Below are positions 1 through 64,000 of a DNA stretch of 64,000 nucleotides, piece by piece. Positions within the stretch are counted from its first letter, which is position 1; each line of letters starts with the position of its first letter. The DNA comes from Pseudobdellovibrio exovorus JSS (GTDB lineage Bacteria > Bdellovibrionota > Bdellovibrionia > Bdellovibrionales > Bdellovibrionaceae). Below the pieces are notes generated by a model. That model made no database searches and was not told where the DNA came from. It saw nothing but the letters and a program-made list of their open reading frames with translations. A program made the translations under genes and the position numbers. Where the stretch lies: assembly GCF_000348725.1 (NCBI RefSeq), contig NC_020813.1, positions 1,178,001-1,242,000 of the forward strand. Reading direction: 5' to 3'.

Positions 1-2063
1 CTTTTCAAAACTCAACAGTGGCGTATGGTTCTAGCTGTCAGCCTCAATCCCGTCAGTGTAACAACGGAACGTTAAGTGGTAGCTACACGTTCTCAAGTTG
101 TCAGGCCAGTCAGCCTAATTCGTGTCAGTTCAATGGTCAGACCATTGCTCACGGGCAGATCGTAACGGCATTCCAAAACTCAACAGTGGCATTCGGATCT
201 ACGTGTGTATCTGAACAGAGAGCTTGTAATAACGGATCATTATCTGGTTCGTACAATGTGGCTTCATGTCAGGTAGGTGCAGCAGCGAGTTGTCAATTTA
301 ACGGTCAAACGGTGGCCCACGGAGCAAGCGTAACAGCTTTCCAAAATTCAACGGTGGCTTATGGTGGAACGTGTGTTTCACATCAGAGAACATGTTCCAA
401 TGGAGTTTTATCTGGAAACTATAACTACGGGACATGTGAGGTTGGCGCGGCGGCAAGCTGTCTTTTCAATGGCCAGACCATTGCTCACGGACAACGAGTA
501 ACGGCTTTCCAAAGTGCAAACGTGGCCTATGGAGCTACTTGTAACTCGCAAGAGCGTGTTTGTACGAATGGAAGTCTTTCTGGTAATTACACAGCGGGTA
601 GTTGTACAGTCAATCAGCCGAACTCATGTACTTTCAATGGTCAGACAATTGCTCACAATCAAAATGTAACGGCATTCTTGGCGTCGAGTGTGGCTTACGG
701 ATCGACGTGTACGTCTCAGGCGCGTACTTGTAACAACGGAACTTTAAGTGGCCAATACACATTTGGTTCATGTGTGGTGGGTGCGCCGAGATCATGTACT
801 TTTAATGGTCAAACCGTGACTCATAATCAAAAAATTATTGCGTATCAAAGTGCAAGCGTAGCTTATGGTTCTACATGTACATCGCAAGAGCGTACTTGTA
901 GTGATGGAACATTATCCGGTAATTACACTCACGCCAGTTGCGTGGTGAATGTGGCTGCGTCTTGTAGTTTTAATGGTCAGACAGTGGCTCACGGTGCGAG
1001 CGTTACGGGCTATGCAACATCATCAGTACCTTATGGTTCAACATGTTCGGCGCAAACGCGCACATGTAATAACGGAACTTTAAGTGGTACGTCTGCTTAC
1101 AGCTCGTGCTCTGTGACTCCTGCAGCGTCTTGTACTTTCAATGGGCGCGCAGTGGCCCACGGAGCCAGTGTTACAGGATACACGACATCGTCAGTACCTT
1201 ATGGTTCGACATGTTCAGCGCAAACACGTACATGCAGCAATGGGACTTTAAGTGGTTCAGCGGCTTACAGTTCATGTGTTGTGAATCCTGCGGCTACTTG
1301 TAGTTTTAACGGACAATCTATTGCTCACGGTGGAACGGTTACAGCCTATGCGGCAGCTAGCGTTCCATTTGGTTCAAGTTGTTCAGCGCAAACGCGTACT
1401 TGTAGTAATGGAACTTTAAGTGGAACAAACGCGCATGCTTCATGTTCTGTGGCTCCGGCTGCATCTTGTAGCTTTAATGGCCAGTCTATCGCCCATGGTG
1501 GATCAGTGACGGCTTACGCTTCAGGCAGTGTGCCTTATGGTTCAAGTTGTTCAGCGCAAACACGTACATGTAATAATGGATCTTTGAGTGGAAATTACGG
1601 AGCCGCTAGTTGTTCTGTAAGTCCTCCAGCTTCTTGTAACTTTAATGGTCAAGCAGTAGCTCATGGTGCAAGCGTGACAGCCTATGCTGCGGCCACAGTG
1701 GCTTATGGTGGAAGCTGTACTTCTGAAAGCCGTACTTGTAATAATGGCTCGTTAAACGGAAGTTATGGACATAGCAGCTGTACGGTCAGTGGTCCGCCAG
1801 AAGGCTCTTGTGAAATTCGTCATCCGATCGGATGGTGGGGTGAGCAAACACGCAATGGAACTATGCACTGTGCGGAGTTCTACTCGCCAGCAGCTAATCC
1901 ACGCATCACAACGACTATTATGATGAATGGTCAAACTGTAACAACGCGTGCAGGATACTGTGGTAGTGGAAATGGCGCTTGTCATGGAGAGATGACATAT
2001 AAATGTGTGAACCGCGCAATGGTTGTGATCAGTTCGTATTGTCGCTCTGGTTATGAACCATAG
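1..2063 (+). CDS. Cysteine-rich tandem-repeat surface protein, 5' end outside window
   Basis: The reading frame is already open at base 3, so the gene starts upstream and only the C-terminal part (about 687 residues) is seen. It consists of a partial unit, then ten complete 56-residue units (bases 120-1799), then a different C-terminal domain of about 87 residues (bases 1800-2060) with six cysteines. Each unit follows the pattern SCxFNGQxxAHG, VAYGSTC, RTCNNGxLSG, SC and carries four cysteines at fixed spacing, which suggests two disulphides per repeat and export from the cytoplasm. No signal peptide can be judged because the N terminus is missing. The repeats are Asn/Gly/Ser/Thr-rich, as in bacterial adhesins. 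A role at the cell surface is inference. A good rho-independent terminator follows. Confidence 0.85.
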   Translation, partial: FQNSTVAYGSSCQPQSRQCNNGTLSGSYTFSSCQASQPNSCQFNGQTIAHGQIVTAFQNSTVAFGSTCVSEQRACNNGSLSGSYNVASCQVGAAASCQFNGQTVAHGASVTAFQNSTVAYGGTCVSHQRTCSNGVLSGNYNYGTCEVGAAASCLFNGQTIAHGQRVTAFQSANVAYGATCNSQERVCTNGSLSGNYTAGSCTVNQPNSCTFNGQTIAHNQNVTAFLASSVAYGSTCTSQARTCNNGTLSGQYTFGSCVVGAPRSCTFNGQTVTHNQKIIAYQSASVAYGSTCTSQERTCSDGTLSGNYTHASCVVNVAASCSFNGQTVAHGASVTGYATSSVPYGSTCSAQTRTCNNGTLSGTSAYSSCSVTPAASCTFNGRAVAHGASVTGYTTSSVPYGSTCSAQTRTCSNGTLSGSAAYSSCVVNPAATCSFNGQSIAHGGTVTAYAAASVPFGSSCSAQTRTCSNGTLSGTNAHASCSVAPAASCSFNGQSIAHGGSVTAYASGSVPYGSSCSAQTRTCNNGSLSGNYGAASCSVSPPASCNFNGQAVAHGASVTAYAAATVAYGGSCTSESRTCNNGSLNGSYGHSSCTVSGPPEGSCEIRHPIGWWGEQTRNGTMHCAEFYSPAANPRITTTIMMNGQTVTTRAGYCGSGNGACHGEMTYKCVNRAMVVISSYCRSGYEP
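120..1799 (+). repeat. Ten coding tandem repeats of 168 bp
   Basis: Ten in-frame 168-bp units encode the 56-residue repeat described for the surrounding gene, and a further partial unit lies before base 120. Units fall into two sequence classes: the early units and the last one read VAYG...SQ, while units 7-10 read VPYGS...SAQTRTC. This implies block duplication or gene conversion among neighbouring units. Confidence 0.9.
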
Positions 2064-2122
2064 ATTTCAAGATTGATTAAAAAATAAAAGGCCGAGTAAA
2101 TGGCCGAATAATTTGTTAAGTG

Positions 2123-2160
2123 AAGAGCGGGTTTCAAAAGAACCCGCTCTTTGTTTTTTA
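2123..2160 (+). terminator. Rho-independent terminator
   Basis: An 11-bp GC-rich stem (AAGAGCGGGTT pairing with AACCCGCTCTT) with a short A-rich loop is followed by a T-rich run. It lies about 60 bases after the stop of the repeat-protein gene. Confidence 0.85.
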
Positions 2161-2221
2161 CTAACTGAACATTCTGTTTTTCTATTCTGTTAAAATAAAT
2201 TAACAACGTTGAGTGGTTTTT

Positions 2222-2252
2222 TTGACAAAATACACAAACTTTCTGCTATGAA
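2222..2252 (+). promoter_or_regulatory. Possible sigma-70-type promoter
   Basis: TTGACA at 2222-2227 and TATGAA at 2247-2252 are separated by 19 bases, longer than ideal. The site lies in the A/T-rich gap before the receiver gene at 2352. This is weak, motif-only evidence. Confidence 0.3.
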
Positions 2253-2351
2253 GATATATCTTTAAACGACTTTGTTGTTTTTGACTGTAATTTGTAAAAA
2301 AACAATATTAATCTGAAGATGATTTGATGACGTTAAGTTGCAGGTGGTTAG

Positions 2352-2744
2352 ATGTATAGTTTTGAAAACGTTAAAATTTTAGTGGTCGATGATGAAGAGT
2401 TACTACGCGAGATTTTGGTAGAAACTTTTTCTATGCATGGAGCCGCTGTGGATTCAGCTAAGGGCGGAAATGAAGCCTTAGCGAAGCTACAAGAAAAAGA
2501 TTATGACGTTTTAATTTCTGATGTGCGTATGCCAGATGGGGATGGACTTACTTTAGTCTCTAAACTCAAGTCTTTGAATAAGACGGATATCAAAGTTTTT
2601 ATTTGTTCGGCCTATAATGACATGACGGAAAAAAAGATGCAGGACTTGAACATCTTAAAAGTCTTTAACAAACCATTTGATTTGGAAGATCTGATCAAAG
2701 AGGTTTTTGATTTCTTCAACACAAACTCTAAATCCACACATTAA
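2352..2744 (+). CDS. Single-domain response regulator (CheY-like receiver)
   Basis: The 130-residue protein is a lone receiver domain with no output domain. The acidic pocket is at D13/D14, the phospho-acceptor is D57 in SDVRMP, the switch Ser is S86, and the conserved Lys-Pro is K107/P108. It should pass a phosphoryl signal by protein contact; the cognate kinase is not visible nearby. The start ATG follows GCAGGTGG. The next gene is a convergent cyclic-nucleotide-binding protein, so the two are not co-transcribed. Confidence 0.9.
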   Translation: MYSFENVKILVVDDEELLREILVETFSMHGAAVDSAKGGNEALAKLQEKDYDVLISDVRMPDGDGLTLVSKLKSLNKTDIKVFICSAYNDMTEKKMQDLNILKVFNKPFDLEDLIKEVFDFFNTNSKSTH

Positions 2745-2765
2745 TAATGTCTATCGAGTTAGCGA

Positions 2766-3113
2766 CTAGCCTAGGATTCTTTTGTTGGCGTCGCGAATTT
2801 TTTGCACCAAAGTTTTAAGTGTTACTTGGACCCATTCGGGCATAGTGGCCAGTTCGGATTCAAGCTTGGTGTAGGGAAGCTTAACGAGTTCCGCATTGGT
2901 AATAGCTTTAGCTGTGGCGCTACGGAATCGTTTGTCGAAAAGGGACATCTCGCCAATCAACTGACCTGTAGACACACGTGAGACTTCTTTTTGAACTTTT
3001 TCGTCCGAGATAATAATGCTGATCACGCCTGATTTGACGATGTACATCGCATCCGCCACGTCACCATCTTCAAAGAGGACCTCATCTTTTTTGATCGATA
3101 CAAATTCAGCCAT
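2766..3113 (-). CDS. Small cyclic-nucleotide-binding domain protein
   Basis: The 115 residues are almost exactly one cNMP-binding (CAP-like) beta-roll. The phosphate-binding cassette is visible as GQLIGEMSLFDKRFRSATAKA-like sequence around residues 50-70, with the GE pair and the RSATA arginine that contact the nucleotide. There is no DNA-binding helix-turn-helix, so it probably acts as a regulatory adaptor that senses cAMP or cGMP. A larger protein with two such domains lies at 57159. The partner is unknown. Confidence 0.8.
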   Translation of the reverse strand: MAEFVSIKKDEVLFEDGDVADAMYIVKSGVISIIISDEKVQKEVSRVSTGQLIGEMSLFDKRFRSATAKAITNAELVKLPYTKLESELATMPEWVQVTLKTLVQKIRDANKRILG

Positions 3114-3214
3114 GTAGCCATTATCTGGAAGTCGTGTGAAAAAATCACGATTGGTTTAGTAACTTAGTCTTTAGTCTAAGTTGTCATTAACTAAACGACT
3201 GCTTATGATGAGGC

Positions 3215-4693
3215 ATGCAAAAAAGTAATGAATTCTTTCAAGATGAGGCTGAACTCAGTAACACTTTTCAAGCGGACGAAGTTTTAAAGACCCACATTAA
3301 CGCAGTAATTCCCGAAGCTTACAAAAAAGAAATAGTAAATCACTTAAATACTGTGGGCGAAAAAGCGGCGGGCGAGTGGCTGCAGTTATCGCGTGTGGCG
3401 GAAGAACAGAAGCCAGTGTTGACGCAGTTTGATTCCCGCGGAAAACGAATTGATCACATTGCGATTTCGCGCGAGTGGCAACAGTTAGAAAAAGCAGCGG
3501 CCACGGAAGGAATTGTGGCGACAGCATACGAGCGTCGGCAAGACGAGTTTTCGAGGGTCTATCAGATGGCCTTGTTGTATTTGTATGCGCCATCCAGTGC
3601 TTTTTTTGCGTGCCCTTTAGCCATGACGGATGGGGCGGCCCGTGCGATCGAGCTGCATGGTGATGAAAAGCTAAAAGCTCATGCTTTTAAAAATTTAACA
3701 TCCCGTGATCCTGCAAAATTTTGGACATCCGGCCAATGGATGACAGAAAGAACTGGAGGTTCTGATGTCAGTGGTACCAGCACAGTGGCAAAAAAAGTGG
3801 AAGGACGAAATTATTTACTAAGTGGAACGAAGTGGTTCACTTCAGCCACAACTTCACAAATGGCACTGACGTTAGCGCGTCCCGAAGGTGGAGCTGAAGG
3901 TAGCCGTGGATTATCTTTATACTATATTGAGTTACGTGACGCTCAAGGGACTCTCAACAATATTGAAGTGCATCGTCTTAAAAATAAATTAGGAACGGAT
4001 GCCTTACCGACGGCCGAGTTAACGTTGCATGAAACTCCTGCGGTCTTGATGGGGAATGAGGGCGAAGGGGTGAAGCGTATCGCCAGCGTTTTAAATATTA
4101 CCCGTATTTATAATTCTATCTGTGCGGTTTCGCACATGAGGCGTGGTCTTGATTTGGCAAAAAGCTATGCGACTAAACGCCGCGCTTTTGGGAAACTTCT
4201 TGTCGATCATCCGTTGCATCGTAAAACGTTGGAAGAGCTTGAAGTGGAGTTTCGTAAGTGCTTCCAGTTAACTTTTTATGTAGCCTCTTTACTGGGTAAA
4301 GAAGAAGTGGGCAAAGCCAGTGAAAGCGAGCGTATTCTGCTGCGTGCACTGACTCCGATTGTGAAACTTTACACAGCTAAAAAATGTATTGCGGTCACCA
4401 GTGAGGTATTAGAGTCTTTTGGCGGAGCTGGTTACATTGAAAACACCTACATCCCTAGATTACTGCGTGATGCGCAGGTCTTTTCTATTTGGGAAGGAAC
4501 GACGAATGTATTGGCTTTAGATTTCTTGCGTGCCTGCGAAAAAGAGCGAGCGCTGGAAGCCTTAAGTGCTCACTTTGATATGACTGGCTTAGCACGATTC
4601 CAAAAGTATTCACCAGAAGAGCAGATGACTCACGCGCGTGAATTGGCCTTTGCTGTGGCTGAATCTGTGATTGCGGGACTAAATCAAGTGTAG
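3215..4693 (+). CDS. Acyl-CoA dehydrogenase family protein
   Basis: The 492-residue protein has the acyl-CoA dehydrogenase plan: an N-terminal helical region, a beta domain with the FAD/substrate motif [13 protein letters not shown], and a C-terminal helical domain with RRAFGKLL and [20 protein letters not shown] Glu in IWEGTTNV (E427) sits where many family members keep the catalytic base or its equivalent. It should oxidise an acyl-CoA using FAD and pass electrons to ETF. The long N terminus and the [12 protein letters not shown] ending resemble the AidB/ACAD11-like branch, so the real substrate is uncertain. It stands alone, ending 7 bases before a convergent gene. Confidence 0.88.
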
Positions 4694-4700
4694 GGATAAA

Positions 4701-5519
4701 TTAGTAGATAATTTCGCGGGCTTCACTTTCGAAAAGCATGAAGCCTATCGCTGCAAAATAAATCCATTCATTGCTTTTACGATGTAAAGGGCCGCTGACA
4801 TTTACAGAGCCGCCATAGTCTGCATAGCGAGTTCCGCCAACTAATAAAAAGCGACTGGTGGCAGAGCTGAATTTAAAAGCTAAGGACAAGTCGTATCCTA
4901 AATAACCTTCGCGTGCGTGATAGGTGGGCCGTTCGGGTGTTGCGTAGCGAGCGTCTACATCATAGAAGTAACCCGCTTGCCCGCGGGTTAGAAACGTAGC
5001 GGTGGAAATAAAATACAAGCTGAGATCTGGAATCGGCAGATCATACCAATCAACTTGAAAGGTCGGAGCCAAAGTGTAGCCGATATGTCGTGTGGTATTG
5101 AAGTCCGTGGTGAAGGCCGCACGTAGGGGAAGACCTAGGCGCACAGTTTTTCGTTCATCTTTGGCAAAGTAATAAAGAAGGCGGGGGCCGATTTCAAAAG
5201 TCCAATCCAGATCGGGCATTCCTTGGCGTGCATGATTTCCTTCGGCGGGAAAAGATCCACCAAAGCTCATATCCGCACTGAAGTGCTGATGATCCAGCAT
5301 GTGTAACCGCGTGCCCTGTTGGTCGTCTGACTTGAGCACTTGTCCGCGATAGACAATGTAAGGTGCAGGTAAAAATCGCGGACGAATTTGATCGGAAGCT
5401 GGATAGTCGGATGTGCTTCCTGCTGCGGCGACAATCCCGGCTTCTAGCAAGGCTTTTTCGGGGCGCGTGTTGGCGTAAGTGGGGTTTAAAATCAACATAA
5501 AGCCAAATATAAAAAACAT
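4701..5519 (-). CDS. MipA/OmpV family outer-membrane protein
   Basis: The 272-residue protein has a short signal peptide (cleavage near residue 16, after TYA) and then beta-strand-rich sequence. It carries the MipA/OmpV signatures GIVAAAGSTSDYP near the N terminus, FEIGPRLLYYF in the middle, and an aromatic final strand (IYFAAIGFMLF) as expected for outer-membrane insertion. Family members scaffold murein enzymes or serve as porin-like channels; which applies here is unknown. The start is supported by AGGATG upstream. It converges with the acyl-CoA dehydrogenase. Confidence 0.8.
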   Translation of the reverse strand: MFFIFGFMLILNPTYANTRPEKALLEAGIVAAAGSTSDYPASDQIRPRFLPAPYIVYRGQVLKSDDQQGTRLHMLDHQHFSADMSFGGSFPAEGNHARQGMPDLDWTFEIGPRLLYYFAKDERKTVRLGLPLRAAFTTDFNTTRHIGYTLAPTFQVDWYDLPIPDLSLYFISTATFLTRGQAGYFYDVDARYATPERPTYHAREGYLGYDLSLAFKFSSATSRFLLVGGTRYADYGGSVNVSGPLHRKSNEWIYFAAIGFMLFESEAREIIY

Positions 5520-5693
5520 GGAATCATCCTAATAAAGCGAGCTGTTAAAGGGAATCTTCTTTTGTCGTCTTCTGTTGTCATCGCTTGAAAGTTTGCGCAC
5601 AGAAATTTGCCCAGATGTTGAGCGAATTGATTTTTTGGATTAAGTCTACGGGTAATACGTGTATAACGTACCTAAAATAAAGGAAGAAGTTAT

Positions 5694-6035
5694 ATGACAC
5701 GTTTTTTGGCTACAATTACATTGCAAGAAGGAACTAACGAAGCGGCTATTCATGATGAGGCTTACGACGAATTGGATCGCGCGATCATCAACGAAGATGG
5801 CTATCCTTACATCACAGCTGCGAATGAAAAAATCTACGCATTACCTTTGGATATGTACGAGTTCGAAACGGACTTAACAGCAAAACAATTGGTGAATGTG
5901 ATTACTTTGGCTTGTGCGGGTATCGAAAAAAAGCACCAATTGAAAAAAACACTGATTGTTGTTTCTGAAGTCGGCGAAATCGAATTTGCCCACCTAGAAG
6001 AACTACAAGAAGACGACTTTCAGCCTTTGAATTAA
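5694..6035 (+). CDS. Small acidic protein of unknown function
   Basis: I do not recognise this 113-residue protein. It is strongly acidic, lacks a signal peptide or membrane segment, and has alternating beta/alpha character (TRFLATITLQEG at the start, KTLIVVSEVGEIEF near the end). A clear Shine-Dalgarno AAGGAAG lies about 8 bases before the ATG, so translation is credible. It is single-gene, lying between the MipA-like gene (divergent) and the tRNA region. It is probably cytoplasmic. Confidence 0.75.
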   Translation: MTRFLATITLQEGTNEAAIHDEAYDELDRAIINEDGYPYITAANEKIYALPLDMYEFETDLTAKQLVNVITLACAGIEKKHQLKKTLIVVSEVGEIEFAHLEELQEDDFQPLN

Positions 6036-6219
6036 GGCGGAAGGCTTCGATCAGAGATGGAGCTGAATTGAATCGAGCTGGTCAGATCTGATCTGACTCA
6101 GCCCACAGCCCAGCTGAGGTTGGGTGGATCTGTTGGTCAGGCTGATATCTGAAGCTTTGGGGGCTTTGGCTGCAATCAGAGCTTTCTGAGAGCTAAAATA
6201 TACCTATATGCATAGATAC
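6036..6219 (+). other. Structured intergenic stretch, possible RNA leader or small RNA
   Basis: No open frame of note is present. The stretch is G/C-richer than other intergenic DNA here and full of CTGA/CAGCT words. It contains a perfect 7-bp hairpin at 6081-6097 (GTCAGAT, CTG loop, ATCTGAC) and further CCCA/TGGG pairing, and ends at a strong terminator. It may be the 3' UTR of the preceding gene or a small RNA; the sequence alone cannot decide. Confidence 0.3.
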
Positions 6220-6251
6220 TGGGCGCTTCATCGTAAGCGCCCATTTTTTTT
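6220..6251 (+). terminator. Rho-independent terminator before tRNA-fMet
   Basis: A 9-bp stem (TGGGCGCTT / AAGCGCCCA) with a 6-base loop is followed by eight T. It separates the upstream transcript from the tRNA promoter. Confidence 0.88.
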
Positions 6252-6261
6252 GGATTAGTGC

Positions 6262-6290
6262 GTGACATTCCCTGCGGAAGTCCTTAATGT
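6262..6290 (+). promoter_or_regulatory. Promoter of tRNA-fMet
   Basis: GTGACA at 6262-6267 and TAATGT at 6285-6290 are spaced by exactly 17 bases. They sit just downstream of the terminator and 18 bases before the mature tRNA 5' end. Confidence 0.6.
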
Positions 6291-6307
6291 ACCTGAACAA
6301 CATCTGT

Positions 6308-6384
<77 letters not shown>

Positions 6385-6402
6385 ATTTTTAAGCAATAAA
6401 TT

Positions 6403-6424
6403 GGTTCTCTTCACTTCACGTTAG
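6403..6424. repeat. Terminal inverted repeat of the ISL3-type element, left
   Basis: It begins GGTTCTCTTCAC and matches the reverse complement of 7718-7739 at 15 of 22 positions. Confidence 0.6.
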
Positions 6425-6430
6425 ATAGAT

Positions 6431-7666
6431 TCAAAAAGTCTTAAATAAACAAGCACTTAGCGTTCTCAGTCGGTAATTTTTAAAGCTCTTATACCCGAAA
6501 GCCCTCCTCTGTACAAGCTTTGCGGTTCCGTTCATTCGTTCGGTGAAGGCATTTGTGTATCCTTTCTCAAAGTATCTTAAGACCTCGTGTTTCCACCTTT
6601 TCAGCGTTCTTAAAAGCCTTTGAACTTCTTCTAAATTGGAGTGACTCATTTCATAGGTGAGTTTCTCGAAAGCTCTGTAAGCCCTGCTAAAACCTTTTAT
6701 CCGATAGAACTCAAAAAGCTTTTCTTTCCAGCGATAGAGTTCATTAAGCTTTGGATGGTTTTTAAGATAGCGATCTATCTCAACCCGTAGGAAGTAATCC
6801 AAATTAGTTCGATTACATAAAAGCTTTCTTCTAGTTGAGAGTTCTTGTCTATGTCCGTGGATATCTTTTCCAGCTTTCATAATAGATGGAGTGAGGAGTC
6901 TTAGCACATGGAACTTGTCAGCTACGATCACAGTATTTGGAAAGAACTTCTTTGCAAAACTCTTGTAAGTAGAAGACATATCAATAACCACAACTTTAAC
7001 GTGTTCACGTCCTTTGAGTTCACTGATTTGCTCGGTTAATGATTTAAAATCCTTACCATGAGCCATTTCAAACATCTTTCGTTTCTTTAAGTCTGTGAAG
7101 ACTGTACAGAACTCAGTGATGCGGTTTTTACGACGGAAGAAGTGCTCATCGATACCTAAAACCTCAGGCCAATGATTTCGGCTTTTATGTTCACGAAGTT
7201 TAATCCCCACTTGTTCATAGTAGGCTTGATAGGTAAAGCCATGCGAGACATTATAGAACCTACTGACAGTGGCAAGGTCAGTCATGCGTCCGCCAGCTTG
7301 GCCAACGGCTTTTCTAAAGCGTTGTGTGGATCTGCGGCCAGGCCAGATGCCGGGTACGGGTTCTCGGAAGGTGCTTTTACAGTCTTTGCAGTAATAGCGG
7401 TGTTTATGGATTTTAAGTCAAAGGCTTATTTGACGTACTGGTTCTTCACGAACAGTAGAGATACACTTGCCAGCGCGTACGGTGTTAAGGGAACCACAGC
7501 GTAAGCAGGCTTGTTCAGAGCGTATTTTTTCAACTTCCCATAAAAATCCTTCAGGGATGGGTTTTTGGGATAAAAGTTTTAGATGATTTCCGACGAGAAA
7601 TGTATTTAGATGCTGGTTAATAAGCACACCTTGTCTCCATTGATAAAATGTTGTTGTCGCAAACAA
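6431..7666 (-). pseudogene. ISL3-family transposase, stop codon plus frameshift
   Basis: The N-terminal part (7666 down to 7418) carries the zinc-finger start (CLRCGS) and stops at an in-frame TGA (7418-7420). The same frame continues after the stop with LKIHKHRYYCKDCKSTF, the second half of the finger, and is then lost near 7340. The DDE domain (6431-7285, 284 residues) resumes in another frame with ISL3 features: LGIDEHFFRRK, VVIDMSSTYKSF, VADKFHVLRL, and the C-terminal NAFTERMNGTAKLVQRRAFGYKSF. With two lesions the protein should not be made in full. Without the lesions it would be about 400 residues, normal for the family. Confidence 0.88.
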
Positions 7667-7717
7667 AATCTTACCGAAAGAACAGGGCTGTGCTTATCTT
7701 CTTTGACTCATTGCCTT

Positions 7718-7739
7718 ATAACGGGGGGTGGGGTGAACC
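7718..7739. repeat. Terminal inverted repeat of the ISL3-type element, right
   Basis: Its reverse complement begins GGTTCACCCCAC and pairs with 6403-6424. The last base (7739) is also the first base of the stop codon of the truncated minus-strand gene next to it. Confidence 0.6.
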
Positions 7740-7943
7740 TAATAAGTCGCTGCAAATTTAAGTGGAAAAACACCTGACTCAATAAGTTCTCGGTTGAACT
7801 CGCAGATGGTTGCAGCAAGTGGGTTTGTTTTCCTACTCTCAAGCGAAAGCGCGGCCTCCTCAAGCTCTTCAATTAAGTTAGAAAAGGATTTGTTTTTTTT
7901 GTATTTCTTTGGCGATTAAATCTATTTGTGTGCTTAGCTTCAC
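7739..7943 (-). pseudogene. Small frameshifted gene truncated at the IS edge
   Basis: From a GTG at 7943 the frame reads VKLSTQIDLIAKEIQKK and then meets a run of eight A (plus-strand T run 7893-7900). One more A would continue into the open frame KSFSNLIEELEEAALSLES...KFAATY, giving about 68 residues. The stop TAG is formed across the IS junction at 7739-7741, so the original C terminus is probably gone. It begins 8 bases after the stop of the HTH gene, as an operon partner would. Function unknown. The indel could be a real mutation, slippage, or a sequencing error. Confidence 0.5.
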
Positions 7944-7951
7944 TCAAACGC

Positions 7952-8365
7952 CTACTTTCTGCCTTTGGGTAATTTACTACCTTTGGGCACAAGCTCTACG
8001 AGAGTGACTTTGAAGATCCCTGTCTTTGTAATGGTTCCTTCTTCAAAAAGGTCTTCAGGGCGAAGTTGTGGTGGTGCTACTAAAGGCGGTTCTCCCGTTA
8101 AAAATTCTTTGAAATCAAATTCCAAACCATGTTCAGATTTTAAATTTTTAAGCAACCTGTGGATGGCATCAATTTTTGGATTATGTCCCTCAAGCCAGCC
8201 TTGAATAGTTGAAATTGGCGTTCCACCGCAAAGTCTCGAAATTTCCTTTAAGGTAAATTTATTATCGCGACCTCTCATCAGTTTAGTGAGATTCCTTACG
8301 AACGCAGAATCAGGATTCTTTGGCTGTGATCGCTTTTTTTTATTTATATCATTTGTTTTTGCCAT
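7952..8365 (-). CDS. Helix-turn-helix regulator candidate
   Basis: The 137-residue basic protein has a lysine-rich N terminus and then a helix-turn-helix-like region around residues 35-75 (FTLKEISRLCGGTPISTIQGWLEG, where TPISTIQGWL would be the recognition helix). The C-terminal part is Pro-rich and ends in PKGSKLPKGRK. It is probably a DNA-binding regulator. It lies 78 bases downstream of the ClpX-like ATPase gene on the same strand, and the gap between them holds two 12-bp direct repeats that could be its operator. Confidence 0.6.
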   Translation of the reverse strand: MAKTNDINKKKRSQPKNPDSAFVRNLTKLMRGRDNKFTLKEISRLCGGTPISTIQGWLEGHNPKIDAIHRLLKNLKSEHGLEFDFKEFLTGEPPLVAPPQLRPEDLFEEGTITKTGIFKVTLVELVPKGSKLPKGRK

Positions 8366-8406
8366 TCCTTATTGATGACACAGTATGTTTTACTCTGTTT
8401 GATAAA

Positions 8407-8438
8407 TACGTCTTGTCGTACGTAATTACGTCTTATCG
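8407..8438 (-). promoter_or_regulatory. Paired direct repeats, likely operator
   Basis: TACGTCTTGTCG (8407-8418) and TACGTCTTATCG (8427-8438) differ at one base and start exactly 20 bp apart, about two helical turns. They lie in the 78-bp gap upstream of the HTH gene. This is the pattern expected for cooperative binding of a repressor, probably that HTH protein; the link is inference. Confidence 0.5.
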
Positions 8439-8443
8439 AAAAT

Positions 8444-9334
8444 TTAAAATCTGCAAATTGTATTATTCGCTTTGTTAGTAAGTATTTGATGAAGCTGACT
8501 CCTAGTTGAACGAAACCCAAACCTGGAGCTAATTGCCTTATTCACGACAGTATTCACCTCGGAGGGATCGAGGTTCGGCGTTTTAGCTCCAGTTTGATAA
8601 AGCCTTGCGATGCTAGTCTCCTCTCGCAAAACTAAGTCCTTAATTTGCTCCTTTCGTAGTTGGTTTAAGTAAATAAAATGTGTAAAGCGACCAGCGAACT
8701 CCTCGCAAAAGCCGACTTTAACGAGTGTTCGCCTTGAAGTTTCAGGGTCTTTCCAATCTCTTTTTTGAGTACTAGGAAAAACCCCCATAGCAAAAACTAA
8801 CGAGTTAAATGTTGAAAATTGTTCATTCGTTTCATCGTACACTAAGGCTTCGATAACAATTTTTTCGGCTGATAAAATTGGAAGTAGTGAGTATTGAATC
8901 AATTCACTATACTCTTTATCTTTGCGACGAACTATTTTATCAATTTCATCAAGGGCAATAATTGATGACGACTCTGCTCTCCTAATTCCGCCAAGTCCAG
9001 CATCTGCAATGAGAGCCTTGAGCGCGACAGTTATGTCGGTCCCCTTGTAACCTGGCCCTGATAGAATCGCAGCATTGGCAAAAGCCGTAGGCATTTGTAA
9101 TAGCTTGGCAGCTTGCTCAACCAAATACGACTTACCACTCGATGGTGGTGCGACGATCAAAACCCTCGGAGCAAGCGGTGGATTTTTCACCTTGTGACGT
9201 TCGGCGTGGCTTGCAAGTATTGCAGCTACAGCATCAGTCGCTTCCTGATTTCCTAGTATTTCAGTCCCTAGCTTATGTGAATAACTTAAATAGTAATCAC
9301 CCCAACGAGGCAATTTTTTCATGTTTTTGTTCAT
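8444..9334 (-). CDS. ClpX-like AAA+ ATPase
   Basis: The 296-residue protein is an AAA+ module. Walker A is APPSSGKS at residues 62-69, Walker B is IIALDEIDKI (D129/E130), and GPGYKGTDI between them matches the ClpX pore-loop region (GYVGEDVE-like). A C-terminal small domain with sensor-2-like GFRSTRSQLHQIL follows. It is shorter than ClpX (about 420) and lacks the zinc-binding N domain and an obvious IGF loop, so it is probably not a ClpP partner. It may remodel a DNA-bound or island-encoded protein. It lies in the island, divergent from the integrase gene. Confidence 0.75.
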   Translation of the reverse strand: MNKNMKKLPRWGDYYLSYSHKLGTEILGNQEATDAVAAILASHAERHKVKNPPLAPRVLIVAPPSSGKSYLVEQAAKLLQMPTAFANAAILSGPGYKGTDITVALKALIADAGLGGIRRAESSSIIALDEIDKIVRRKDKEYSELIQYSLLPILSAEKIVIEALVYDETNEQFSTFNSLVFAMGVFPSTQKRDWKDPETSRRTLVKVGFCEEFAGRFTHFIYLNQLRKEQIKDLVLREETSIARLYQTGAKTPNLDPSEVNTVVNKAISSRFGFRSTRSQLHQILTNKANNTICRF

Positions 9335-9413
9335 GTAAAGCTGTATAAACGAGTATTTCGCTCGCTACAAATATTCGCTTGCAAAGTAACGACCGAAATG
9401 CTACTTTTTTGTC

Positions 9414-10298
9414 ATGAAGCGTCGAAAAAGCACTAAACCTATTTGGAAGTCGGAACTGATCGAGGGCATCGGGAATCAAAACACTCGCCGAAACTACCAA
9501 TCAGTCCTTGATTCACTTGAGGAATACTTTCGACCATTCAAAGGCTCGGAAACAGCCCTACAGCTTATTCGTTTTGTTCGATCCGAGCAGGGCAAGGGCA
9601 TCAGTCCTCAAACAGCCAAGCAACGTTTAAGCGTTTTGAATAACATTGTTGAGTTTGCAAAAAAATCAAGCGTTCGCGGTGACAATCCAGTTGAACGAAG
9701 TTGGGTTCCAAAGGTCAAAGTCGATACAAAGCCGAAATGTCCAACCAAAACTGAGCTGAATAATTTGGATCAAGTGCTTAATGCCCAATCTGGATTTTTG
9801 GGCGCAAGGGATAATTGCATGATTGGACTCATGCGGTTTGAGGCGTTACGAGTCCATGAAGTTTCAGGACTTAACCATGAGGACATCAAATATCATCGTG
9901 ACGGCATTGAACTAAAAATCAATGGTAAGGGCGGCTATCAAACTGAAATGTGGCTTTATCCTCAATCATGTAAACTCATAAATCATTACAAAAAATATAT
10001 TCCTGCTGATGAACGACAAGGGCCATTTTTTATTCCAGCCTATCAACTTGGAAAAAGGCTTGATTCAAGATCCATACGAAAACGCTGCAATCAACTATTC
10101 AAACAAGCTGGATGGCGAAAAGGATTGTCGTGTCACTCACTTCGTCACCAAACAGCAGTGACCCTACTTGAAAACGGAGTCCCCTTGACCGAGGTCAGTA
10201 GAAAATTGCGTCACAGGTTTTTATCAAGTACATTTAGTTATTATAGTGATGTGCCGAGTTTGCGAAATCCTAAAAAAATAAACACAGCGTACAAGTAA
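9414..10298 (+). CDS. Tyrosine recombinase (integrase), complete
   Basis: The 294-residue protein has an N-terminal SAM-like core-binding domain (residues 10-95) and a catalytic domain with the full set of residues: R146 in ALRVHEVSGL, K172 in NGKGG, H241 and R244 in CHSLRHQTA, H267 in LRHRF, and nucleophile Y276 in STFSYYS. The usual LGH is LRH. It should catalyse site-specific strand exchange, probably for the island. Unusually for a tRNA-targeted integrase, it lies 3 kb from the tRNA and not directly beside it. It is transcribed divergently from the ATPase. Confidence 0.88.
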   Translation: MKRRKSTKPIWKSELIEGIGNQNTRRNYQSVLDSLEEYFRPFKGSETALQLIRFVRSEQGKGISPQTAKQRLSVLNNIVEFAKKSSVRGDNPVERSWVPKVKVDTKPKCPTKTELNNLDQVLNAQSGFLGARDNCMIGLMRFEALRVHEVSGLNHEDIKYHRDGIELKINGKGGYQTEMWLYPQSCKLINHYKKYIPADERQGPFFIPAYQLGKRLDSRSIRKRCNQLFKQAGWRKGLSCHSLRHQTAVTLLENGVPLTEVSRKLRHRFLSSTFSYYSDVPSLRNPKKINTAYK

Positions 10299-10354
10299 TT
10301 GGGTGGTGTTTAATGAAGTCAGCACTCAATCAACACTTAGAGGGGAAGTAGGAA

Positions 10355-11116
10355 ATGGAATCAACAAAAGAAATTCTCGAGATAGTAACATATATAATTG
10401 CAATCTTAAGTGTGCCGTCGGCAACATTTTTATTTTGTGTTAAAATGTATGAGCATCTTGAAAAATATAATGCTGAAAAAATTAAATCCATGAACGAAAT
10501 TCTAAATGAAAAAGACCTTCAAGAAATCATGCATAGGATAAGTATGACTTCATCAGTACCGAATGATCTTGAAACGAAATTAAAACGATATATGTGGCTC
10601 TTAGAAGAAGAGTCAAACTTAGTAAGGCTTAAAAATGTCCCAATACATTTCAATTTCAAACAAGCACAAGAAGATATTTATTCGACTTATAAAAAATTTA
10701 GAGAAAATGTAAGAGTTCCCTTTTGGACTCCAACACCTGATGCTTGGAGGCTCAATAAAGACCATTTTGAGAAGAATTGCTCTACACAAGAGGACTGGGA
10801 CAAATCAAGTGAGAAAATTAGAAAATCTCTTGCTGATGCCTATGACGACATTAAAAAGATAAAAAAAGAAATTTCAAAAATAACAGCAAATGCAGAGTTA
10901 TCTGCGACAGAAATGATATTGAAGAGTGGGCTCTTTTATTTATTTGCCCTTGTTGTTACGGCAGCCATCCTTTGGGGATCTTTCAACTTTGGCTTTAATT
11001 ATGGGTTTATAGCGGGACATAAGCAATCAGCAGATGCAATTATCAATGAACGTGGCATGACAACTTCCCCCAAAAGTGACAACCCAGTTCCTACTTCCAA
11101 AAAGGATGAAAAGTGA
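10355..11116 (+). CDS. Membrane protein with two terminal TM segments and a central helical region
   Basis: I do not recognise a family. The 253 residues start with a hydrophobic helix (about residues 8-32), continue with a long charged, probably coiled-coil middle, and have a second hydrophobic segment near residues 190-220 (LFYLFALVVTAAILWGSFNF) before a short hydrophilic tail. The sequence is strikingly A/T-rich, as in horizontally acquired DNA. The start has GGAAGTAGGA upstream. Its stop overlaps the next start by GTGA, so it is translationally coupled to the nuclease-like gene. It could be a membrane anchor or effector of that cassette. Confidence 0.75.
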   Translation: MESTKEILEIVTYIIAILSVPSATFLFCVKMYEHLEKYNAEKIKSMNEILNEKDLQEIMHRISMTSSVPNDLETKLKRYMWLLEEESNLVRLKNVPIHFNFKQAQEDIYSTYKKFRENVRVPFWTPTPDAWRLNKDHFEKNCSTQEDWDKSSEKIRKSLADAYDDIKKIKKEISKITANAELSATEMILKSGLFYLFALVVTAAILWGSFNFGFNYGFIAGHKQSADAIINERGMTTSPKSDNPVPTSKKDEK

Positions 11117-12078
11117 TTGAAAATACATTTAACTTAGCTGAAGAAGTTGATTCTTGTATCGCTGAAAATCGGACAGAAAATGAACCAAAAATCATTGAAA
11201 AAATTATAAATAAAATTGAAGCAAGTAAAAATAAAACATTTAAATCGGAATCCAATAACGTATCGGTTTCTGTGGCAGGTGACTACTTGCATGGTCACAG
11301 ATCGCAATGTAAGTTTCACTACTGGCCTGAGGGTAAAATTAGACAAAAAGAACTTTGTGATTTAATGGTTGTCTCATGTTTAGTTGAAAATGATAAACTT
11401 TTGAGTTTAAAAGCATCATTTGTTCAAGCAAAAAAAGGTGATAAAAAAACTCGCTCTTACAAAATTGACCCAGTACAATTATATCTACTTAAAGATTTTC
11501 CAGAGATAACTCCAGTTGGCAGGGCGAATTTAGGAACGATTCCAATTAAATTTCAGAACAGCTCACACACTCTCGGAAGTTATTTATTATTCACGCCAAC
11601 ACTAGAGTTTATTTGGACAACAGCAAAAATTATAAGTTTACAAATGAGTTCATCAAAAAACCTTAAAGCCTCGGCACTTAATCCGTATTTCGCAAACTCT
11701 CTTCAGTCTTTCTTCTGGCATCCATACTGGGCAAGATATAATTTAACAACGGCTCGTCATTTGAAGAATCAATTTGATATTGAACTTTATAAAGATCAGT
11801 TGAAAGACTCATGTGAGCTAGCACTCTCCTCATCAAGGGATTTTTTTAATTATTTAATAAATCATAGACTAGGACAGGAAATTGAACATACAGTGCCAGA
11901 TGCAAAAATAATTAGACTTATAATAGATAAATCTAAAGGACTAAAAGAACTAAAGACCGTTCTCCAAAAATCTGGATTTGGAGGGGTTCCAAACGAAAAC
12001 AGCAGTGATGAAAATATCTTAGGCGATGGTATCGGTATTATTGCATCAATAACAACGATTGGAGCCAAAAATGAGTAA
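11113..12078 (+). CDS. Putative PD-(D/E)XK-like nuclease-fold protein
   Basis: The 321-residue protein begins with GTG at 11113, inside the stop of the gene before. Residues 78-108 read QKELCDLMVV...ASFVQAKK; an acidic E80, D83 and the Q105-x-K107 pair match the spacing of PD-(D/E)XK-fold nucleases that use Gln in place of Glu. This is motif-level evidence only. The C-terminal two thirds are unlike anything I know. The final 8 bases overlap the next gene. It is A/T-rich like its neighbours. The tight coupling of all three genes suggests that their products work together. Confidence 0.6.
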   Translation: MIENTFNLAEEVDSCIAENRTENEPKIIEKIINKIEASKNKTFKSESNNVSVSVAGDYLHGHRSQCKFHYWPEGKIRQKELCDLMVVSCLVENDKLLSLKASFVQAKKGDKKTRSYKIDPVQLYLLKDFPEITPVGRANLGTIPIKFQNSSHTLGSYLLFTPTLEFIWTTAKIISLQMSSSKNLKASALNPYFANSLQSFFWHPYWARYNLTTARHLKNQFDIELYKDQLKDSCELALSSSRDFFNYLINHRLGQEIEHTVPDAKIIRLIIDKSKGLKELKTVLQKSGFGGVPNENSSDENILGDGIGIIASITTIGAKNE

Positions 12079-12493
12079 TAAGGCAGTAAAAATTGAAATT
12101 GGCTTTGTCGGAAATCGCTTAATGCTTGATCTACCGATTCACGATTACACTGAACTGACAAAAAAACTCAAAGACCAAAAATCTCCTTGGGTCACTGTTG
12201 AACTAAATGACGGCGCATCGGTTGAAATTAAAGCCCAAGATGTGCAGTTTATAAAAGTCCTCCCAAAGCAGGTCCGAGAATTAAAAAAACGCAGCGGTTA
12301 CAACCTTAAAGACATTTGTAGCGTCACAGGAGAAAATTACGACGTGTATCGGCAAAAGATAAAAAAAGATGGTGTACAACTAGATTACGGCTCATATAAG
12401 CGCATTTTACTCACCCCACGAACAATAAAGAGCCTTGATCTTACCAAAGAGCAAGTAAAAAAAATAGAATCAAAATTTTCGAATAAGCGATAG
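12071..12493 (+). CDS. Small protein with beta N-terminus and HTH-like C-terminus
   Basis: ATG at 12071 is chosen over an upstream TTG at 12059; it gives 140 residues and an 8-base overlap with the nuclease-like gene. The first about 55 residues look like beta strands (KIEIGFVGNRLMLDLP, WVTVELNDGASVEI). The rest is basic and helical, with VRELKKRSGYNLKDICSVTG resembling a helix-turn-helix, followed by QVKKIESKFSNKR. It could be a regulator or DNA-binding partner of the cassette. It is the last gene of the three-gene unit; a degraded minus-strand gene follows. Confidence 0.65.
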   Translation: MSNKAVKIEIGFVGNRLMLDLPIHDYTELTKKLKDQKSPWVTVELNDGASVEIKAQDVQFIKVLPKQVRELKKRSGYNLKDICSVTGENYDVYRQKIKKDGVQLDYGSYKRILLTPRTIKSLDLTKEQVKKIESKFSNKR

Positions 12494-12498
12494 TAAGG

Positions 12499-12669
12499 CT
12501 ATGTTCCTTTTTTTAGTTTATTTTGATTTGACCATCGGATCAGTTGAATTAAGTTAAAAATTTGAAGGTTGATTTCATTTGTTACTACTCCACTAAATGG
12601 TTCGCTCAAGGCAGCAGATGGATTATGGCTTTTTAATAAGTCATCAATACGTTTTTCCGTTGTAACTCC
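12499..12669 (-). pseudogene. 3' half of a small gene split by the IS3-type element
   Basis: Reading leftwards from the IS edge the open frame is GVTTEKRIDDLLKSHNP...NQNKLKKGT and stops at 12499-12501. Its missing 5' half lies at 13892-13981 beyond the IS. Joining the two gives a continuous frame of about 75 residues. Function unknown. Confidence 0.6.
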
Positions 12670-12757
12670 GGCGGTTCTCCCCTAAATCTGTAGGCCCTGC
12701 ATATTGAAGTCACGGTGTGCCAAAACACCGGCCAGAGAGCCGGAGAAGGAACACCAA

Positions 12758-13021
12758 ATGAAGAAAAGATTCACCGACGACCAGATCATTGGAGCCGTCA
12801 AAAAACTTGAAAATGGGGCAGCCCCAAAAGAACTTGCCCGCGAGATGGGAGTTACCCAGCAGACGCTTTACCACTGGAAAAAGAGATTTAAAGGTATGGA
12901 CGTCGTGGATGCCAAGCGCCTTAAGGAGCTAGAAGCTGAAAATGCTCGCTTAAAACGACTCGTAGCCGATCAAGCTCTGGACATCGTCATGCTCAAGGAT
13001 GTGAATTCAAAAAAGTGGTAA
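12758..13021 (+). CDS. IS3-family OrfA (DNA-binding part of transposase)
   Basis: ATG at 12758 follows GAGAAGGAAC and gives 87 residues starting MKKRFTDDQIIGAVK. Helix-turn-helix (LAREMGVTQQTLYHWKKRFKG) and then a leucine-zipper-like helix (LKELEAENARLKRLVADQAL) are typical. It overlaps orfB and carries the slippery heptamer at its end. Confidence 0.9.
   Translation: MKKRFTDDQIIGAVKKLENGAAPKELAREMGVTQQTLYHWKKRFKGMDVVDAKRLKELEAENARLKRLVADQALDIVMLKDVNSKKW
13009..13015 (+). promoter_or_regulatory. Programmed -1 frameshift site (A AAA AAG)
   Basis: The heptamer is in the correct phase of orfA (TCA AAA AAG TGG TAA) just before its stop, and orfB is in the -1 frame. Slippage here would yield the OrfAB transposase, as known for IS3 elements. 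Confidence 0.8.
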
Positions 13022-13842
13022 GGCCCAAAGACCGACGAACGGAGGCTCTTTATCTGGTCGATAAGTACAAGACCACAAAGGCCCGATGCTGTCGCCTTTT
13101 GGGCCTTAGTATCTCGACACTATCCTACGAACCAGCGCCGAATGGGGATGCTCCAGTTCGTGATAAACTCATTGCACTCGCGGGAGAGAATAAGCGTTTT
13201 GGCCATCCAAGACTGTTTGTTCTTCTAAAGAAAGAGATGCCGGAAGTAAATCACAAGCGGTCTCACCGTATTTACAAGCAATCCGATTTACAACTTCAGA
13301 GAAGAAAACGCAAAAAACTTGGCACCCATCCGCGAATGCCACCAACCAGAGCCAGCGAGGCTGGCCAAGTCTGGGCCGTTGATTTTATGTTCGACTATCT
13401 GGAGAGTGGTCGAAAACTCAAAACGCTGACCATCATTGACGAGTATTCGAAAATATCTCCTGGAATTTTAGTGGAGCATTCAATCCGCGGAGTTGATGTG
13501 ACGCAGTTTTTGGATCATTTGGCCGCCGGAGTCTACCCAAAGATTATCCGAACAGATCAAGGAACAGAGTTTACTTCGCGAGCGATGCTAGACTGGGCTT
13601 ACCGTCACAATATCAGATTGGAGTTCACTCGGGTCAGAAAACCAAATCAAGTTATTGAGGCATTCAACTCAAGGGTGCGAGACGAGTGTCTTAACGAGAA
13701 CGTCTTTTTCTCCCTTAGTGACGCCAGGGACAAGATCGACGATTGGCACTGGAGATATAATAACTTCAATCCACACTCAGCACTGGGAATGAAATCACCG
13801 ATAGAGTTTGCAATGGAAAGAGAAACTATGTTAGCAAGTTAA
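13015..13842 (+). CDS. IS3-family OrfB (integrase-core transposase)
   Basis: The 275-residue frame contains an HTH_21-like N-terminal region (RFGHPRLFVLLKKE) and an rve integrase core. DDE residues are visible: D in WAVDFMFD, D in IRTDQGTEF, and E in QVIEAFNSRVRDECLNE. The ending NNFNPHSALGMKSPIEFA is the usual C terminus. In most relatives the Glu motif reads QNGxxESFN; QVIEAFN here is a mild deviation. It is probably made only as an OrfAB fusion by frameshifting at 13009-13015; the GTG at 13015 has no Shine-Dalgarno. Confidence 0.9.
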   Translation: MVRPKDRRTEALYLVDKYKTTKARCCRLLGLSISTLSYEPAPNGDAPVRDKLIALAGENKRFGHPRLFVLLKKEMPEVNHKRSHRIYKQSDLQLQRRKRKKLGTHPRMPPTRASEAGQVWAVDFMFDYLESGRKLKTLTIIDEYSKISPGILVEHSIRGVDVTQFLDHLAAGVYPKIIRTDQGTEFTSRAMLDWAYRHNIRLEFTRVRKPNQVIEAFNSRVRDECLNENVFFSLSDARDKIDDWHWRYNNFNPHSALGMKSPIEFAMERETMLAS

Positions 13843-13891
13843 CGCCACCTGACTCAAAGCCTCTGACTCACAGAATCTTGGGAGAACCGCC

Positions 13892-13981
13892 TTTCTGGAA
13901 CCTTGGTTCCGTAGGTTCATAAAGTCTCATATATATTTTAGTATTGAGCTTGCTATCTGACATATCATCACCACATTTCAT
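13892..13981 (-). pseudogene. 5' half of the small gene split by the IS3-type element
   Basis: Minus-strand frame from ATG 13981 (or ATG 13963) reads ...MSDSKLNTKIYMRLYEPTEPRFQK up to the IS edge. It is in phase with GVTTEKRIDD at 12669 once the IS is removed. It is divergent from the KTSC-like gene. Confidence 0.55.
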
Positions 13982-14012
13982 CGAAATCTGCATTAAGCAG
14001 TAAGGAGGGAAA

Positions 14013-14240
14013 GTGGAACTTTACAGAAATACTGGCGGGGACTCAGGAATTGTGGGGTATGAAATTGGAACGGACTCTATCGTAGTTAAGTTTAGAGATG
14101 GGGCAGTATATTTATATGACTATACTCATACCGGAGTTGCTGATGTTGAACACATGAAGCAACTGGCTTTGAGTGGATCTGGTCTGAATAGCTTTATTAG
14201 CAGAGCTGTACGCAAAAGATTTGCTAGAAAAATTCGATAG
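14013..14240 (+). CDS. KTSC-domain-like protein
   Basis: The 75-residue protein has the shape of the KTSC family: SGIVGYEIGTDSIVVKFRDGAVYLYDYT (a beta hairpin with the G-x-VY-x-Y core) and then a helix with LALSGSGLNSFISRAVRKRF, matching the family's AxSxGxxxNxxI pattern. The family is named for residues in lysyl-tRNA synthetase fusions, but the activity of stand-alone members is not known. The GTG start follows a very strong AAGGAGGG, only 3-4 bases away. It lies in the island, convergent with the PD-(D/E)XK gene. Confidence 0.7.
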   Translation: MELYRNTGGDSGIVGYEIGTDSIVVKFRDGAVYLYDYTHTGVADVEHMKQLALSGSGLNSFISRAVRKRFARKIR

Positions 14241-14248
14241 TATGCTTA

Positions 14249-15280
14249 CTAAAGGGCGTTAAGATCCTTCTCGATTAGCTGATAACGTTCTTTAGTAGAT
14301 TCCCCCATGTAAAAATCTAAAAGATCTTGTTTGTTTAGCTTTCCATCTTTCAAAAATTTTGAAAAATACTCCTGATTAAAGTTCATAAGTAAAATACTTT
14401 TCTCAATTTGCTTTAATATAGCTTTGTTGTTTTCTATATTTGTGAGAACTAAGTTTCTAATACTAGTAATTTCGTTTAGGTCTTTAATGATTTTGGATAT
14501 CAAGAGTGACAATATAGATGCATCTATATCTGTGCTTCTGGCATTTAAAGCTATATCCCTAGCTAAGGAATAGGCGATTGCAAGATTGGTATAGTTACCC
14601 TTTTGAGAGTCAATTATCGCAATAAAACCCACATTTGGTATAAATCCAACATTTTCACAAACCTTTAATATACTACTATCAACCAATGAGGCGTCGAATA
14701 CAATAATCGCAACTTGGGAGTCTCTATTGGCTTGAGCTTCCAGAAGCTGACTCCAAGCTGTATCGGCTCTTCGAGCAAAAGGGTCGCGGGTACCAATTTC
14801 TCCGAGTCGAACACTTTTGTCAAATTTGCATTCAATTACAATCTTCTGGTCTGGCTTTCCATCTATTTCGCAAACAATATCTCCCGTTTTATTTTTAGCG
14901 ATAATACCTGCTGAGTTTCCAGTTAAAAAAACAGAGTCCTTTAAGTTTCTTTCTTTAAAGTGATCTTTAAGGAAATCGGCTATTTCATCTTCTGCTAGAG
15001 TCCCTTTTACAGTTGTTTTGTAAAAAATCTCTTTTTTCATATCGAAGATCATTTTCAAGCTTTCTAGTTCTGTTCCAAGGTGATTGGCTGTTTTGGACAA
15101 GAAACTAGAAAGGCGATCCTCCATCATTGCGAGTACGCCAATATAAAGTGCTCGAAGAAGTTTTTCACTTCTTTCCTCAGACGGAAGAGCATCGAAATAA
15201 TTAAATACTACATCATTCTCTATTTCGAATTCTTGAATTTCAACTCGTTTAAGTTTTTGATTCAGCTTGATAGTATTCAT
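14249..15280 (-). CDS. PD-(D/E)XK nuclease-fold protein
   Basis: The 343-residue protein has a central restriction-endonuclease-like core: GD at residues 133-134 (TGDIVCEIDG), then VIECKF with E150 and K152, matching the (D/E)-x-K catalytic pair. Flanking regions are helical (residues 35-110 and 240-343), the latter perhaps a coiled coil. It probably cuts or binds DNA or RNA. It is third in a minus-strand operon after the OLD-type nuclease and the WYL-like gene, with a 78-base gap that holds a long stem-loop. A/T-rich. Start supported by GGGAGATAT before the ATG. It is not assigned to a named restriction system. Confidence 0.72.
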   Translation of the reverse strand: MNTIKLNQKLKRVEIQEFEIENDVVFNYFDALPSEERSEKLLRALYIGVLAMMEDRLSSFLSKTANHLGTELESLKMIFDMKKEIFYKTTVKGTLAEDEIADFLKDHFKERNLKDSVFLTGNSAGIIAKNKTGDIVCEIDGKPDQKIVIECKFDKSVRLGEIGTRDPFARRADTAWSQLLEAQANRDSQVAIIVFDASLVDSSILKVCENVGFIPNVGFIAIIDSQKGNYTNLAIAYSLARDIALNARSTDIDASILSLLISKIIKDLNEITSIRNLVLTNIENNKAILKQIEKSILLMNFNQEYFSKFLKDGKLNKQDLLDFYMGESTKERYQLIEKDLNAL

Positions 15281-15320
15281 ATATCTCCCAATGCTTGTAA
15301 AAAGGAGTAACTTAGCTGAT

Positions 15321-15377
15321 TATTTACTGCGTGACAACGAGTGTTAGTAAATTCGTTGTCAGAGTTCACAGTAAATA
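15321..15377 (-). other. Nested inverted repeat / long stem-loop between operon genes
   Basis: An inner 9-bp pair TGACAACGA (15332-15340) / TCGTTGTCA (15353-15361) is enclosed by an outer 9-bp pair TATTTACTG (15321-15329) / CAGTAAATA (15369-15377). In RNA this gives a bulged two-tier hairpin overlapping the stop codon of the WYL-like gene (15359-15361). No T run follows, so it is not a classical terminator. It could set the expression ratio, be processed, or be a small mobile repeat. Confidence 0.55.
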
Positions 15378-15649
15378 TGCGACATCGCACTATCTCCGCG
15401 AACATACTCCGGTCGAGGTCCATCAAAGTGTTTTTCTAGTAAGCTTATATCTGAAGCCTTAGAAAGAGTAAAAAGTTTCATATCCTTTGGGTCAGAAGAT
15501 GAGTAGCCGTCCACTTGGTAGGCTCTAAGAGATTCATTTCCAGCGGTTGAGATGCCATAACAGTGAGGTTCGACGATACGGACTCCTCCATTATATTTAA
15601 ACTCGATCATTTTTTTATTATTTATAGCATCTACGATTATTTGATTCAT
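15359..15649 (-). CDS. WYL-domain-like protein
   Basis: The 96-residue protein resembles the ligand-sensing core of WYL domains: AINNKKMIEFKYNGGVRIVEPHCYG, then LRAYQVDGYSS, and a final strand with LFTLSKASDISLL. WYL domains occur as regulators in many defence loci and sense nucleic acid or nucleotide ligands; here there is no attached HTH, so it may act as a sensor or modulator protein. It lies 20 bases after the OLD-type gene on the same strand. The literal W-Y-L triad is not evident, so the assignment is moderate. Confidence 0.6.
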   Translation of the reverse strand: MNQIIVDAINNKKMIEFKYNGGVRIVEPHCYGISTAGNESLRAYQVDGYSSSDPKDMKLFTLSKASDISLLEKHFDGPRPEYVRGDSAMSHIYCEL

Positions 15650-15669
15650 AAGTTTCCTTTTAATATTGT

Positions 15670-17544
15670 TTATGGGGTAAAGATAAATCTAGGGTCTTTT
15701 TCTAAATTATTTTTTTCAATCCAAGACTTTAAATGATCTTCATATTTATCACCACACTTTGTATTTTGTATTTCTCCGGATAACTCTTTTATTAATGTTT
15801 CAATTGCATTTTTAAAAGGAGTATTCGAGAGCATTAAGACAGCATCGAGAGGTTTTCCTTCGCCACTTGATGGAATATCATTTTCTACTTCAAAATTAGG
15901 AACTGAAACTCGGTGAATTACTTTTATATTTTCATTAGTAGTTAATTTTGTTTCCTCTGCTATTTGTTTATTGATTACATATGCGGGGTTTTTCTTTTTT
16001 CCAGACTTCGTTTTCGGCGAATCCGTATCGTGTAAAATAGAGTGTGGTATTTTGAATTGTCTAAGTATTCTTAGAATGAGTGGAATAGTGCTTTTGCCTC
16101 CGGCTCGAATGACCGTTCTCCCTTTTTTAGGTGTTGTTGATAAGACTGTTGTGTCTATAAGTTCTTGGAAGAGAGCATATTCAGTATCCCCTTCAACTAC
16201 AAAAACAGTATTGGCAAAAAAAATTTCACTGAAGTTCGAGTCAAATTTTAGTAATGCACTAAGTTGATTTTTTTCTGATTCATTAAAGTTAGCAGCTGTA
16301 GATCTAAATGTGTGAGAAGTTGAGGAACGCTTTTCTACGCGCACAATGGTAGTATGGTCTTTTGTTGGATCAATGAAGGCGGGGTGGTGCGTTGTCATCA
16401 TAACTTGCCATCCTGAATCTTGTGATAGCTTGTATAGCTGATCTTTGGCAGCTCTTACAGCGGAAGGGTGTAGAGCTATCTCCGGTTCATCTATCATGAG
16501 GACATATCCTCTATTGAAGGTCTCATCTGTTGTGTTTTCCAGAACTGAAACTTTTGATGTAAGGGCTGTAATTTTCTTTTTATCTGTTGAAGTAAGATTT
16601 TCCTTGTTCTGCAAGACACTTAATTGTCTCTTGGCTTCAGATAGATCGTGGGATCTTTTCTCTTTTTGGTTGTTTGTATCTAATTTCGATTGAAGGGCAG
16701 AACGAACTTTAAGTAATGACCAAAAAAGGGTTCGCTGAGCGCCAGTGCCTTGACTATTAATTTTAAAAAATCGGTCCTCTTCTTTTATTAGAATATCGCT
16801 AATTCTAGTTAAGTATGAGTCCAAATCGAAAAAATCTTTATTAGGTGTAATCGTTACAGATACGTTGGAGTCGTTAAAAACATTTGTGAATTGTCCATCT
16901 ATTTCGTTTTGAATTTCTTTTAGGGTGTCTGCATAACCTATTAGTTCTTGATCCATTGTGTCTTTAAAAGCAGAAAGAGCTTTGCTTAAATTCGAAGTGT
17001 CATCAGCAATTTTATTTTTTAGATCTTTTATGATTGGCTCTAGAATAAGTTTAATTAGAGAACTTTTTTCTTTGTCTGGTTGGTCGAGAGCGCCTATTCT
17101 TAAAGGTTTGGGTAGTCTGCTGGAAAAAACAGAATCTAATCCAGATGCTTTTTCTTCTGTAGGAAAACTATTGGTTTCCTTATCATAAGTCGTTCTTTCA
17201 CAGGATAGGGTTTTTCGTGACCATGTCCACCTTGACCTTATTATGGGAGTGCCTGGATATTCTGCATAATCATTTATGAGCCATTTATCTGCAATATTAG
17301 GAGTCTTTTCTGCTACTTCTATCCATAATTCGACATAGGGATCATCTTCTGCGCCTTTGTGAATTTTATCTGCGGGGATAGAAGAACTTTTTATGGCAAG
17401 CTCATAACAGTCGAGGACCGTGCTTTTGCCGCAATTGTTTTGTCCGACAAGACAAACTAAATCTGAAATTTCTATGGATGTTGGGTTTCTTCCAAAAGGG
17501 CCAATGTTAGAAATAACAAGTCTTTTAATTGTTGAATTGCTCAT
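15670..17544 (-). CDS. OLD-family ATP-dependent nuclease (ATPase + TOPRIM)
   Basis: The 624-residue protein starts with an ABC/SMC-like ATPase: LVISNIGPFGRN, Walker A GQNNCGKST (residues 34-42), and Walker B VLMIDEPEIALHP in the middle after a charged coiled-coil insertion. The C-terminal part has the TOPRIM marks FVVEGDTEYALFQ and the DTDSPKT acidic pair. This is the layout of OLD nucleases, including GajA of Gabija, but no UvrD-like GajB gene lies beside it. It should bind ATP and nick or cleave DNA. It is the first gene of a three-gene operon with its own promoter. A defence role is inferred from family and location. Confidence 0.85.
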   Translation of the reverse strand: MSNSTIKRLVISNIGPFGRNPTSIEISDLVCLVGQNNCGKSTVLDCYELAIKSSSIPADKIHKGAEDDPYVELWIEVAEKTPNIADKWLINDYAEYPGTPIIRSRWTWSRKTLSCERTTYDKETNSFPTEEKASGLDSVFSSRLPKPLRIGALDQPDKEKSSLIKLILEPIIKDLKNKIADDTSNLSKALSAFKDTMDQELIGYADTLKEIQNEIDGQFTNVFNDSNVSVTITPNKDFFDLDSYLTRISDILIKEEDRFFKINSQGTGAQRTLFWSLLKVRSALQSKLDTNNQKEKRSHDLSEAKRQLSVLQNKENLTSTDKKKITALTSKVSVLENTTDETFNRGYVLMIDEPEIALHPSAVRAAKDQLYKLSQDSGWQVMMTTHHPAFIDPTKDHTTIVRVEKRSSTSHTFRSTAANFNESEKNQLSALLKFDSNFSEIFFANTVFVVEGDTEYALFQELIDTTVLSTTPKKGRTVIRAGGKSTIPLILRILRQFKIPHSILHDTDSPKTKSGKKKNPAYVINKQIAEETKLTTNENIKVIHRVSVPNFEVENDIPSSGEGKPLDAVLMLSNTPFKNAIETLIKELSGEIQNTKCGDKYEDHLKSWIEKNNLEKDPRFIFTP

Positions 17545-17575
17545 TTACATCCTTATGCTACTCATATATAGCGAG

Positions 17576-17604
17576 CTTATAACCAATTATTTATTTAGTT
17601 TCAA
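17576..17604 (-). promoter_or_regulatory. Promoter of the OLD-type nuclease operon
   Basis: On the minus strand TTGAAA (17604-17599) and TATAAG (17581-17576) are spaced by exactly 17 bases, 32 bases before the ATG, which itself is preceded by AAGGAT. It is the best sigma-70-like match in the island. Confidence 0.65.
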
Positions 17605-17614
17605 GAGGTTAATC

Positions 17615-17782
17615 TCATATCTCAATCCTATCCTCAATCTGCTGCTCCTGAACTATCTTCTGCTGAATTACAGCCCACAAGTACAGGTAGTTCTCTGTAG
17701 TGGCGATATCTGTATGACCAAGGACATACTTAGCTAAAAAGTGATGTCCTTCAGTCTGTGCAATTAAATTTGTGCAATAAGC
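17615..17782 (-). pseudogene. C-terminal fragment of a tyrosine recombinase
   Basis: An open minus-strand stretch of 55 codons reads ...GHHFLAKYVLGHTDIATTENYLYLWAV... and ends with a stop at 17615-17617. LGHTDIATTENY is the LGHxxxxTTxxY box with the nucleophile Tyr of phage-type integrases. No N-terminal or Arg/His-containing part remains, because an upstream stop interrupts the frame. It marks the right edge of the island next to core genes. Confidence 0.75.
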
Positions 17783-17850
17783 TCACATAATTTGCAATTA
17801 ACCCACATTTGCTCGTTCACTCCCATGCATTTCTTCGTTACCATATTCCC

Positions 17851-19047
17851 ATGAACTCAATCGCAAATAATAATATTCAGCAAAATATCCCGCCAAATGT
17901 TCAACAAAATATTCAACAAGCCAAGCAGTGGCTTACACAAAACGTATTTCCTATTTGGTTTGAGCGGGGTTATGAATCCTCAACTGGATGTTTCGTTGAA
18001 TCGATTGCGTTAACGGGTGAACCTCTATCGAATCTTGATAGACGAGCAATGGTGCAGGCTCGCCAGATATATGCCATGACCGAAGCTGTTCGTCTGAATT
18101 TATTTGCTCGTGACAAGGCTACGCCGATTATCCGAAAAAATATCCAAATGTTAATTCAGCAGTATCGCTTGCCATCGGGTGGTTATGCCCATTCGATTAA
18201 TTCAGCACTTCAGGTTTCTAATTCCGATGTGGACTTATATACGCAGGCCTTTGTGCTTTTCGGACTGGCGCGTGCCTACGAGTTATTGCAAGACGAGCAG
18301 TTGGTGATTGAAGCAAAGAAATTATTAAATTACCTGCAAGAAAGTCGCAGCACGGGAAATGGTGGCCATACCGAGATCAAAGCGGGTAAAACGCTTTACC
18401 AAAGTAATCCTCACATGCATCTGTTCGAAGCGGCACTGGCATGGGTGGCGGTCAGTCGTGAAAACTGCTGGCGGCAACTGGCAGATGACTTGTTTGACTT
18501 GTGCACGACAAAGTTTATTGATGCGGAAACAGGTTTTTTAGCTGAGCATTATTTGGAACCATGGACTCCGCAAAGAATAGACGGGCATTTTATTTTTGAA
18601 CCGGGCCATCACTTCGAGTGGGCGTGGTTGCTCAGTCAGTATCAGCAGTTAACGGGTGTTCCAACAGCTCAGTACAGTCAGCCTTTATATGAAAGTGCTG
18701 AAAAGTACGGGCTGACGCCAGATAAGAAATTTGCAGTGGACGAGGTTTTAAGTAATACCGAAGTTCACAAAAAGAGCTCTCGTTTTTGGCCGCAGACTGA
18801 AAGAATCAAAGCGGCAGTGGATTTGGGACTGACTCAAAGCTCTGAAAACCAAACAGCCTATGCACAGGTGGCGGATACAGCTTTTGTAACTTTATTCCGT
18901 TACTTTGAAGGGTTACAAGCAGGTCTATGGCAGGACACTCTGCAAGAGGACGGAAAATTCCAAAATCAACCTGCAAAAGCGAGTTCGCTTTATCATATTA
19001 TTAATGCTTTATCTGAATATATTTTAAAGCGCCCGCAGCTGGGATAA
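17851..19047 (+). CDS. AGE-family epimerase/isomerase
   Basis: ATG at 17851 is preferred over an upstream TTG. The 398-residue protein is an (alpha/alpha)6-barrel of the N-acylglucosamine 2-epimerase / mannose isomerase type. Visible family motifs are YESSTGCFVESI, LDRRAMVQARQIYAMTEA, GGYAHSIN, DLYTQAFVLFGLARAYE, NPHMHLFEAALAW, and FEPGHHFEWAWLL, whose His residues form the catalytic pair. It should interconvert hexoses or amino-sugars, for example mannose to fructose; the substrate cannot be told. A Gln/Asn-rich N terminus is unusual. First core gene after the island. Confidence 0.82.
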   Translation: MNSIANNNIQQNIPPNVQQNIQQAKQWLTQNVFPIWFERGYESSTGCFVESIALTGEPLSNLDRRAMVQARQIYAMTEAVRLNLFARDKATPIIRKNIQMLIQQYRLPSGGYAHSINSALQVSNSDVDLYTQAFVLFGLARAYELLQDEQLVIEAKKLLNYLQESRSTGNGGHTEIKAGKTLYQSNPHMHLFEAALAWVAVSRENCWRQLADDLFDLCTTKFIDAETGFLAEHYLEPWTPQRIDGHFIFEPGHHFEWAWLLSQYQQLTGVPTAQYSQPLYESAEKYGLTPDKKFAVDEVLSNTEVHKKSSRFWPQTERIKAAVDLGLTQSSENQTAYAQVADTAFVTLFRYFEGLQAGLWQDTLQEDGKFQNQPAKASSLYHIINALSEYILKRPQLG

Positions 19048-19090
19048 GTTACCAGCGACAAATCGCTAGCTAGGATAAACTTAAGATAAA

Positions 19091-20377
19091 TCACCGACTC
19101 GGCAAGTACCGCGTCGGATTCACTGATCTACCATTTTGACGGATTTCAAGATGCAAGTGGTTGCCGGTGGAAATACCGGTGCTGCCGACTTTCCCGATGA
19201 CCTGTCCTTGGCGGATAGGAGTCCCCGCAGCCACACTGACTTCGCTTAAGTGGGCATACAAACTGGTCATACCATTTCCATGATCGATAAGAACATGATT
19301 CCCGTAACCGCGGCCACAGCTTGAGCGGCCCACGCGACATGTGTTTTGAATGCTAACCACGCGGCCACTGCGTACAGCCATCACGTTTGTTCCGCGCGGA
19401 GCTGCGTAGTCGATACCATGGTGCATGCGCCAGCGGCCTGTGCGCGGGTGGCGACGATTACCATAGCCAGAAGAAACGCGATAGGTATTGCGAGTTAGAG
19501 GCAAGATATAAGGTTCATCGACAGCAATCGGTTCTAAAGCGGCGGGGCTACCTTGGCAAGAGCTACACTGACCTGCAACGCCAGCTTCCGTGTCTTGTGC
19601 GCGCACGCGGCGAGCGTACTCTTCAATAAGTTCGTCAGCATGTTCGGAAGAGTCCGTATGTTGTTCTGCTAGCTCGAGGGGATTCAGAGGAGCTGTGGCC
19701 GCTTCAAGTAAGCTGACATGCACCCATCCGACTTTATTTGTTCCTGAAACGCGGATAGGAATCCACTCGCCCTGCGGGCGACCGATAATTTCAACATTTG
19801 TATTATTCGTTAAGCGACCTAAGATCGTTCCGCTTAAGGAAGGATCAGCACGAAAGCGCGCACGCGTACGCACGTTGATTGTCAGTTGCATTGGCTTCGT
19901 CCGATCAATCGAATCGACCTGTGCCCGTGTTAGAGCAGCTTGGGAAAGTGTGTTCTTCACACCATCGTCATCCGCAGTGATCAAAGTCTGTCTATTTTTA
20001 GCAGCTAAACTTTCAGACTCTTCTGGAGTTTCTGTTGGTGAAACATGTCGTAAATAAACCCAACCCGTCATCCATTCGTTAGATTCATTTTGATAGCGTA
20101 CGGGTAACCAGTACTGCATTCCATCGGAACCTGTGGGGTGAAGACGAGGTCCACCCACAGCATAGACTTGTCGCCCGTGTGGAATCGCACCGATACGTGC
20201 GGCGTTGGGTTGCATGCGGATATTCAAGCCATTGCGCGCGCTCACTGTAAGTGGATCCCCTTGTTCGATATCAGGGGCCGGCGAGCGCTGTTGAGCCATA
20301 GCAAAATCAGCGCAAGTTCCGATAAGGAGTAATGCAAGAGACATTGTGCGCAGAAGTTGGTTTGTAAATTGGCTCAT
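19091..20377 (-). CDS. Secreted M23 peptidase with SH3 domains
   Basis: ATG at 20377 gives about 428 residues with a signal peptide ending near FAMA. Two bacterial SH3-like domains follow (residues about 45-110 and 165-225), then a linker with CSSC, then a C-terminal LytM/M23 domain: HHGIDYAAP supplies the first Zn ligands (His, Asp), and SLYAHL and HLHLEIRQNG supply the catalytic and final ligand His residues. It should cut peptide cross-links in peptidoglycan in the periplasm. A second M23 gene is at 63000. Confidence 0.9.
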   Translation of the reverse strand: MSQFTNQLLRTMSLALLLIGTCADFAMAQQRSPAPDIEQGDPLTVSARNGLNIRMQPNAARIGAIPHGRQVYAVGGPRLHPTGSDGMQYWLPVRYQNESNEWMTGWVYLRHVSPTETPEESESLAAKNRQTLITADDDGVKNTLSQAALTRAQVDSIDRTKPMQLTINVRTRARFRADPSLSGTILGRLTNNTNVEIIGRPQGEWIPIRVSGTNKVGWVHVSLLEAATAPLNPLELAEQHTDSSEHADELIEEYARRVRAQDTEAGVAGQCSSCQGSPAALEPIAVDEPYILPLTRNTYRVSSGYGNRRHPRTGRWRMHHGIDYAAPRGTNVMAVRSGRVVSIQNTCRVGRSSCGRGYGNHVLIDHGNGMTSLYAHLSEVSVAAGTPIRQGQVIGKVGSTGISTGNHLHLEIRQNGRSVNPTRYLPSR

Positions 20378-20524
20378 AGCGAGATTACAAAGCAAGAGGC
20401 GAGCCAGCAGTAAACATCTTGCTGTGGTAGCTGTAAAATCCCGTACAGGCTTTCAGTGGTCAAAACAGCTGTTGATATTTTTGACAACTGTTTGGCCGTA
20501 TTCGGATTTATAACGTGTTAGGTT

Positions 20525-20734
20525 TTATTGGATCAGTTCTAATACTGCGGCTTCGATCACTTCTGAAATGCTATTGGTGTAAAGATCAATAGCGTACTCA
20601 CTTCCAGGAATGCGCGCATCAGGTCTGCCGTTATGATAAAAGGGTACAGGCACCCACATCGAGAATCTTCCATTGTCCTGAGGCACATAAGAAGTCAGGC
20701 AGCGAGAGCTACTTTCACAGACAGTGACGCGCAT
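20525..20734 (-). CDS. Small protein of uncertain start, possibly frameshifted
   Basis: From ATG 20734 the frame gives 69 residues (MRVTVCESSSRCLTSYVPQ...VLELIQ). The same frame is open to about 20880 and upstream codons look coding (NYIELFGKTIQYNAQQW), but no ATG or GTG precedes them. A second frame from ATG 20892 carries a good membrane helix (FMLFFIVFGAATTILSFLEK) that would fit as the missing N terminus if a one-base shift occurred near 20790. Either the short form is made or the gene is broken. Function unknown. Confidence 0.45.
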   Translation of the reverse strand: MRVTVCESSSRCLTSYVPQDNGRFSMWVPVPFYHNGRPDARIPGSEYAIDLYTNSISEVIEAAVLELIQ

Positions 20735-20912
20735 CCACTGTTGTGCATTGTACTGAATGGTTTTTCCAAAAAGCTCAATATAGTTGTGGCGGCTCCAAAT
20801 ACTATGAAGAACAACATAAATGACCGCAGATGTTCCTGTGATCGATTTATAGTTCGAAATTGAGTTATGCGATCTTTATAACAAAATAACAAATCAATAT
20901 GAGGAGTTTAGA

Positions 20913-21275
20913 ATGTCTTTAAGAAGTGTTTTAAAAGTAATGGGTATTGCTGTAGCCACGATCGCTTTTGTCGGCTGTGCCAGCATGAGCGGCGGACCAT
21001 TGATCGATGGTGAGGGTGGAGATCCAGGTCGTTTGATCATCAAAAATAATAGAAAAGGTGATGATATCACAGCTGTATTGATGTCACGTTGTTGTGGATA
21101 CACAATGGGATTTAATCGTCTAGAAAATCGCGAGTGGATTAACTACGGAAAACAAAAAACATTCGAAATGTCTCCGGGTTGCTGGGACGTTTCTATGGGA
21201 GACGGAGTCAGCCATCAAGGGTCTACGAAAGCCTACATTGAAAGTGGCAAAGATTACGTTATTGATTACAAATAG
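20913..21275 (+). CDS. Small lipoprotein of unknown function
   Basis: The 120-residue protein has a lipoprotein signal peptide with lipobox FVGC (Cys22). The mature part is Gly-rich at first and then beta-like, with a CC pair (SRCCGYTMGF) and GCWDVSMGDG. Start ATG follows GAGGAGT. I do not recognise the family. It should be anchored in the inner or outer membrane. It stands alone. Confidence 0.8.
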   Translation: MSLRSVLKVMGIAVATIAFVGCASMSGGPLIDGEGGDPGRLIIKNNRKGDDITAVLMSRCCGYTMGFNRLENREWINYGKQKTFEMSPGCWDVSMGDGVSHQGSTKAYIESGKDYVIDYK

Positions 21276-21312
21276 TCTGAGTTAATTGTTCTTACTGTGC
21301 TAATATACAGGC

Positions 21313-21561
21313 CTAATCCAACTTTTCTTGGGGAGGGCGGTCCACTAGAAAGTGCCCCTTGTGTTTGGCACAGTGAGCGCAGCAATAAATAGATCCTTCT
21401 GCTTCAACACCATGACCAATAATTCGAGTTTCACAGTGTTCACAACGTGGAGCCAGCGTATTGATAGCGCATTCGAAGCTATCAAAGAATTGCTCTTGAC
21501 CATTCATTTTTATACTAAATGCTTTATCGTATTTATTTCCGCAATTTGCACATTCCCGCAT
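21313..21561 (-). CDS. Small cysteine-rich metal-binding protein
   Basis: The 82-residue protein has CxxC pairs at CANC, CEHC and CAHC plus extra Cys and His residues (SFECAINTLAPRC, YCCAHC, KHKGH). The pattern YDKAF...FDSFECAI...LAPRCEHC resembles the short prokaryotic metallothionein-like/zinc-ribbon family. It probably binds zinc; whether it stores metal or acts as a structural zinc ribbon is unknown. It lies in front of the BON-domain gene on the same strand, with a hairpin between them. Confidence 0.7.
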   Translation of the reverse strand: MRECANCGNKYDKAFSIKMNGQEQFFDSFECAINTLAPRCEHCETRIIGHGVEAEGSIYCCAHCAKHKGHFLVDRPPQEKLD

Positions 21562-21597
21562 AAAAACCTCATTTCAAAATTAATATCAAGATAGAAT

Positions 21598-21627
21598 GGT
21601 GGCCCCTTTATAAAAAAGCGGGCCACC
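21598..21627 (-). terminator. Hairpin after the BON-domain gene, likely terminator
   Basis: An 8-bp perfect stem (GGTGGCCC / GGGCCACC) with an A/T-rich loop lies 13 bases after the stop of the minus-strand BON gene. The T tract after the stem is weak (ATTCTATCTT). Confidence 0.45.
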
Positions 21628-21639
21628 GTTGGTTCTAAA

Positions 21640-22512
21640 TTATTGTTTTGTACTAGAAGATGTAGAACTAGTGGTGCTAGATGCATTACGTCCTAAATTA
21701 TTACGATTTCCATTCAAGGTAGAACGGCTACCAGCTTCAGTGGAAGACATTTCGTTAGTCATGCCTTGACTGGCTAAAGTCGTATCAACACGCAAATCAT
21801 TTCTAACATCCTGAACACCACGAACATTTTCTGCGCAGGCTTCCGCTTGACGTTTCATTTGACGTGAACTGATGGAGCCGGTCAGCGTACAAATGCCTTC
21901 TTTTACGGATACATCTATTTCAGATGCATCAACATCAGAATCATATTCAAGGGCTTCACACACTTCTTCTTTAATTCTGTCATCTGAACGACGGAACCCT
22001 TTCGGACCTTTACCTGAGAATTGACCTCTTTGTGAAGTTTGACCATGCTCTGAAGCTTGGCCCCATTGTGAACCGCGTCCGTAAACTTCAGAAGAAAATC
22101 TTCCTTGATCTGCATGGTTCATGTCATGACGAGTGCCATGGTATTGTGAAGAGGTGGCGTTGCGACCTTGTTCGAACTCGCCAGCGCGTGGATATCCAGC
22201 GCCATAGCTACGATCGTGCTCGATATTACTGTAGTCATTGTAACCTCGGTGGCTGCTCGGCAAATTCCGTTGGCCACGTTGCCAGTCCATTTGTGATGGT
22301 GAACGCTCAGGGCCGTAGAAGTATCCTCCATCGTCTGAACGATCGGAATTGAAGTCACTTCTTAAACCAGAATCCGACATATCTTGAAAGCTGCGATAAC
22401 CTTCGTTGTTAGCATAGTCGTTATTCAAACGGCTGCGATAACCTTGAGAAAATTCCTCACGGCGAGTGGGTTGGTGGGATTGATGTCTATTGTGTCTATT
22501 TCTATTTTGCAT
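21640..22512 (-). CDS. BON-domain protein with long disordered arms
   Basis: ATG at 22512 follows AAAGGAATC and is preferred over 22527. The 290-residue protein has a low-complexity N-terminal arm rich in Arg, Ser, Gly, Gln, Asn and Tyr, one BON domain at about residues 180-245 (DDRIKEEVCEALEYDSDVDASEIDVSVKEG and ISSRQMKRQAEACAENVRGVQDV), and a Ser/Thr-rich tail. BON domains bind membranes or envelope components. No signal peptide is seen, which is unusual for the family; it may be cytoplasmic and stress-linked. Function is inferred from the domain only. Confidence 0.75.
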   Translation of the reverse strand: MQNRNRHNRHQSHQPTRREEFSQGYRSRLNNDYANNEGYRSFQDMSDSGLRSDFNSDRSDDGGYFYGPERSPSQMDWQRGQRNLPSSHRGYNDYSNIEHDRSYGAGYPRAGEFEQGRNATSSQYHGTRHDMNHADQGRFSSEVYGRGSQWGQASEHGQTSQRGQFSGKGPKGFRRSDDRIKEEVCEALEYDSDVDASEIDVSVKEGICTLTGSISSRQMKRQAEACAENVRGVQDVRNDLRVDTTLASQGMTNEMSSTEAGSRSTLNGNRNNLGRNASSTTSSTSSSTKQ

Positions 22513-22873
22513 AATGATTCCTTTCATGCATGGTTTTTAAAATGGGATTTGTCCCCGAATAGTAATGAAGACAGAGCAAATATGAGGCCTTTAATGAAAG
22601 TATTTTCCCAAAATAAAAATGTATGTATTTTCGAGGGGATAGAAATTTGTATTTAAATAGTAAGCACAAAAAATTGGGTCATAAAAAACCATCGTCCCAG
22701 AATATTTCCCCTAACGCTTTATGTTGGAGAGGGTGTAGATCTGACGCAAGAACGGATCAACTTGGTTCTTGTGCAAGAATAATCTAATCGAAATCATAGC
22801 AATCTTTTAAAGAAATCTAATAATGAGACACTTAAGCGCTTTCGTATCTAGACTTTTGTTCCGATGAGTTTGT
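22513..22873. other. Intergenic stretch without a recognised gene
   Basis: About 360 bases between divergent genes, A/T-rich. The only structure noted is a 7-bp inverted repeat CAAGAAC (22747-22753) / GTTCTTG (22765-22771) with no T run. It should carry the promoters of both flanking genes. Confidence 0.4.
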
Positions 22874-24796
22874 ATGGGGAAAAGTCTAAAAAAGAATTCT
22901 AATTTGGCCTTTAAGTCTTTGCTTTTAATAGGTCTGTTCTTTGTATTGGCTTGCGAAAGAAAAGCGGATACAGACTTTGTTAAAATTCAACTTCAACTTC
23001 CTGCAAAAGTGATGTCATCGCAGATGGGGGAGTCTTTCAACTCGATGTTAGATCCCTTTGCCTCACAAAGTATAGTTCCTTTGCTAGATTCAAAATCAAT
23101 TAATTCAAAAAATATCTTTAACTCTGTGGTGCCGAGTCTGGCTACTAATGCACAGAACCCCATGAACTGTATTCTGGTTGTGGTTTCTGGTCCGGAAACA
23201 GAACCTGATTTTTCAAAAAACCACTGTGTGAAGAAAACAAACCCTGCCGTATCATCAAAAAATGACATTTCCAGCCCGCGTTTAGAGTTCGGACCTTATG
23301 TCGGTCTTGTTGATGCTTTTAATTACAACAATACTATCGAGATGGAGCTAAAACCCGGTGAGGGTCGTGTCTTTACGTTGTTAGGGTTTCATGCCAAAGA
23401 GTCCTGTTCAGAAATCTACTCGGCTCTGCGTGACAAGTCGAAGCTCAGCAAGGCTTATCGCATTGGGGCTTCAACACCGCAAAAATTAGTTGGTGGCAGC
23501 GTGATCGAAGTTCCTATCCGTCTTCTTTCAGAGGTGAATAGTTCAGATTACTTTTCTGATTGTACGATCCCTGATCCCGAAACAATTTATCCTCTCTATA
23601 CTCGAGCTGAGGTCACGACAACAGACTATCGAAAAAAAATACGCTCATTTTCGACTAATCCCTACACAAATTTTATGTGTGAAGCGCTAGAGATCAATTT
23701 GAAAACCAATGATCCCTATACGCAGCGACTTGTCAGTGGAACTGTTGCTCAGGATACGTACTTCCAGATTAAGTTGGCATACGCCGATTTGACGACTTAC
23801 GAAAGCGAACGGGACTGTGTTAATAATGTGGATGCCAATAGTAAATTGAAGTTTGTCCGCAATCAAATTTCACAGCGGGTGTGGTTCCGTCAGCAGAGAT
23901 ACACAAACGCAACTCTTGCTCTTGAGGTAAAACGTGAAGATGGCAGCACGATTTTTACTGATACGCTGGGGCAAGAAAATAGAACTACATCAGTTTTCTT
24001 TGATACTATTTTGCCGACACAATTAGAGTTGGATAAATGTTATATGGTGACCAGTTGGTTACGAGACTTTAATGGTAATGTCATTACAAGTCCTAACGAT
24101 TTCTATTTAGACAATGACACGATTCCCACTGTCGCCAGTGCTCAGATATTTTCGTCTTTAGGGGATTGTGAAGATGGTATTAATATAAATCCACAACTGA
24201 CTTTTCCGTATGGATTGAATTCCTTATCCTATTGGGTGAAAGCGGGCCCACAGTATAGCAAATTTGATTATTCACTGACATTAACTTCAATGACTGCAGT
24301 GAATGTAGAACCTCTATTTAATACAGTTGGTAACACAGAGGTTTCCAATACGGATCGTGATACTCTGATATCTTTAAATACACATGGGCAAACAAGAATT
24401 CCAAATTATGGTAGTCAGCCTGTCGGTACAATTAACTGCAGACCACTTTTTGTTTCGTTTGGTTTAAAGAATAAAGATACGTTTGTGCTGGGTTCTAGTG
24501 CGACGTCTACTATGGCGAATATGAAAGTTCAGGTTTCCGATCCAAGTGGGCCAAATACTAATGGTTATACGTTATATAGTAACTCCAGTTGCTCTGGTAC
24601 ACCGATTTATCCTGTTGGCTCAACGGCACTGGCGGCAGGGACAGATATTTCAAGTCCGGTAGTGGGATCACCATTTTATAAACTCTATATAAAAACAGAT
24701 GGCAATTCGACGTATGGTCAACGAAAGCTGATGTTTTACTATCAGGGTGCGGTTGCTGGTCATCTTAGTTTTGACTTGGTCGATGACAATCACTAG
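22874..24796 (+). CDS. Large lipoprotein of unknown function
   Basis: The 640-residue protein has a lipoprotein leader with lipobox VLAC (Cys27). The mature part is beta-rich, with no motif I recognise; Cys pairs are spread along it (MNCILVVV, NHCVKK, ESCSEIY, SDCTIPDPE, MCEALE, RDCVNN). These would form disulphides in the periplasm. The C-terminal region contains GYTLYSNSSCSGTPI, similar to short repeat segments of secreted proteins. Probably exposed on an envelope surface. It stands alone before metG. Confidence 0.75.
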   Translation: MGKSLKKNSNLAFKSLLLIGLFFVLACERKADTDFVKIQLQLPAKVMSSQMGESFNSMLDPFASQSIVPLLDSKSINSKNIFNSVVPSLATNAQNPMNCILVVVSGPETEPDFSKNHCVKKTNPAVSSKNDISSPRLEFGPYVGLVDAFNYNNTIEMELKPGEGRVFTLLGFHAKESCSEIYSALRDKSKLSKAYRIGASTPQKLVGGSVIEVPIRLLSEVNSSDYFSDCTIPDPETIYPLYTRAEVTTTDYRKKIRSFSTNPYTNFMCEALEINLKTNDPYTQRLVSGTVAQDTYFQIKLAYADLTTYESERDCVNNVDANSKLKFVRNQISQRVWFRQQRYTNATLALEVKREDGSTIFTDTLGQENRTTSVFFDTILPTQLELDKCYMVTSWLRDFNGNVITSPNDFYLDNDTIPTVASAQIFSSLGDCEDGININPQLTFPYGLNSLSYWVKAGPQYSKFDYSLTLTSMTAVNVEPLFNTVGNTEVSNTDRDTLISLNTHGQTRIPNYGSQPVGTINCRPLFVSFGLKNKDTFVLGSSATSTMANMKVQVSDPSGPNTNGYTLYSNSSCSGTPIYPVGSTALAAGTDISSPVVGSPFYKLYIKTDGNSTYGQRKLMFYYQGAVAGHLSFDLVDDNH

Positions 24797-24929
24797 ATCG
24801 CATTCGCTCTTATAATTGAGCTTAATTTCATTCTGCTGTGCTTAATATCTAAGCGATGTGGTGCTCCGTGCGGCAAAACTCGTGCATCATCTCTGAATTT
24901 TAGCTAAATTAGGGTTTTCAGAGGTTTGT

Positions 24930-26888
24930 ATGCAACAAGGTTCACCAACAGATTCAAAAGCTAAATTTATTCCACCAACAGATGTGAAGTCGGTCCTACA
25001 GAACTTCAAGAAGCCAAAAAAAGCAGTGATCACGGCGGGGATGCCCTATGCGAATGGTCCGTTGCATTTAGGGCATTTAGCGGGAGCCCATGTTCCTGCA
25101 GATATCTACGCACGTTGGATGCGCATGTTAATTGGTGCCGAGAATGTTTTGTTTGTGAATGGCAATGATGATCATGGTTCTACAAGTGAAGTGGCCGCGG
25201 TTAAAGCTGGAAAATCAACCCGTGAATTTATTGATACGATTCATGAACAGCAAAAAGAAACATTAAAACGCTACTCGATTCAGACCGATATTTTCACAGG
25301 AACTTCGCGCCCTGAAACCTATCCTTTACATGAAAAGTATTCGCAGGATTTCCTACGTCTACTTTTTAAAAATGACATGTTAGAAAAACGGGTCACGAAA
25401 CAATGGTATGATCCGAAGATGGAGCGCTTCTTACAGGATCGCTTTGTTCGTGGGACCTGTCCTAGTTGCGATAACCACGAGGCTTATTCAGATGAGTGTG
25501 ATGCCTGTGGAACGCAATTTGATCCCAGTACATTAAAAGATCCTCGCAGTCAGCTCAGTGATGCTAAGCCAGAGCTTAAAGACACAGCCCACTGGTGGCT
25601 GAATATGTGGAACGTGGCTGATCCATTGAAAGCATGGATTGAGTCGAAACAAAAAGCATGGCGTTCTGCAATTGTACAAGAGGTGATTAATACAGTCTTG
25701 ATTGGTTGTCGTTTTGAAAATCAATTCGAATCTAAATATAAAGAAATTAAAGAGACCTTGCCGAAACACAAATCTCGTTACGTCCCAGGAAAAAAAGTAG
25801 AATGTCTTTTTGACACGAAAGTGGATTTAGCGACGGCACAGGCCATTTTAGAAGCGGCCGGGATTCCATCCGTTGTTACCGACAAGTGGGCTTATCGTCC
25901 GATTACACGTGATGTCTCTTGGGGTATTCCGGTGCCACCGGAAATTGATCCTGAAATGAAAGGTAAAACATTGTATGTTTGGCCTGACTCTTTGATTGCG
26001 CCGATTGTTTTTACGCAAGTGGCTTTGGAAAAATCGGGAAGATCTGCCGAGCAATACAAAGACTTCTGGTGTGATCCTGAAGCCACTGTTGTTCAGTTTT
26101 TAGGGCAAGACAATGTCTTTTTCTATGTGATCATGCAGGGCTCGATGTGGCTGGGGCATCAAGCTAATACCCAAACACATCCACCTAAAGGTGAATTGCA
26201 AATGACAGAAGTTCTGAGTTGCTATCACTTGATGGTGAATGGTGAAAAAATGAGTAAATCCACGGGCAATTTCTATACGGGCGATCAACTGCTAGAGATG
26301 GGTTATTCTGCGGACCAAGTCCGTTATTTCTTAGCGATGTTGAGTTTGCCAGTGAAAGCTTCCAATTTTGATTTTGTGCACTTTGCAGAACGTAATAGGT
26401 TTTTAGCTGGTCCGTTGAATGCGGCGTTTGAAAAGCCAATATCGGCATGTCATTCCAAATTCGGCGGACGGGTACCTGAAGGAAAGTTGATAGGTAAAGC
26501 AGAAGCTGAAACCGTGAAGCTAGTTCAGATGTATTTACGCTCAATGCAAAAAGGGGACTACTCAACTTTATTAGGACAAGTAGAAAACTATGCAAGACAG
26601 ATCAACTCTTTGTTTTCGCAGTTTAAACCCCATGATGATCGTGCGCCTGAAGAAGATAGAAAAAATGCTCTGTACACATGTTTCTATGTTCTAAAAAATC
26701 TGATGATCATGTTGGCACCATTTGCTCCTCAGACGGTAAATGAGTTACGTCAGACACTTAATCTGCCAGAAACAGTGTTGCGAGCGGAAGAGTTGGGAAC
26801 AGGTTTGTCAGCAGGTCATGTCATTGCGCCTCAGCGAGCGTACTTCCCTGCGGTAGCCGAAGAAGTGTCTGAATCTTCGGCGCCGTAA
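24930..26888 (+). CDS. metG: Methionyl-tRNA synthetase
   Basis: The 652-residue class I synthetase attaches methionine to tRNA-Met and tRNA-fMet. The HIGH signature is HLGH at residues 46-49 and the KMSKS loop is at residues 440-444. A zinc knuckle (CPSCDNHEAYSDECDACG) lies in the connective domain, as in the MetG1 type. The anticodon-binding helical domain follows. The C-terminal tRNA-binding (EMAP-II-like) domain of E. coli MetG is absent. A 35-residue leader precedes the catalytic core. The initiator tRNA it charges is in the same window at 6308. Confidence 0.96.
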   Translation: MQQGSPTDSKAKFIPPTDVKSVLQNFKKPKKAVITAGMPYANGPLHLGHLAGAHVPADIYARWMRMLIGAENVLFVNGNDDHGSTSEVAAVKAGKSTREFIDTIHEQQKETLKRYSIQTDIFTGTSRPETYPLHEKYSQDFLRLLFKNDMLEKRVTKQWYDPKMERFLQDRFVRGTCPSCDNHEAYSDECDACGTQFDPSTLKDPRSQLSDAKPELKDTAHWWLNMWNVADPLKAWIESKQKAWRSAIVQEVINTVLIGCRFENQFESKYKEIKETLPKHKSRYVPGKKVECLFDTKVDLATAQAILEAAGIPSVVTDKWAYRPITRDVSWGIPVPPEIDPEMKGKTLYVWPDSLIAPIVFTQVALEKSGRSAEQYKDFWCDPEATVVQFLGQDNVFFYVIMQGSMWLGHQANTQTHPPKGELQMTEVLSCYHLMVNGEKMSKSTGNFYTGDQLLEMGYSADQVRYFLAMLSLPVKASNFDFVHFAERNRFLAGPLNAAFEKPISACHSKFGGRVPEGKLIGKAEAETVKLVQMYLRSMQKGDYSTLLGQVENYARQINSLFSQFKPHDDRAPEEDRKNALYTCFYVLKNLMIMLAPFAPQTVNELRQTLNLPETVLRAEELGTGLSAGHVIAPQRAYFPAVAEEVSESSAP

Positions 26889-26948
26889 TCAGCGCCGTAA
26901 GCAGAGTCGTAATCAATGTAATACCCAGAGAGGTGAATTTGTTAAATC

Positions 26949-27068
26949 ATGGATATTGAGCCGTGGATGGTTATTTTCTTTCTAGTATTTGTTCTTTTCT
27001 TCGCCGTGTTCATCGCGGCGTTCTGGTTCGCTTTCGATTCTTTTAAAAAGTTTGATAAAAAAGATTAA
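26949..27068 (+). CDS. Small single-pass membrane protein, 39 residues
   Basis: ATG at 26949 follows AGAGAGGTGAA and opens a 39-codon frame: a short acidic start (MDIEPW), one hydrophobic helix of about 22 residues, and a charged end (FDSFKKFDKKD). The composition is that of a genuine small membrane protein, with the lysine-rich C terminus probably in the cytoplasm. It lies 60 bases after metG and may be co-transcribed. Function unknown. Confidence 0.6.
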   Translation: MDIEPWMVIFFLVFVLFFAVFIAAFWFAFDSFKKFDKKD

Positions 27069-27263
27069 AATTCGACTCTTCACATGAACAGCGAGCCGCC
27101 CAAAGTGGTGACAAGCTTTGTTAGCTGTTCAGGACTCATGCGGTGTTGATTGGTGAGGTCAGTAAGGCTTTTTGTAAAAAGTGAGTCTCATTCAGTAGTT
27201 AGATGGTTGTTTCAAACTGAGACACCTTTAAAATTCTGTCACAGAAATTGCTATTCCTTGGGT

Positions 27264-28802
27264 ATGGGACAATTGCGTCTAAATTTTCTTAATATATCTT
27301 TGCGAGCTGTCGGCCGTGTGATTCTACCTGTGGTGGTGGGATTCATAGGGCTATCGTCGTCATCTGTTTTGGCTGCGAATCGCTGCGAAGCTTTATTTTC
27401 TCGGTTGCAAGCACCTGTGGCGGTCAGACCAGTTCAGCCGAGTGTGCGGCCAGTTACTCCTGCTCCGCGCGCTCAAACAGAGGCTCCGCGCCCACGCATT
27501 GAACGAGTGGAACTGCCGGAAAGACGTTTTGATGGACACACACGAGAGCTACGTGACACGCTATCGGGAAAGTTAGCCACAGTTTGGCGTAGCGAATGGA
27601 AAACGAAACTTGAGGTCTCGGAATCTAATCAATATGTAGTCGACATGGCTCGTGAGTTCCTGACTCCAGAAACGCGCGAAGTTGTTTTAGCAGGATTAGA
27701 AGTTCACAGTGAAGGACTTGTTCGTCAAGTGCATGAACGAATTTATCGCCTACAGGAAGCGGGACGCCTCAAAGAAGCGGACGCTTTATTAGTGCGAGAT
27801 ATGCCGCCTCCGGTGGGCGCAAAAGACACAACTTTTACCTATTATACAAAACCAATCGTGAACACTCATGGTGAAGGAAAACATCAAATCCGTGTTCGGA
27901 CCTATTTACGTGAAGTGTCCTATGAACAAATTCCAGAAGGGCAATCTGTACAGGGATTTGAGGCCAATGGTTCTTCCGTTGTGATCACGAAGCTAGCGAA
28001 TCAAAGTTATCGAGTTGAGACTGGAATTGAGGCCACAGGAAAAGTCGTGCGTGAGCTTAATCTATCAGAGGTGCAACAGTTATATGGTGCATCTGCACGC
28101 TTTTTTGCTCCCCATGGAAAGTCATTTAAAATGGAAGTGAAGACCGCTTTAGACGATCAAATTTCCTATGAACGATTCCCCATCCTTGGTGGTAATCACA
28201 TGGTGCAAAAGCTAGATGTGAGTTTATCGCCTGCACAGGTAGCAAGACTATTTGCTCCTTTGACGGAAAGCAGTGCTGCTGCTCGGCGTGTAGAGGCGCT
28301 GACACGAATTGATTCTTTGCAGTCGGAAATCAATGCGAAGAATCCAGACGGTCAAGCCAGAACCGAGGCTGTGTTTAATGTGCTGAAAGCGGGTATTGAA
28401 GGTAATCCTGATTTCCTAGCGATTGAAGGAGCTACGGCTTATCACCGTACAGCTTTCGAGTCGAAAAGTGGTTTCCAAACGACGATTGATCGGGATCAGG
28501 GCGTCTACATGGGTAATATGTATGCGAGTAGTTCACTGAAAACTCCTGTTGAGACCATACGCCAAAATCAAATGATTGCGACAACAGCCGCAGACGCTCG
28601 ACATGTAGAACTAAAAGTTCCAGTGACGTCCATCGAAAACACTGTGGGAATACAATTTCATGACCCACGATCAGCACCACAGCCACAAAGAGCTGAAAGT
28701 GATGCTTCTATCGTCAGTGCCGTAGGTATTTATAGCCGCTATGTGCGCAACAACGATCACTCAGGTAAATTCAATTACATTATGAAATATGGTGAGGATT
28801 GA
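27264..28802 (+). CDS. Secreted protein of unknown function
   Basis: ATG at 27264 is chosen because a signal peptide follows (MGQLRLNFLNISLRAVGRV... ending LAANRC), giving about 512 residues. A Pro-rich linker (about residues 48-75) precedes a large region with alternating strands and charged residues, including KHQIRVRTYLREVSYEQIP and KMEVKTALDDQISYERFP; these could form a CYTH/VTC-like barrel, but this is weak. The C-terminal third is rich in Ala/Thr. It overlaps the next gene by TTGA, which suggests translational coupling, although the downstream product is cytoplasmic. Confidence 0.7.
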   Translation: MGQLRLNFLNISLRAVGRVILPVVVGFIGLSSSSVLAANRCEALFSRLQAPVAVRPVQPSVRPVTPAPRAQTEAPRPRIERVELPERRFDGHTRELRDTLSGKLATVWRSEWKTKLEVSESNQYVVDMAREFLTPETREVVLAGLEVHSEGLVRQVHERIYRLQEAGRLKEADALLVRDMPPPVGAKDTTFTYYTKPIVNTHGEGKHQIRVRTYLREVSYEQIPEGQSVQGFEANGSSVVITKLANQSYRVETGIEATGKVVRELNLSEVQQLYGASARFFAPHGKSFKMEVKTALDDQISYERFPILGGNHMVQKLDVSLSPAQVARLFAPLTESSAAARRVEALTRIDSLQSEINAKNPDGQARTEAVFNVLKAGIEGNPDFLAIEGATAYHRTAFESKSGFQTTIDRDQGVYMGNMYASSSLKTPVETIRQNQMIATTAADARHVELKVPVTSIENTVGIQFHDPRSAPQPQRAESDASIVSAVGIYSRYVRNNDHSGKFNYIMKYGED

Positions 28803-29995
28803 AAAAAAATATCCAATTTCATTTTATTAATACCTTAAAGCAGACTTTGGATGAAGTTTTGCAAAAAGGTTATCATGCGGACCGCATGATTGATAAATAT
28901 GTGCGTGCTAATAAGTGGTCGCGCGAGGAAAGACAGCTCTTTGCGGATTCAATTTATTATATCTTAAGACATAAGCGACTTTTAGAATTCCTTGCTGGCA
29001 GTGAAGATTTACTAAAGGTGATCGCTGTTTATTTTATTCAAAAATCTTATAAATTACCTCCACGGCCCGAGTTTGTAGGTATCAGTGAGGGCAGTATCAA
29101 CAACAATCTTCAGAAAGAAAAACCACGGGCCATTGAGTGCTCTCTGCCAGATTGGTTAGATCAGTTAGGACAAAAAGAGTTTGGCGAACGCTGGCTGAGT
29201 TTAGCAAAAGCTCTGACAGATGAACCACGACTGTACATTCGAGCGAATACATTAAAGACAGACCGAAGATCCTTGCAACAGCGTCTGAAAAAAGAAGGCA
29301 TTGCTACGGAAGAAAAAGTATCTTTAGAGATCGAAGTTCCACAGGCTCTAGAAGTTAAAGAACGTAAAAATATATTTATCACTGACAGCTATCGTGAAGG
29401 GCAGTTTGAAGTTCAAGATATTGGGTCACAGTTTATTGCTCCATTACTTGAGGTGCAGGCAGGGATGAATGTGATTGATGCTTGCGCTGGAAGTGGCGGC
29501 AAAACTCTGCATATAGCGGCCTTAATGCAAAATAAAGGCAGTGTTCTAGCGATGGATATCATGGGATATAAACTTAAGGACTTACAGGCGCGCGCTGACA
29601 AAGCTGGTTGTCAGATTTTAAAGACACAATTAATTGATTCCCCAAAGGTGATTCAAAAACTCAAAAATACAGCGGACCGTGTTTTGTTAGATGTTCCATG
29701 CAGTGGTTTAGGTGTGCTCAAACGCAATCCAGACAGTAAATGGAAGATGAATCTAGAGCAAGTAGATGAGCTAGTTCAAACCCAAAGAAAAATTCTAGTG
29801 GACTACACTGAAATGTGTAAACCGAATGGCCTCGTGGTGTATTCCACCTGCAGTCTTTTGCATCGTGAAAATGAAGAACAAATCCAATGGTTTCTAAACA
29901 AGACCTCTAAGTGGAAGTTGTTGAATCAGTACCGCGTATGGCCTGACACCAATGTCAGTGATGGCTTTTATGCGGCTGTTTTAAAGAAATTGTGA
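28799..29995 (+). CDS. RsmB-like rRNA (cytosine-C5) methyltransferase
   Basis: The 398-residue protein starts with TTG inside the stop of the gene before. It has an NusB-like helical N domain, then the Rossmann methyltransferase core: SAM loop VIDACAGSGGKT, the release Cys in DVPCSGLG, and the catalytic Cys in YSTCSLLHRENEEQ. This two-Cys arrangement defines the NOL1/NOP2/Sun family, which makes m5C in rRNA. The N-terminal domain and length fit RsmB (16S m5C967), but the exact target is inferred. Confidence 0.88.
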   Translation: MKKNIQFHFINTLKQTLDEVLQKGYHADRMIDKYVRANKWSREERQLFADSIYYILRHKRLLEFLAGSEDLLKVIAVYFIQKSYKLPPRPEFVGISEGSINNNLQKEKPRAIECSLPDWLDQLGQKEFGERWLSLAKALTDEPRLYIRANTLKTDRRSLQQRLKKEGIATEEKVSLEIEVPQALEVKERKNIFITDSYREGQFEVQDIGSQFIAPLLEVQAGMNVIDACAGSGGKTLHIAALMQNKGSVLAMDIMGYKLKDLQARADKAGCQILKTQLIDSPKVIQKLKNTADRVLLDVPCSGLGVLKRNPDSKWKMNLEQVDELVQTQRKILVDYTEMCKPNGLVVYSTCSLLHRENEEQIQWFLNKTSKWKLLNQYRVWPDTNVSDGFYAAVLKKL

Positions 29996-30053
29996 CGGCA
30001 GTTTCGACTTATAATGAAAGAGTAGAGCGTGGTAAAGGTAAATGCCAAGGTAA

Positions 30054-30953
30054 ATGCAAATGGGTAAAAATTTATTAGTATTTCTAATTATTATTGTGAA
30101 TACTGTTTTTACTTTAGCGGCCACAGCTAAAGTTGAAAACTATCAGCCTGTCTTTCTTGATTGTAGTCGTTCTGATGCACAAGCATTTGCGGTAGCTATT
30201 CGCCAATTTCAGCAGAATGGTGTGGCGATGAGTTTGGTTGTAGAAGCTAATTCTTTGAAAACTAAAATAGCAAGACAGCAGGATTTAAGTTGTAAGCAGA
30301 TTAACCGCGAAAGCTTTGCGCGGACGTATTACTCGCAGGTTTTACAGCAGGCGGCTGCCAACAAAGCGCAAATGGCCAATGCTGGTGTTCGACGAGTTAA
30401 TCGTGAACAAGTGGCACTGACAGTGGATATGTGCCCTTCAAGTAAAGCTTATGAAAGTCGTTTTTATGATTGGGCTGAGTCCGCTAAAGCCGCGTTAGGT
30501 GTGGCCTTAACGGCAGCGTGGGGAATGCGTCATCCCAGTGAGCTCGCCCGCTTAAAAGAAATGTCGAAAACAACAAATGATATTACATGGATTAATCACA
30601 GTTATTACCATCGCTATCGTGCTGGAGTGGCGAATGCACAAAATTTTCTATTAATGGATGGCACGAATATCGATGCAGAAGTTCTTGGAAATGAAGTTTT
30701 TATGATTGAAAATGGAATTGTCCCTTCGGTGTATTTTCGCTTCCCTGGTCTGATCTCTTCAGATGGAATTATCACTAAAATTCTAGGCTGGGGATTGATT
30801 CCCTTGGGGTCCGATGCATGGTTAGCTAAGGGTGAAGCTCCAAAGGCTGGAAGTATTATTCTAATTCATGGAAATGGGAATGAACCCACAGGTATCACGG
30901 CTTTCTTTCGCCATTTAAATCAAATTTTAAGATTCGGTATCGGGTCTCTTTAA
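30054..30953 (+). CDS. Secreted polysaccharide-deacetylase-like protein (CE4 fold)
   Basis: The 299-residue protein has a signal peptide (cleavage near LAATA). The CE4 motifs are recognisable but altered: motif 1 reads LTVDMCPS in place of TFDDGP, motif 2 is INHSYYH (H-x3-H zinc pair), motif 3 is RFPG, and motif 5 is LIHGN. The first catalytic Asp is kept and the metal-binding Asp is replaced by Met, so activity or metal use may differ. Probably acts on peptidoglycan or a surface glycan in the periplasm. A start at the second Met (30060) is also possible. Confidence 0.75.
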   Translation: MQMGKNLLVFLIIIVNTVFTLAATAKVENYQPVFLDCSRSDAQAFAVAIRQFQQNGVAMSLVVEANSLKTKIARQQDLSCKQINRESFARTYYSQVLQQAAANKAQMANAGVRRVNREQVALTVDMCPSSKAYESRFYDWAESAKAALGVALTAAWGMRHPSELARLKEMSKTTNDITWINHSYYHRYRAGVANAQNFLLMDGTNIDAEVLGNEVFMIENGIVPSVYFRFPGLISSDGIITKILGWGLIPLGSDAWLAKGEAPKAGSIILIHGNGNEPTGITAFFRHLNQILRFGIGSL

Positions 30954-30963
30954 AAAGCTCTTT

Positions 30964-32433
30964 TTAAGGTTCTTCGGCCAGCTTGCTATTTTGTGTGTAG
31001 ATAGTTCTGCTGGCTTGTAGATGTCCATCGCCTTGATCGGTGATTAAAAGAACTTCTTTTCCGCTCAAATCACCAACTGCCATTTCGGGTGAATAGATAG
31101 TTTGTTCAGGAAAGTACCATTGAACTGTGTAAAAGAATCCATATCCCTCGGGAGTATCATTTTGTACGACAATAGGAAGTTTTTTAAAGTCCGGTTGTTG
31201 CCGCTCAGATTCGGTTTTAATGGCGGTCCAAATATCAGGATTTTTTTGAACTCCCGAGACAAACCACATCCAATATCCTAAAGAAAGAGCGAAGCCGAAA
31301 AGAGCAAGTTGGTGAGCAAATTTGAAGTTAAGACTTTTCCAGATTTTATAAATAGCTTCAGCTACAGGAAGAGCTCCGAATAACAGCACTCCAGTTAGGT
31401 GTTGCGAGCTATCCTTCTTAATTAACCAAAAAGCTAACAGATTAAAGAAAATGTAAAATACAAAGTACAAAGTTAACGGCGAGATATTTCGTTTGAGGGA
31501 CTCTGTAAACGATTTATGTGAGTGAAGTTGGTATGCTGAAAGTACCAGAGCTGAACTCAGGAAAAGAATTTCAAATAGGTAGACTTCGATAAACGTGGTA
31601 AGAATACCGAAGCTCCAGACAAACTGCAGATTCTCTTGGTTGAAAAATCTTTGTGTAAATTGTCGGCTCCAATAGGTGCTGATCCATTGTCCATTCCAAA
31701 TAGTCAGATCGTATCCAACCCAAATGCTAATAGGCAGAATTAGGCCTAAACTGAAGACGGCGATCTGTTTAAAATAATCTACTGTAGATGAAGACTTTGA
31801 AGAAAAATTTTGTAGCGAAACTAGCAGGGCAAGGGCTGCAAGGTGGGGTAGAATTTCAAGCCCCTTGGTTAGAAAGGCAAGTCCAAGTAAGATACCTGAC
31901 CAGAAAGCCTGTCGATAAAAGATCCATACAGTGACAGAAAGAAAAGCTAAAAGTTGAGCGAGAGGATCCAGCGAAGGTTGGGCCACTTGCATGATATAGG
32001 TGGCATTAATAACCAGTACATATCCTGCAAGTAAACCAATAGCATGTCGATCTTGTGAGGTGTTGAAATGGAGGTAAGAGAAATTATTTTTTCGGCTGAC
32101 CACGTAGACGGCCAAGATCGAAAAAGCAGCGATTGCAAAGTTTGGAATTTTTAAAACAATATCAGAGTAGCCAAGTACAGAAGTAAATAAGCTACTGAAG
32201 TAGAAAAAGAGATAGGGGTGTTCTGCAAACACACGAGTTCGATCCCAGCTAGGAAGTTGCCCTGCTAAAAATCCGGCCTCACTGATTTCACGAACAATCC
32301 ATGAATACACAGCGCCATCGCCGTGGATAGCTGACCAAAAAACCTGAGCTGTAAGAATCATAAAAAAAGTGCCCGCAGCCAATAGGGTGTAAAAGAGGTT
32401 GGTTGGTGTAAAAATAGCTGCGGTCTGTTTCAT
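30964..32433 (-). CDS. Glycosyltransferase family 39-like membrane protein
   Basis: The 489-residue polytopic protein has about ten to twelve hydrophobic helices. The first periplasmic loop contains DGAVYSWIVREI and, before the third helix, AEHPYLFFYFSS, which match the Asp/Glu motifs of ArnT/PMT-type transferases. The C-terminal 90 residues form a soluble tail. These enzymes move a sugar from a polyprenyl carrier onto lipid A or a protein in the periplasm; the acceptor here is unknown. Convergent with the deacetylase-like gene; a short A/T hairpin (30950-30967) between them may end both transcripts. Confidence 0.78.
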   Translation of the reverse strand: MKQTAAIFTPTNLFYTLLAAGTFFMILTAQVFWSAIHGDGAVYSWIVREISEAGFLAGQLPSWDRTRVFAEHPYLFFYFSSLFTSVLGYSDIVLKIPNFAIAAFSILAVYVVSRKNNFSYLHFNTSQDRHAIGLLAGYVLVINATYIMQVAQPSLDPLAQLLAFLSVTVWIFYRQAFWSGILLGLAFLTKGLEILPHLAALALLVSLQNFSSKSSSTVDYFKQIAVFSLGLILPISIWVGYDLTIWNGQWISTYWSRQFTQRFFNQENLQFVWSFGILTTFIEVYLFEILFLSSALVLSAYQLHSHKSFTESLKRNISPLTLYFVFYIFFNLLAFWLIKKDSSQHLTGVLLFGALPVAEAIYKIWKSLNFKFAHQLALFGFALSLGYWMWFVSGVQKNPDIWTAIKTESERQQPDFKKLPIVVQNDTPEGYGFFYTVQWYFPEQTIYSPEMAVGDLSGKEVLLITDQGDGHLQASRTIYTQNSKLAEEP

Positions 32434-32642
32434 ATAAGATGAAGTTTTATTTTAGATTCCCTTCTGGGTTTTGTCCAATAAGGCAGTGATAAGGTCGAGT
32501 TTTATAAACCGATCTCAGTATAGCGCACTATAGCACTTATATAAAAAATGACTCTTGCTTTTGTGTCGAAGTGGCTTTAATGTATCAAACATTGTTTCAA
32601 TTAAAACAGTGCTTTTAAACCGCAACTGAAAGGCTGGACCCT

Positions 32643-33695
32643 ATGTCATCTGTCTTATCTCAACCTCTAAAATTAGGTGCTTTGACTCTTCCGAATAGAA
32701 TTATCATGGCGCCCTTAACTCGCTCACGTTCGAATGAGCAGCGCGTGCCTAACGAGTTGATGCTTGAGTATTACAAGCAAAGGTCCAGTGCGGGTTTGAT
32801 TTTGACAGAGGCGACTGTCATGGACCCGAAAGGTGCGGGTTATGCAAATACGCCGGGCATTTATTCGGACGAGCAAGTGCAAGGGTGGAAGAAAATAACG
32901 GAAGCTGTGCATGCTGAGGGTGGACGTATTTTCTTACAGATGTGGCATGTGGGACGCATTTCAGATCCGATGTTTTTGGATGGAGATTTGCCCGTGGCTC
33001 CCAGCGCGATTCGTCCTGCGGGACATGTGAGCTTGGTGCGTCCATACAAAGACTATGTCACACCACGGGCTCTAGAAACACAGGAAGTGGAAGCGATTGT
33101 TCAAGGCTATCGTCGCGGAGCTGAAAATGCGAAGAAGGCTGGATTTGACGGAGTTGAAATTCATGCGGCCAACGGGTATCTGATAGATCAATTTTTACAA
33201 GACAGCACGAATAAACGCACAGATCGCTATGGTGGCCCCATTGAAAATCGCGCACGGTTTCTGCTCGAGATTGTCGATGAGGCTATCGCTGTTTGGGGTG
33301 CGGATCGTGTGGGCGTACATTTAGCTCCTCGTATGGATTCCCATGATATGGGTGACTCCAATCCACGTGATCTTTTTGGTTATGTAGCCCGTGAGCTGGG
33401 CCAGCGTAAGATTGCTTTTATTTTTACTCGTGAAGTGGAAGGGCCTGATTCATTGGGGCCTTATCTTAAGAAAGAATTCGGCGGAATTCTGATTGCTAAT
33501 CAAAAGTATACAAAAGAAACAGCAGAAGCTGCTATTCAGCGTGGGGACGCGGATGCGGTCGCTTGGGGTGTGAATTTTATTGCGAATCCTGATTTACCCA
33601 AGCGATTACTTGAAAATTTGCCTCTGAACTCACCGAACCCAGAGACCTTTTACCAAGGCGGGCCAGAGGGCTATATAGATTACCCATTTTACTAG
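32643..33695 (+). CDS. Old Yellow Enzyme family NADH:flavin oxidoreductase
   Basis: The 350-residue TIM barrel binds FMN. Family motifs are LPNRIIMAPLTRSRSNE at the N terminus, LQMWHVGRIS, GVEIHAANGYLIDQFLQ (substrate-binding H-A-A-N), RTDRYGGPIENRARFLLE, and VAWGVNFIANPDLPKRL at the end. The sequence is close to the N-ethylmaleimide reductase (NemA) type, which reduces activated C=C bonds and nitro compounds. Single-gene transcription unit. Confidence 0.92.
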   Translation: MSSVLSQPLKLGALTLPNRIIMAPLTRSRSNEQRVPNELMLEYYKQRSSAGLILTEATVMDPKGAGYANTPGIYSDEQVQGWKKITEAVHAEGGRIFLQMWHVGRISDPMFLDGDLPVAPSAIRPAGHVSLVRPYKDYVTPRALETQEVEAIVQGYRRGAENAKKAGFDGVEIHAANGYLIDQFLQDSTNKRTDRYGGPIENRARFLLEIVDEAIAVWGADRVGVHLAPRMDSHDMGDSNPRDLFGYVARELGQRKIAFIFTREVEGPDSLGPYLKKEFGGILIANQKYTKETAEAAIQRGDADAVAWGVNFIANPDLPKRLLENLPLNSPNPETFYQGGPEGYIDYPFY

Positions 33696-33712
33696 ATCGG
33701 ATTGTGCTCGGA

Positions 33713-34486
33713 CTATGACTTTAAAGTCAGGCGTATCGGACAGTGATCTGAACCAACGACTTCGGGAAGATGAATCATTTTCTTGATAAGATCGTCAGAC
33801 TCTGGGTTGGCTAAAAAGTAATCTAGACGCCAACCGATATTTCGTTCGCGAATCCCCGGGCGATAACTCCACCATGTGTAGTGACCGCCACCTTTTTCGA
33901 ATTTTCTAAAAGTGTCGATCCAGCCACGCTTCACGATCATTTTTTCCATCCAAGCGCGCTCTTCGGGAAGAAATCCTGCGTTTTTAGTATTGGTCTTTGG
34001 ATTTTTTAGGTCGATCTCTGTGTGGGCAATATTTAAGTCTCCACAGATAACGACCTGTCGGCCTTTTTTTCTAAGCTGTTCCAGTCTTTTTTCTGCCGCA
34101 TTAAGGAAAGCCAGCTTGTAGGGTAAACGAACCCCCTCCCTTTGAGAATTTGGAAAATAACTGGTGATAAGAGTCAGATTTTTGTAATCAGCTTCAAGCC
34201 ATCGGCCCTCGTTGTCGAATTCAGGTAAACCTAACCCGCTCCGGACAGCTTCAGGGTCTTTTTTGCTATAGATGACAAGTCCTGAGTAGCCAGGCTTTTT
34301 AGCGAAATGCCAATGGGAATGATAGCGGGATGGGTGGTAAAAGGTTTCATCTTTTTGGATGGCCTGTTCGTTGATTTTAATTTCCTGTAAGCAGACGATA
34401 TCTGCCTTTTCCTCTTCGAACCATTTTGCAAAATTCTTGCGATGTACCGAGCGAATTCCATTTACATTCCAACTGACGATTTTCAT
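33713..34486 (-). CDS. xthA: Exodeoxyribonuclease III
   Basis: The 257-residue protein belongs to the EEP AP-endonuclease fold. Key residues are seen in VNGIR, LQEIKI (Glu, metal), the Tyr of SYFPNSQ, GDLNIAH (Asp and Asn), RLDYFL and GSDHCPI (Asp-His pair). It cuts at abasic sites and digests 3' ends in base-excision repair. Length is normal. Convergent with the Old Yellow Enzyme gene. Confidence 0.93.
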   Translation of the reverse strand: MKIVSWNVNGIRSVHRKNFAKWFEEEKADIVCLQEIKINEQAIQKDETFYHPSRYHSHWHFAKKPGYSGLVIYSKKDPEAVRSGLGLPEFDNEGRWLEADYKNLTLITSYFPNSQREGVRLPYKLAFLNAAEKRLEQLRKKGRQVVICGDLNIAHTEIDLKNPKTNTKNAGFLPEERAWMEKMIVKRGWIDTFRKFEKGGGHYTWWSYRPGIRERNIGWRLDYFLANPESDDLIKKMIHLPEVVGSDHCPIRLTLKS

Positions 34487-34702
34487 GGGGTCATATTAGG
34501 GTATCTGTCTGCAAAAATCCAAATCTAAAGAATGAAATTGCTTGGTAAGATCAGCCTATGCAGAAAAGATATAAAATGTACAGAGTTAGAGGATACAATC
34601 TGCTTCGGATTGCTTCGGAAACTCAATAGAGGCCGTAGTGGCCGAAAAAACAAGTATTAGTGTTGATGTTAAGACGAAATTCTTATAAAAAACTGTTCCA
34701 TC

Positions 34703-35521
34703 ATGCCGAGTATCTATAATTACACAGACTTTAAAGCTTTTTTAATCGACGAAATGCAGGAAAGAAGTCTTCGCAATAAACGCTATTCACTGCGGGCTTT
34801 TGCACGTGATTTGAATTTCAGTAATTCCAGATTGTCATACATATTAAATAAATCCGCAGGTATTAGTTTGGATACAGCAAGAAAAATGGCAAAGTCATTG
34901 GGGCTTTCTGATATGGAAAGAGAATACTTTGTTAATATCGTTCAAGCGAATTATGGGAGATCTAAAAAACTTCGTGTGGCTGCAGCCGAGCGGGTTAATT
35001 CTCAGATAAAAAGAAGAAATTTTAAATTATTTAAAACCAACTTCTCGGGCTTGTTGTCTGAATGGTACTATATGCCGTTGATGGAACTTGTGATCCTAAA
35101 GAAGGCTAAAAGTCTGAAATCATTATCTGCTATTTTGGGTGTTAAAGAGGTGGTGGTTAAAAAGGCCTTAAGACAGCTTGTAGATAACGGCTATCTACTT
35201 CAAAAAAATGACGATACTTATGAAAAGGTAAATGAATTTTTAAAAATAGATAGTTTTACCCCATCAGAGCAGATCCGTAACTTCCATAAGCAAATAATTA
35301 AAAGATCAGCGTCCGAGATTGAGCGCCAACAGATTGCAAATCGTAAGTACATGAGTGCCGTTTTCGGATTTAAGAAAGATCAACTGCAAGAGGCAAGGCA
35401 AGAGATTGAAAGAATGCAGATGGAATTTATGCAGAAGTTTGCTGTTTCAGATAGTGCGGACAGTGTGTACTGTGTGTCCATGCAATTCTTTGAATTGACA
35501 GAAGGACAAAATCCAAACTGA
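34703..35521 (+). CDS. TIGR02147-family regulator
   Basis: The 272-residue protein begins YNYTDFKAFLIDEMQERSLRN and has an N-terminal HTH with SLRAFARDLNFSNSRLSYILN, then GISLDTARKMAKSLGLSDMEREYF; these are hallmarks of the TIGR02147/DUF4423 family, known mainly from Fibrobacter and predatory bacteria. The C-terminal part is helical (EWYYMPLMELVILKKA, VVVKKALRQLVDNGYL) and could be a second winged helix. It probably regulates the secreted-protein gene 55 bases downstream. Confidence 0.85.
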   Translation: MPSIYNYTDFKAFLIDEMQERSLRNKRYSLRAFARDLNFSNSRLSYILNKSAGISLDTARKMAKSLGLSDMEREYFVNIVQANYGRSKKLRVAAAERVNSQIKRRNFKLFKTNFSGLLSEWYYMPLMELVILKKAKSLKSLSAILGVKEVVVKKALRQLVDNGYLLQKNDDTYEKVNEFLKIDSFTPSEQIRNFHKQIIKRSASEIERQQIANRKYMSAVFGFKKDQLQEARQEIERMQMEFMQKFAVSDSADSVYCVSMQFFELTEGQNPN

Positions 35522-35576
35522 AGAGAGTTAGATTTTTAAAGATGGATAAAGGCAAGAGTTTTGAGGAGAGCCATAA

Positions 35577-36323
35577 ATGTATAAAATGTTACTAAAGATC
35601 AGCACGACTATGATTTTACTATCATTTCAGTTCGCACTAGCGGCCACTGATAATAGCCTTGATGGGGGTAGTGTCGTTGGTGATGGTGGTACTATTGTAA
35701 TCTGTTCAGAGAAGACTCCTCGCTTCCTGAATGTAATGGAGAACTACTCTTATCAAAAGCAAGCGGCAGAAGACTATGCTCATTACAGAGCGGTTGAAAA
35801 TAAGCGCTCACGTACCGAATACATTGAAATTCTACAAAAGATTGCCGCAGAAAAAGTCGCAGCTTTAAAACAAGAAGGTTACAGGTATGCTGTCGATACC
35901 AATTTTGATCTTTTTAAAAACAAGGAATCTCTTATTCAGGATGTTTCGTCTTTGAAAGAAACCAAGGTTCGTACGCGCGGGGTGGTGTTTTCAGACGATT
36001 TCTCAAATCAATTGGGGTTTCAGGATTGTGATCTTAAAGTAGGAGCTGTTCGCCCTGTATTTGATTCCTATTTCTTTTACAATACTAAAAAAGATGTAAT
36101 TGAGTGGATAGATTCTTACTGTGGTGATCTGAGTCGACATGGATATGGCTGTATATTAATGGACTTCGACTTAGTTGCGTCTATGAGCCAATTAGACCAA
36201 GCGTGCTTTGTGACCCATGAAGTTTTAAGGGTGGTTTATCAAACCTATTCGAGTGCACTGCAGACACGCTATCGTCAAATGATAGCTGATATTTGCGTTG
36301 AAGCCGCTCGTCGTGTGCAATAA
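35577..36323 (+). CDS. Secreted protein of unknown function paired with a TIGR02147 regulator
   Basis: The 248-residue protein has a signal peptide (cleavage after ALA near residue 22) and then the motif GGSVVGDGGTIVICSE, a G-D/N-GG start seen in many secreted proteins of this group. Cys pairs (QDCDLKVG, DSYCGDLSRHGYGCIL, QACFVTHE) suggest disulphides. A HE pair in FVTHEVLR recalls a metal site but no full HExxH is present. A GAGGAG Shine-Dalgarno precedes the ATG. Likely in one operon with the regulator. Confidence 0.75.
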   Translation: MYKMLLKISTTMILLSFQFALAATDNSLDGGSVVGDGGTIVICSEKTPRFLNVMENYSYQKQAAEDYAHYRAVENKRSRTEYIEILQKIAAEKVAALKQEGYRYAVDTNFDLFKNKESLIQDVSSLKETKVRTRGVVFSDDFSNQLGFQDCDLKVGAVRPVFDSYFFYNTKKDVIEWIDSYCGDLSRHGYGCILMDFDLVASMSQLDQACFVTHEVLRVVYQTYSSALQTRYRQMIADICVEAARRVQ

Positions 36324-36475
36324 GTCCCTAGCAATTTGTCACACTGTCGATGTCTTATACGTCTGACTCATTCCGAGACACACTATAAACGCATTGGGGT
36401 TGGCATTAGTGTTGTAAGCAGGTTCCTTCGAAACCGTTAACACATTAACAGCCTATTTCCTGAAAGGAATGCCCC

Positions 36476-36892
36476 ATGAAACATGTATTACTAAGTGTTG
36501 GATTGATTTTGTCATCTGTAGCTGCTCATGCTCAATTGAAAGAAGTTCCGGCTAATACGCTAGGCGCTTATAAAATTGCTGTTATTCAGCGTATTCAATC
36601 TATGGAGTGTTCGCGTGGTTTAAATGTTTCAAACATGATTGACGGGGCTACGAAGGCTTTAATTGATGAATCTAGCGCTCAACCCGTCATAACATTTATT
36701 GTGGATGCTGGTGTTGTTGGGCGTGGGATAGTGGAAGTTGTCAGCACGGATTACAACACGATCAGCAGCGCGACAGCGCGCTATCAGAGCTTAGTTAACG
36801 TAGATGTGAGCCAAGATATTCGCAATCCTATCATCGAGCAAAGATGGGTAGATATGACCGCAGCGACATCGTGTACATCACAAGCTAAATAA
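36476..36892 (+). CDS. Small secreted protein of unknown function
   Basis: The 138-residue protein has a signal peptide (ending AHA, residue about 19). The mature part contains two Cys (MECSRG and TSCTSQ) and beta-type sequence. GAAAGGAATG before the ATG supports the start. A 10-bp imperfect hairpin without a T run lies 20-50 bases after the stop. No family recognised. Confidence 0.7.
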   Translation: MKHVLLSVGLILSSVAAHAQLKEVPANTLGAYKIAVIQRIQSMECSRGLNVSNMIDGATKALIDESSAQPVITFIVDAGVVGRGIVEVVSTDYNTISSATARYQSLVNVDVSQDIRNPIIEQRWVDMTAATSCTSQAK

Positions 36893-37019
36893 TAGAGTCG
36901 TCAATCTATTAGACACCTGTCTTCTTATTTAAGGAGGCAGGTTCTAGAATCAATATATTGGATTTAGCTGCTTCAAAATGATTTAAATTCTAGGCCTGTT
37001 CATTGCAAACATCCTAGAT

Positions 37020-38300
37020 ATGTTGAAAAAGTATAAAAGCGCAGCCTTACTATTTATCTCGATTCAGGCACTGAGTGTATTTTCTTTTGCTGCGGAAATG
37101 CCTTTCTATCATGTCACGACAGAGGCCTCTGTTCTGCGTGATGCTCGTTTAGAAAATCCTATCAATATTCCAGAGGGTTCAAAGGTTAGCATTCAATCCC
37201 ACTATTTACGTGATAAACTAGGAACAGCATCACCAACTCAAGATCAAATCCAAAGACTTCTATTGAATCCGGGTGAAGCGTCTAGAGGACGCATTTCCAC
37301 GCGACGTTTTTACCATACAGGAAGTCGCACGCCACGCTATGACTATTTCTTTCCTGTGACGATCACTTTGCCTTCTGGTGAAGTTAAAGTCGGCGCTATG
37401 GCCTTGCAATACTATAATCGCTCGGGACAACTGGAGATCAAAAGAACAGATGGAGCTGATCCAAGCCGTTTTCAATCCGCTGAAATAACACAGCAAATTC
37501 GTAGTTTAGTGGATGATAATAAACCAGCGGAAACAGAAGCCTCTGTTTGTACAAACTGTGATAGCAGCCGCGGCGTTGAACAAGTTCGTGACTTACAAGT
37601 GGTGGCTGACAGAGCCCAAGCTGATGCCAGCGAAAGAACTTCTACTAATCTATGGCAGCGCTATCAGACATTTGCTCGCGAGTTTGCAAGTTCTCATCGT
37701 GTTACGCGTGCGAATGCCGGACAGATGAAAAGAACATTTGTAAGAAGCTTAATCAGTCGCTTTGGTGCGGCTGAAGCGGGTATTATTATGACAGCTTTAA
37801 CGGGCTATGCAGAAGCCCCACATCGTAATTCTAATAATGCACAAATGGCTGAAATCGCAGCTGTTATTAAAGTTATCGAAAATCGTGCGAGTTCAAAATT
37901 TAGTCGTCGCAGTCGTACATTACGTGATATCGGTGTGTCTGTAGATGCTGACGCACGCTTAACAAATGTATTAGCAGATTGGCAGTTTTCGGTGTGGAAT
38001 GACCGTGATCAAAACCTAGTTCGTATTTTAAGTTACCATCCTGAAAGAGCAGATAGCTTAACTCGCCGTAAAATGCAGTTGGCTTTTGAGTCTCAACAAT
38101 TAATGAAAACCAACCGTATTACATTCTCGGGTGCTATGAATAGTCCGACATTGCGTCACTACCATGCTAACTATGTAAATCCAAGCTGGAGACGTGCCGG
38201 TCAACAAGTTCGTAGCGCGATAGTTAATGTGAATGGCACAGCGGTGAATTTAGCTCAACAAAGTGGATCTCGCCATATTTTCTACACAGGAGTTCGCTAA
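37020..38300 (+). CDS. Secreted cell-wall hydrolase, SleB-like
   Basis: The 426-residue protein has a signal peptide (ending SFAAE) and an N-terminal domain of unknown type with a CTNC pair near residue 178. The C-terminal 190 residues match the SleB/Hydrolase_2 plan: TGYAEA with the catalytic Glu, AEIAAVIKVIENRAS, VLADWQFSVWNDRDQN, ATLRHYHANYVNPSW-like sequence and RHIFYTGVR at the end. It should be a lytic transglycosylase or amidase acting on peptidoglycan. It heads a three-gene unit with the two small envelope proteins that follow; the next ATG overlaps its stop by one base. Confidence 0.75.
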   Translation: MLKKYKSAALLFISIQALSVFSFAAEMPFYHVTTEASVLRDARLENPINIPEGSKVSIQSHYLRDKLGTASPTQDQIQRLLLNPGEASRGRISTRRFYHTGSRTPRYDYFFPVTITLPSGEVKVGAMALQYYNRSGQLEIKRTDGADPSRFQSAEITQQIRSLVDDNKPAETEASVCTNCDSSRGVEQVRDLQVVADRAQADASERTSTNLWQRYQTFAREFASSHRVTRANAGQMKRTFVRSLISRFGAAEAGIIMTALTGYAEAPHRNSNNAQMAEIAAVIKVIENRASSKFSRRSRTLRDIGVSVDADARLTNVLADWQFSVWNDRDQNLVRILSYHPERADSLTRRKMQLAFESQQLMKTNRITFSGAMNSPTLRHYHANYVNPSWRRAGQQVRSAIVNVNGTAVNLAQQSGSRHIFYTGVR

Positions 38301-38869
38301 TGAAGATTTGGGCGACAACGCTTCTAACTCTTTGTGTGGGCCTTTCTGCAGGAGCTCAAAATTTTCAATTGCAAAAATCTATTAAAAGACAGGCGATTGA
38401 TTGTAGTGCTGAAAAAAATGTAATTACATTTGCAAAAACAAATCAAAAGTATGTCCTCTATGATCAAAACTTAACGCCCGTTAAAGTAATGAAGTGTGAA
38501 AAGATAGAAGTATCGAAAGATTTGGTATTTTATAGCGTATTATTCGGTAGCCACATTCAAGAGACAAGTGGAACACAAAGGATACTGATCTATGAGTTGG
38601 CACAGCCGGCTTCAGGGAAAAGTATGAAAACAGTTCGCTCTGAAGTTGTAGATCAAGTCGAGCTAGCAGGGGACCCTGCCAGTGATAAATTTGAATTTGC
38701 GATTGAAACTCAGTGGGGACAGGATGCGAAAGACAAATCAGTCTTGTTACAAGTTCGAATTTATTCGAAAAAAGAAAAGCCAGAGCCTTTCTATTTAAAG
38801 TATAATGCTAAAAACGTCTGGTTTGAAAATGTTATCAGTGACACGAATGTTAAATCGACTCATAAATAG
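38300..38869 (+). CDS. Secreted protein of unknown function
   Basis: The 189-residue protein has a signal peptide (ending SAGAQN) and a beta-rich mature part with two Cys (AIDCSAEK, VMKCEK). ATG overlaps the stop of the hydrolase gene (TAATG), so the two are coupled and probably work together in the envelope. No family recognised. Confidence 0.7.
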   Translation: MKIWATTLLTLCVGLSAGAQNFQLQKSIKRQAIDCSAEKNVITFAKTNQKYVLYDQNLTPVKVMKCEKIEVSKDLVFYSVLFGSHIQETSGTQRILIYELAQPASGKSMKTVRSEVVDQVELAGDPASDKFEFAIETQWGQDAKDKSVLLQVRIYSKKEKPEPFYLKYNAKNVWFENVISDTNVKSTHK

Positions 38870-38871
38870 GA

Positions 38872-39279
38872 ATGCCTCCATTTAAAAAATATAAATTTGT
38901 ATTGGTGATAGCGATGGTTAGCGGTTTACTGCTCGGAGCCTGTTCTCATACATCACCCGAGCCAGTGGCCGAAAATCATATAACGATCCCAGCACAAGAA
39001 GGTTCTGCTATAGCGGTGCGCACGGAAAGCTATGCAAGGCCTCCTTATTCAGGTGCGACCTACTTCTTATATGAAAAAGACGGACAAGTGATCTGCACGA
39101 AGTTAAAAGTCTGCAATAAGTATAATGAATGCGAAACGACCTACAAATCCGGATTGTTTCGTGATGAAGAAGAAATGGAAGAGGGTGTTGAACCTTTTGA
39201 AAAAACGGAGTCTCAGGTGATCGCGCCAGAAAAGCTCAAGCTTCATCAGTGTCTTGAACTTCTAAAGAAAGAAAAGTAG
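38872..39279 (+). CDS. Small lipoprotein of unknown function
   Basis: The 135-residue protein has a lipoprotein leader with lipobox LGAC (Cys24). Four further Cys (ICTKLKVCNKYNEC and HQCLEL) could form disulphides. The ATG lies 2 bases after the stop of the gene before, so it is the third gene of the unit headed by the SleB-like hydrolase. The C terminus is acidic. Possibly a factor that positions the hydrolase; this is inference from context. Confidence 0.72.
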   Translation: MPPFKKYKFVLVIAMVSGLLLGACSHTSPEPVAENHITIPAQEGSAIAVRTESYARPPYSGATYFLYEKDGQVICTKLKVCNKYNECETTYKSGLFRDEEEMEEGVEPFEKTESQVIAPEKLKLHQCLELLKKEK

Positions 39280-39287
39280 TCGTTGGG

Positions 39288-39803
39288 TTATAGGCAAGGC
39301 ATAGTTTGAGCTTTGTGTGCGAGTTCTCGAGCGTATTCATTTTGATTACGTCCAGCCTTTGGTTCGACTTGTGCGACAGCGCAAGAGGAGTTTCCTTTAA
39401 GTTTGCTGACGATTAAGTAAGATGTATCGCGTCCCTCATCATTAGCTACGTTAATTCGGTGAATTAACGCTAAAGGTGAGCCGTCTTCCACAAGCCATTC
39501 GATAAACTTTGAAGGTACATCATGGAATCTCATAAAATGAGTGAGGCGAATAGTTCTGTTTTTATAAACAAGAGACAGTGAGTACCTTAAGTCACCACCT
39601 GAGATTTTGACTTTGTAATCACCTTGTCCAGAGCATTCCATGTCGAGCATGTCAATTTCTGCATCCAGATCATCCGTCGTGTCTTCGGTGACTGTGCAAT
39701 TTTCTTTTTCGATATTAGTTAAAACAAAAGGTGTAGCGTCCTCAGCCCAAGTCGTAATTGTTACAGTTAAAGTCAGCAATAAAGAAAGAAACGCTATTTT
39801 CAT
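39288..39803 (-). CDS. Secreted protein of unknown function
   Basis: ATG at 39803 is preferred over 39827 because a signal peptide starts there (MKIAFLSLLLTLTVTITTWA). The 171-residue product has Cys residues in CTVTEDTTDDLDAE, MECSGQG, SSCAVAQ and a final MPCL. The acidic segment TDDLDAEIDMLD is notable. Periplasmic location is likely. Convergent with the lipoprotein gene. No family recognised. Confidence 0.68.
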   Translation of the reverse strand: MKIAFLSLLLTLTVTITTWAEDATPFVLTNIEKENCTVTEDTTDDLDAEIDMLDMECSGQGDYKVKISGGDLRYSLSLVYKNRTIRLTHFMRFHDVPSKFIEWLVEDGSPLALIHRINVANDEGRDTSYLIVSKLKGNSSCAVAQVEPKAGRNQNEYARELAHKAQTMPCL

Positions 39804-39961
39804 ATAAACTCCGCTATTGAACACCACTATTGAACTTTGCTACCCAAGACAGTTATCGGTAAAAGTCAGGCGAAAGTTGATCTGTTTCGTTTTAGTACCT
39901 TTTAAAAAATGAAGGTCTAGCTTGTGAATAAAAAAATGCTTTTTTAAGCGGTTATTTTATA

Positions 39962-40858
39962 ATGGATAGCATGACTAAATATCATCTGATTTTCTTCGGG
40001 GTTTTGATTTCCTCTTTAACTGCACATGCCATTGATACACGAAATGAGTCTTCTAATTCAGCTTCTCCGTGTACTGTGCGTATGTCTAATATAGCTATTA
40101 GATCAAGTATGTCTTTTGGTAGTGGGGGAACGACAGGGTTTTGTTCGGGAACACTAGTGGCTCCGGATATCATCGTGACGGCAGCTCATTGTTTAAACGA
40201 AGCCGTTTCTTCGCGAATTTCAAATTTGAATGATCTGAAAAAGGGCGTTCGGTTGAATTTAGCGGTGGGAACTGAGATGTCATCTAACGTATACGAAGTA
40301 CAAAGTGGATCTGAAAGTACTGTTTTTAGTGACGACCTTGCGACCTATAGACAGCGTGAAAGATTTATTACTCAAGGCGATATTACTTTAGTGTCGAAAG
40401 ATTTTGTGGCGCTTAAGCTGACCACATCTGTACCTTCTTATAATAGTGAATTGTGTCCGCGCCTGCCATCTGCGGAAGACTGTGCGGCCTTTGCAGCTTT
40501 CGAAGCGAATGAACAGAAAGATTTGTCAACTTTGTCATCTACTTTTTATGCGACGTCATATTACGAAAATGGAGCTGGCGCTTCTAAGACACGCGCCAGT
40601 TATCCGAGCAATAGATTGATTTATATGAGGGCCCGTGAATTGAGTAAGCATAGCAAATATTTACACATCAGAGTTAACTTTGGACATGAAAATAATAACG
40701 CGCGTTTAGTAAAAGGCGATTCTGGAAGTGGATTGTTGTGGAAGTCAGGTGATGAGGAATTTCTTGTCGGAGTGCAATCTGCTGTAGAAACGGAAAATCG
40801 CAGCGTGGGAGTTTTTGCCCGAAGCTGCGATTTGGTAAATCATCCGAATTGGCCGTAA
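39962..40858 (+). CDS. Secreted trypsin-like serine protease (S1)
   Basis: The 298-residue protein has a signal peptide (ending AHA near residue 23). The catalytic triad is visible: H76 in VTAAHC, D147 in SKDFVALKL, and S254 in KGDSGSGLLW. The His-loop Cys pair (FCSGTLV and AAHC) is present. An insertion with CPRLPSAEDC lies in the middle. It should hydrolyse proteins outside the cytoplasm, a common trait of predatory bacteria. Single gene. Confidence 0.88.
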   Translation: MDSMTKYHLIFFGVLISSLTAHAIDTRNESSNSASPCTVRMSNIAIRSSMSFGSGGTTGFCSGTLVAPDIIVTAAHCLNEAVSSRISNLNDLKKGVRLNLAVGTEMSSNVYEVQSGSESTVFSDDLATYRQRERFITQGDITLVSKDFVALKLTTSVPSYNSELCPRLPSAEDCAAFAAFEANEQKDLSTLSSTFYATSYYENGAGASKTRASYPSNRLIYMRARELSKHSKYLHIRVNFGHENNNARLVKGDSGSGLLWKSGDEEFLVGVQSAVETENRSVGVFARSCDLVNHPNWP

Positions 40859-40867
40859 TCGGCGGAA

Positions 40868-41815
40868 CTAGTTGTTACAGTTACAGTCTTTGTTTAGCAA
40901 GCCACCTAAAGTGTTTGTAAGTCCTTTGGTGATGTCGTTTGTTGCTCCACCAACAGCTCCGACAACACCACTCACGATTCCACCAGCGCCACTTACAACT
41001 TGTCCCACTGGTTGTGTCACTCCGTTAACAACTTGGTCTAAGTTACCTACACCTGGAACACCTGGGATGATACCATTGTTACAGTCGTCATCGTTACCCC
41101 CACCATTCCCAAGGTTTAATAACCCACTTGTGATTTGTTCTACTGGCGGAGCTACAGGTCCTAAGATTCCTTGAGTTACAGTTCCAACTGTATCAATTAC
41201 TTGTCCAGTTAATTGATTTAGAGCATGGTCTTCATCAGAATCTTTTGGTTTTAAGATAAATAGATGTCCATCAATAAGTCTACCGCGTGAATCTGGGCTA
41301 CATCCAGGGGAAGCAGACGTCGCAATCTGACTACAGTCGCTTGAAAACTGAATGCTGGTGTAACTCGTTAAACCCAATCCACACCCTAAATCAAGATTTG
41401 CATTGATCAAGTCGACATTCTGGATATTTAAAGCGGTCAAAGCTTGGCTCACGATGTTGAGTTTGGCTCTTGCGATCGTTGGTAATAGAAGCCCGGGGAT
41501 GCCTTCGCAAGTGTTGCTGCCAATAAAGGTTTCGATAGTTTGTTCTAAGACATCTTCTTTAACTCGTAGAGTTTCACGCGTTGAATTGGCTCCATCAGGA
41601 ATACAGCGTTGCCATGTTCCATCGAATGAACAGGCATTTGTCGAAACTGGTGTTACTGGTGGAGGCGGTGGTGGATTTTGAGGGTCATCTGGATCTATTG
41701 GGATGACGCCTAAGCCTGTGTTCGAGCCGTCTGTAGTGAAGGCGACACGGGCGCAGCCTGAAAATGTTAAAGCGAAAGCTAAGATGAAAAGAGTAATAAG
41801 ATGGTTAGTGATCAT
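40868..41815 (-). CDS. Lipoprotein with Gly/Val-rich C-terminal repeats
   Basis: The 315-residue protein has lipobox FSGC (Cys21). A Pro-rich stretch (DPDDPQNPPPPPPVTPV) follows and then a Cys-containing domain. The final about 110 residues are built from Gly/Val/Ile-rich amphipathic segments (VTQGILGPVAPPVEQITSG, VVSGAGGIVSGVVGAVGG, LTNTLGGLL) and end CNCNN. AGGGGG gives a strong Shine-Dalgarno. The C-terminal segments may be membrane-active or aggregate-forming. No family recognised. Confidence 0.72.
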   Translation of the reverse strand: MITNHLITLFILAFALTFSGCARVAFTTDGSNTGLGVIPIDPDDPQNPPPPPPVTPVSTNACSFDGTWQRCIPDGANSTRETLRVKEDVLEQTIETFIGSNTCEGIPGLLLPTIARAKLNIVSQALTALNIQNVDLINANLDLGCGLGLTSYTSIQFSSDCSQIATSASPGCSPDSRGRLIDGHLFILKPKDSDEDHALNQLTGQVIDTVGTVTQGILGPVAPPVEQITSGLLNLGNGGGNDDDCNNGIIPGVPGVGNLDQVVNGVTQPVGQVVSGAGGIVSGVVGAVGGATNDITKGLTNTLGGLLNKDCNCNN

Positions 41816-42042
41816 AATAATTTCCCCCTGGTTCTTTAAGAACCTTTGTTATTTGAAAAAGCAAAGCACGGGCCGCACTCATCTAATTTTTATTTGTTTA
41901 CAACGGGAAGATATTCGTATTTAAAAGGAAAGGTTCCAAGAATACCCATGGAGTGAGTTGTAAAGGTTCCAAAGTGCCTCTTGTGTTTCAAAATGAAAAT
42001 GACAATTCGTATATTGCATCATAACTTCGATGCCGAGGAATT

Positions 42043-42732
42043 ATGTCCTATAAACTCTTTCTTTTCGATTTAGACGATACTTTATTGGATTTCAAAGAGT
42101 CCGAGAAACTCTCGTTTTCTTCAGTGATGCAAAGCTTAGGTATCCAATCTGATATGACGGCTCTTTTTTCTCAGTATCAAATTGAGAATCGAAAGCTTTG
42201 GACTGAGTTTGAAAAGGGTTTGATCACGCAGGAGTATTTAAAGGTTGAACGTTTTCGCCGTACATTGGAGCCTTTACAGGCAGCAGTAGATCCGCATTTG
42301 GTTGCCAAACGCTACTTAGAAGCTTTACCTGAATCCGTTGTTTTGATCGACGGAGCCGTTGAGATCTGTCGTGAATTGAGCGCTGCAGGTGAGGTCGGCA
42401 TTGTGACTAACGGAATCAGTGGCGTACAAAATCAGAGAATTGCTAAATCAGCTTTAGAGCCCTACATCAGTTTTATATGTGTTTCTGAGGACAGTGGTTA
42501 TGCTAAGCCAGATGTTCGTTTCTTTGATTACGCTCACAGCTTAAGACCTCATGTGCAAAAGGACGAAATGATTGTGATTGGGGATCGACTAGAAACTGAT
42601 ATCTTAGGTGCCCATAACTTCGGGACGGACTCGTGCTGGTTTAATCCCAAAAATGACAAAAGCATGGCCGCCGTGCAGCCAAAATACGAAGTTCAGAGTC
42701 TTTCTGAACTTCGTCGTTTTATTAAGTCATGA
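42043..42732 (+). CDS. HAD phosphatase, YjjG-like nucleotidase
   Basis: The 229-residue protein is a HAD hydrolase with motif I LFLFDLDDTLLDF (nucleophile and acid Asp), motif II GIVTNGIS, and motifs III/IV in AKPDVRFFDYA and VIGDRLETDILGA. A helical cap lies between motifs I and II. The DLDDTLLDF start and spacing match the YjjG subfamily, which removes phosphate from pyrimidine nucleoside monophosphates. Substrate is inferred. Confidence 0.88.
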   Translation: MSYKLFLFDLDDTLLDFKESEKLSFSSVMQSLGIQSDMTALFSQYQIENRKLWTEFEKGLITQEYLKVERFRRTLEPLQAAVDPHLVAKRYLEALPESVVLIDGAVEICRELSAAGEVGIVTNGISGVQNQRIAKSALEPYISFICVSEDSGYAKPDVRFFDYAHSLRPHVQKDEMIVIGDRLETDILGAHNFGTDSCWFNPKNDKSMAAVQPKYEVQSLSELRRFIKS

Positions 42733-42774
42733 GCTTAAATAATTAGATTTTGAGTATCCTGTGAACCTGTGGGA

Positions 42775-44547
42775 TTAAGCGGCGCGGTTACTAGATTTCG
42801 TGCCGCCATCTTTAGTCGTATCACCGCCATCATGTGCGAAGCCATCTTTACCTTGGGCGATTAAGCCACCTTGAATAGTGCGGATTAAGTCTTCGACAAC
42901 TTCATTTAAACTATGAGCTTGTTTTGATAAGTCTTTGGCAGCAAAGGATGATTCCTCGCTGGTCGCCGCATTTTGTTGGGTGACCTGATCCAGTTGATTC
43001 ATCGCACGTGTCAACTCGTTGATACCCTGTGACTGTTCCTGACTGGCATTAGAAATTTCAGTGGCCATATGGGAAACATTAGAGACATTTTCAACGATCT
43101 CTTCAAAAACCTCGTTACACTCACGCGCAATTTGCGTTCCGTTTTCGATTTTTTCGACTCCATCTTTAATTAAAGACTCGACCTGTGTTTTTGTCTCTTT
43201 AACGATGTCTTCCACTTTCGAGATACTGTTTTCTAGCAGTTCTGAAATTTCTTGCGACGCCTGTCCGCTCATTTGGGCCAAGTTTCCGACCTCTTGAGCG
43301 ACTACGGCAAATCCTTTCCCATGCTCTCCAGCGCGTGCAGCTTCCACGGACGCGTTGAAGGATAGAAGTTTAGTTTGAAAAACGATATCGTTAATCACTT
43401 TAGTCTTATTTCCAATTTCTTTAATGACCTCAACAATTTGAACCATTTGTTGATTCGAGTGATTGACCTGATCCATGATCTTGCCATTACTCTGATTGAT
43501 CTGGCTCATGGAAGAAATCATCTGCTGCATGATATGCTTTCCATTTTCGGCAATTTTCTTCGACTGGTTTGAACTCTGGGCTGTATTGACGGCATTATCC
43601 GTATTTTTACTGACCATCGAATTGAGCTCTTCAATACTGGCGGCCGTTTCTTCAAGTGAGGCGGCTTGTTGAGTTGTCGCCTGTGCTAACTGTTGTGATG
43701 AATTGGCCATTCTTTGAGATGTCACACTCACTTGATCACTAGCTTGGGTGATAGCATTGGCTGCGCGGCTTAAAGAGTGAATTGGCGTTTTTAAAATATA
43801 GGCCGAGATTAAAACAGAAGCTAAAGCCCCTAATAGAATACCTAAAATCAACCAGCCACGTGGAGTGATGATTTGTCCTTGTGTCGACGCTTTTGCAACA
43901 AGGTCGATATTTTGACTGACAGCAAATACGCCGTGAAGTTTGCCATCCTTCCAGTCTTCCATTTTGTAGCCAAGTATATCGCGACCATTTCCCCATGGGC
44001 TTTGCGATGGACTACCATGACATGTCATGCAGCCATGATCTTCTGAAAGGCGCACAGGGCGGTAAGTGGTGATGATACCATCTTCATTTTTGATGATTTC
44101 ATTTAAGTCAGGACTTCTTTCAAACTGACGGAAGACTTCTAGTTCTTGAGTGGTAGCTAAGTAGTCTTTGTTACGTGGAGCATCTGAAAACACACGGAAT
44201 TCATATTGATCTACGTGTGTATTTTGTTGACCGATTAATAGCGAGGCATAGATAGGAACCTGATTTAGAATTTCTTCGCGCTCAGCATTGGTCAGTTGAT
44301 CCGGAGAGCGATATTTTTTTTGATATTTTTCAACGACAGTCTGTAAACCACCTTGTTTGCCGACAAACTGAGTAGCGGCATTTAACTGTGTATGAATGGT
44401 TTTCTGCTTATTCACAATGCCGGCTTCTAGTTCTTTGGCATTAAAATAAAGAAAGCTTTGAATTGCGACTGACGCGCATAGAAAGCACGATAAGATGACC
44501 ACTGAAAGAATTCTTGATTTAAGACTGAGTTGGCTAAACCATTTCAT
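42775..44547 (-). CDS. Chemoreceptor with haem-binding (DUF3365/Tll0287-like) sensor
   Basis: The 590-residue protein has two TM segments (about residues 13-34 and 232-255) enclosing a periplasmic sensor with a CxxCH haem-attachment motif, C173-H177 (GCMTCHG), typical of DUF3365/Tll0287-like domains. The cytoplasmic part has a HAMP-like start and a long coiled-coil signalling domain whose tip reads [19 protein letters not shown]. It may sense redox state or gases such as O2 or NO. AAGGAGC precedes the ATG. Last gene of the leftward chemotaxis operon. Confidence 0.88.
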
Positions 44548-44677
44548 GAAAGCTCCTTTTACGTTCCGTATAATAAAATCGGTATTTATGGAAATTGATG
44601 AAGAGTCTTCAACTCCATTTAATATTTAATTCACAATTTATTTTTTTGAGATCTACACAGTTAAAAATCTTTAACAT

Positions 44678-46030
44678 TTAAGCGACCTTACCTGAGTTTT
44701 TTTGAGGCTCTGTTTCATCTGGAGATGCAGAAAACAAATGCCTGACTTCATTTAGAATATCAGGATTAATTGAGCCATTTCCTGCAATAAGTTTAAATGC
44801 CTCTTGAGGTGAAAGGCGCGGCTGCCGTGGTCGTATGCGTAAAAGATCTTCTAATTGCTGCGCTAAAGACAATACCTGAGCCTCTGTACAAATCTTAAAG
44901 CCAGGTCTTTTTTCTGGAAAGCCTTTGCCATCAAATCGTTCATGGTGCTGAGTGATGGCATCGCGAACTTTAGGCAGAATCACGATACGCTTACCTGCCA
45001 GTATCGTCAGGGATTTAGCAACGTGAGTGTGATACAGATCTAGCTCTTCTGGGGACATCTCGGATTCGGTTTTTTCAAGAACCTCTATAGGCATTTGGCT
45101 CATACCTAAATCACACATAAGGGCGGCTATAACAATGTCTTCCGTTTTGACAATTTCGGTAGTTAGGGCAATCAGTCCGCAAATCGTCGATACCTTCTGG
45201 GCTTTTTCATAGAGTCCATTATCAGTGCTGCCAGTGCTTTTTAAGAGTTCCTTTTGAAAGTTAAAAAGATCGGGGGACTTAACATATTCTGCGATCACTT
45301 GGTTCGCATATTCGACATACTCTTTACCTTCAGCAAAAGCTGCATTTTTAGGGGAAAGTAAATCATGAAAAAGACGACGAGCCGCCGCTTTCTTTTGTTG
45401 TGGACTTGGAGTCAGATTTTTTATCTTAGACGTCAGGAAGCTGTAATATTGTTTAAGCTGACTTTCTTTTACAAAGACATGGGATGTCGAGTGGCGATCT
45501 AAGTTGCTGATGATACGCGGAGAGAGTTTAGTGCCTCGGTTGTTAAGTTTGATGTAGCGATTGTTTGCGGACAGATAAAGACTGAGTTCAAAATCCAATT
45601 GATCTTCTGGTTTGATTTCCGCAAGGCTGACTTCGACTAAGCGTTCAAGAGATTGCCCCGTCACATTACGTTCGATTTCTCGTAATGTGATCGAAATAAA
45701 ATTTTTGTCCATAGGGTAGTAAAAGCAATCTAGAAAGCCGTTCTTAATTAAGATCTCAGCTTCCTGCATTTGGGAATCTAGAGCGACAAAATATATAGGA
45801 GCTTGTATGAACGTCATTTTTAATGACTGACTGAGTTCAATGGCAGGTAAATCCTCCCATCCAAGCCCACATATAACGGCGTCGTAGGAATCACTTTTCC
45901 ACGTATCATAATATTTCATGAACTCTTCTGAATTATTAACATAATCCAGTTCATAGTTCTGCAGACAAGACTTAGCGAACTCAAGAGCATGAGCATCTAA
46001 CGCCACAGCTAATATTTTGAGTTTAATCAT
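44678..46030 (-). CDS. Degenerate HD-GYP-type protein with pseudo-receiver
   Basis: ATG at 46030 overlaps the stop of cheY by four bases (ATGA), giving 450 residues. Residues 1-120 look like a receiver fold without the acidic pocket. A linker of about 150 residues follows. The C-terminal region is HD-GYP-like: HHERFDGKGFPE is well kept, and YHTHVAKSL fits another ligand motif. The defining HD pair is CD (C306-D307 in ALMCDLGM), and the first ligand His is not evident. It probably no longer cleaves c-di-GMP and may act as a binding or signalling partner. Confidence 0.78.
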   Translation of the reverse strand: MIKLKILAVALDAHALEFAKSCLQNYELDYVNNSEEFMKYYDTWKSDSYDAVICGLGWEDLPAIELSQSLKMTFIQAPIYFVALDSQMQEAEILIKNGFLDCFYYPMDKNFISITLREIERNVTGQSLERLVEVSLAEIKPEDQLDFELSLYLSANNRYIKLNNRGTKLSPRIISNLDRHSTSHVFVKESQLKQYYSFLTSKIKNLTPSPQQKKAAARRLFHDLLSPKNAAFAEGKEYVEYANQVIAEYVKSPDLFNFQKELLKSTGSTDNGLYEKAQKVSTICGLIALTTEIVKTEDIVIAALMCDLGMSQMPIEVLEKTESEMSPEELDLYHTHVAKSLTILAGKRIVILPKVRDAITQHHERFDGKGFPEKRPGFKICTEAQVLSLAQQLEDLLRIRPRQPRLSPQEAFKLIAGNGSINPDILNEVRHLFSASPDETEPQKNSGKVA

Positions 46031-46428
46031 GAAGCCGCCTTTTTCTGCGCCTCCTCTAATTTTCCATTTAGAGTGGCAGTATCGAAGGGTTTGATCACAT
46101 AAGCTGACACGCCAGCTTGTAGAGCTTCGACCACTTGTTCTTTTTCGGATTCGGCGGTTACAAGTACGAAAGGAACATTTTTGTAGCGGGTATCGCCACG
46201 AACTCTTTTTAATAAGTCCAAGCCCGTGCATTGAGGCATATTCCAGTCAGAGACAACAAGGTCATAAACACCTTCTTTGGCATCTGAGAGTAATTGCCAT
46301 GCTTTAACACCATTTTCAGCTTCGGATATATTTTCAAAACCGAGCTCTTTTAAAGAGCGAATCACTAGTTTACGCATGGTCATCATGTCATCGACAACTA
46401 GGACTTTCATTCCGGCTTTATTGCTCAT
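46027..46428 (-). CDS. cheY: CheY chemotaxis response regulator
   Basis: The 133-residue single receiver domain has the acid pair D13/D14, phospho-acceptor D61 in SDWNMP, switch T91 and K113 in IKPF. The sequence KVLVVDDMMTMRKLVIRSLKELGF is that of true CheY. It should be phosphorylated by the CheA encoded 1.1 kb away on the other strand and bind the flagellar motor or another output. It follows AGGAGAAG and is coupled to the HD-GYP-like gene. Confidence 0.93.
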   Translation of the reverse strand: MSNKAGMKVLVVDDMMTMRKLVIRSLKELGFENISEAENGVKAWQLLSDAKEGVYDLVVSDWNMPQCTGLDLLKRVRGDTRYKNVPFVLVTAESEKEQVVEALQAGVSAYVIKPFDTATLNGKLEEAQKKAAS

Positions 46429-46444
46429 TTCTTCTCCTTATGAT

Positions 46445-47305
46445 TTAAGCGGCTTGCTCGTTTTCAAAAGATATTTCTACCTGAAATTGTCCGTGCTGGG
46501 TGTTGAAGGGTAGAATGATTACCTTTTCATTTGTTTTTTGACGTATATTAATTCTTTCTCCGGATAGTATTGTGGGCAGCTCTGGTTTAAGCTGATATCC
46601 AAACTCTTGATTTAAAACTGTTTTCGCAGAGCCGTAGATAATATTTAGAATTTCTCCGGCGGCATCTTCAATTTCATGATTTATATGTTCATGTTTTTCT
46701 CCGAACATGGACTCATATATTTTTAAGAAGATTTTTTCTGGAAAAGCTAAGGTCACACTGCCTTTAAATTTTTCTGTCGAGATAGAAATCACGCCGACGA
46801 TAGCAATAGGCTGTTCATAAACTTTGTTGTCAACATAGGTGAATTGTGGTTTTAGGGGCTCGCACTGAACGTTGGCCTGCAGCTCTAGAGTTTTCTTGGT
46901 GGCCGCTAAGAAAGGATTAACCATGCTCACATCAATTTGTTTCTGGGGTTTCGTCTGTGCACTTTTTTCTTGTTTGAAGTATTCACGAATATCATGAATG
47001 CAATTTAAGGCGCTCGACATCCCATCATTTTTAAGTTGGTTTAACAGCGAGGGCTTGAAGTTAAAACTCACCAGTTTTTTGTCTGCCATTTTAATATTTT
47101 GTGAAAGAACTAATAAGGGATGGTAGCAAAGCTGATTCAGTTCGCTCACTTCGCGGAAATCGAGCACAAATAGCTGTGCTGGCTGTAAAAGCCAGTTCTT
47201 AATCTCGATATTAAGATTAGTGGCACATTCTTTATCCATATCTTTTGGCAGCTCAATCAACAGATAGTGATCACGCACCTCGTGTTTAATTAGTGGCTCA
47301 GCCAT
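46445..47305 (-). CDS. STAS-CheX fusion (putative CheY-P phosphatase)
   Basis: The 286-residue protein joins an N-terminal STAS-like domain (residues 1-110: FVLDFREVSELNQLCYHPLLVLSQ) to a C-terminal CheX-like domain (about 125-286). The CheX part has the catalytic E-x2-N motif in GEILNIIYGSAK after FLKIYESMFGE. CheX/CheC/FliY proteins dephosphorylate CheY-P; this gene sits 16 bases upstream of cheY in the same operon, which supports that role. The STAS fusion is unusual. GGAGATAT precedes the start. Confidence 0.8.
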   Translation of the reverse strand: MAEPLIKHEVRDHYLLIELPKDMDKECATNLNIEIKNWLLQPAQLFVLDFREVSELNQLCYHPLLVLSQNIKMADKKLVSFNFKPSLLNQLKNDGMSSALNCIHDIREYFKQEKSAQTKPQKQIDVSMVNPFLAATKKTLELQANVQCEPLKPQFTYVDNKVYEQPIAIVGVISISTEKFKGSVTLAFPEKIFLKIYESMFGEKHEHINHEIEDAAGEILNIIYGSAKTVLNQEFGYQLKPELPTILSGERINIRQKTNEKVIILPFNTQHGQFQVEISFENEQAA

Positions 47306-47513
47306 AGATATCTCCGCTGTAGATTTTGGTTGTTCATTCTTTTGTTTTTATCGGTATCTCAAAATGGAAAATAGGCAGGGTGAATTTCTAAATGCTGATA
47401 ACTATTCAGAAAATAGAAATTGTAAAGAAAATATTATTTTAGAATATTAAGAGACTATTAAATGGATTTCAGAAGTCTACAATAAAATCCGCATTCATAC
47501 GATGAGATAAAGT

Positions 47514-49214
47514 ATGGATGATTTTGAAAAGACGTTGAAACTTGGATTTATTGACGAAGCCCTACAACTTATTGAAGAGTTCGAGACCTTATTATTAGAT
47601 CTCGAGCAGGATGCCTCTTCTAAAGAGACTATCGATGGGGTTTTTCGTCTGATTCACAATATCAAGGGCAGTTCAAAAGCTGTCGGCTTTGATAACCTAG
47701 GGGCCTTTTGCCATGAGCTCGAGACCTACATGCTCGACATTAAAAATGGCACTAAAAAGACGACGAAGGCGACTATAAATAAATTACTCTTATCTAAAGA
47801 CATCATGACCAAGACTTTGATGTCCTACAAATCCAATTTAGATGCCGTTATTGATTTGAGTTCTGAAATCTCTATGTTTCAGCATAAAGATGAAGAGATT
47901 GTAGATAAAAACGAAGCTTCTACCAAGGGAGCTGAGGCGATAGCTTCTTCATCAGTAGACGCCAATGCCGATTTACCGGTAGAGGAGTCTACTGAAGTTA
48001 TTGATATTAAAAACTTTCAAAATAAAAAGCGGCTGCATGCGGTGGTTGGTGCTGACGAATCCGTTCGCGTTAACCTCAAGCGTGTAGATCATCTTATCAA
48101 CTCAGTGGGTGAGCTTGTGGTTTTGCAGGCCGTCCTACGTGAACAAGTGCTGAGCCATAGTTCCATTCACAGTAAACTGGGACGAGTGAGCGAAGATATT
48201 GGTAAAATTATTAAAGAAGTCCAAGATCTTTCTATGAGCCTTAGAATGGTGCCGGCAAAGACATTAATCCAAAAGCTACAAAGAATTTGCCGTGACACAG
48301 CCAGTGGATTAGGGAAAGACGTGAAATTCACTATTCATGGTGAAGACACAGAAATTGATAAGACGATCTTAGAGCTTATCAGCGATCCGTTAGTGCATTT
48401 AGTAAGAAATGCCGTGGATCACGGGATCGAAACACCTCCAGAGCGTGAAGAGCAAGGGAAATCCCCGCAAGCCGAGTTACTCCTGAGTATTTCCTATGAG
48501 GGTGGGAAGTTGCTTATCAGTGTGAAAGATAATGGACGCGGACTAAATCGCGAGCGTATTTTACAGAAGGCTAAAGAAAAAGGACTCTTAAAAGAAGGTG
48601 TTGAGCTGAGCACTCAGCAAATTCAAGAACTTATTTTTGCTCCAGGTTTTTCTACGAAACAGCAGGTGACAGAAGTTTCTGGGCGCGGTGTTGGTATGGA
48701 TGTGGTTCGTACCAGCGTGGAAAATCTAGGTGGGCAGATCGAAATCAGTTCTGAAGCCGGAATGGGAACAGAGTTTGTTGTGCGTTTGCCACTGACGTTG
48801 GCCATCATTGATGGAATGGTGGTTCGAGTTTCTGGTCAGCAGTTTGTCTTGCCACTCGCACAAGTAGCCGAGACCTTTAAAGTTGAATCTGGTCAGATTA
48901 AAGAAGGCCAGAGTCACGGACTTTTTTGTCTGCGCGGGAAAGACTTTCCTGTATTTGATGCTAAACAAATGCTTCATCATTCTAAAAATGAATCTCAGCA
49001 GGGAAATATCGGAATACTTTCACATGCGGGAAGCTTCAGTTTTGTCGTTTTAGTTGACGACATTGTTGGTCAACAACAAATCGTCATCAAACAGATGGGG
49101 TACGAGTTGTCGCACCTGCGTGGATACGTGGGCAGTGCGATTCTAGGGGATGGTAAACCAGCCCTTATTATGGATTTAGCTGAATTAATTGAACAAGAAC
49201 GTTTAGGTGCTTAA
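47514..49214 (+). CDS. cheA: CheA chemotaxis histidine kinase
   Basis: The 566-residue kinase has an N-terminal Hpt (P1) domain with phospho-acceptor H48 in LIHNIKGSSKAVGF, an acidic linker, the P3 dimerisation helices (VDHLINSVGELVVLQ), the P4 ATPase (N box HLVRNAVDHGIE, G box DNGRGLN, GRGVGMDVV) and a P5 CheW-like regulatory domain. The roughly 70-residue linker is too short for a P2 (CheY/CheB-docking) domain, so phosphotransfer would run without docking. First gene of the rightward chemotaxis operon; divergent from the CheX-like gene. Confidence 0.95.
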   Translation: MDDFEKTLKLGFIDEALQLIEEFETLLLDLEQDASSKETIDGVFRLIHNIKGSSKAVGFDNLGAFCHELETYMLDIKNGTKKTTKATINKLLLSKDIMTKTLMSYKSNLDAVIDLSSEISMFQHKDEEIVDKNEASTKGAEAIASSSVDANADLPVEESTEVIDIKNFQNKKRLHAVVGADESVRVNLKRVDHLINSVGELVVLQAVLREQVLSHSSIHSKLGRVSEDIGKIIKEVQDLSMSLRMVPAKTLIQKLQRICRDTASGLGKDVKFTIHGEDTEIDKTILELISDPLVHLVRNAVDHGIETPPEREEQGKSPQAELLLSISYEGGKLLISVKDNGRGLNRERILQKAKEKGLLKEGVELSTQQIQELIFAPGFSTKQQVTEVSGRGVGMDVVRTSVENLGGQIEISSEAGMGTEFVVRLPLTLAIIDGMVVRVSGQQFVLPLAQVAETFKVESGQIKEGQSHGLFCLRGKDFPVFDAKQMLHHSKNESQQGNIGILSHAGSFSFVVLVDDIVGQQQIVIKQMGYELSHLRGYVGSAILGDGKPALIMDLAELIEQERLGA

Positions 49215-49228
49215 TTAGCGAGGTATAT

Positions 49229-49696
49229 ATGAGTAAATATCTAAGTTTCCATTTAGGAACTGAAAATTATGCAATGCCACTTTTAAAAGTCAGAGAGGTC
49301 ATCGGTATGCCCGAGATCACTCTGGTTCCTCATTCCAGTCACCATGTTCTAGGTGTTATGAATCTGCGTGGACAGATCATCACAGTGATTGATATGCGCA
49401 CCTGCTTGGGACTAAAAGCTCAGCAAGGACATGAGACGACAGTTATTATTTGCGAGATGCCCTTCGGACAAATAGGTATGGTCGTTGATGCCGTTAACAG
49501 CGTATTGTCTGTGGCACAAGAAGAGTTAGCTGAAGTACCAGCGGGATCTCGCGCCTCTTCGCAGTCTTATATCGTCAATATCTATCGCAAAGAGGATCAG
49601 CTGACATTGATATTAGATGTAGAGCAATTAATCTCGAAAGAAGTGAATATCAATTTTGAGGCTTTGCAAATAAATGAAGCGGCGAAGGCTTCTTAA
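49229..49696 (+). CDS. cheW: CheW coupling protein
   Basis: The 155-residue protein is a single CheW SH3-like domain (YLSFHLGTENYAMPLLKVREVI, VMNLRGQIITVIDMR, GMVVDAVNSVLSV). It links chemoreceptors to CheA at the membrane array. It starts 14 bases after cheA and ends 13 bases before the receptor gene, as in an operon. Confidence 0.94.
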   Translation: MSKYLSFHLGTENYAMPLLKVREVIGMPEITLVPHSSHHVLGVMNLRGQIITVIDMRTCLGLKAQQGHETTVIICEMPFGQIGMVVDAVNSVLSVAQEELAEVPAGSRASSQSYIVNIYRKEDQLTLILDVEQLISKEVNINFEALQINEAAKAS

Positions 49697-49709
49697 AAAG
49701 TAGGTCTGC

Positions 49710-51035
49710 ATGCTTTCTGATTTGAGCATTAAAGGCCGCGTTGCCTTATTTATTACAATTGGGTTTATCGTGACTATCCTTGTCGGGATATTGAGTTCGC
49801 AGGCTTTACAGCAAGTGGCTACAGTATCTGCGGATGTGACACGAGCAAAGTTTGCTATTCAGGCCTCACTAGGAGTCGCTTTTATTGTACTTATAGCTGT
49901 GGGTTATTTCGTTTGGAATTCTATTTTTCAAGAGATGAGCAAGACGCAGCAGGATCTATCAAAACAGCTCCTCCAGTTTAAAAAGTCCTCAGAAAAAAAC
50001 TTTGAATCGTACACGAGTTTGAGTCGTAGCACAGAGGCTCTAGCCCATAAGACTCAAGAGTCTAACAGTTCGTTAGATCAGCTTAAACAAATGCTACACC
50101 GAACAGATGAGTTTGCTGATAAATCACATCAAAGAGCCAATGATAGTCATATGGCTGCCGTAGCTGGTAAAAAATCGGTGGCCGAGATGATGCAGTCTAT
50201 GTCCGATATTGAAAGTAGCAATAACGAGGTCATGAAGGCTGTCACAGATTCTAATGAAAGTCTTTCGGAAGTGACACAGATCATTTCAAGCATCGAAGCG
50301 AAGACTAAAATTATTAACGATATAGTATTTCAAACAAAGTTATTGTCATTTAATGCCTCTGTCGAAGCCGCACGCGCGGGCGAGCATGGTAAAGGCTTTT
50401 CTGTAGTGGCGGAAGAGGTGGGAAACTTAGCTCAGCTGAGCGGCGTTGCCGCACAGGAAATATCTAAGATTTTAGAAGAAAGCGTGCAAGCCGTTCAGAG
50501 TTTAATTCAAAAAACCAATGAGCGCGTTCAGCCTTTAATCAAAGAAGGGCAAAAGCGAGTGGCAAAAGGCAAAGCCGTTGCAACGCAATGTGAAGAGTCG
50601 TTGGATAAAATTGTGAGGGAAGTAGCTGAGGTGAATAAGATTATTGATGATATTTCGCAGGCCTCTAAACAGCAAAGGCAAAATCTTGATGATATTAAAA
50701 AGGCCATGCTTGAAATGGATCAGCTCATCCAACAAAAACCTGAGGTAGCACCGCCGACTTCTGTAAAAGCTCCAGAAATGAAATTGCTCAAAACAGAAGA
50801 TAAAACAGAATACAAAAAAGAGCATAAAAAAGAACAGCGTCTCAAAGTTGCCAAAGAGTCGGTAGTTGAAGTAAAGCCCCAGAAAAATGTGGTGTCCTTT
50901 TCTTTAAATAACAAGAAGGTCGAGCCAGCACCAGCTAAAGTTGTAGCCAAGAAGGCACGTGAAGTAAAAATAAAATCTGTAGCTAACGGGTCGGATTTCC
51001 CCAGTGGAGATGATCCCCGTTTCGAGGAGTTTTAA
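49710..51035 (+). CDS. Chemoreceptor without periplasmic sensor, with C-terminal tether
   Basis: The 441-residue receptor has two TM helices (about 12-32 and 46-68) joined by only a dozen residues, so it has no periplasmic ligand domain and must sense the membrane or cytoplasm. The cytoplasmic coiled coil carries the hairpin tip [20 protein letters not shown] Lys-rich tail of about 90 residues ends in RFEEF, which fits the xWxxF-type pentapeptide that tethers CheR or CheB. Its last base overlaps the cheR start (TAATG). Confidence 0.88.
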
Positions 51036-52786
51036 TGGCATTTTCACAGGACACGGCCATCATGGCAATAGCACGGGAAATTTCGCAGCATTCGGGTGTA
51101 CAATTAGGTGAAAACCAAAAAGAAATGATTGTCAGTCGCCTCAAGCGAAGAATGTACAGTTTGGGGATGCGCTGCGAATCAGAGTACGTAGAGTTCTATT
51201 TGAATAATCGTAAAGAAGAATTTCGGCACCTGCTTTCGCTATTTACCACTCATCACACATTCTTCTTTCGTGAGTTTAAGCAATTTGAATTTTTGCGCGA
51301 CAGTTTGTTAGATCGCATTGTCAGAGCAGCCCGTGATCGCGGTGAAAAACTTATTAGAATCTGGTCGGCGGCCTGCAGTAAAGGTCACGAAGTGTATTCT
51401 TTAGCAGCTTTCTTGCTGCCCATCCTTGAAAAAAAGTATCCTGATATGCGGCTGCAAATTATCGGAACAGATATAGATGAAATATCCGTGGACTTTGCCA
51501 AAAATGCTGTTTTCTTAAAAAAAGAAATTGATGGGATTCCATTGGCCTATCAGAGCGGCAACTTCGTTCGCGGCCATTCAGGTCTAGAAAACTATGTACG
51601 GGTGCATTCCAAAATTCGTGAGATATGCCAATTTTTTAAAGCCAACCTCTTAGATTCGCAGACGTGGCCAAGTGGTTCTTTCGATTTTATTTTTTGTCGG
51701 AATGTGTTTATTTATTTTTCCTCACGAGATATTGGTAAAATTCTTCCAGAGCTGAATGCCAAAATGCATTCAGATGGAGGGCTTTTTTTAGGTTTAACAG
51801 AAAATATAAATGGAATCCAGACGCCGCTTAAATGTGTGGGGCCTTCTGTGTTTTCGACCTCTCAGTTGCTTCCTCAGGGGACTATGTCTAAACCAATTCG
51901 GCGCGTTCTGTGTGTGGATGATTCTCCGACAGTTTTAGATATTCTTAAGATGATATTTACACGCGAGTCGGGTTACGAACTTGCGGCCATTGCAAAAAAT
52001 GGCAAAGAAGCTGTAGAGGTTTTAAAAACACAAAAATTCGATCTTATCACTTTAGATATCCACATGCCGATCATGTCAGGGATTGAATTTATGCAGTCCC
52101 ATTATAAAGCTGGGATGCCGCCAGTATTGGTCGTCAGTTCTGTGGAACGAACGGAGTCGAATCTTGCTTTGGAAATGATTAAAAAAGGCGCTCAGGATTA
52201 CATTCAAAAGCCAGAGTTAAAAAATCTTTCGTCCTACAAAGATGAGATTTTACTAAAAGCCAAAATAATCACTGAACGCAGTAGCTTAGGAAATAAAGAA
52301 GTGGATAATGCGCTGGATCGCCAATTTGCAACATCTGAAAGTCTAGGTCTTAGCTCTATAAAAAATCCAAAGTGTATAGCGCTGTTTTTTAAAGAAGAAG
52401 ATGTGGAATCTGTAAAGCGATTTATAGCAGAAAACAGTTCTGCAAATATTTTCTTTAAGCTGGTCTGTTCGTTTTCTGGGGACGAAGAAGAATTTATTAA
52501 TCATCATTTTTTAAATATGCGGGCTTACGTGAATGAAGTTTTTCGTATAAATCCGTTAAGGCGTTCGTTTCACCTGCCTTCGGCTGATGTAGGCGTCGTG
52601 ATGAGCTCGTTTGCTATTGATCAGCTTAAAAGTTTAAAGCTAATGAACTATGATGTGTTTTTAGCCGAAGAATCTTACAGTCATGAGCGAATATTACTTT
52701 CTGAAAAGTTTGATCTATTTCCACAGGCGAGTTTAGCCTATATGGTTCAAAAACGCTTAAAAGAAAGACAAGCTGTGGCCGTATGA
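51035..52786 (+). CDS. cheR: CheR methyltransferase fused to a receiver and a new C-terminal domain
   Basis: The 583-residue protein has a CheR part (residues 1-280: RLKRRMYSLGM N-domain, THHTFFFRE, SAM motif IWSAACSKGHEVYS, IFCRNVFIYF), a receiver (288-410: DD at 295-296, D341 in LDIHMP, KP near 408) and about 170 C-terminal residues that I do not recognise. The usual GEEPYS motif is GHEVYS. It should methylate chemoreceptor glutamates with SAM; the receiver suggests control by CheA phosphorylation, normally seen in CheB and not in CheR. Its end overlaps cheB by four bases. Confidence 0.88.
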   Translation: MAFSQDTAIMAIAREISQHSGVQLGENQKEMIVSRLKRRMYSLGMRCESEYVEFYLNNRKEEFRHLLSLFTTHHTFFFREFKQFEFLRDSLLDRIVRAARDRGEKLIRIWSAACSKGHEVYSLAAFLLPILEKKYPDMRLQIIGTDIDEISVDFAKNAVFLKKEIDGIPLAYQSGNFVRGHSGLENYVRVHSKIREICQFFKANLLDSQTWPSGSFDFIFCRNVFIYFSSRDIGKILPELNAKMHSDGGLFLGLTENINGIQTPLKCVGPSVFSTSQLLPQGTMSKPIRRVLCVDDSPTVLDILKMIFTRESGYELAAIAKNGKEAVEVLKTQKFDLITLDIHMPIMSGIEFMQSHYKAGMPPVLVVSSVERTESNLALEMIKKGAQDYIQKPELKNLSSYKDEILLKAKIITERSSLGNKEVDNALDRQFATSESLGLSSIKNPKCIALFFKEEDVESVKRFIAENSSANIFFKLVCSFSGDEEEFINHHFLNMRAYVNEVFRINPLRRSFHLPSADVGVVMSSFAIDQLKSLKLMNYDVFLAEESYSHERILLSEKFDLFPQASLAYMVQKRLKERQAVAV

Positions 52787-54108
52787 AATACAGTGCAGGG
52801 ATTTGGATTCTTATTCTGACTGAAGATGCTCATAAGATCGAGTACATCCCAGAGCAAAAACTGAAGTATTTAAATTTGCAGGATAGAATCTCAGACCTTA
52901 TAGGAACAGTACTTGAACGTGTGAAGGCCATAAAAGCGGTACTGATTAACTATTCAGAGGATCAATTTCAAAAAAGCATTCCTTTATCCTTAAAAAATAA
53001 AACAAGTTTTGTTGCAAGGTCTAATGATTGTGAGATTTTTTATGATGAAGTCACGCAAAAGGTGCGCGTTTCGCGGGACGAGCAAAAGTTTCCATTAAAA
53101 GTTCTTATCGTGGATGATTCGGCCACAATGCGGGCGATTTTAAAGAAAATCATTCAATCCGATTCACGCTTTCAAGTAACACATGAAACAGGAAGCCCGA
53201 ATGAGGCGTTAAATTTAATTCGTCAGAATGAGTTTGATCTCATCACTATGGATCTGCACATGCCAGAAATGACGGGAGCCGATTTAATAAAGTTATACTT
53301 TGCTGAAAAGAAGATACCTACAGTAGTTATCAGTTCTTTGCGTGCAGAAGAATCTGATCTTGTTTTGCAGAGTTTAGAAAATGGAGCGGTAGATTATCTA
53401 CAAAAACCAGAACAGAGTCATTTGTCAGATGTTGGACACGAGATCATTCAAAGGCTTTTGACGGCGGCTTCTGCGCAAGTCAGCAGTCATCATACGACGA
53501 TCAAAAACACGCGACATGATTTTCGCAGTGTTCAGGGTTTGCTTTGTATAGGGGCTTCAACGGGTGGAACTCAGGCGATAAAAAACGTTCTTCAGCAGTT
53601 TGGGGCGCATATTCCTCCGACGGTCATTGTTCAACATATTCCGGCGGTCTTTTCAAAGGCCTTCGCGGATCGACTGAATCAACTTTTCTCGTTCGAAGTC
53701 AAAGAGGCTGAAGATGGCGATTTGATTTTACCTGATCGTGTGCTGATTGCTCCTGGAGGTAAGCAGATGCGTGTGGTTCGCTCAGGAAGTGGGATGAAAG
53801 TTCGCGTAGAAGAAGCTCCACCAGTCAATCGTCATAAGCCCTCAGTCGATTATCTTTTTAGATCTGTAGTTGATTTTTGTGACTCTGTGCGCGTCGTGGG
53901 TGTGATCTTAACAGGTATGGGTGCCGACGGAGCCGAGGGGCTATTCCAACTTAAGCAACGGGGAGCCTATACAGTGGCTCAAGATGAAAAAACATCTGTC
54001 GTCTATGGGATGCCACGTGAAGCGGTCGAACGTAAAGCTGTTAAAAAAGTGACATCGGTTTTTAACATGGCAGAAGAGATCTTCCGTGGATTTGGACCAG
54101 AACGATAA
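52783..54108 (+). CDS. cheB: CheB methylesterase with extra N-terminal domain
   Basis: The 441-residue protein has an unusual extension (residues 1-100), then a receiver (D111/D112, D157 in MDLHMP, KP 208-209), a linker, and the CheB catalytic domain with S259 (GASTGGT), H285 (VQHIP) and D382 (GMGADG). It removes methyl groups from chemoreceptors after phosphorylation by CheA. The N-terminal extension resembles nothing I can name. No cheD lies in the cluster. Overlaps cheR by ATGA. Confidence 0.92.
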   Translation: MKYSAGIWILILTEDAHKIEYIPEQKLKYLNLQDRISDLIGTVLERVKAIKAVLINYSEDQFQKSIPLSLKNKTSFVARSNDCEIFYDEVTQKVRVSRDEQKFPLKVLIVDDSATMRAILKKIIQSDSRFQVTHETGSPNEALNLIRQNEFDLITMDLHMPEMTGADLIKLYFAEKKIPTVVISSLRAEESDLVLQSLENGAVDYLQKPEQSHLSDVGHEIIQRLLTAASAQVSSHHTTIKNTRHDFRSVQGLLCIGASTGGTQAIKNVLQQFGAHIPPTVIVQHIPAVFSKAFADRLNQLFSFEVKEAEDGDLILPDRVLIAPGGKQMRVVRSGSGMKVRVEEAPPVNRHKPSVDYLFRSVVDFCDSVRVVGVILTGMGADGAEGLFQLKQRGAYTVAQDEKTSVVYGMPREAVERKAVKKVTSVFNMAEEIFRGFGPER

Positions 54109-54256
54109 TCGAAACTATAAAGTGTTACGACCATTGAAAAAAGAAAGTCATTTGATATAATTTTTTTGTTTAGTAGTGATTTGTTAATAGTGCAATAAAG
54201 AATCCATTAGTACGTATGTGGAGTTGTGCTGCAAAAGCATGACAGTAGGATGAAAA

Positions 54257-54991
54257 ATGGCAACTAAAATGACAGAAAAAATGACTGACAAGATATCAGA
54301 TAAGAAGAAGCTTCTCATCGTAGATGATGATAAGTATGTCTGCGACGCGTATTCACAGAGCTTACAGGACGATTTTGATGTGATCACGACAGAAGACGCC
54401 AGTATTGCTTATAAGATTTCAGTACAAAATCACGTGGATGCGATACTTCTTGATATTAATCTAGGAGATCAGGATGGGATTGAACTCTGTCGCCAGTTAC
54501 GCCAGAATCCGCTGTCGCAAAAGATTCCTATCTTGTTAATGACAGGATTTACTAATCGAGAAAAGATCTTAGCGTCATTTCGCGGAGGTGCCGATGACTA
54601 TATCGAAAAGCCAATCGAGCCAGAAATTTTAGTTGAAAGAATCAATGCCCGTATTCGACGTATAGAAGATATTGGCGGACGTTCAGACAGTATTGGTAAT
54701 CTAAAAGTTTTCTTTGATAGGAATGAAATTGAGCTCAATGGTAAAGTGCATGGTCTTAGCCAGATTGAGCTATCACTCCTTAAGATTTTTGTCATGAATG
54801 TAAATAAAAAAGTAAGTCGAGAAGACATTTTAAGCATAGTATGGAAAAACACTGTGGTCGAGCAAAGAACAGTCGATGTGCATATCAGCACATTAAGAAA
54901 AAAATTGAAAGACTTCAATCATCAGATTGATTCCCTATATGGAAGTGGTTATATCCTTCGCCCGCGTAGTGTTGTCGGACGAGCACTATAA
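54257..54991 (+). CDS. OmpR/PhoB-type response regulator
   Basis: The 244-residue protein has a receiver (IVDDD at 21-25, phospho-acceptor D66 in LLDINLG, K in IEKPIEPE) and a C-terminal winged helix with LSQIELSLLKIFVMN, SREDILSIVW and VVEQRTVDVHISTLRKKL. It should control transcription when phosphorylated. The histidine kinase gene begins 3 bases later, so the two form a two-component pair. An N-terminal Lys/Thr/Met-rich leader of about 17 residues precedes the receiver. Confidence 0.92.
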   Translation: MATKMTEKMTDKISDKKKLLIVDDDKYVCDAYSQSLQDDFDVITTEDASIAYKISVQNHVDAILLDINLGDQDGIELCRQLRQNPLSQKIPILLMTGFTNREKILASFRGGADDYIEKPIEPEILVERINARIRRIEDIGGRSDSIGNLKVFFDRNEIELNGKVHGLSQIELSLLKIFVMNVNKKVSREDILSIVWKNTVVEQRTVDVHISTLRKKLKDFNHQIDSLYGSGYILRPRSVVGRAL

Positions 54992-54994
54992 TTC

Positions 54995-56710
54995 GTGACA
55001 ACGCGAGTACGAAACTATTTTAAAATTACACAAAAAGTCATGTGGGCTCTGTCTGCATTGGTATTTTTACTGACGACTGGGGCTTTCGTGTTTCAATTGA
55101 AAATTATACCTGAAAGATCTTTGATCGCCATTCAGGCGGCGTTAATATTGGGACTACTCTGTCTATTTTGGGTGCCCACCATATTTTCACAGGTGCGAAG
55201 TCGGTCGAATAAAAGCAAAACCGAAAAAGAGTCACATCAAAGACGAGAGTTTTTAGAAAAGCTTTTTTCTTCTTTAGAAGAAGTGGCGATCATATCCGTT
55301 GCAGATCAATCTGGAAAAATTATTTTTGCAAATAGACAGTTCTGTAAAATATCAGGTTACTCAGTAGATGAATTAATCGGCCAAGACCACAGAATTGTAA
55401 ATTCTGGATATCATCCTTCTGACTTTTTTAAAACTATGTGGATGACTATAAAAAACGGAGATGTTTGGCAGGGAGAGGTGAAGAACCTTAAAAAAGAAGG
55501 AGGATATTACTGGGTTAAAACCTATGTTGTTCCTTTATTTGATCCTGAACGAAATATGAATGAATATGTTTCTTTCCGTTTTGATATTACTTCTGAAAAA
55601 GAATTCGAAGAGATCTACAGACAAGAACATCTTAAAAATATCCATATGAATCGCTTAGCAGCCTTGGGGGAAATGGTGGGCACTACGGCCCATGAAATTA
55701 ATAATCCTATGGCGGCGATTGGGGCTTACCTCTCTTTTATGAGCAAGTGTCTGAAGTCAGAAGATGTGACTCAGTATTCTGATGAACTGAATGATAACAT
55801 CATCAAAGCCCGTATACAAATTCAGCGAATATTGAAAATTATTAATGGCCTCAGAGAGTTTGTGCGATCCGGAGAAAATATTGAAGCGGAAGTGGTGAGT
55901 CTGCAATCCATTATAGAAAATGCAGTGACTTTGTGCTCCGGAGAGATCAGCAAGAAAAACGTAACAGTCAAGGTTGATATTCAAGAGACTATTGTCCGCG
56001 TGAATCCAGTGCAACTCGAGCAAGTTTTTGTGAACTTGATTATGAATGCTTTGGATGCTGTAGCGACCTTGCAAGACAAGTGGATAGAAATAAATTCTAG
56101 ATGGATTTCTGATCAAACAATTGAAGTCAGAGTTGTAGACTCTGGATTTGGAATTGATGCTAAAGTTGCTGAACGTATCATGCTGCCATTTTTCAGCACA
56201 AAAAATAAAGGCTCCGGAACGGGATTGGGTTTGAGTATTTCTCGGGGCATTGTCGAGCAACAAAATGGTCAGCTGTATCTAGATCAGAAGTCGCCCAATA
56301 CGGCATTTGTTATTCGATTGCCTATCTATCTCGTTTCATCATCGCATCATATTGAAGATCTTATTGGGCACCATATTCGTCATCGTCAGAAGATTATTGA
56401 GCTGCTCAATAGTAATTTCATCATAGATCCTGAAAGTGGATTTGAAGAGGTAGTGGCTGATATCGGGAAATGGTATGAGGCGATCGAACAGGGCTATCGT
56501 CAAGATCCCAACTTTGTTAAAATACAGAAGCTCTACCCAGAGTTTATTCAGTCAGTGCGTTCATTATTAAAACGTTCGCAATCTAATGATCGAACTGTTG
56601 TTTACGATGCGGCTCAAGGTTCATCATCAAGCTATGATTTACAATCCAGAAAAATCGTGAGCTGCCTGCAAGCGTTTAAGTCCGTGCAAATAAAGAGTCA
56701 TGTGGTATGA
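54995..56710 (+). CDS. Membrane PAS histidine kinase with CZB-like tail
   Basis: GTG start at 54995 gives 571 residues: two TM helices (about 13-35 and 42-65), a PAS domain (90-200: IIFANRQFCKISGYSVDELIGQDHR), a HisKA region with H233 in TTAHEINNP, and an ATPase domain (N box NLIMNALDAV, GFGID, GTGLGLSI). A C-terminal extension of about 120 residues (GHHIRHRQK, DIGKWYEAI, LYPEFIQS) resembles the chemoreceptor zinc-binding (CZB) fold but lacks some ligands. Partner of the OmpR-type regulator upstream. Confidence 0.9.
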   Translation: MTTRVRNYFKITQKVMWALSALVFLLTTGAFVFQLKIIPERSLIAIQAALILGLLCLFWVPTIFSQVRSRSNKSKTEKESHQRREFLEKLFSSLEEVAIISVADQSGKIIFANRQFCKISGYSVDELIGQDHRIVNSGYHPSDFFKTMWMTIKNGDVWQGEVKNLKKEGGYYWVKTYVVPLFDPERNMNEYVSFRFDITSEKEFEEIYRQEHLKNIHMNRLAALGEMVGTTAHEINNPMAAIGAYLSFMSKCLKSEDVTQYSDELNDNIIKARIQIQRILKIINGLREFVRSGENIEAEVVSLQSIIENAVTLCSGEISKKNVTVKVDIQETIVRVNPVQLEQVFVNLIMNALDAVATLQDKWIEINSRWISDQTIEVRVVDSGFGIDAKVAERIMLPFFSTKNKGSGTGLGLSISRGIVEQQNGQLYLDQKSPNTAFVIRLPIYLVSSSHHIEDLIGHHIRHRQKIIELLNSNFIIDPESGFEEVVADIGKWYEAIEQGYRQDPNFVKIQKLYPEFIQSVRSLLKRSQSNDRTVVYDAAQGSSSSYDLQSRKIVSCLQAFKSVQIKSHVV

Positions 56711-56732
56711 TTTTTTATTCTATGGGGGTAAA

Positions 56733-57086
56733 ATGTCAGCGGGAGACTGGAAAGAAATGCATGCGGCCGCTACGCGCGGAGATTTAAATCTAGTTCGATA
56801 TCATATCCAAAATGGTGTGAACCCTAACTACCAGCACCCTGAAATTATGTCGACTCCCTTGGTGGCGAGTATTCTGAATAGTCATCAAGATATTTCTTTA
56901 TATCTTTTAGATAATGGGGCAGATCCGAATCTGTTGTCTGAGTTTGATAACATGACTCCTTTTCAAGCGATTCGTCATCAACCAGATGAGGTTGTCTTTG
57001 CAAAACTGGTAGAGCAAGGAATGGCTCAATCTGAGTCGTGGTTTGGCCGTTTACAGTCTTGGATCAGAGGAATTTTTAAAAGTTAA
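56733..57086 (+). CDS. Small ankyrin-repeat protein
   Basis: ATG at 56733 (after GGGGG) gives about 117 residues. Two to three ankyrin repeats are seen: MHAAATRGDLNLVRYHIQNGVNPN and PLVASILNSHQDISLYLLDNGADPN, then TPFQAIRHQPDEVVFAKLVEQG. It probably mediates protein contact in the cytoplasm. It lies 22 bases after the kinase stop and is the last gene before a strong terminator. Confidence 0.85.
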   Translation: MSAGDWKEMHAAATRGDLNLVRYHIQNGVNPNYQHPEIMSTPLVASILNSHQDISLYLLDNGADPNLLSEFDNMTPFQAIRHQPDEVVFAKLVEQGMAQSESWFGRLQSWIRGIFKS

Positions 57087-57092
57087 ATAGCC

Positions 57093-57135
57093 TCACAACC
57101 TTGGTCTAGACCGTGAGGTTGTGATTTTTCTTTTT
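57093..57135 (+). terminator. Rho-independent terminator of the signalling operon
   Basis: Stem TCACAACCT (57093-57101) / AGGTTGTGA (57116-57124), followed by TTTTTCTTTTT. It lies 6 bases after the ankyrin-gene stop. Confidence 0.88.
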
Positions 57136-57158
57136 CCTATGCATGATGAATAGAGATC

Positions 57159-58241
57159 ATGCGCATAGAGAGTGAAAAAATAAAACTATTAGGATTCGAT
57201 GCCGCGAAGATCAAGGGGTTAAAGCCGGATCAAGCGGAAATGCTAAAGCATATGCAAGCCTCTGCCAGTGTGGTGGATATTGTGCAGGCCTTTTACTCTC
57301 AGGGGCGCTTGATTTCTTTCTTATCCCTTTTAGATTTGCTACAGGTATTACTTTCTATTAAAGCCATTGCTAACCCTGCCTTTTATAATTACTTCTTACC
57401 GCAGGAAGATCAAAGACAGATTTCAGAAGCGCAGATTGTGACCACAGTGACGGGGACACAGTTTGATAAAAATCGTCTAGCACATGTGCCTTTTCTTCGT
57501 TCGTTAAATGCGGACTTGCTCAATATATTTTTGCAAAATTCAAGTGTAATGCAAGTTCCTGAGGGCGTTGTCTTCTGTCAGGAAGGAGCCGATCAGCGAT
57601 CGCTCTTGGTTTTACTTAAGGGGCAGGCCAGTGTCTATAAGCGCCAAGCGGATGGGAAGCAAAAAAAGTTAGTCGTTCTTAATGAAAATAGTTTGTTCGG
57701 CGAGGCGGCCTTCTTTTTTGGAACTCCTAGATCGGCAACAGTTGTTGCGGATACAGCTTGCGAAATTTTAATTATTCGCTACGTGCCAGCTCTTTATGAT
57801 GGTGCTATTAAAACTGAAAAAGCTCAGCAGTTGCAATGGAGAATATGGGCTGTCCATGCACTTTTAAAGTCTGAAATTTTCAGTGATCTACCGCAAGAGT
57901 GTTTTGATGCTCTGATTTTTGCCGGAGAAATGAAATCCTTCACTAAAGATACTGTATTCTGTCGACAAGGTGATGTAGGTGAAGTCTGTTATATCATCGT
58001 GCAAGGTAGAGTTCAGATTATTAAAGATCAAAAGAGTGTGGCTCATCTTGAGCAAGGTGACTGTTTTGGTGAATTAGCTTTGATGGTGACAGGTGGAAAA
58101 AGAACGGCAACTGTGCAGGCGGAAAGCGATGGTATCGTGCTTGAGATTCATCGTTCACATTTTTATCGTCTATTGGCGCAAAATCTACTTTTAGCCTGTG
58201 GTTTTGAGCGCGTGGCTCGCAAAAGGAATCCGCAGCGCTAG
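57159..58241 (+). CDS. Double cyclic-nucleotide-binding-domain protein
   Basis: The 360-residue protein has an N-terminal helical region (1-100) and two cNMP-binding domains (about 120-220 and 240-345). Phosphate-binding cassettes are LFGEAAFFFGTPRSATVV and CFGELALMVTGGKRTATVQ. There is no HTH or catalytic domain, so it may be a signalling adaptor like PKA regulatory subunits. The short single-domain cNMP protein at 2766 is similar in type. It follows a terminator and has its own transcription unit. Confidence 0.86.
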   Translation: MRIESEKIKLLGFDAAKIKGLKPDQAEMLKHMQASASVVDIVQAFYSQGRLISFLSLLDLLQVLLSIKAIANPAFYNYFLPQEDQRQISEAQIVTTVTGTQFDKNRLAHVPFLRSLNADLLNIFLQNSSVMQVPEGVVFCQEGADQRSLLVLLKGQASVYKRQADGKQKKLVVLNENSLFGEAAFFFGTPRSATVVADTACEILIIRYVPALYDGAIKTEKAQQLQWRIWAVHALLKSEIFSDLPQECFDALIFAGEMKSFTKDTVFCRQGDVGEVCYIIVQGRVQIIKDQKSVAHLEQGDCFGELALMVTGGKRTATVQAESDGIVLEIHRSHFYRLLAQNLLLACGFERVARKRNPQR

Positions 58242-58550
58242 CAGTTCGTAATGATACAAACTTTGTCTCGCAGTAAATCGCTCTTCAAAAAAATAAGAAT
58301 AACCTCTCAGTAACTGTCTAAAAAATATCAGACCAAAAAGTAGACAGTTGTTTCCTTTTGATAATTCTAAAACATTTAATCCAATTCTTATTTTTTCCCT
58401 GCAGTTAAAGCGTCGAAGTACCGAACAGTCTATAAATGTTTGACAGTCGTCAACGCTATAAACTCTTGCTAGAGAAATTAACAGGTGTGGGTATATGATC
58501 AAAAGCAAGGGGAATTTAAATTTATTTTTAATAGTTGTTGTGGGGGGAAC
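58242..58550. other. Intergenic stretch with a long inverted repeat
   Basis: No gene is convincing in this 309-base gap (a minus-strand open frame across it has no coding character). It has a perfect 9-bp inverted repeat AACTGTCTA (58312-58320) / TAGACAGTT (58341-58349) with a 20-base loop. ACAGTCTA-like words recur downstream near 58430. Promoter and regulatory sites for the large gene at 58551 are expected here. The start codon is preceded by GGGGGGAA. Confidence 0.45.
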
Positions 58551-61500
58551 GTGAAAATAAAAAAACCAAACCTTGGTAAGCTTAAGAAGTATTTGCGTAT
58601 CAGTGCTTTTGTAGCTGTTTTCGGTGTAGTAGGCGTTGCCTACCAAAACTGTAGTCAGCCTTCGACTGGATTTGAAGATATGTCTTCAATGAAGTTATCT
58701 GCACTGTCGTCTGAGGACGATCTTTTCAATATGTTACAAGAGGCGCGTGAACTGAGCGCCCTTTTAAGAACATTTGATCTGAACGCGGATAAGGCGTCTG
58801 ATATTTTAAAACAGGCCCCATCTGTGGCACAGCAATTAAGTGCACAGGCCGATATGATTGAAAAAGCAATCGTGGTAGATAAGACTCCAACGAATAGTAA
58901 TGTGGTTTTAAAAGAAGTGGACACTTTGGTGAATCTATTAAGTAAGGCGCGCGACGTGCGTGTGACTTACGATTCGATTCGCCGTGATACTTTGTTGTCA
59001 TTGCGTATTGATCAGGTTGAAGCCAACCTAGACCGTGCGGTTCAAGAATTAGCAGCACTGGGTGGAGCTTTTAATCAGTTTAAAAATGCTATTACAGCGC
59101 GTGTTGATGGTTTAGTTGCTCAAATGAAAATTTGGGAAAACCGTGTAGATCTTATCGATCAGACCATCGCGGATCTAGCAGCTAAAAGTGAAGCTGAAGA
59201 TCTAGCTTTAAAAGCGGCATTAAATGCTCTTAAAAGCTACACAGAAAATGAATTGGCTGGCGTAAAAGATCGCAGTCAGCAATTACAAGAAAGTATTGAT
59301 CAGCAAGCGAAAGATCATTCAAAACTAGTAGAAGAGTTACGATTAGCTCAAGAAGAGATGTCACGCTTGGGTGATATTTCAGGTCGTATGTGCTCGTACG
59401 ATTCAAATGGTAATATTGCCGATGCACGTATTAAATGTACGTCATCTAGTCAAAGTAACTGCTGCTTAACAGTTGAAGTTATTAACTGTTCTGAATTGTT
59501 TGCGGGATCGCCTGCGGCATTAAATCAGTGTGGTATCTTGTTAACTGTGATCAAAAATCATGATCAACAACTACAAGCGATCAAAGCAGTTGATGAAAGA
59601 CAAAATGAAGCTTTGGGTAGCTTAACTGCAAGTGTTGATCGTATTATTGGTGATATTTCAGTTATCAATAACAACGTATTAACTTTGGCTAATGGTGTTG
59701 ATAAAATCAAAGCTGTGACAGATGAGTTAGCAAATCAAGTTGGCAGCATTAAAGATACAATGAAGAAAAATGACGAAGAGGTTAAAGCTCGTTTAGCTGA
59801 TTTAGATACTCGTACATTATTGTTAGAGTTCAAAGCTAATCGTAGTGAAGTGATCCATGGATTGCAAGCGCGTGCTAATGCGACATTGGCTTGGGCTACT
59901 CTACGCTACGCTCACGTGAATGATGCTTTCTGTGTAAATCGTCGTAACCAAGCTTTGGCGATGTTCGATTACAAAGTGGCTCGTCAAAACTGGGAATACT
60001 GCTTAGAAAAACGTGCTATCGTGACGTTGGCTCAATCTATGGCAAGTGTTGCTAATTCTTACGCGGGTATGTTGGGTTCATTGAATGTCGATACAGACTG
60101 TACGGCTCAAGTTAATGGAAAGCCAGCCTCATCATTGACTAACTCTGAATTAATGAATGATGCTGTTCTACAAGAAGTTAACAACAAGTGTACTTCTGGT
60201 GGTCAAGTGGTAGCGCGTGCTTTGATGTTGAACATCGTACGCTACTTAAAACAAATTGGTCCAGACCATCGTACTTATGAGTCGATGAGTTCGGCTTCAA
60301 AAGCAGTGAACATCGCTTTCTTTGGTACAGACTGGGTACAGGTTTCTGAACAACAACGTAAAGAATTTAATGAAATCGACCCAACAAGTAATTTATTAAA
60401 AGACACGCCTTATGGAAAAGTTGAGCGTCTGTTTGTCTACAACTACTATGCAACAGCTTTCCGTGATGCTAATGGTAAATTCATTACAGATCCAAACAAA
60501 GTAAACGTAAATGTATCGGGTTCGATCTTTACTGAGCAACAGATTTTAGCGGGTAACCAAGTCGGTAAGAACTTAGCAGACTTCGTGCAACGTGTAAGAT
60601 CGTTAGAAGCAGAAAGCTATTGTACAGATTGTGGTTTCAAAGTGGGTGGTCGTAATAATCCAGACAGCAACAAAAGTACTTTAGTGATCACTCATGGTGC
60701 TGGTAAGTCTCGCTTCTTCTTCCCGAACGATCCGAAGTCAGATATGTGTCCTGTAGACGACAACGTAGTGATCCGTCATAACAATGGTAAGCACTATATC
60801 TATCACTTAAAGTTCGATACTTATGGTAACGATATTTTAACTCCGCACTTAACTCAGGGTTTACATACGGTAATTGCAGAAAATGATTCTGACTTAAACG
60901 CAGGTAACTTTAACTACTGTCATTACGATAAAGATGTAAAAATTGAACGCGCAGGTTTAGATATGGCTTCTATTCCTAGTCGTTGGACAATTCGTGCAAC
61001 TCGTCCTTATGCGCAAGCTTATGGACGTCCATTGTGTACGAAGTTGACGGCAGTGTGTGCGGTTCGTAATGGTGAATGGCAAGCTCCAGCTTCAGTAGCT
61101 AGCATGACAGTGGCAGATTTAAATAACCCTGCAACTCAAAATGTATTGACTCGCTACTTGAGCGGATTCCCTGTTCCAGTAATCGGGGCTATGTGTTCTG
61201 TGCAAACTCCGGCAATTGGTGCTCCAGCTCCGGTTTACCAAGCGACTCGTAATATCGCGTCTGTAGATACAGCTCGTGGATTAAGACATGCATGGTCGAA
61301 TCCTGCAGGTAATAATGCGACTGTGCGTGCACAGGGTTATATTATTCCAGGTTCAACGCAGTTGTTAGGTTCTTCATACTGGCCATTGCAAGATGGTGCA
61401 TTGCCATACACTGGTGAGCGCATTATGTTAAGCCAAAGCAAACCTTTCGCGGCGGAATCGTCGTCTGCAGTGTTAACTTCTACGAAGTATGTCCGTGAAG

Positions 61501-61595
61501 TGGATACGATGTCATCGTTGACTGTGCAAGAGTGTAGTCACTGCCCAGCTAATTTAAAAATGTTAGGTGGATGTAGCGTAGCCGCTCCTCAGTAA
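58551..61595 (+). CDS. Large coiled-coil envelope protein with YQNC motif
   Basis: GTG at 58551 (Shine-Dalgarno GGGGGG) gives about 1014 residues and a Lys-rich N terminus with a hydrophobic helix ending in GVAYQNCSQPS. The Tyr-Gln-Asn-Cys after the helix looks like a divergent lipid-attachment or processing site. Residues about 60-420 are long helices (coiled coils) with Ala/Leu/Gln heptads; one CC segment (SNCCLTVEV) interrupts them. The C-terminal 550 residues are globular, with YCTDCGFK and ECSHCPANL. Codon use is rather uniform and suggests high expression. Probably spans the periplasm as a tether. Function unknown. Confidence 0.8.
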   Translation: MKIKKPNLGKLKKYLRISAFVAVFGVVGVAYQNCSQPSTGFEDMSSMKLSALSSEDDLFNMLQEARELSALLRTFDLNADKASDILKQAPSVAQQLSAQADMIEKAIVVDKTPTNSNVVLKEVDTLVNLLSKARDVRVTYDSIRRDTLLSLRIDQVEANLDRAVQELAALGGAFNQFKNAITARVDGLVAQMKIWENRVDLIDQTIADLAAKSEAEDLALKAALNALKSYTENELAGVKDRSQQLQESIDQQAKDHSKLVEELRLAQEEMSRLGDISGRMCSYDSNGNIADARIKCTSSSQSNCCLTVEVINCSELFAGSPAALNQCGILLTVIKNHDQQLQAIKAVDERQNEALGSLTASVDRIIGDISVINNNVLTLANGVDKIKAVTDELANQVGSIKDTMKKNDEEVKARLADLDTRTLLLEFKANRSEVIHGLQARANATLAWATLRYAHVNDAFCVNRRNQALAMFDYKVARQNWEYCLEKRAIVTLAQSMASVANSYAGMLGSLNVDTDCTAQVNGKPASSLTNSELMNDAVLQEVNNKCTSGGQVVARALMLNIVRYLKQIGPDHRTYESMSSASKAVNIAFFGTDWVQVSEQQRKEFNEIDPTSNLLKDTPYGKVERLFVYNYYATAFRDANGKFITDPNKVNVNVSGSIFTEQQILAGNQVGKNLADFVQRVRSLEAESYCTDCGFKVGGRNNPDSNKSTLVITHGAGKSRFFFPNDPKSDMCPVDDNVVIRHNNGKHYIYHLKFDTYGNDILTPHLTQGLHTVIAENDSDLNAGNFNYCHYDKDVKIERAGLDMASIPSRWTIRATRPYAQAYGRPLCTKLTAVCAVRNGEWQAPASVASMTVADLNNPATQNVLTRYLSGFPVPVIGAMCSVQTPAIGAPAPVYQATRNIASVDTARGLRHAWSNPAGNNATVRAQGYIIPGSTQLLGSSYWPLQDGALPYTGERIMLSQSKPFAAESSSAVLTSTKYVREVDTMSSLTVQECSHCPANLKMLGGCSVAAPQ

Positions 61596-61618
61596 TTCGC
61601 AGATAAGACATCACAGAA

Positions 61619-61655
61619 AAAAGGGCCAAGCCTTAGGGCGGGCCCTTTTTATTTT
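61619..61655 (+). terminator. Rho-independent terminator
   Basis: Stem AAGGGCC (61621-61627) / GGCCCTT (61641-61647) followed by TTTTATTTT. It lies 24 bases after the coiled-coil gene stop. Confidence 0.82.
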
Positions 61656-61690
61656 CTCAACGTTCAATTCAACCTATGCTAGGTTGAATC

Positions 61691-62887
61691 ATGCTTTTAA
61701 AAAGCCTCAACAGCTCAGGTCTCCAAGTTGCCATTAAGGCTAGTCTATTGCTGTCAGTTGTTTTCGGAACTGTCGCTACGCATGCAGCCACCTGTATGCG
61801 TATTATGGAAGACACCTATGGTCAGTTAGTTGAAGATCCGAAGGCATCCCATTCCCCAGATAAATCAAAAAATTTAAAGCAAGGGCAATTGTACCCAAGT
61901 GCTTCAAGTACAGATAGATTTATTAATGTTTTGATAGGTCGTGACACTTATCGAGTTCCTAAAAGTTCTGCGCGCGCTATTCGTCTTCGAAGTTGTATAT
62001 TGCAACCGGTCTGTTTAGTGACAAACACAGATGGCATAGCGGTAAAAAGTACGGAAAAGTCGGCAGAGGATCCAAATAATGGTAATAGTTTCCGCGCGGG
62101 AAGAAAGTTTCCCGCAATTGCGATGAAGCAAGTGGATGGAGAAAGATTTTTTCTTGTGGGAATGGACGGAGACTACTATTGGCTTAAGGGACAGTACGCG
62201 GCCATGAACATCAATAAAACCTGTGAAGAAGTTGCCGGAGTGGATGCTGGAGCACAAACTTCTGGTAGAGGAAAGTATTCTTTTGGTTTTGAAGTGGGTA
62301 TGGGAAGTGGTTACAAGTCTGATGCTTACGGAGGGTTTATAACCCCAGTTCCAGATCCTAATAATGTCGGGCCGTTATCAAATCCTGTGATCACAGAGGT
62401 AAAAAAAGGAAAAGGTCTTATTATTGGGCCGTTGCTTGATGTGCACTTCAGTGAAGATTTTAAAATTAAATTCGGAGCTCAATATCAAGAAACTAAGTAT
62501 GAATATGTGGGGAAGGAAAACCCGACAATTGCGGCGAACCCTCTTTCTTCATTGCCAGATATTAGTGGAACTATAAAAAACCAAGCTTTAGTTTTTTCAA
62601 TAGCTCCAGCGTACGAGCTAGGTAATCGCAGTCATCGTTTGGGTTTAGGTATAAATGTAAAGACTCATTACTACATCAGTAAACCAGCTAGTATTGTTTA
62701 TCGCGTGGGAACTGTCTTCAAAGGCACAGAAGTGACGACTGAAGCGGGTCCCAAGGGATTCGAGACACTTTTCTTGGGGCAACTTTACTATCAGTGGTAT
62801 GCCTCAAGCGATTCACCATTCGCGCTGCGATTGACCGGAGAAACGGATGGTTCGGTGATGACTATCGGACTTTCTGCCTTTTATTAA
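61691..62887 (+). CDS. Secreted protein with N-terminal domain and outer-membrane-barrel-like C-terminus
   Basis: The 398-residue protein has a signal peptide (ending THA, residue about 32). The N-terminal part (about 35-190) has conserved Cys (ATCMRIMED, RSCILQPVCLV, KTCEEV). The C-terminal 200 residues have alternating aromatic/hydrophobic strands with Gly turns (YSFGFEVGMGSGY, KIKFGAQYQETKYEYV, FLGQLYYQWYAS) and end with MTIGLSAFY, a typical outer-membrane-barrel last strand. Probably anchored in the outer membrane with a periplasmic or surface domain. No family recognised. Confidence 0.75.
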   Translation: MLLKSLNSSGLQVAIKASLLLSVVFGTVATHAATCMRIMEDTYGQLVEDPKASHSPDKSKNLKQGQLYPSASSTDRFINVLIGRDTYRVPKSSARAIRLRSCILQPVCLVTNTDGIAVKSTEKSAEDPNNGNSFRAGRKFPAIAMKQVDGERFFLVGMDGDYYWLKGQYAAMNINKTCEEVAGVDAGAQTSGRGKYSFGFEVGMGSGYKSDAYGGFITPVPDPNNVGPLSNPVITEVKKGKGLIIGPLLDVHFSEDFKIKFGAQYQETKYEYVGKENPTIAANPLSSLPDISGTIKNQALVFSIAPAYELGNRSHRLGLGINVKTHYYISKPASIVYRVGTVFKGTEVTTEAGPKGFETLFLGQLYYQWYASSDSPFALRLTGETDGSVMTIGLSAFY

Positions 62888-62999
62888 TTATTTTTAATCA
62901 TCAAGTGACATAAATTGTTTGTGACAGTGCTTATAATCTAGAGTGAAAAAATAAGACTTTTGTCTTCACATATCCGAAAAAATATTTTTATAATAGGTA

Positions 63000-64000
63000 A
63001 TGAAGTTAAATAAAATACACATGACGTCTATTTTGGCTGCGGCCGCTGTAATTGTTATCGCCGCGGTTTCGGTCTCTGGGAAAAAATTAGATAATTTAAA
63101 TTTGTTTAGAACTGCTGATGCTCAAGTTGAAGACATAAAAGAAGTTGAAGAGCCAGTGTTGACACTTGAACAGCGTTATCCTTATGAGTTTCCTCCGCGC
63201 TCAACATTTTATTCGCAGCTTTTAGAATTAGAAGTTCCGCGTGAGATTATTTTTCAGATGGTGCAAGTCATTCAGCCACATCAAGATTTAGGACGTTTAA
63301 AGCCAGGAACTCGTTTCCAGTTATTTTATTCTGAAGCGGAAGTTCCAGAAGTAACGGGAATTCAAATTCGCTTTACACCACAAGAAGCTCTCAAGGCGCA
63401 AAAAATTGATGGCATTTGGCAAGCGGAGCGTATTGTAAAACCAGTTGAAACAAAAGTGGTGACGTTCTCAGGAGATGTGAAGTCTTCTTTGTGGGAGTCT
63501 GCTGTTGAAGCGAAAATGGACCCTTACTTAATTGCTGAGCTAGCCGAAATTTTTGCATGGCAGATGGATTTTGCGCGCGAAGTCCGTGTAGGCGATCGAT
63601 GGAGACTTTCTGTCGAGCAAGAGTTTGTGCAAGGTGAAGCTGTGGGGTGGGGATCTATCTTAGCTGCGGAGTATGATAATGCGGGACGTATCTATGCGGC
63701 GATTTTGTTCCGTAATAATAATGAGAAGTTAGGATATTTTGCGCCGGATGGATCTAGTTTAAGACGTATGTTTTTGAAAACACCAATTCAATACGCCAGA
63801 ATTTCTTCGCGTTTTCAATCGAATCGTTTTCATCCTGTATTAAAAACAAACCGACCTCATTTGGGCGTAGATTATGCGGCTCCTACGGGAACGCCTATTC
63901 GTGCTATCGGTGATGGTGTTATCACTATGGCGGGATGGAATGGTGGCGGTGGCAATACTATTAAATTGCGCCACAATTCTATTTACGATAGTGCCTACAA
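63000..64000 (+). CDS. M23 peptidase (MepM/LytM type), 3' end outside window
   Basis: ATG at 63000 opens a frame that runs off the window after 333 codons. An N-terminal membrane anchor or signal (about residues 8-25, TSILAAAAVIVIAAVSV) is followed by two LysM/OapA-like regions and the start of an M23 domain: RISSRFQSNRFHPVL and HLGVDYAAPTGTPIRAIGDG, where His and Asp are zinc ligands. The order matches MepM-type endopeptidases that cut peptidoglycan cross-links. The catalytic HxH lies beyond the window. Confidence 0.88.
   Translation, partial: MKLNKIHMTSILAAAAVIVIAAVSVSGKKLDNLNLFRTADAQVEDIKEVEEPVLTLEQRYPYEFPPRSTFYSQLLELEVPREIIFQMVQVIQPHQDLGRLKPGTRFQLFYSEAEVPEVTGIQIRFTPQEALKAQKIDGIWQAERIVKPVETKVVTFSGDVKSSLWESAVEAKMDPYLIAELAEIFAWQMDFAREVRVGDRWRLSVEQEFVQGEAVGWGSILAAEYDNAGRIYAAILFRNNNEKLGYFAPDGSSLRRMFLKTPIQYARISSRFQSNRFHPVLKTNRPHLGVDYAAPTGTPIRAIGDGVITMAGWNGGGGNTIKLRHNSIYDSAY

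What the first reader, a model, noticed from the sequence alone, without database searches (positions are those of the whole stretch)
14249..17604. Candidate three-gene defence operon: OLD-type nuclease, WYL-like protein, PD-(D/E)XK protein
Seen: a clean promoter (17576-17604), then on one strand an ATPase-TOPRIM protein, a 96-residue WYL-like protein 20 bases later, and a PD-(D/E)XK-type protein (E150/K152) 78 bases later, all A/T-rich and inside a tRNA-linked island. Known: OLD nucleases act in Gabija and related systems, and WYL proteins often accompany defence loci. Inference: two nucleases plus a ligand-sensing regulator could form a new anti-phage system. It differs from Gabija because no UvrD-like helicase is present.
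Basis: partly seen in the sequence, partly recalled or inferred. Interest (0 to 1): 0.78.

Follow-up and report, generated by a model that had tools for sequence, protein, structure and literature searches.

The report
Modular OLD–WYL–nuclease phage-defence operon
Three neighbouring genes in this bacterium (with a fourth, turned-around relative) look like a horizontally acquired anti-phage cassette whose last gene, a very conserved DNA-cutting-enzyme family, is shared by many otherwise unrelated bacterial defence systems.

Summary
In detail: OLD ATPase-TOPRIM (17544-15670), a 96-aa WYL-fold protein (15649-15359) and a 343-aa PD-(D/E)XK protein (15280-14249) lie in order on the minus strand.

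The PD-(D/E)XK gene is the key. A genome scan returned 80 full-length relatives (61-70% identity, mostly Bacteroidota). Nearly all sit directly downstream (median gap 2 nt) of a recognised defence core: SIR2-HerA, OLD, PrrC/RloC-like AAA_13, Lamassu-like, SMC-like, PDC-S46, OLD plus UG39 reverse transcriptase, or AbiA-like. Small KTSC and/or WYL genes share the operon in about 71 of 78 loci with full context. On the PD tree core types are shuffled almost at random, and PD DNA identity of up to 95% collapses at the gene ends. WYL-OLD-PD and WYL-KTSC-OLD-PD occur elsewhere: the association is real, but it is one combination of a modular cassette, not a fixed three-gene system. I found no name for the PD family or the arrangement. 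Mechanism is inferred: PD makes or processes DNA ends that license a DNA-responsive ATPase effector. No function was tested.

The parts
15670..17544 (-). OLD-type ABC ATPase + TOPRIM nuclease, 624 aa (defence core)
   Evidence: PDB 6p74 OLD, E 3e-11; motifs intact
15359..15649 (-). 96-aa stand-alone WYL-fold protein, no HTH
   Evidence: 44-63% identical homologues in 15 PD loci
14249..15280 (-). 343-aa PD-(D/E)XK protein with flanking helices; last gene of the cassette
14013..14240 (+). 75-aa KTSC protein (GTG start, AAGGAGG just upstream), convergent with the PD gene; same KTSC subfamily that precedes OLD and AAA_13 cores elsewhere
   Evidence: KTSC 0.085 on its own; about 45-53% identity to KTSC genes in PD loci
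17576..17604 (-). putative promoter TTGAAA-17 nt-TATAAG
   Evidence: read from sequence; consensus only, scan enrichment small

Best explanation
This is a horizontally acquired, modular anti-phage cassette. Shown by comparison: an effector core (here an OLD ATPase-nuclease) is combined with small WYL and/or KTSC beta proteins and a strongly constrained PD-(D/E)XK protein; the core is exchanged freely while the PD gene stays. Inferred mechanism: the PD protein is an active metal-dependent DNase that cuts or processes foreign or damaged DNA; the ends or strands it makes are read, helped by the small WYL/KTSC proteins as nucleic-acid-binding adaptors or gates, by the DNA-responsive ATPase core (OLD here), which then degrades DNA and stops the infection. 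Confidence: modular defence cassette about 0.88; this division of labour about 0.35.
For: 80 PD relatives in genomes; immediately upstream lie SIR2-HerA, OLD, AAA_13/PDC-S06 (PrrC-like), Lamassu-like, SMC-like, PDC-S46, RT UG39 with OLD, AbiA-like. My tally over 82 non-window loci: 34 SIR2-HerA, 17 OLD, 15 AAA_13 (some truncated), 5 Lamassu-like, 3 SMC-like, 2 S46, 2 OLD+RT, 1 AbiA-like, 1 AlbA-KTSC, 1 KTSC scar, 1 unidentified. Gap to PD: median 2 nt, at most 30 nt in 75 of 81. Core types need 42 changes on the PD tree, shuffled mean 45.1. PD DNA up to 95% identical between loci with different cores falls to about 50% at the gene ends. PD dN/dS 0.02-0.07 in most close pairs; catalytic residues invariant. 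Most cores contain an ABC/SMC/HerA-type ATPase. Cassettes often lie in R-M operons: Eco57I-type, or HsdM-HsdS ... PD ... HsdR. The nearest folds to PD work with a partner NTPase or ligand (McrC, Bax1, Can2), and the WYL model matches DriD, solved bound to ssDNA.
Against: No experiment. PD is not needed by all cores: plasmid OLDs and SIR2-HerA-KTSC systems (one with HerA 79% identical to a PD-linked one) lack it. The AbiA-like locus (L087) and the AlbA-KTSC locus (L016) lack an obvious SMC/ABC/HerA core. The window's order OLD-WYL-PD and the inverted KTSC were not seen in the other loci, and its 78-nt gap is among the longest, so this copy may be rearranged and perhaps not fully working. The PD model is of moderate confidence.
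Confidence: 0.5

Rival explanations
1. PD is an independent, second defence nuclease that merely shares the operon; the cores and PD act separately on different phages, as in stacked defence islands.
For: PD pairs with unrelated cores, cores exist without PD, several cores can be stacked before one PD (L017, L038, L076).
Against: PD is almost never without a core directly upstream (exceptions L067 with a KTSC scar, L089 unidentified) and overlaps or abuts it (median gap 2 nt).
Confidence: 0.25
2. PD protects the host or restrains the core: a safety or reset factor (for example clearing DNA structures that would trigger the core wrongly) shared by toxic effectors.
For: Very strong purifying selection (dN/dS mostly 0.02-0.07) and slower evolution than OLD and AAA_13 cores, unlike a phage-facing sensor; last position in the operon.
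Against: Related cores exist without PD.
Confidence: 0.15
3. PD is a selfish or homing-like nuclease gene that hitch-hikes at the ends of defence operons.
For: DNA identity stops at the ends of the gene; a closely related SIR2-HerA-KTSC site exists without PD.
Against: Same strand and tight coupling in nearly all loci, restriction to defence cores, strong constraint over large distances.
Confidence: 0.06
4. Ordinary class-1-like OLD defence gene with unrelated neighbours; WYL and PD are there by chance in a gene island.
For: OLDs of similar identity stand without them on plasmids; the window's gene order is unusual.
Against: WYL-OLD-PD and WYL-KTSC-OLD-PD in other genomes (L081, L040).
Confidence: 0.04

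Closest known systems
Class 1 OLD nucleases (P2 Old, T. scotoductus OLD 6p74)
   Same: Fused ABC ATPase and TOPRIM, intact motifs; best solved relative by sequence is 6p74
   Different: Class 1 is described as encoded by standalone genes (PMC12796447); here an operon with WYL and PD-(D/E)XK
Gabija (GajA/GajB, class 2 OLD)
   Same: OLD-type ATPase-TOPRIM; weaker GajA model hits
   Different: No UvrD-like helicase recognised among the neighbours scanned; PADLOC Old model far better than GajA
SIR2-HerA with KTSC
   Same: KTSC in the operon and, in 34 loci, the same PD protein as last gene
   Different: Core is SIR2+HerA; PD is optional there. PMC9503650 mentions HerA + KTSC + endoDNase in place of SIR2 as an unpublished observation, not this arrangement
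PrrC/RloC-type anticodon nucleases inside R-M operons
   Same: Effector embedded in or beside R-M operons, as with AAA_13 cores before PD
   Different: No PD-(D/E)XK or WYL/KTSC partner in the classical description (own knowledge)
BrxR/CapW WYL regulators
   Same: WYL fold near defence genes
   Different: BrxR-type proteins carry HTH and further domains (own knowledge); this is a bare 96-aa WYL-like barrel

Membership tests
OLD family nuclease | ABC ATPase fused to TOPRIM with intact motifs | tested here: met
OLD class 2 / Gabija | Adjacent UvrD/PcrA/Rep-like helicase | tested here: not met
   Pfam scan of the ORFs on the downstream side shows none; directly upstream are a recombinase remnant and a 412-aa ORF that has homologues in the same genus
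OLD class 4 / PARIS | ATPase and TOPRIM on separate genes | tested here: not met
   fused in one 624-aa ORF
OLD class 1 | Stand-alone gene in variable neighbourhood | tested here: inconclusive
   best PDB match is a class 1 OLD and related OLDs lack these partners, but here OLD is in a recurrent operon
WYL domain | WYL Sm/SH3-like beta barrel | tested here: met
   sequence profiles alone are weak
BrxR/CapW regulator | N-terminal winged HTH | tested here: not met
   the 96-aa model is one helix plus a barrel
PD-(D/E)XK nuclease | Catalytic D-E-x-K in the alpha-beta core | tested here: met
   invariant in 83/83, fold matches, PDDEXK_15 up to 3.4e-7
PD-(D/E)XK nuclease | Cleaves nucleic acid | not testable with these tools
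   needs biochemistry
Known named defence system | OLD + WYL + PD-(D/E)XK described as one system | tested here: inconclusive
   no PADLOC/NCBIfam model matches WYL or PD convincingly; paper searches found none, but only open-licence papers are held

The most novel reading that the evidence does not exclude
The PD-(D/E)XK protein is a universal companion of DNA-responsive abortive-infection effectors: one conserved nuclease, gated by small KTSC/WYL proteins, that licenses SIR2-HerA, OLD, RloC/PrrC-like, Lamassu-like and RT-based effectors alike, forming a plug-in immune platform in which the killing module is swapped.
Probability: 0.25. Interest if true: 0.87.

Novelty: new variant of a known kind. 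Interest (0 to 1): 0.66.

Why it matters
Defence systems are usually catalogued by their core genes. Here a single, strongly conserved nuclease family with small beta-barrel partners ends operons of at least seven unrelated defence cores and appears to outlast each of them. If it is a functional part, such systems may have been annotated and tested without it, and its shared action would be a direct handle on how unrelated effectors are triggered or restrained.

Tried and rejected
Fixed three-gene system: rejected, cores swap. Gabija: rejected, no helicase recognised nearby. PARIS: rejected, fused OLD. Retron (OLD + RT): no RT among the neighbouring ORFs scanned, and Rfam finds only the tRNA; note OLD + UG39 RT + PD in L063/L077. 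tRNA-bounded island: no second copy of the tRNA 3' end and no long direct repeats, so not shown. A search of the genus for flanking genes did not give a clean empty site and was not followed. PD in phage records: none. PD profile against PDB sequences: none; plain Foldseek of the PD model gave only weak matches. The WYL scan of viral contigs showed WYL relatives in other settings, none with PD, so WYL is not specific to this cassette.

Full report
OBSERVATION. The three ORFs are at the stated coordinates on the minus strand, with 20 and 78 nt between them. OLD carries AAA_15 and OLD-like_TOPRIM domains, matches PADLOC Old at 3.7e-75 and keeps Walker A (GQNNCGKST, K40), Walker B (LMIDEPE), the H-loop, EGDTE and HDTD motifs. 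The 96-aa protein has only a marginal sequence match to WYL, but its AlphaFold model (pLDDT 91, pTM 0.83) finds PafBC, BrxR and DriD WYL proteins as the first 17 PDB matches, probability 1.0, TM about 0.6. The 343-aa protein has D134, E150-x-K152, E97 and Q178 invariant in all 83 sequences compared; 16 of 49 relatives match Pfam PDDEXK_15; the model (pLDDT 75) aligns best with Bax1, Can2, VC1899, McrC and restriction enzymes (Z up to 9.6). The promoter TTGAAA-17-TATAAG is present, although such matches are common in this A/T-rich stretch.

HOST AND SETTING. The window lies in a complete genome of 2,657,893 bp; the size fits Bdellovibrio (Pseudobdellovibrio) exovorus JSS from memory, which I did not test. 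Only this genome among 40 searched (itself and 39 relatives) has the PD gene, and most of its closest relatives are in Bacteroidota, so the cassette was very probably acquired horizontally. G+C is 0.35-0.39 against 0.416. Mobile-element debris surrounds it: an integrase gene at 9414-10298, an IS3-type element at 12670-13891 with 22-nt inverted repeats, and the C-terminal remnant of a tyrosine recombinase at about 17615-17760 on the minus strand just upstream of the promoter (family judged from the sequence).

A MISSED PART. At 14013-14240 on the plus strand lies a KTSC protein with a strong Shine-Dalgarno sequence and a GTG start. It is about 45-53% identical to KTSC proteins that precede cores in other PD loci. 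In this window it is turned round and converges on the PD gene.

THE PD GENE IS A SHARED LAST GENE. A tblastn search of plasmids found one relative, 59% identical over its whole length, in Paracoccus behind SIR2, HerA and KTSC; a viral-collection contig shows the same order. The genome scan returned the best 80 of 129 relatives. Gene calling and clustering, family searches and a check of the exceptions show what lies directly upstream. My tally over 82 non-window loci: SIR2-HerA 34, OLD 17, AAA_13/PDC-S06 of the PrrC/RloC kind 15 (some truncated), Lamassu-like pairs 5, SMC-like 838-aa 3, PDC-S46 2, OLD plus UG39 reverse transcriptase 2, AbiA-like 1, AlbA-KTSC 1, a KTSC scar 1 (L067), unidentified 1 (L089). 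KTSC and/or WYL genes are in the operon in about 71 of 78 loci with enough upstream sequence. The gap from the preceding gene to PD has a median of 2 nt and is at most 30 nt in 75 of 81. Several loci stack two cores before one PD (L017, L038, L076).

CORES SWAP, PD STAYS. On a maximum-likelihood tree of PD, core types need 42 changes; shuffled labels need 45.1 on average; AAA_13 needs 15 changes for 15 rows. SIR2-HerA and, more weakly, OLD show some clustering, as expected for related genomes. Directly: PD DNA is 89-95% identical over most of the gene between a Lamassu-like locus (L020) and a SIR2-HerA locus (L037) and drops to about 50% at both ends; the other pairs with different cores show the same upstream drop, except L016/L037, which also share the KTSC gene; a few pairs share downstream sequence. 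PD is under strong purifying selection, dN/dS 0.02-0.10, and evolves more slowly than OLD and AAA_13 cores and about like HerA. Conversely, cores exist without PD: five plasmid OLDs in one clade with the window's OLD and five PD-linked OLDs, and SIR2-HerA-KTSC systems, including one with HerA 79% identical to the PD-linked Paracoccus one. KTSC therefore looks like a stable third gene of SIR2-HerA, and PD like an optional but strongly selected companion.

RELATION TO RESTRICTION. The cassettes often lie in R-M operons: after Eco57I-type R-M genes, or after HsdM-HsdS and before GmrSD and HsdR, the setting known for PrrC (own knowledge).

HOW IT MOST LIKELY WORKS. Shown: gene content, motifs, folds, recurrence, swapping. 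Inferred: most cores contain an ATPase of the ABC/SMC or HerA kind, families that respond to DNA ends, DNA structures or nucleotide state (own knowledge); PD is an apparently active nuclease whose closest folds act under control of a partner or ligand; KTSC is described as a nucleic-acid-binding domain (PMC9503650; PMC7824862), and DriD, a WYL protein matched by the model, is solved bound to ssDNA (titles). The simplest common role is that PD cuts or trims foreign DNA and so licenses the core, with WYL/KTSC as adaptors. I give this about 0.35. That PD is an independent second nuclease, or a restraint on the core, is nearly as well supported.

COMPARISON WITH THE KNOWN. The individual cores are known. 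Searches of open-licence papers found no description of this PD family or of the cassette; PMC9503650 notes HerA with KTSC and an endoDNase replacing SIR2, as unpublished. The OLD is closest to class 1 but is not stand-alone. It is not Gabija or PARIS by the tests above.

LIMITS. The window's gene order (OLD-WYL-PD) and the inverted KTSC were not seen elsewhere, so this copy may be rearranged. The genome sample was chosen by similarity to PD and capped at 80 of 129. Gene calls were made by a simple ORF method, corrected by tblastn and profile hits. Nothing was tested in vivo.

Noticed in passing
window 10355-12493 (+): Three coupled A/T-rich ORFs (253, 321 and 144 aa; G+C 0.345) with no convincing Pfam, PADLOC, NCBIfam or PHROGs match; possibly another island operon.
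   Followed up: partly
window 12670-13891: IS3-type element (two ORFs) with 22-nt imperfect inverted repeats, about 120 nt from the KTSC gene; may explain the rearranged cassette.
   Followed up: partly
window ~17615-17760 (-): C-terminal remnant of a tyrosine recombinase (LGHTDIATTENYLYL) just upstream of the OLD promoter; a whole integrase gene lies at 9414-10298 (+).
   Followed up: partly
window 6308-7285: tRNA-Met followed directly by a transposase-like ORF (284 aa, judged from sequence only); no second att-like copy found.
   Followed up: partly
L063:6148-11029, L077:6350-11029: OLD nuclease followed by a UG39-type reverse transcriptase and then the PD gene, inside a type I R-M operon in L063; a combination reminiscent of OLD-type retrons.
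   Followed up: partly
L127-L131: SIR2-HerA-KTSC is a recurrent three-gene unit on plasmids of several classes without PD; in Pseudoalteromonas (L131) a SLATT protein follows KTSC.
   Followed up: partly
L018:5787-7634: Fusion of Schlafen AlbA_2, HATPase and a C-terminal KTSC domain, followed by further KTSC genes and a defence core; also in L016, L020, L022, L070.
   Followed up: no
L038, L060, L083, L029, L020: About 820-aa plus 330-aa pair with only weak LmuB/PtuA similarity, directly before PD; possibly an undescribed Lamassu-like system.
   Followed up: no
L067:9950-9991, L061:3058-3276: Scars of lost cores before PD: the last 14 residues of a KTSC gene, and about 70 residues of an AAA_13 gene.
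   Followed up: partly
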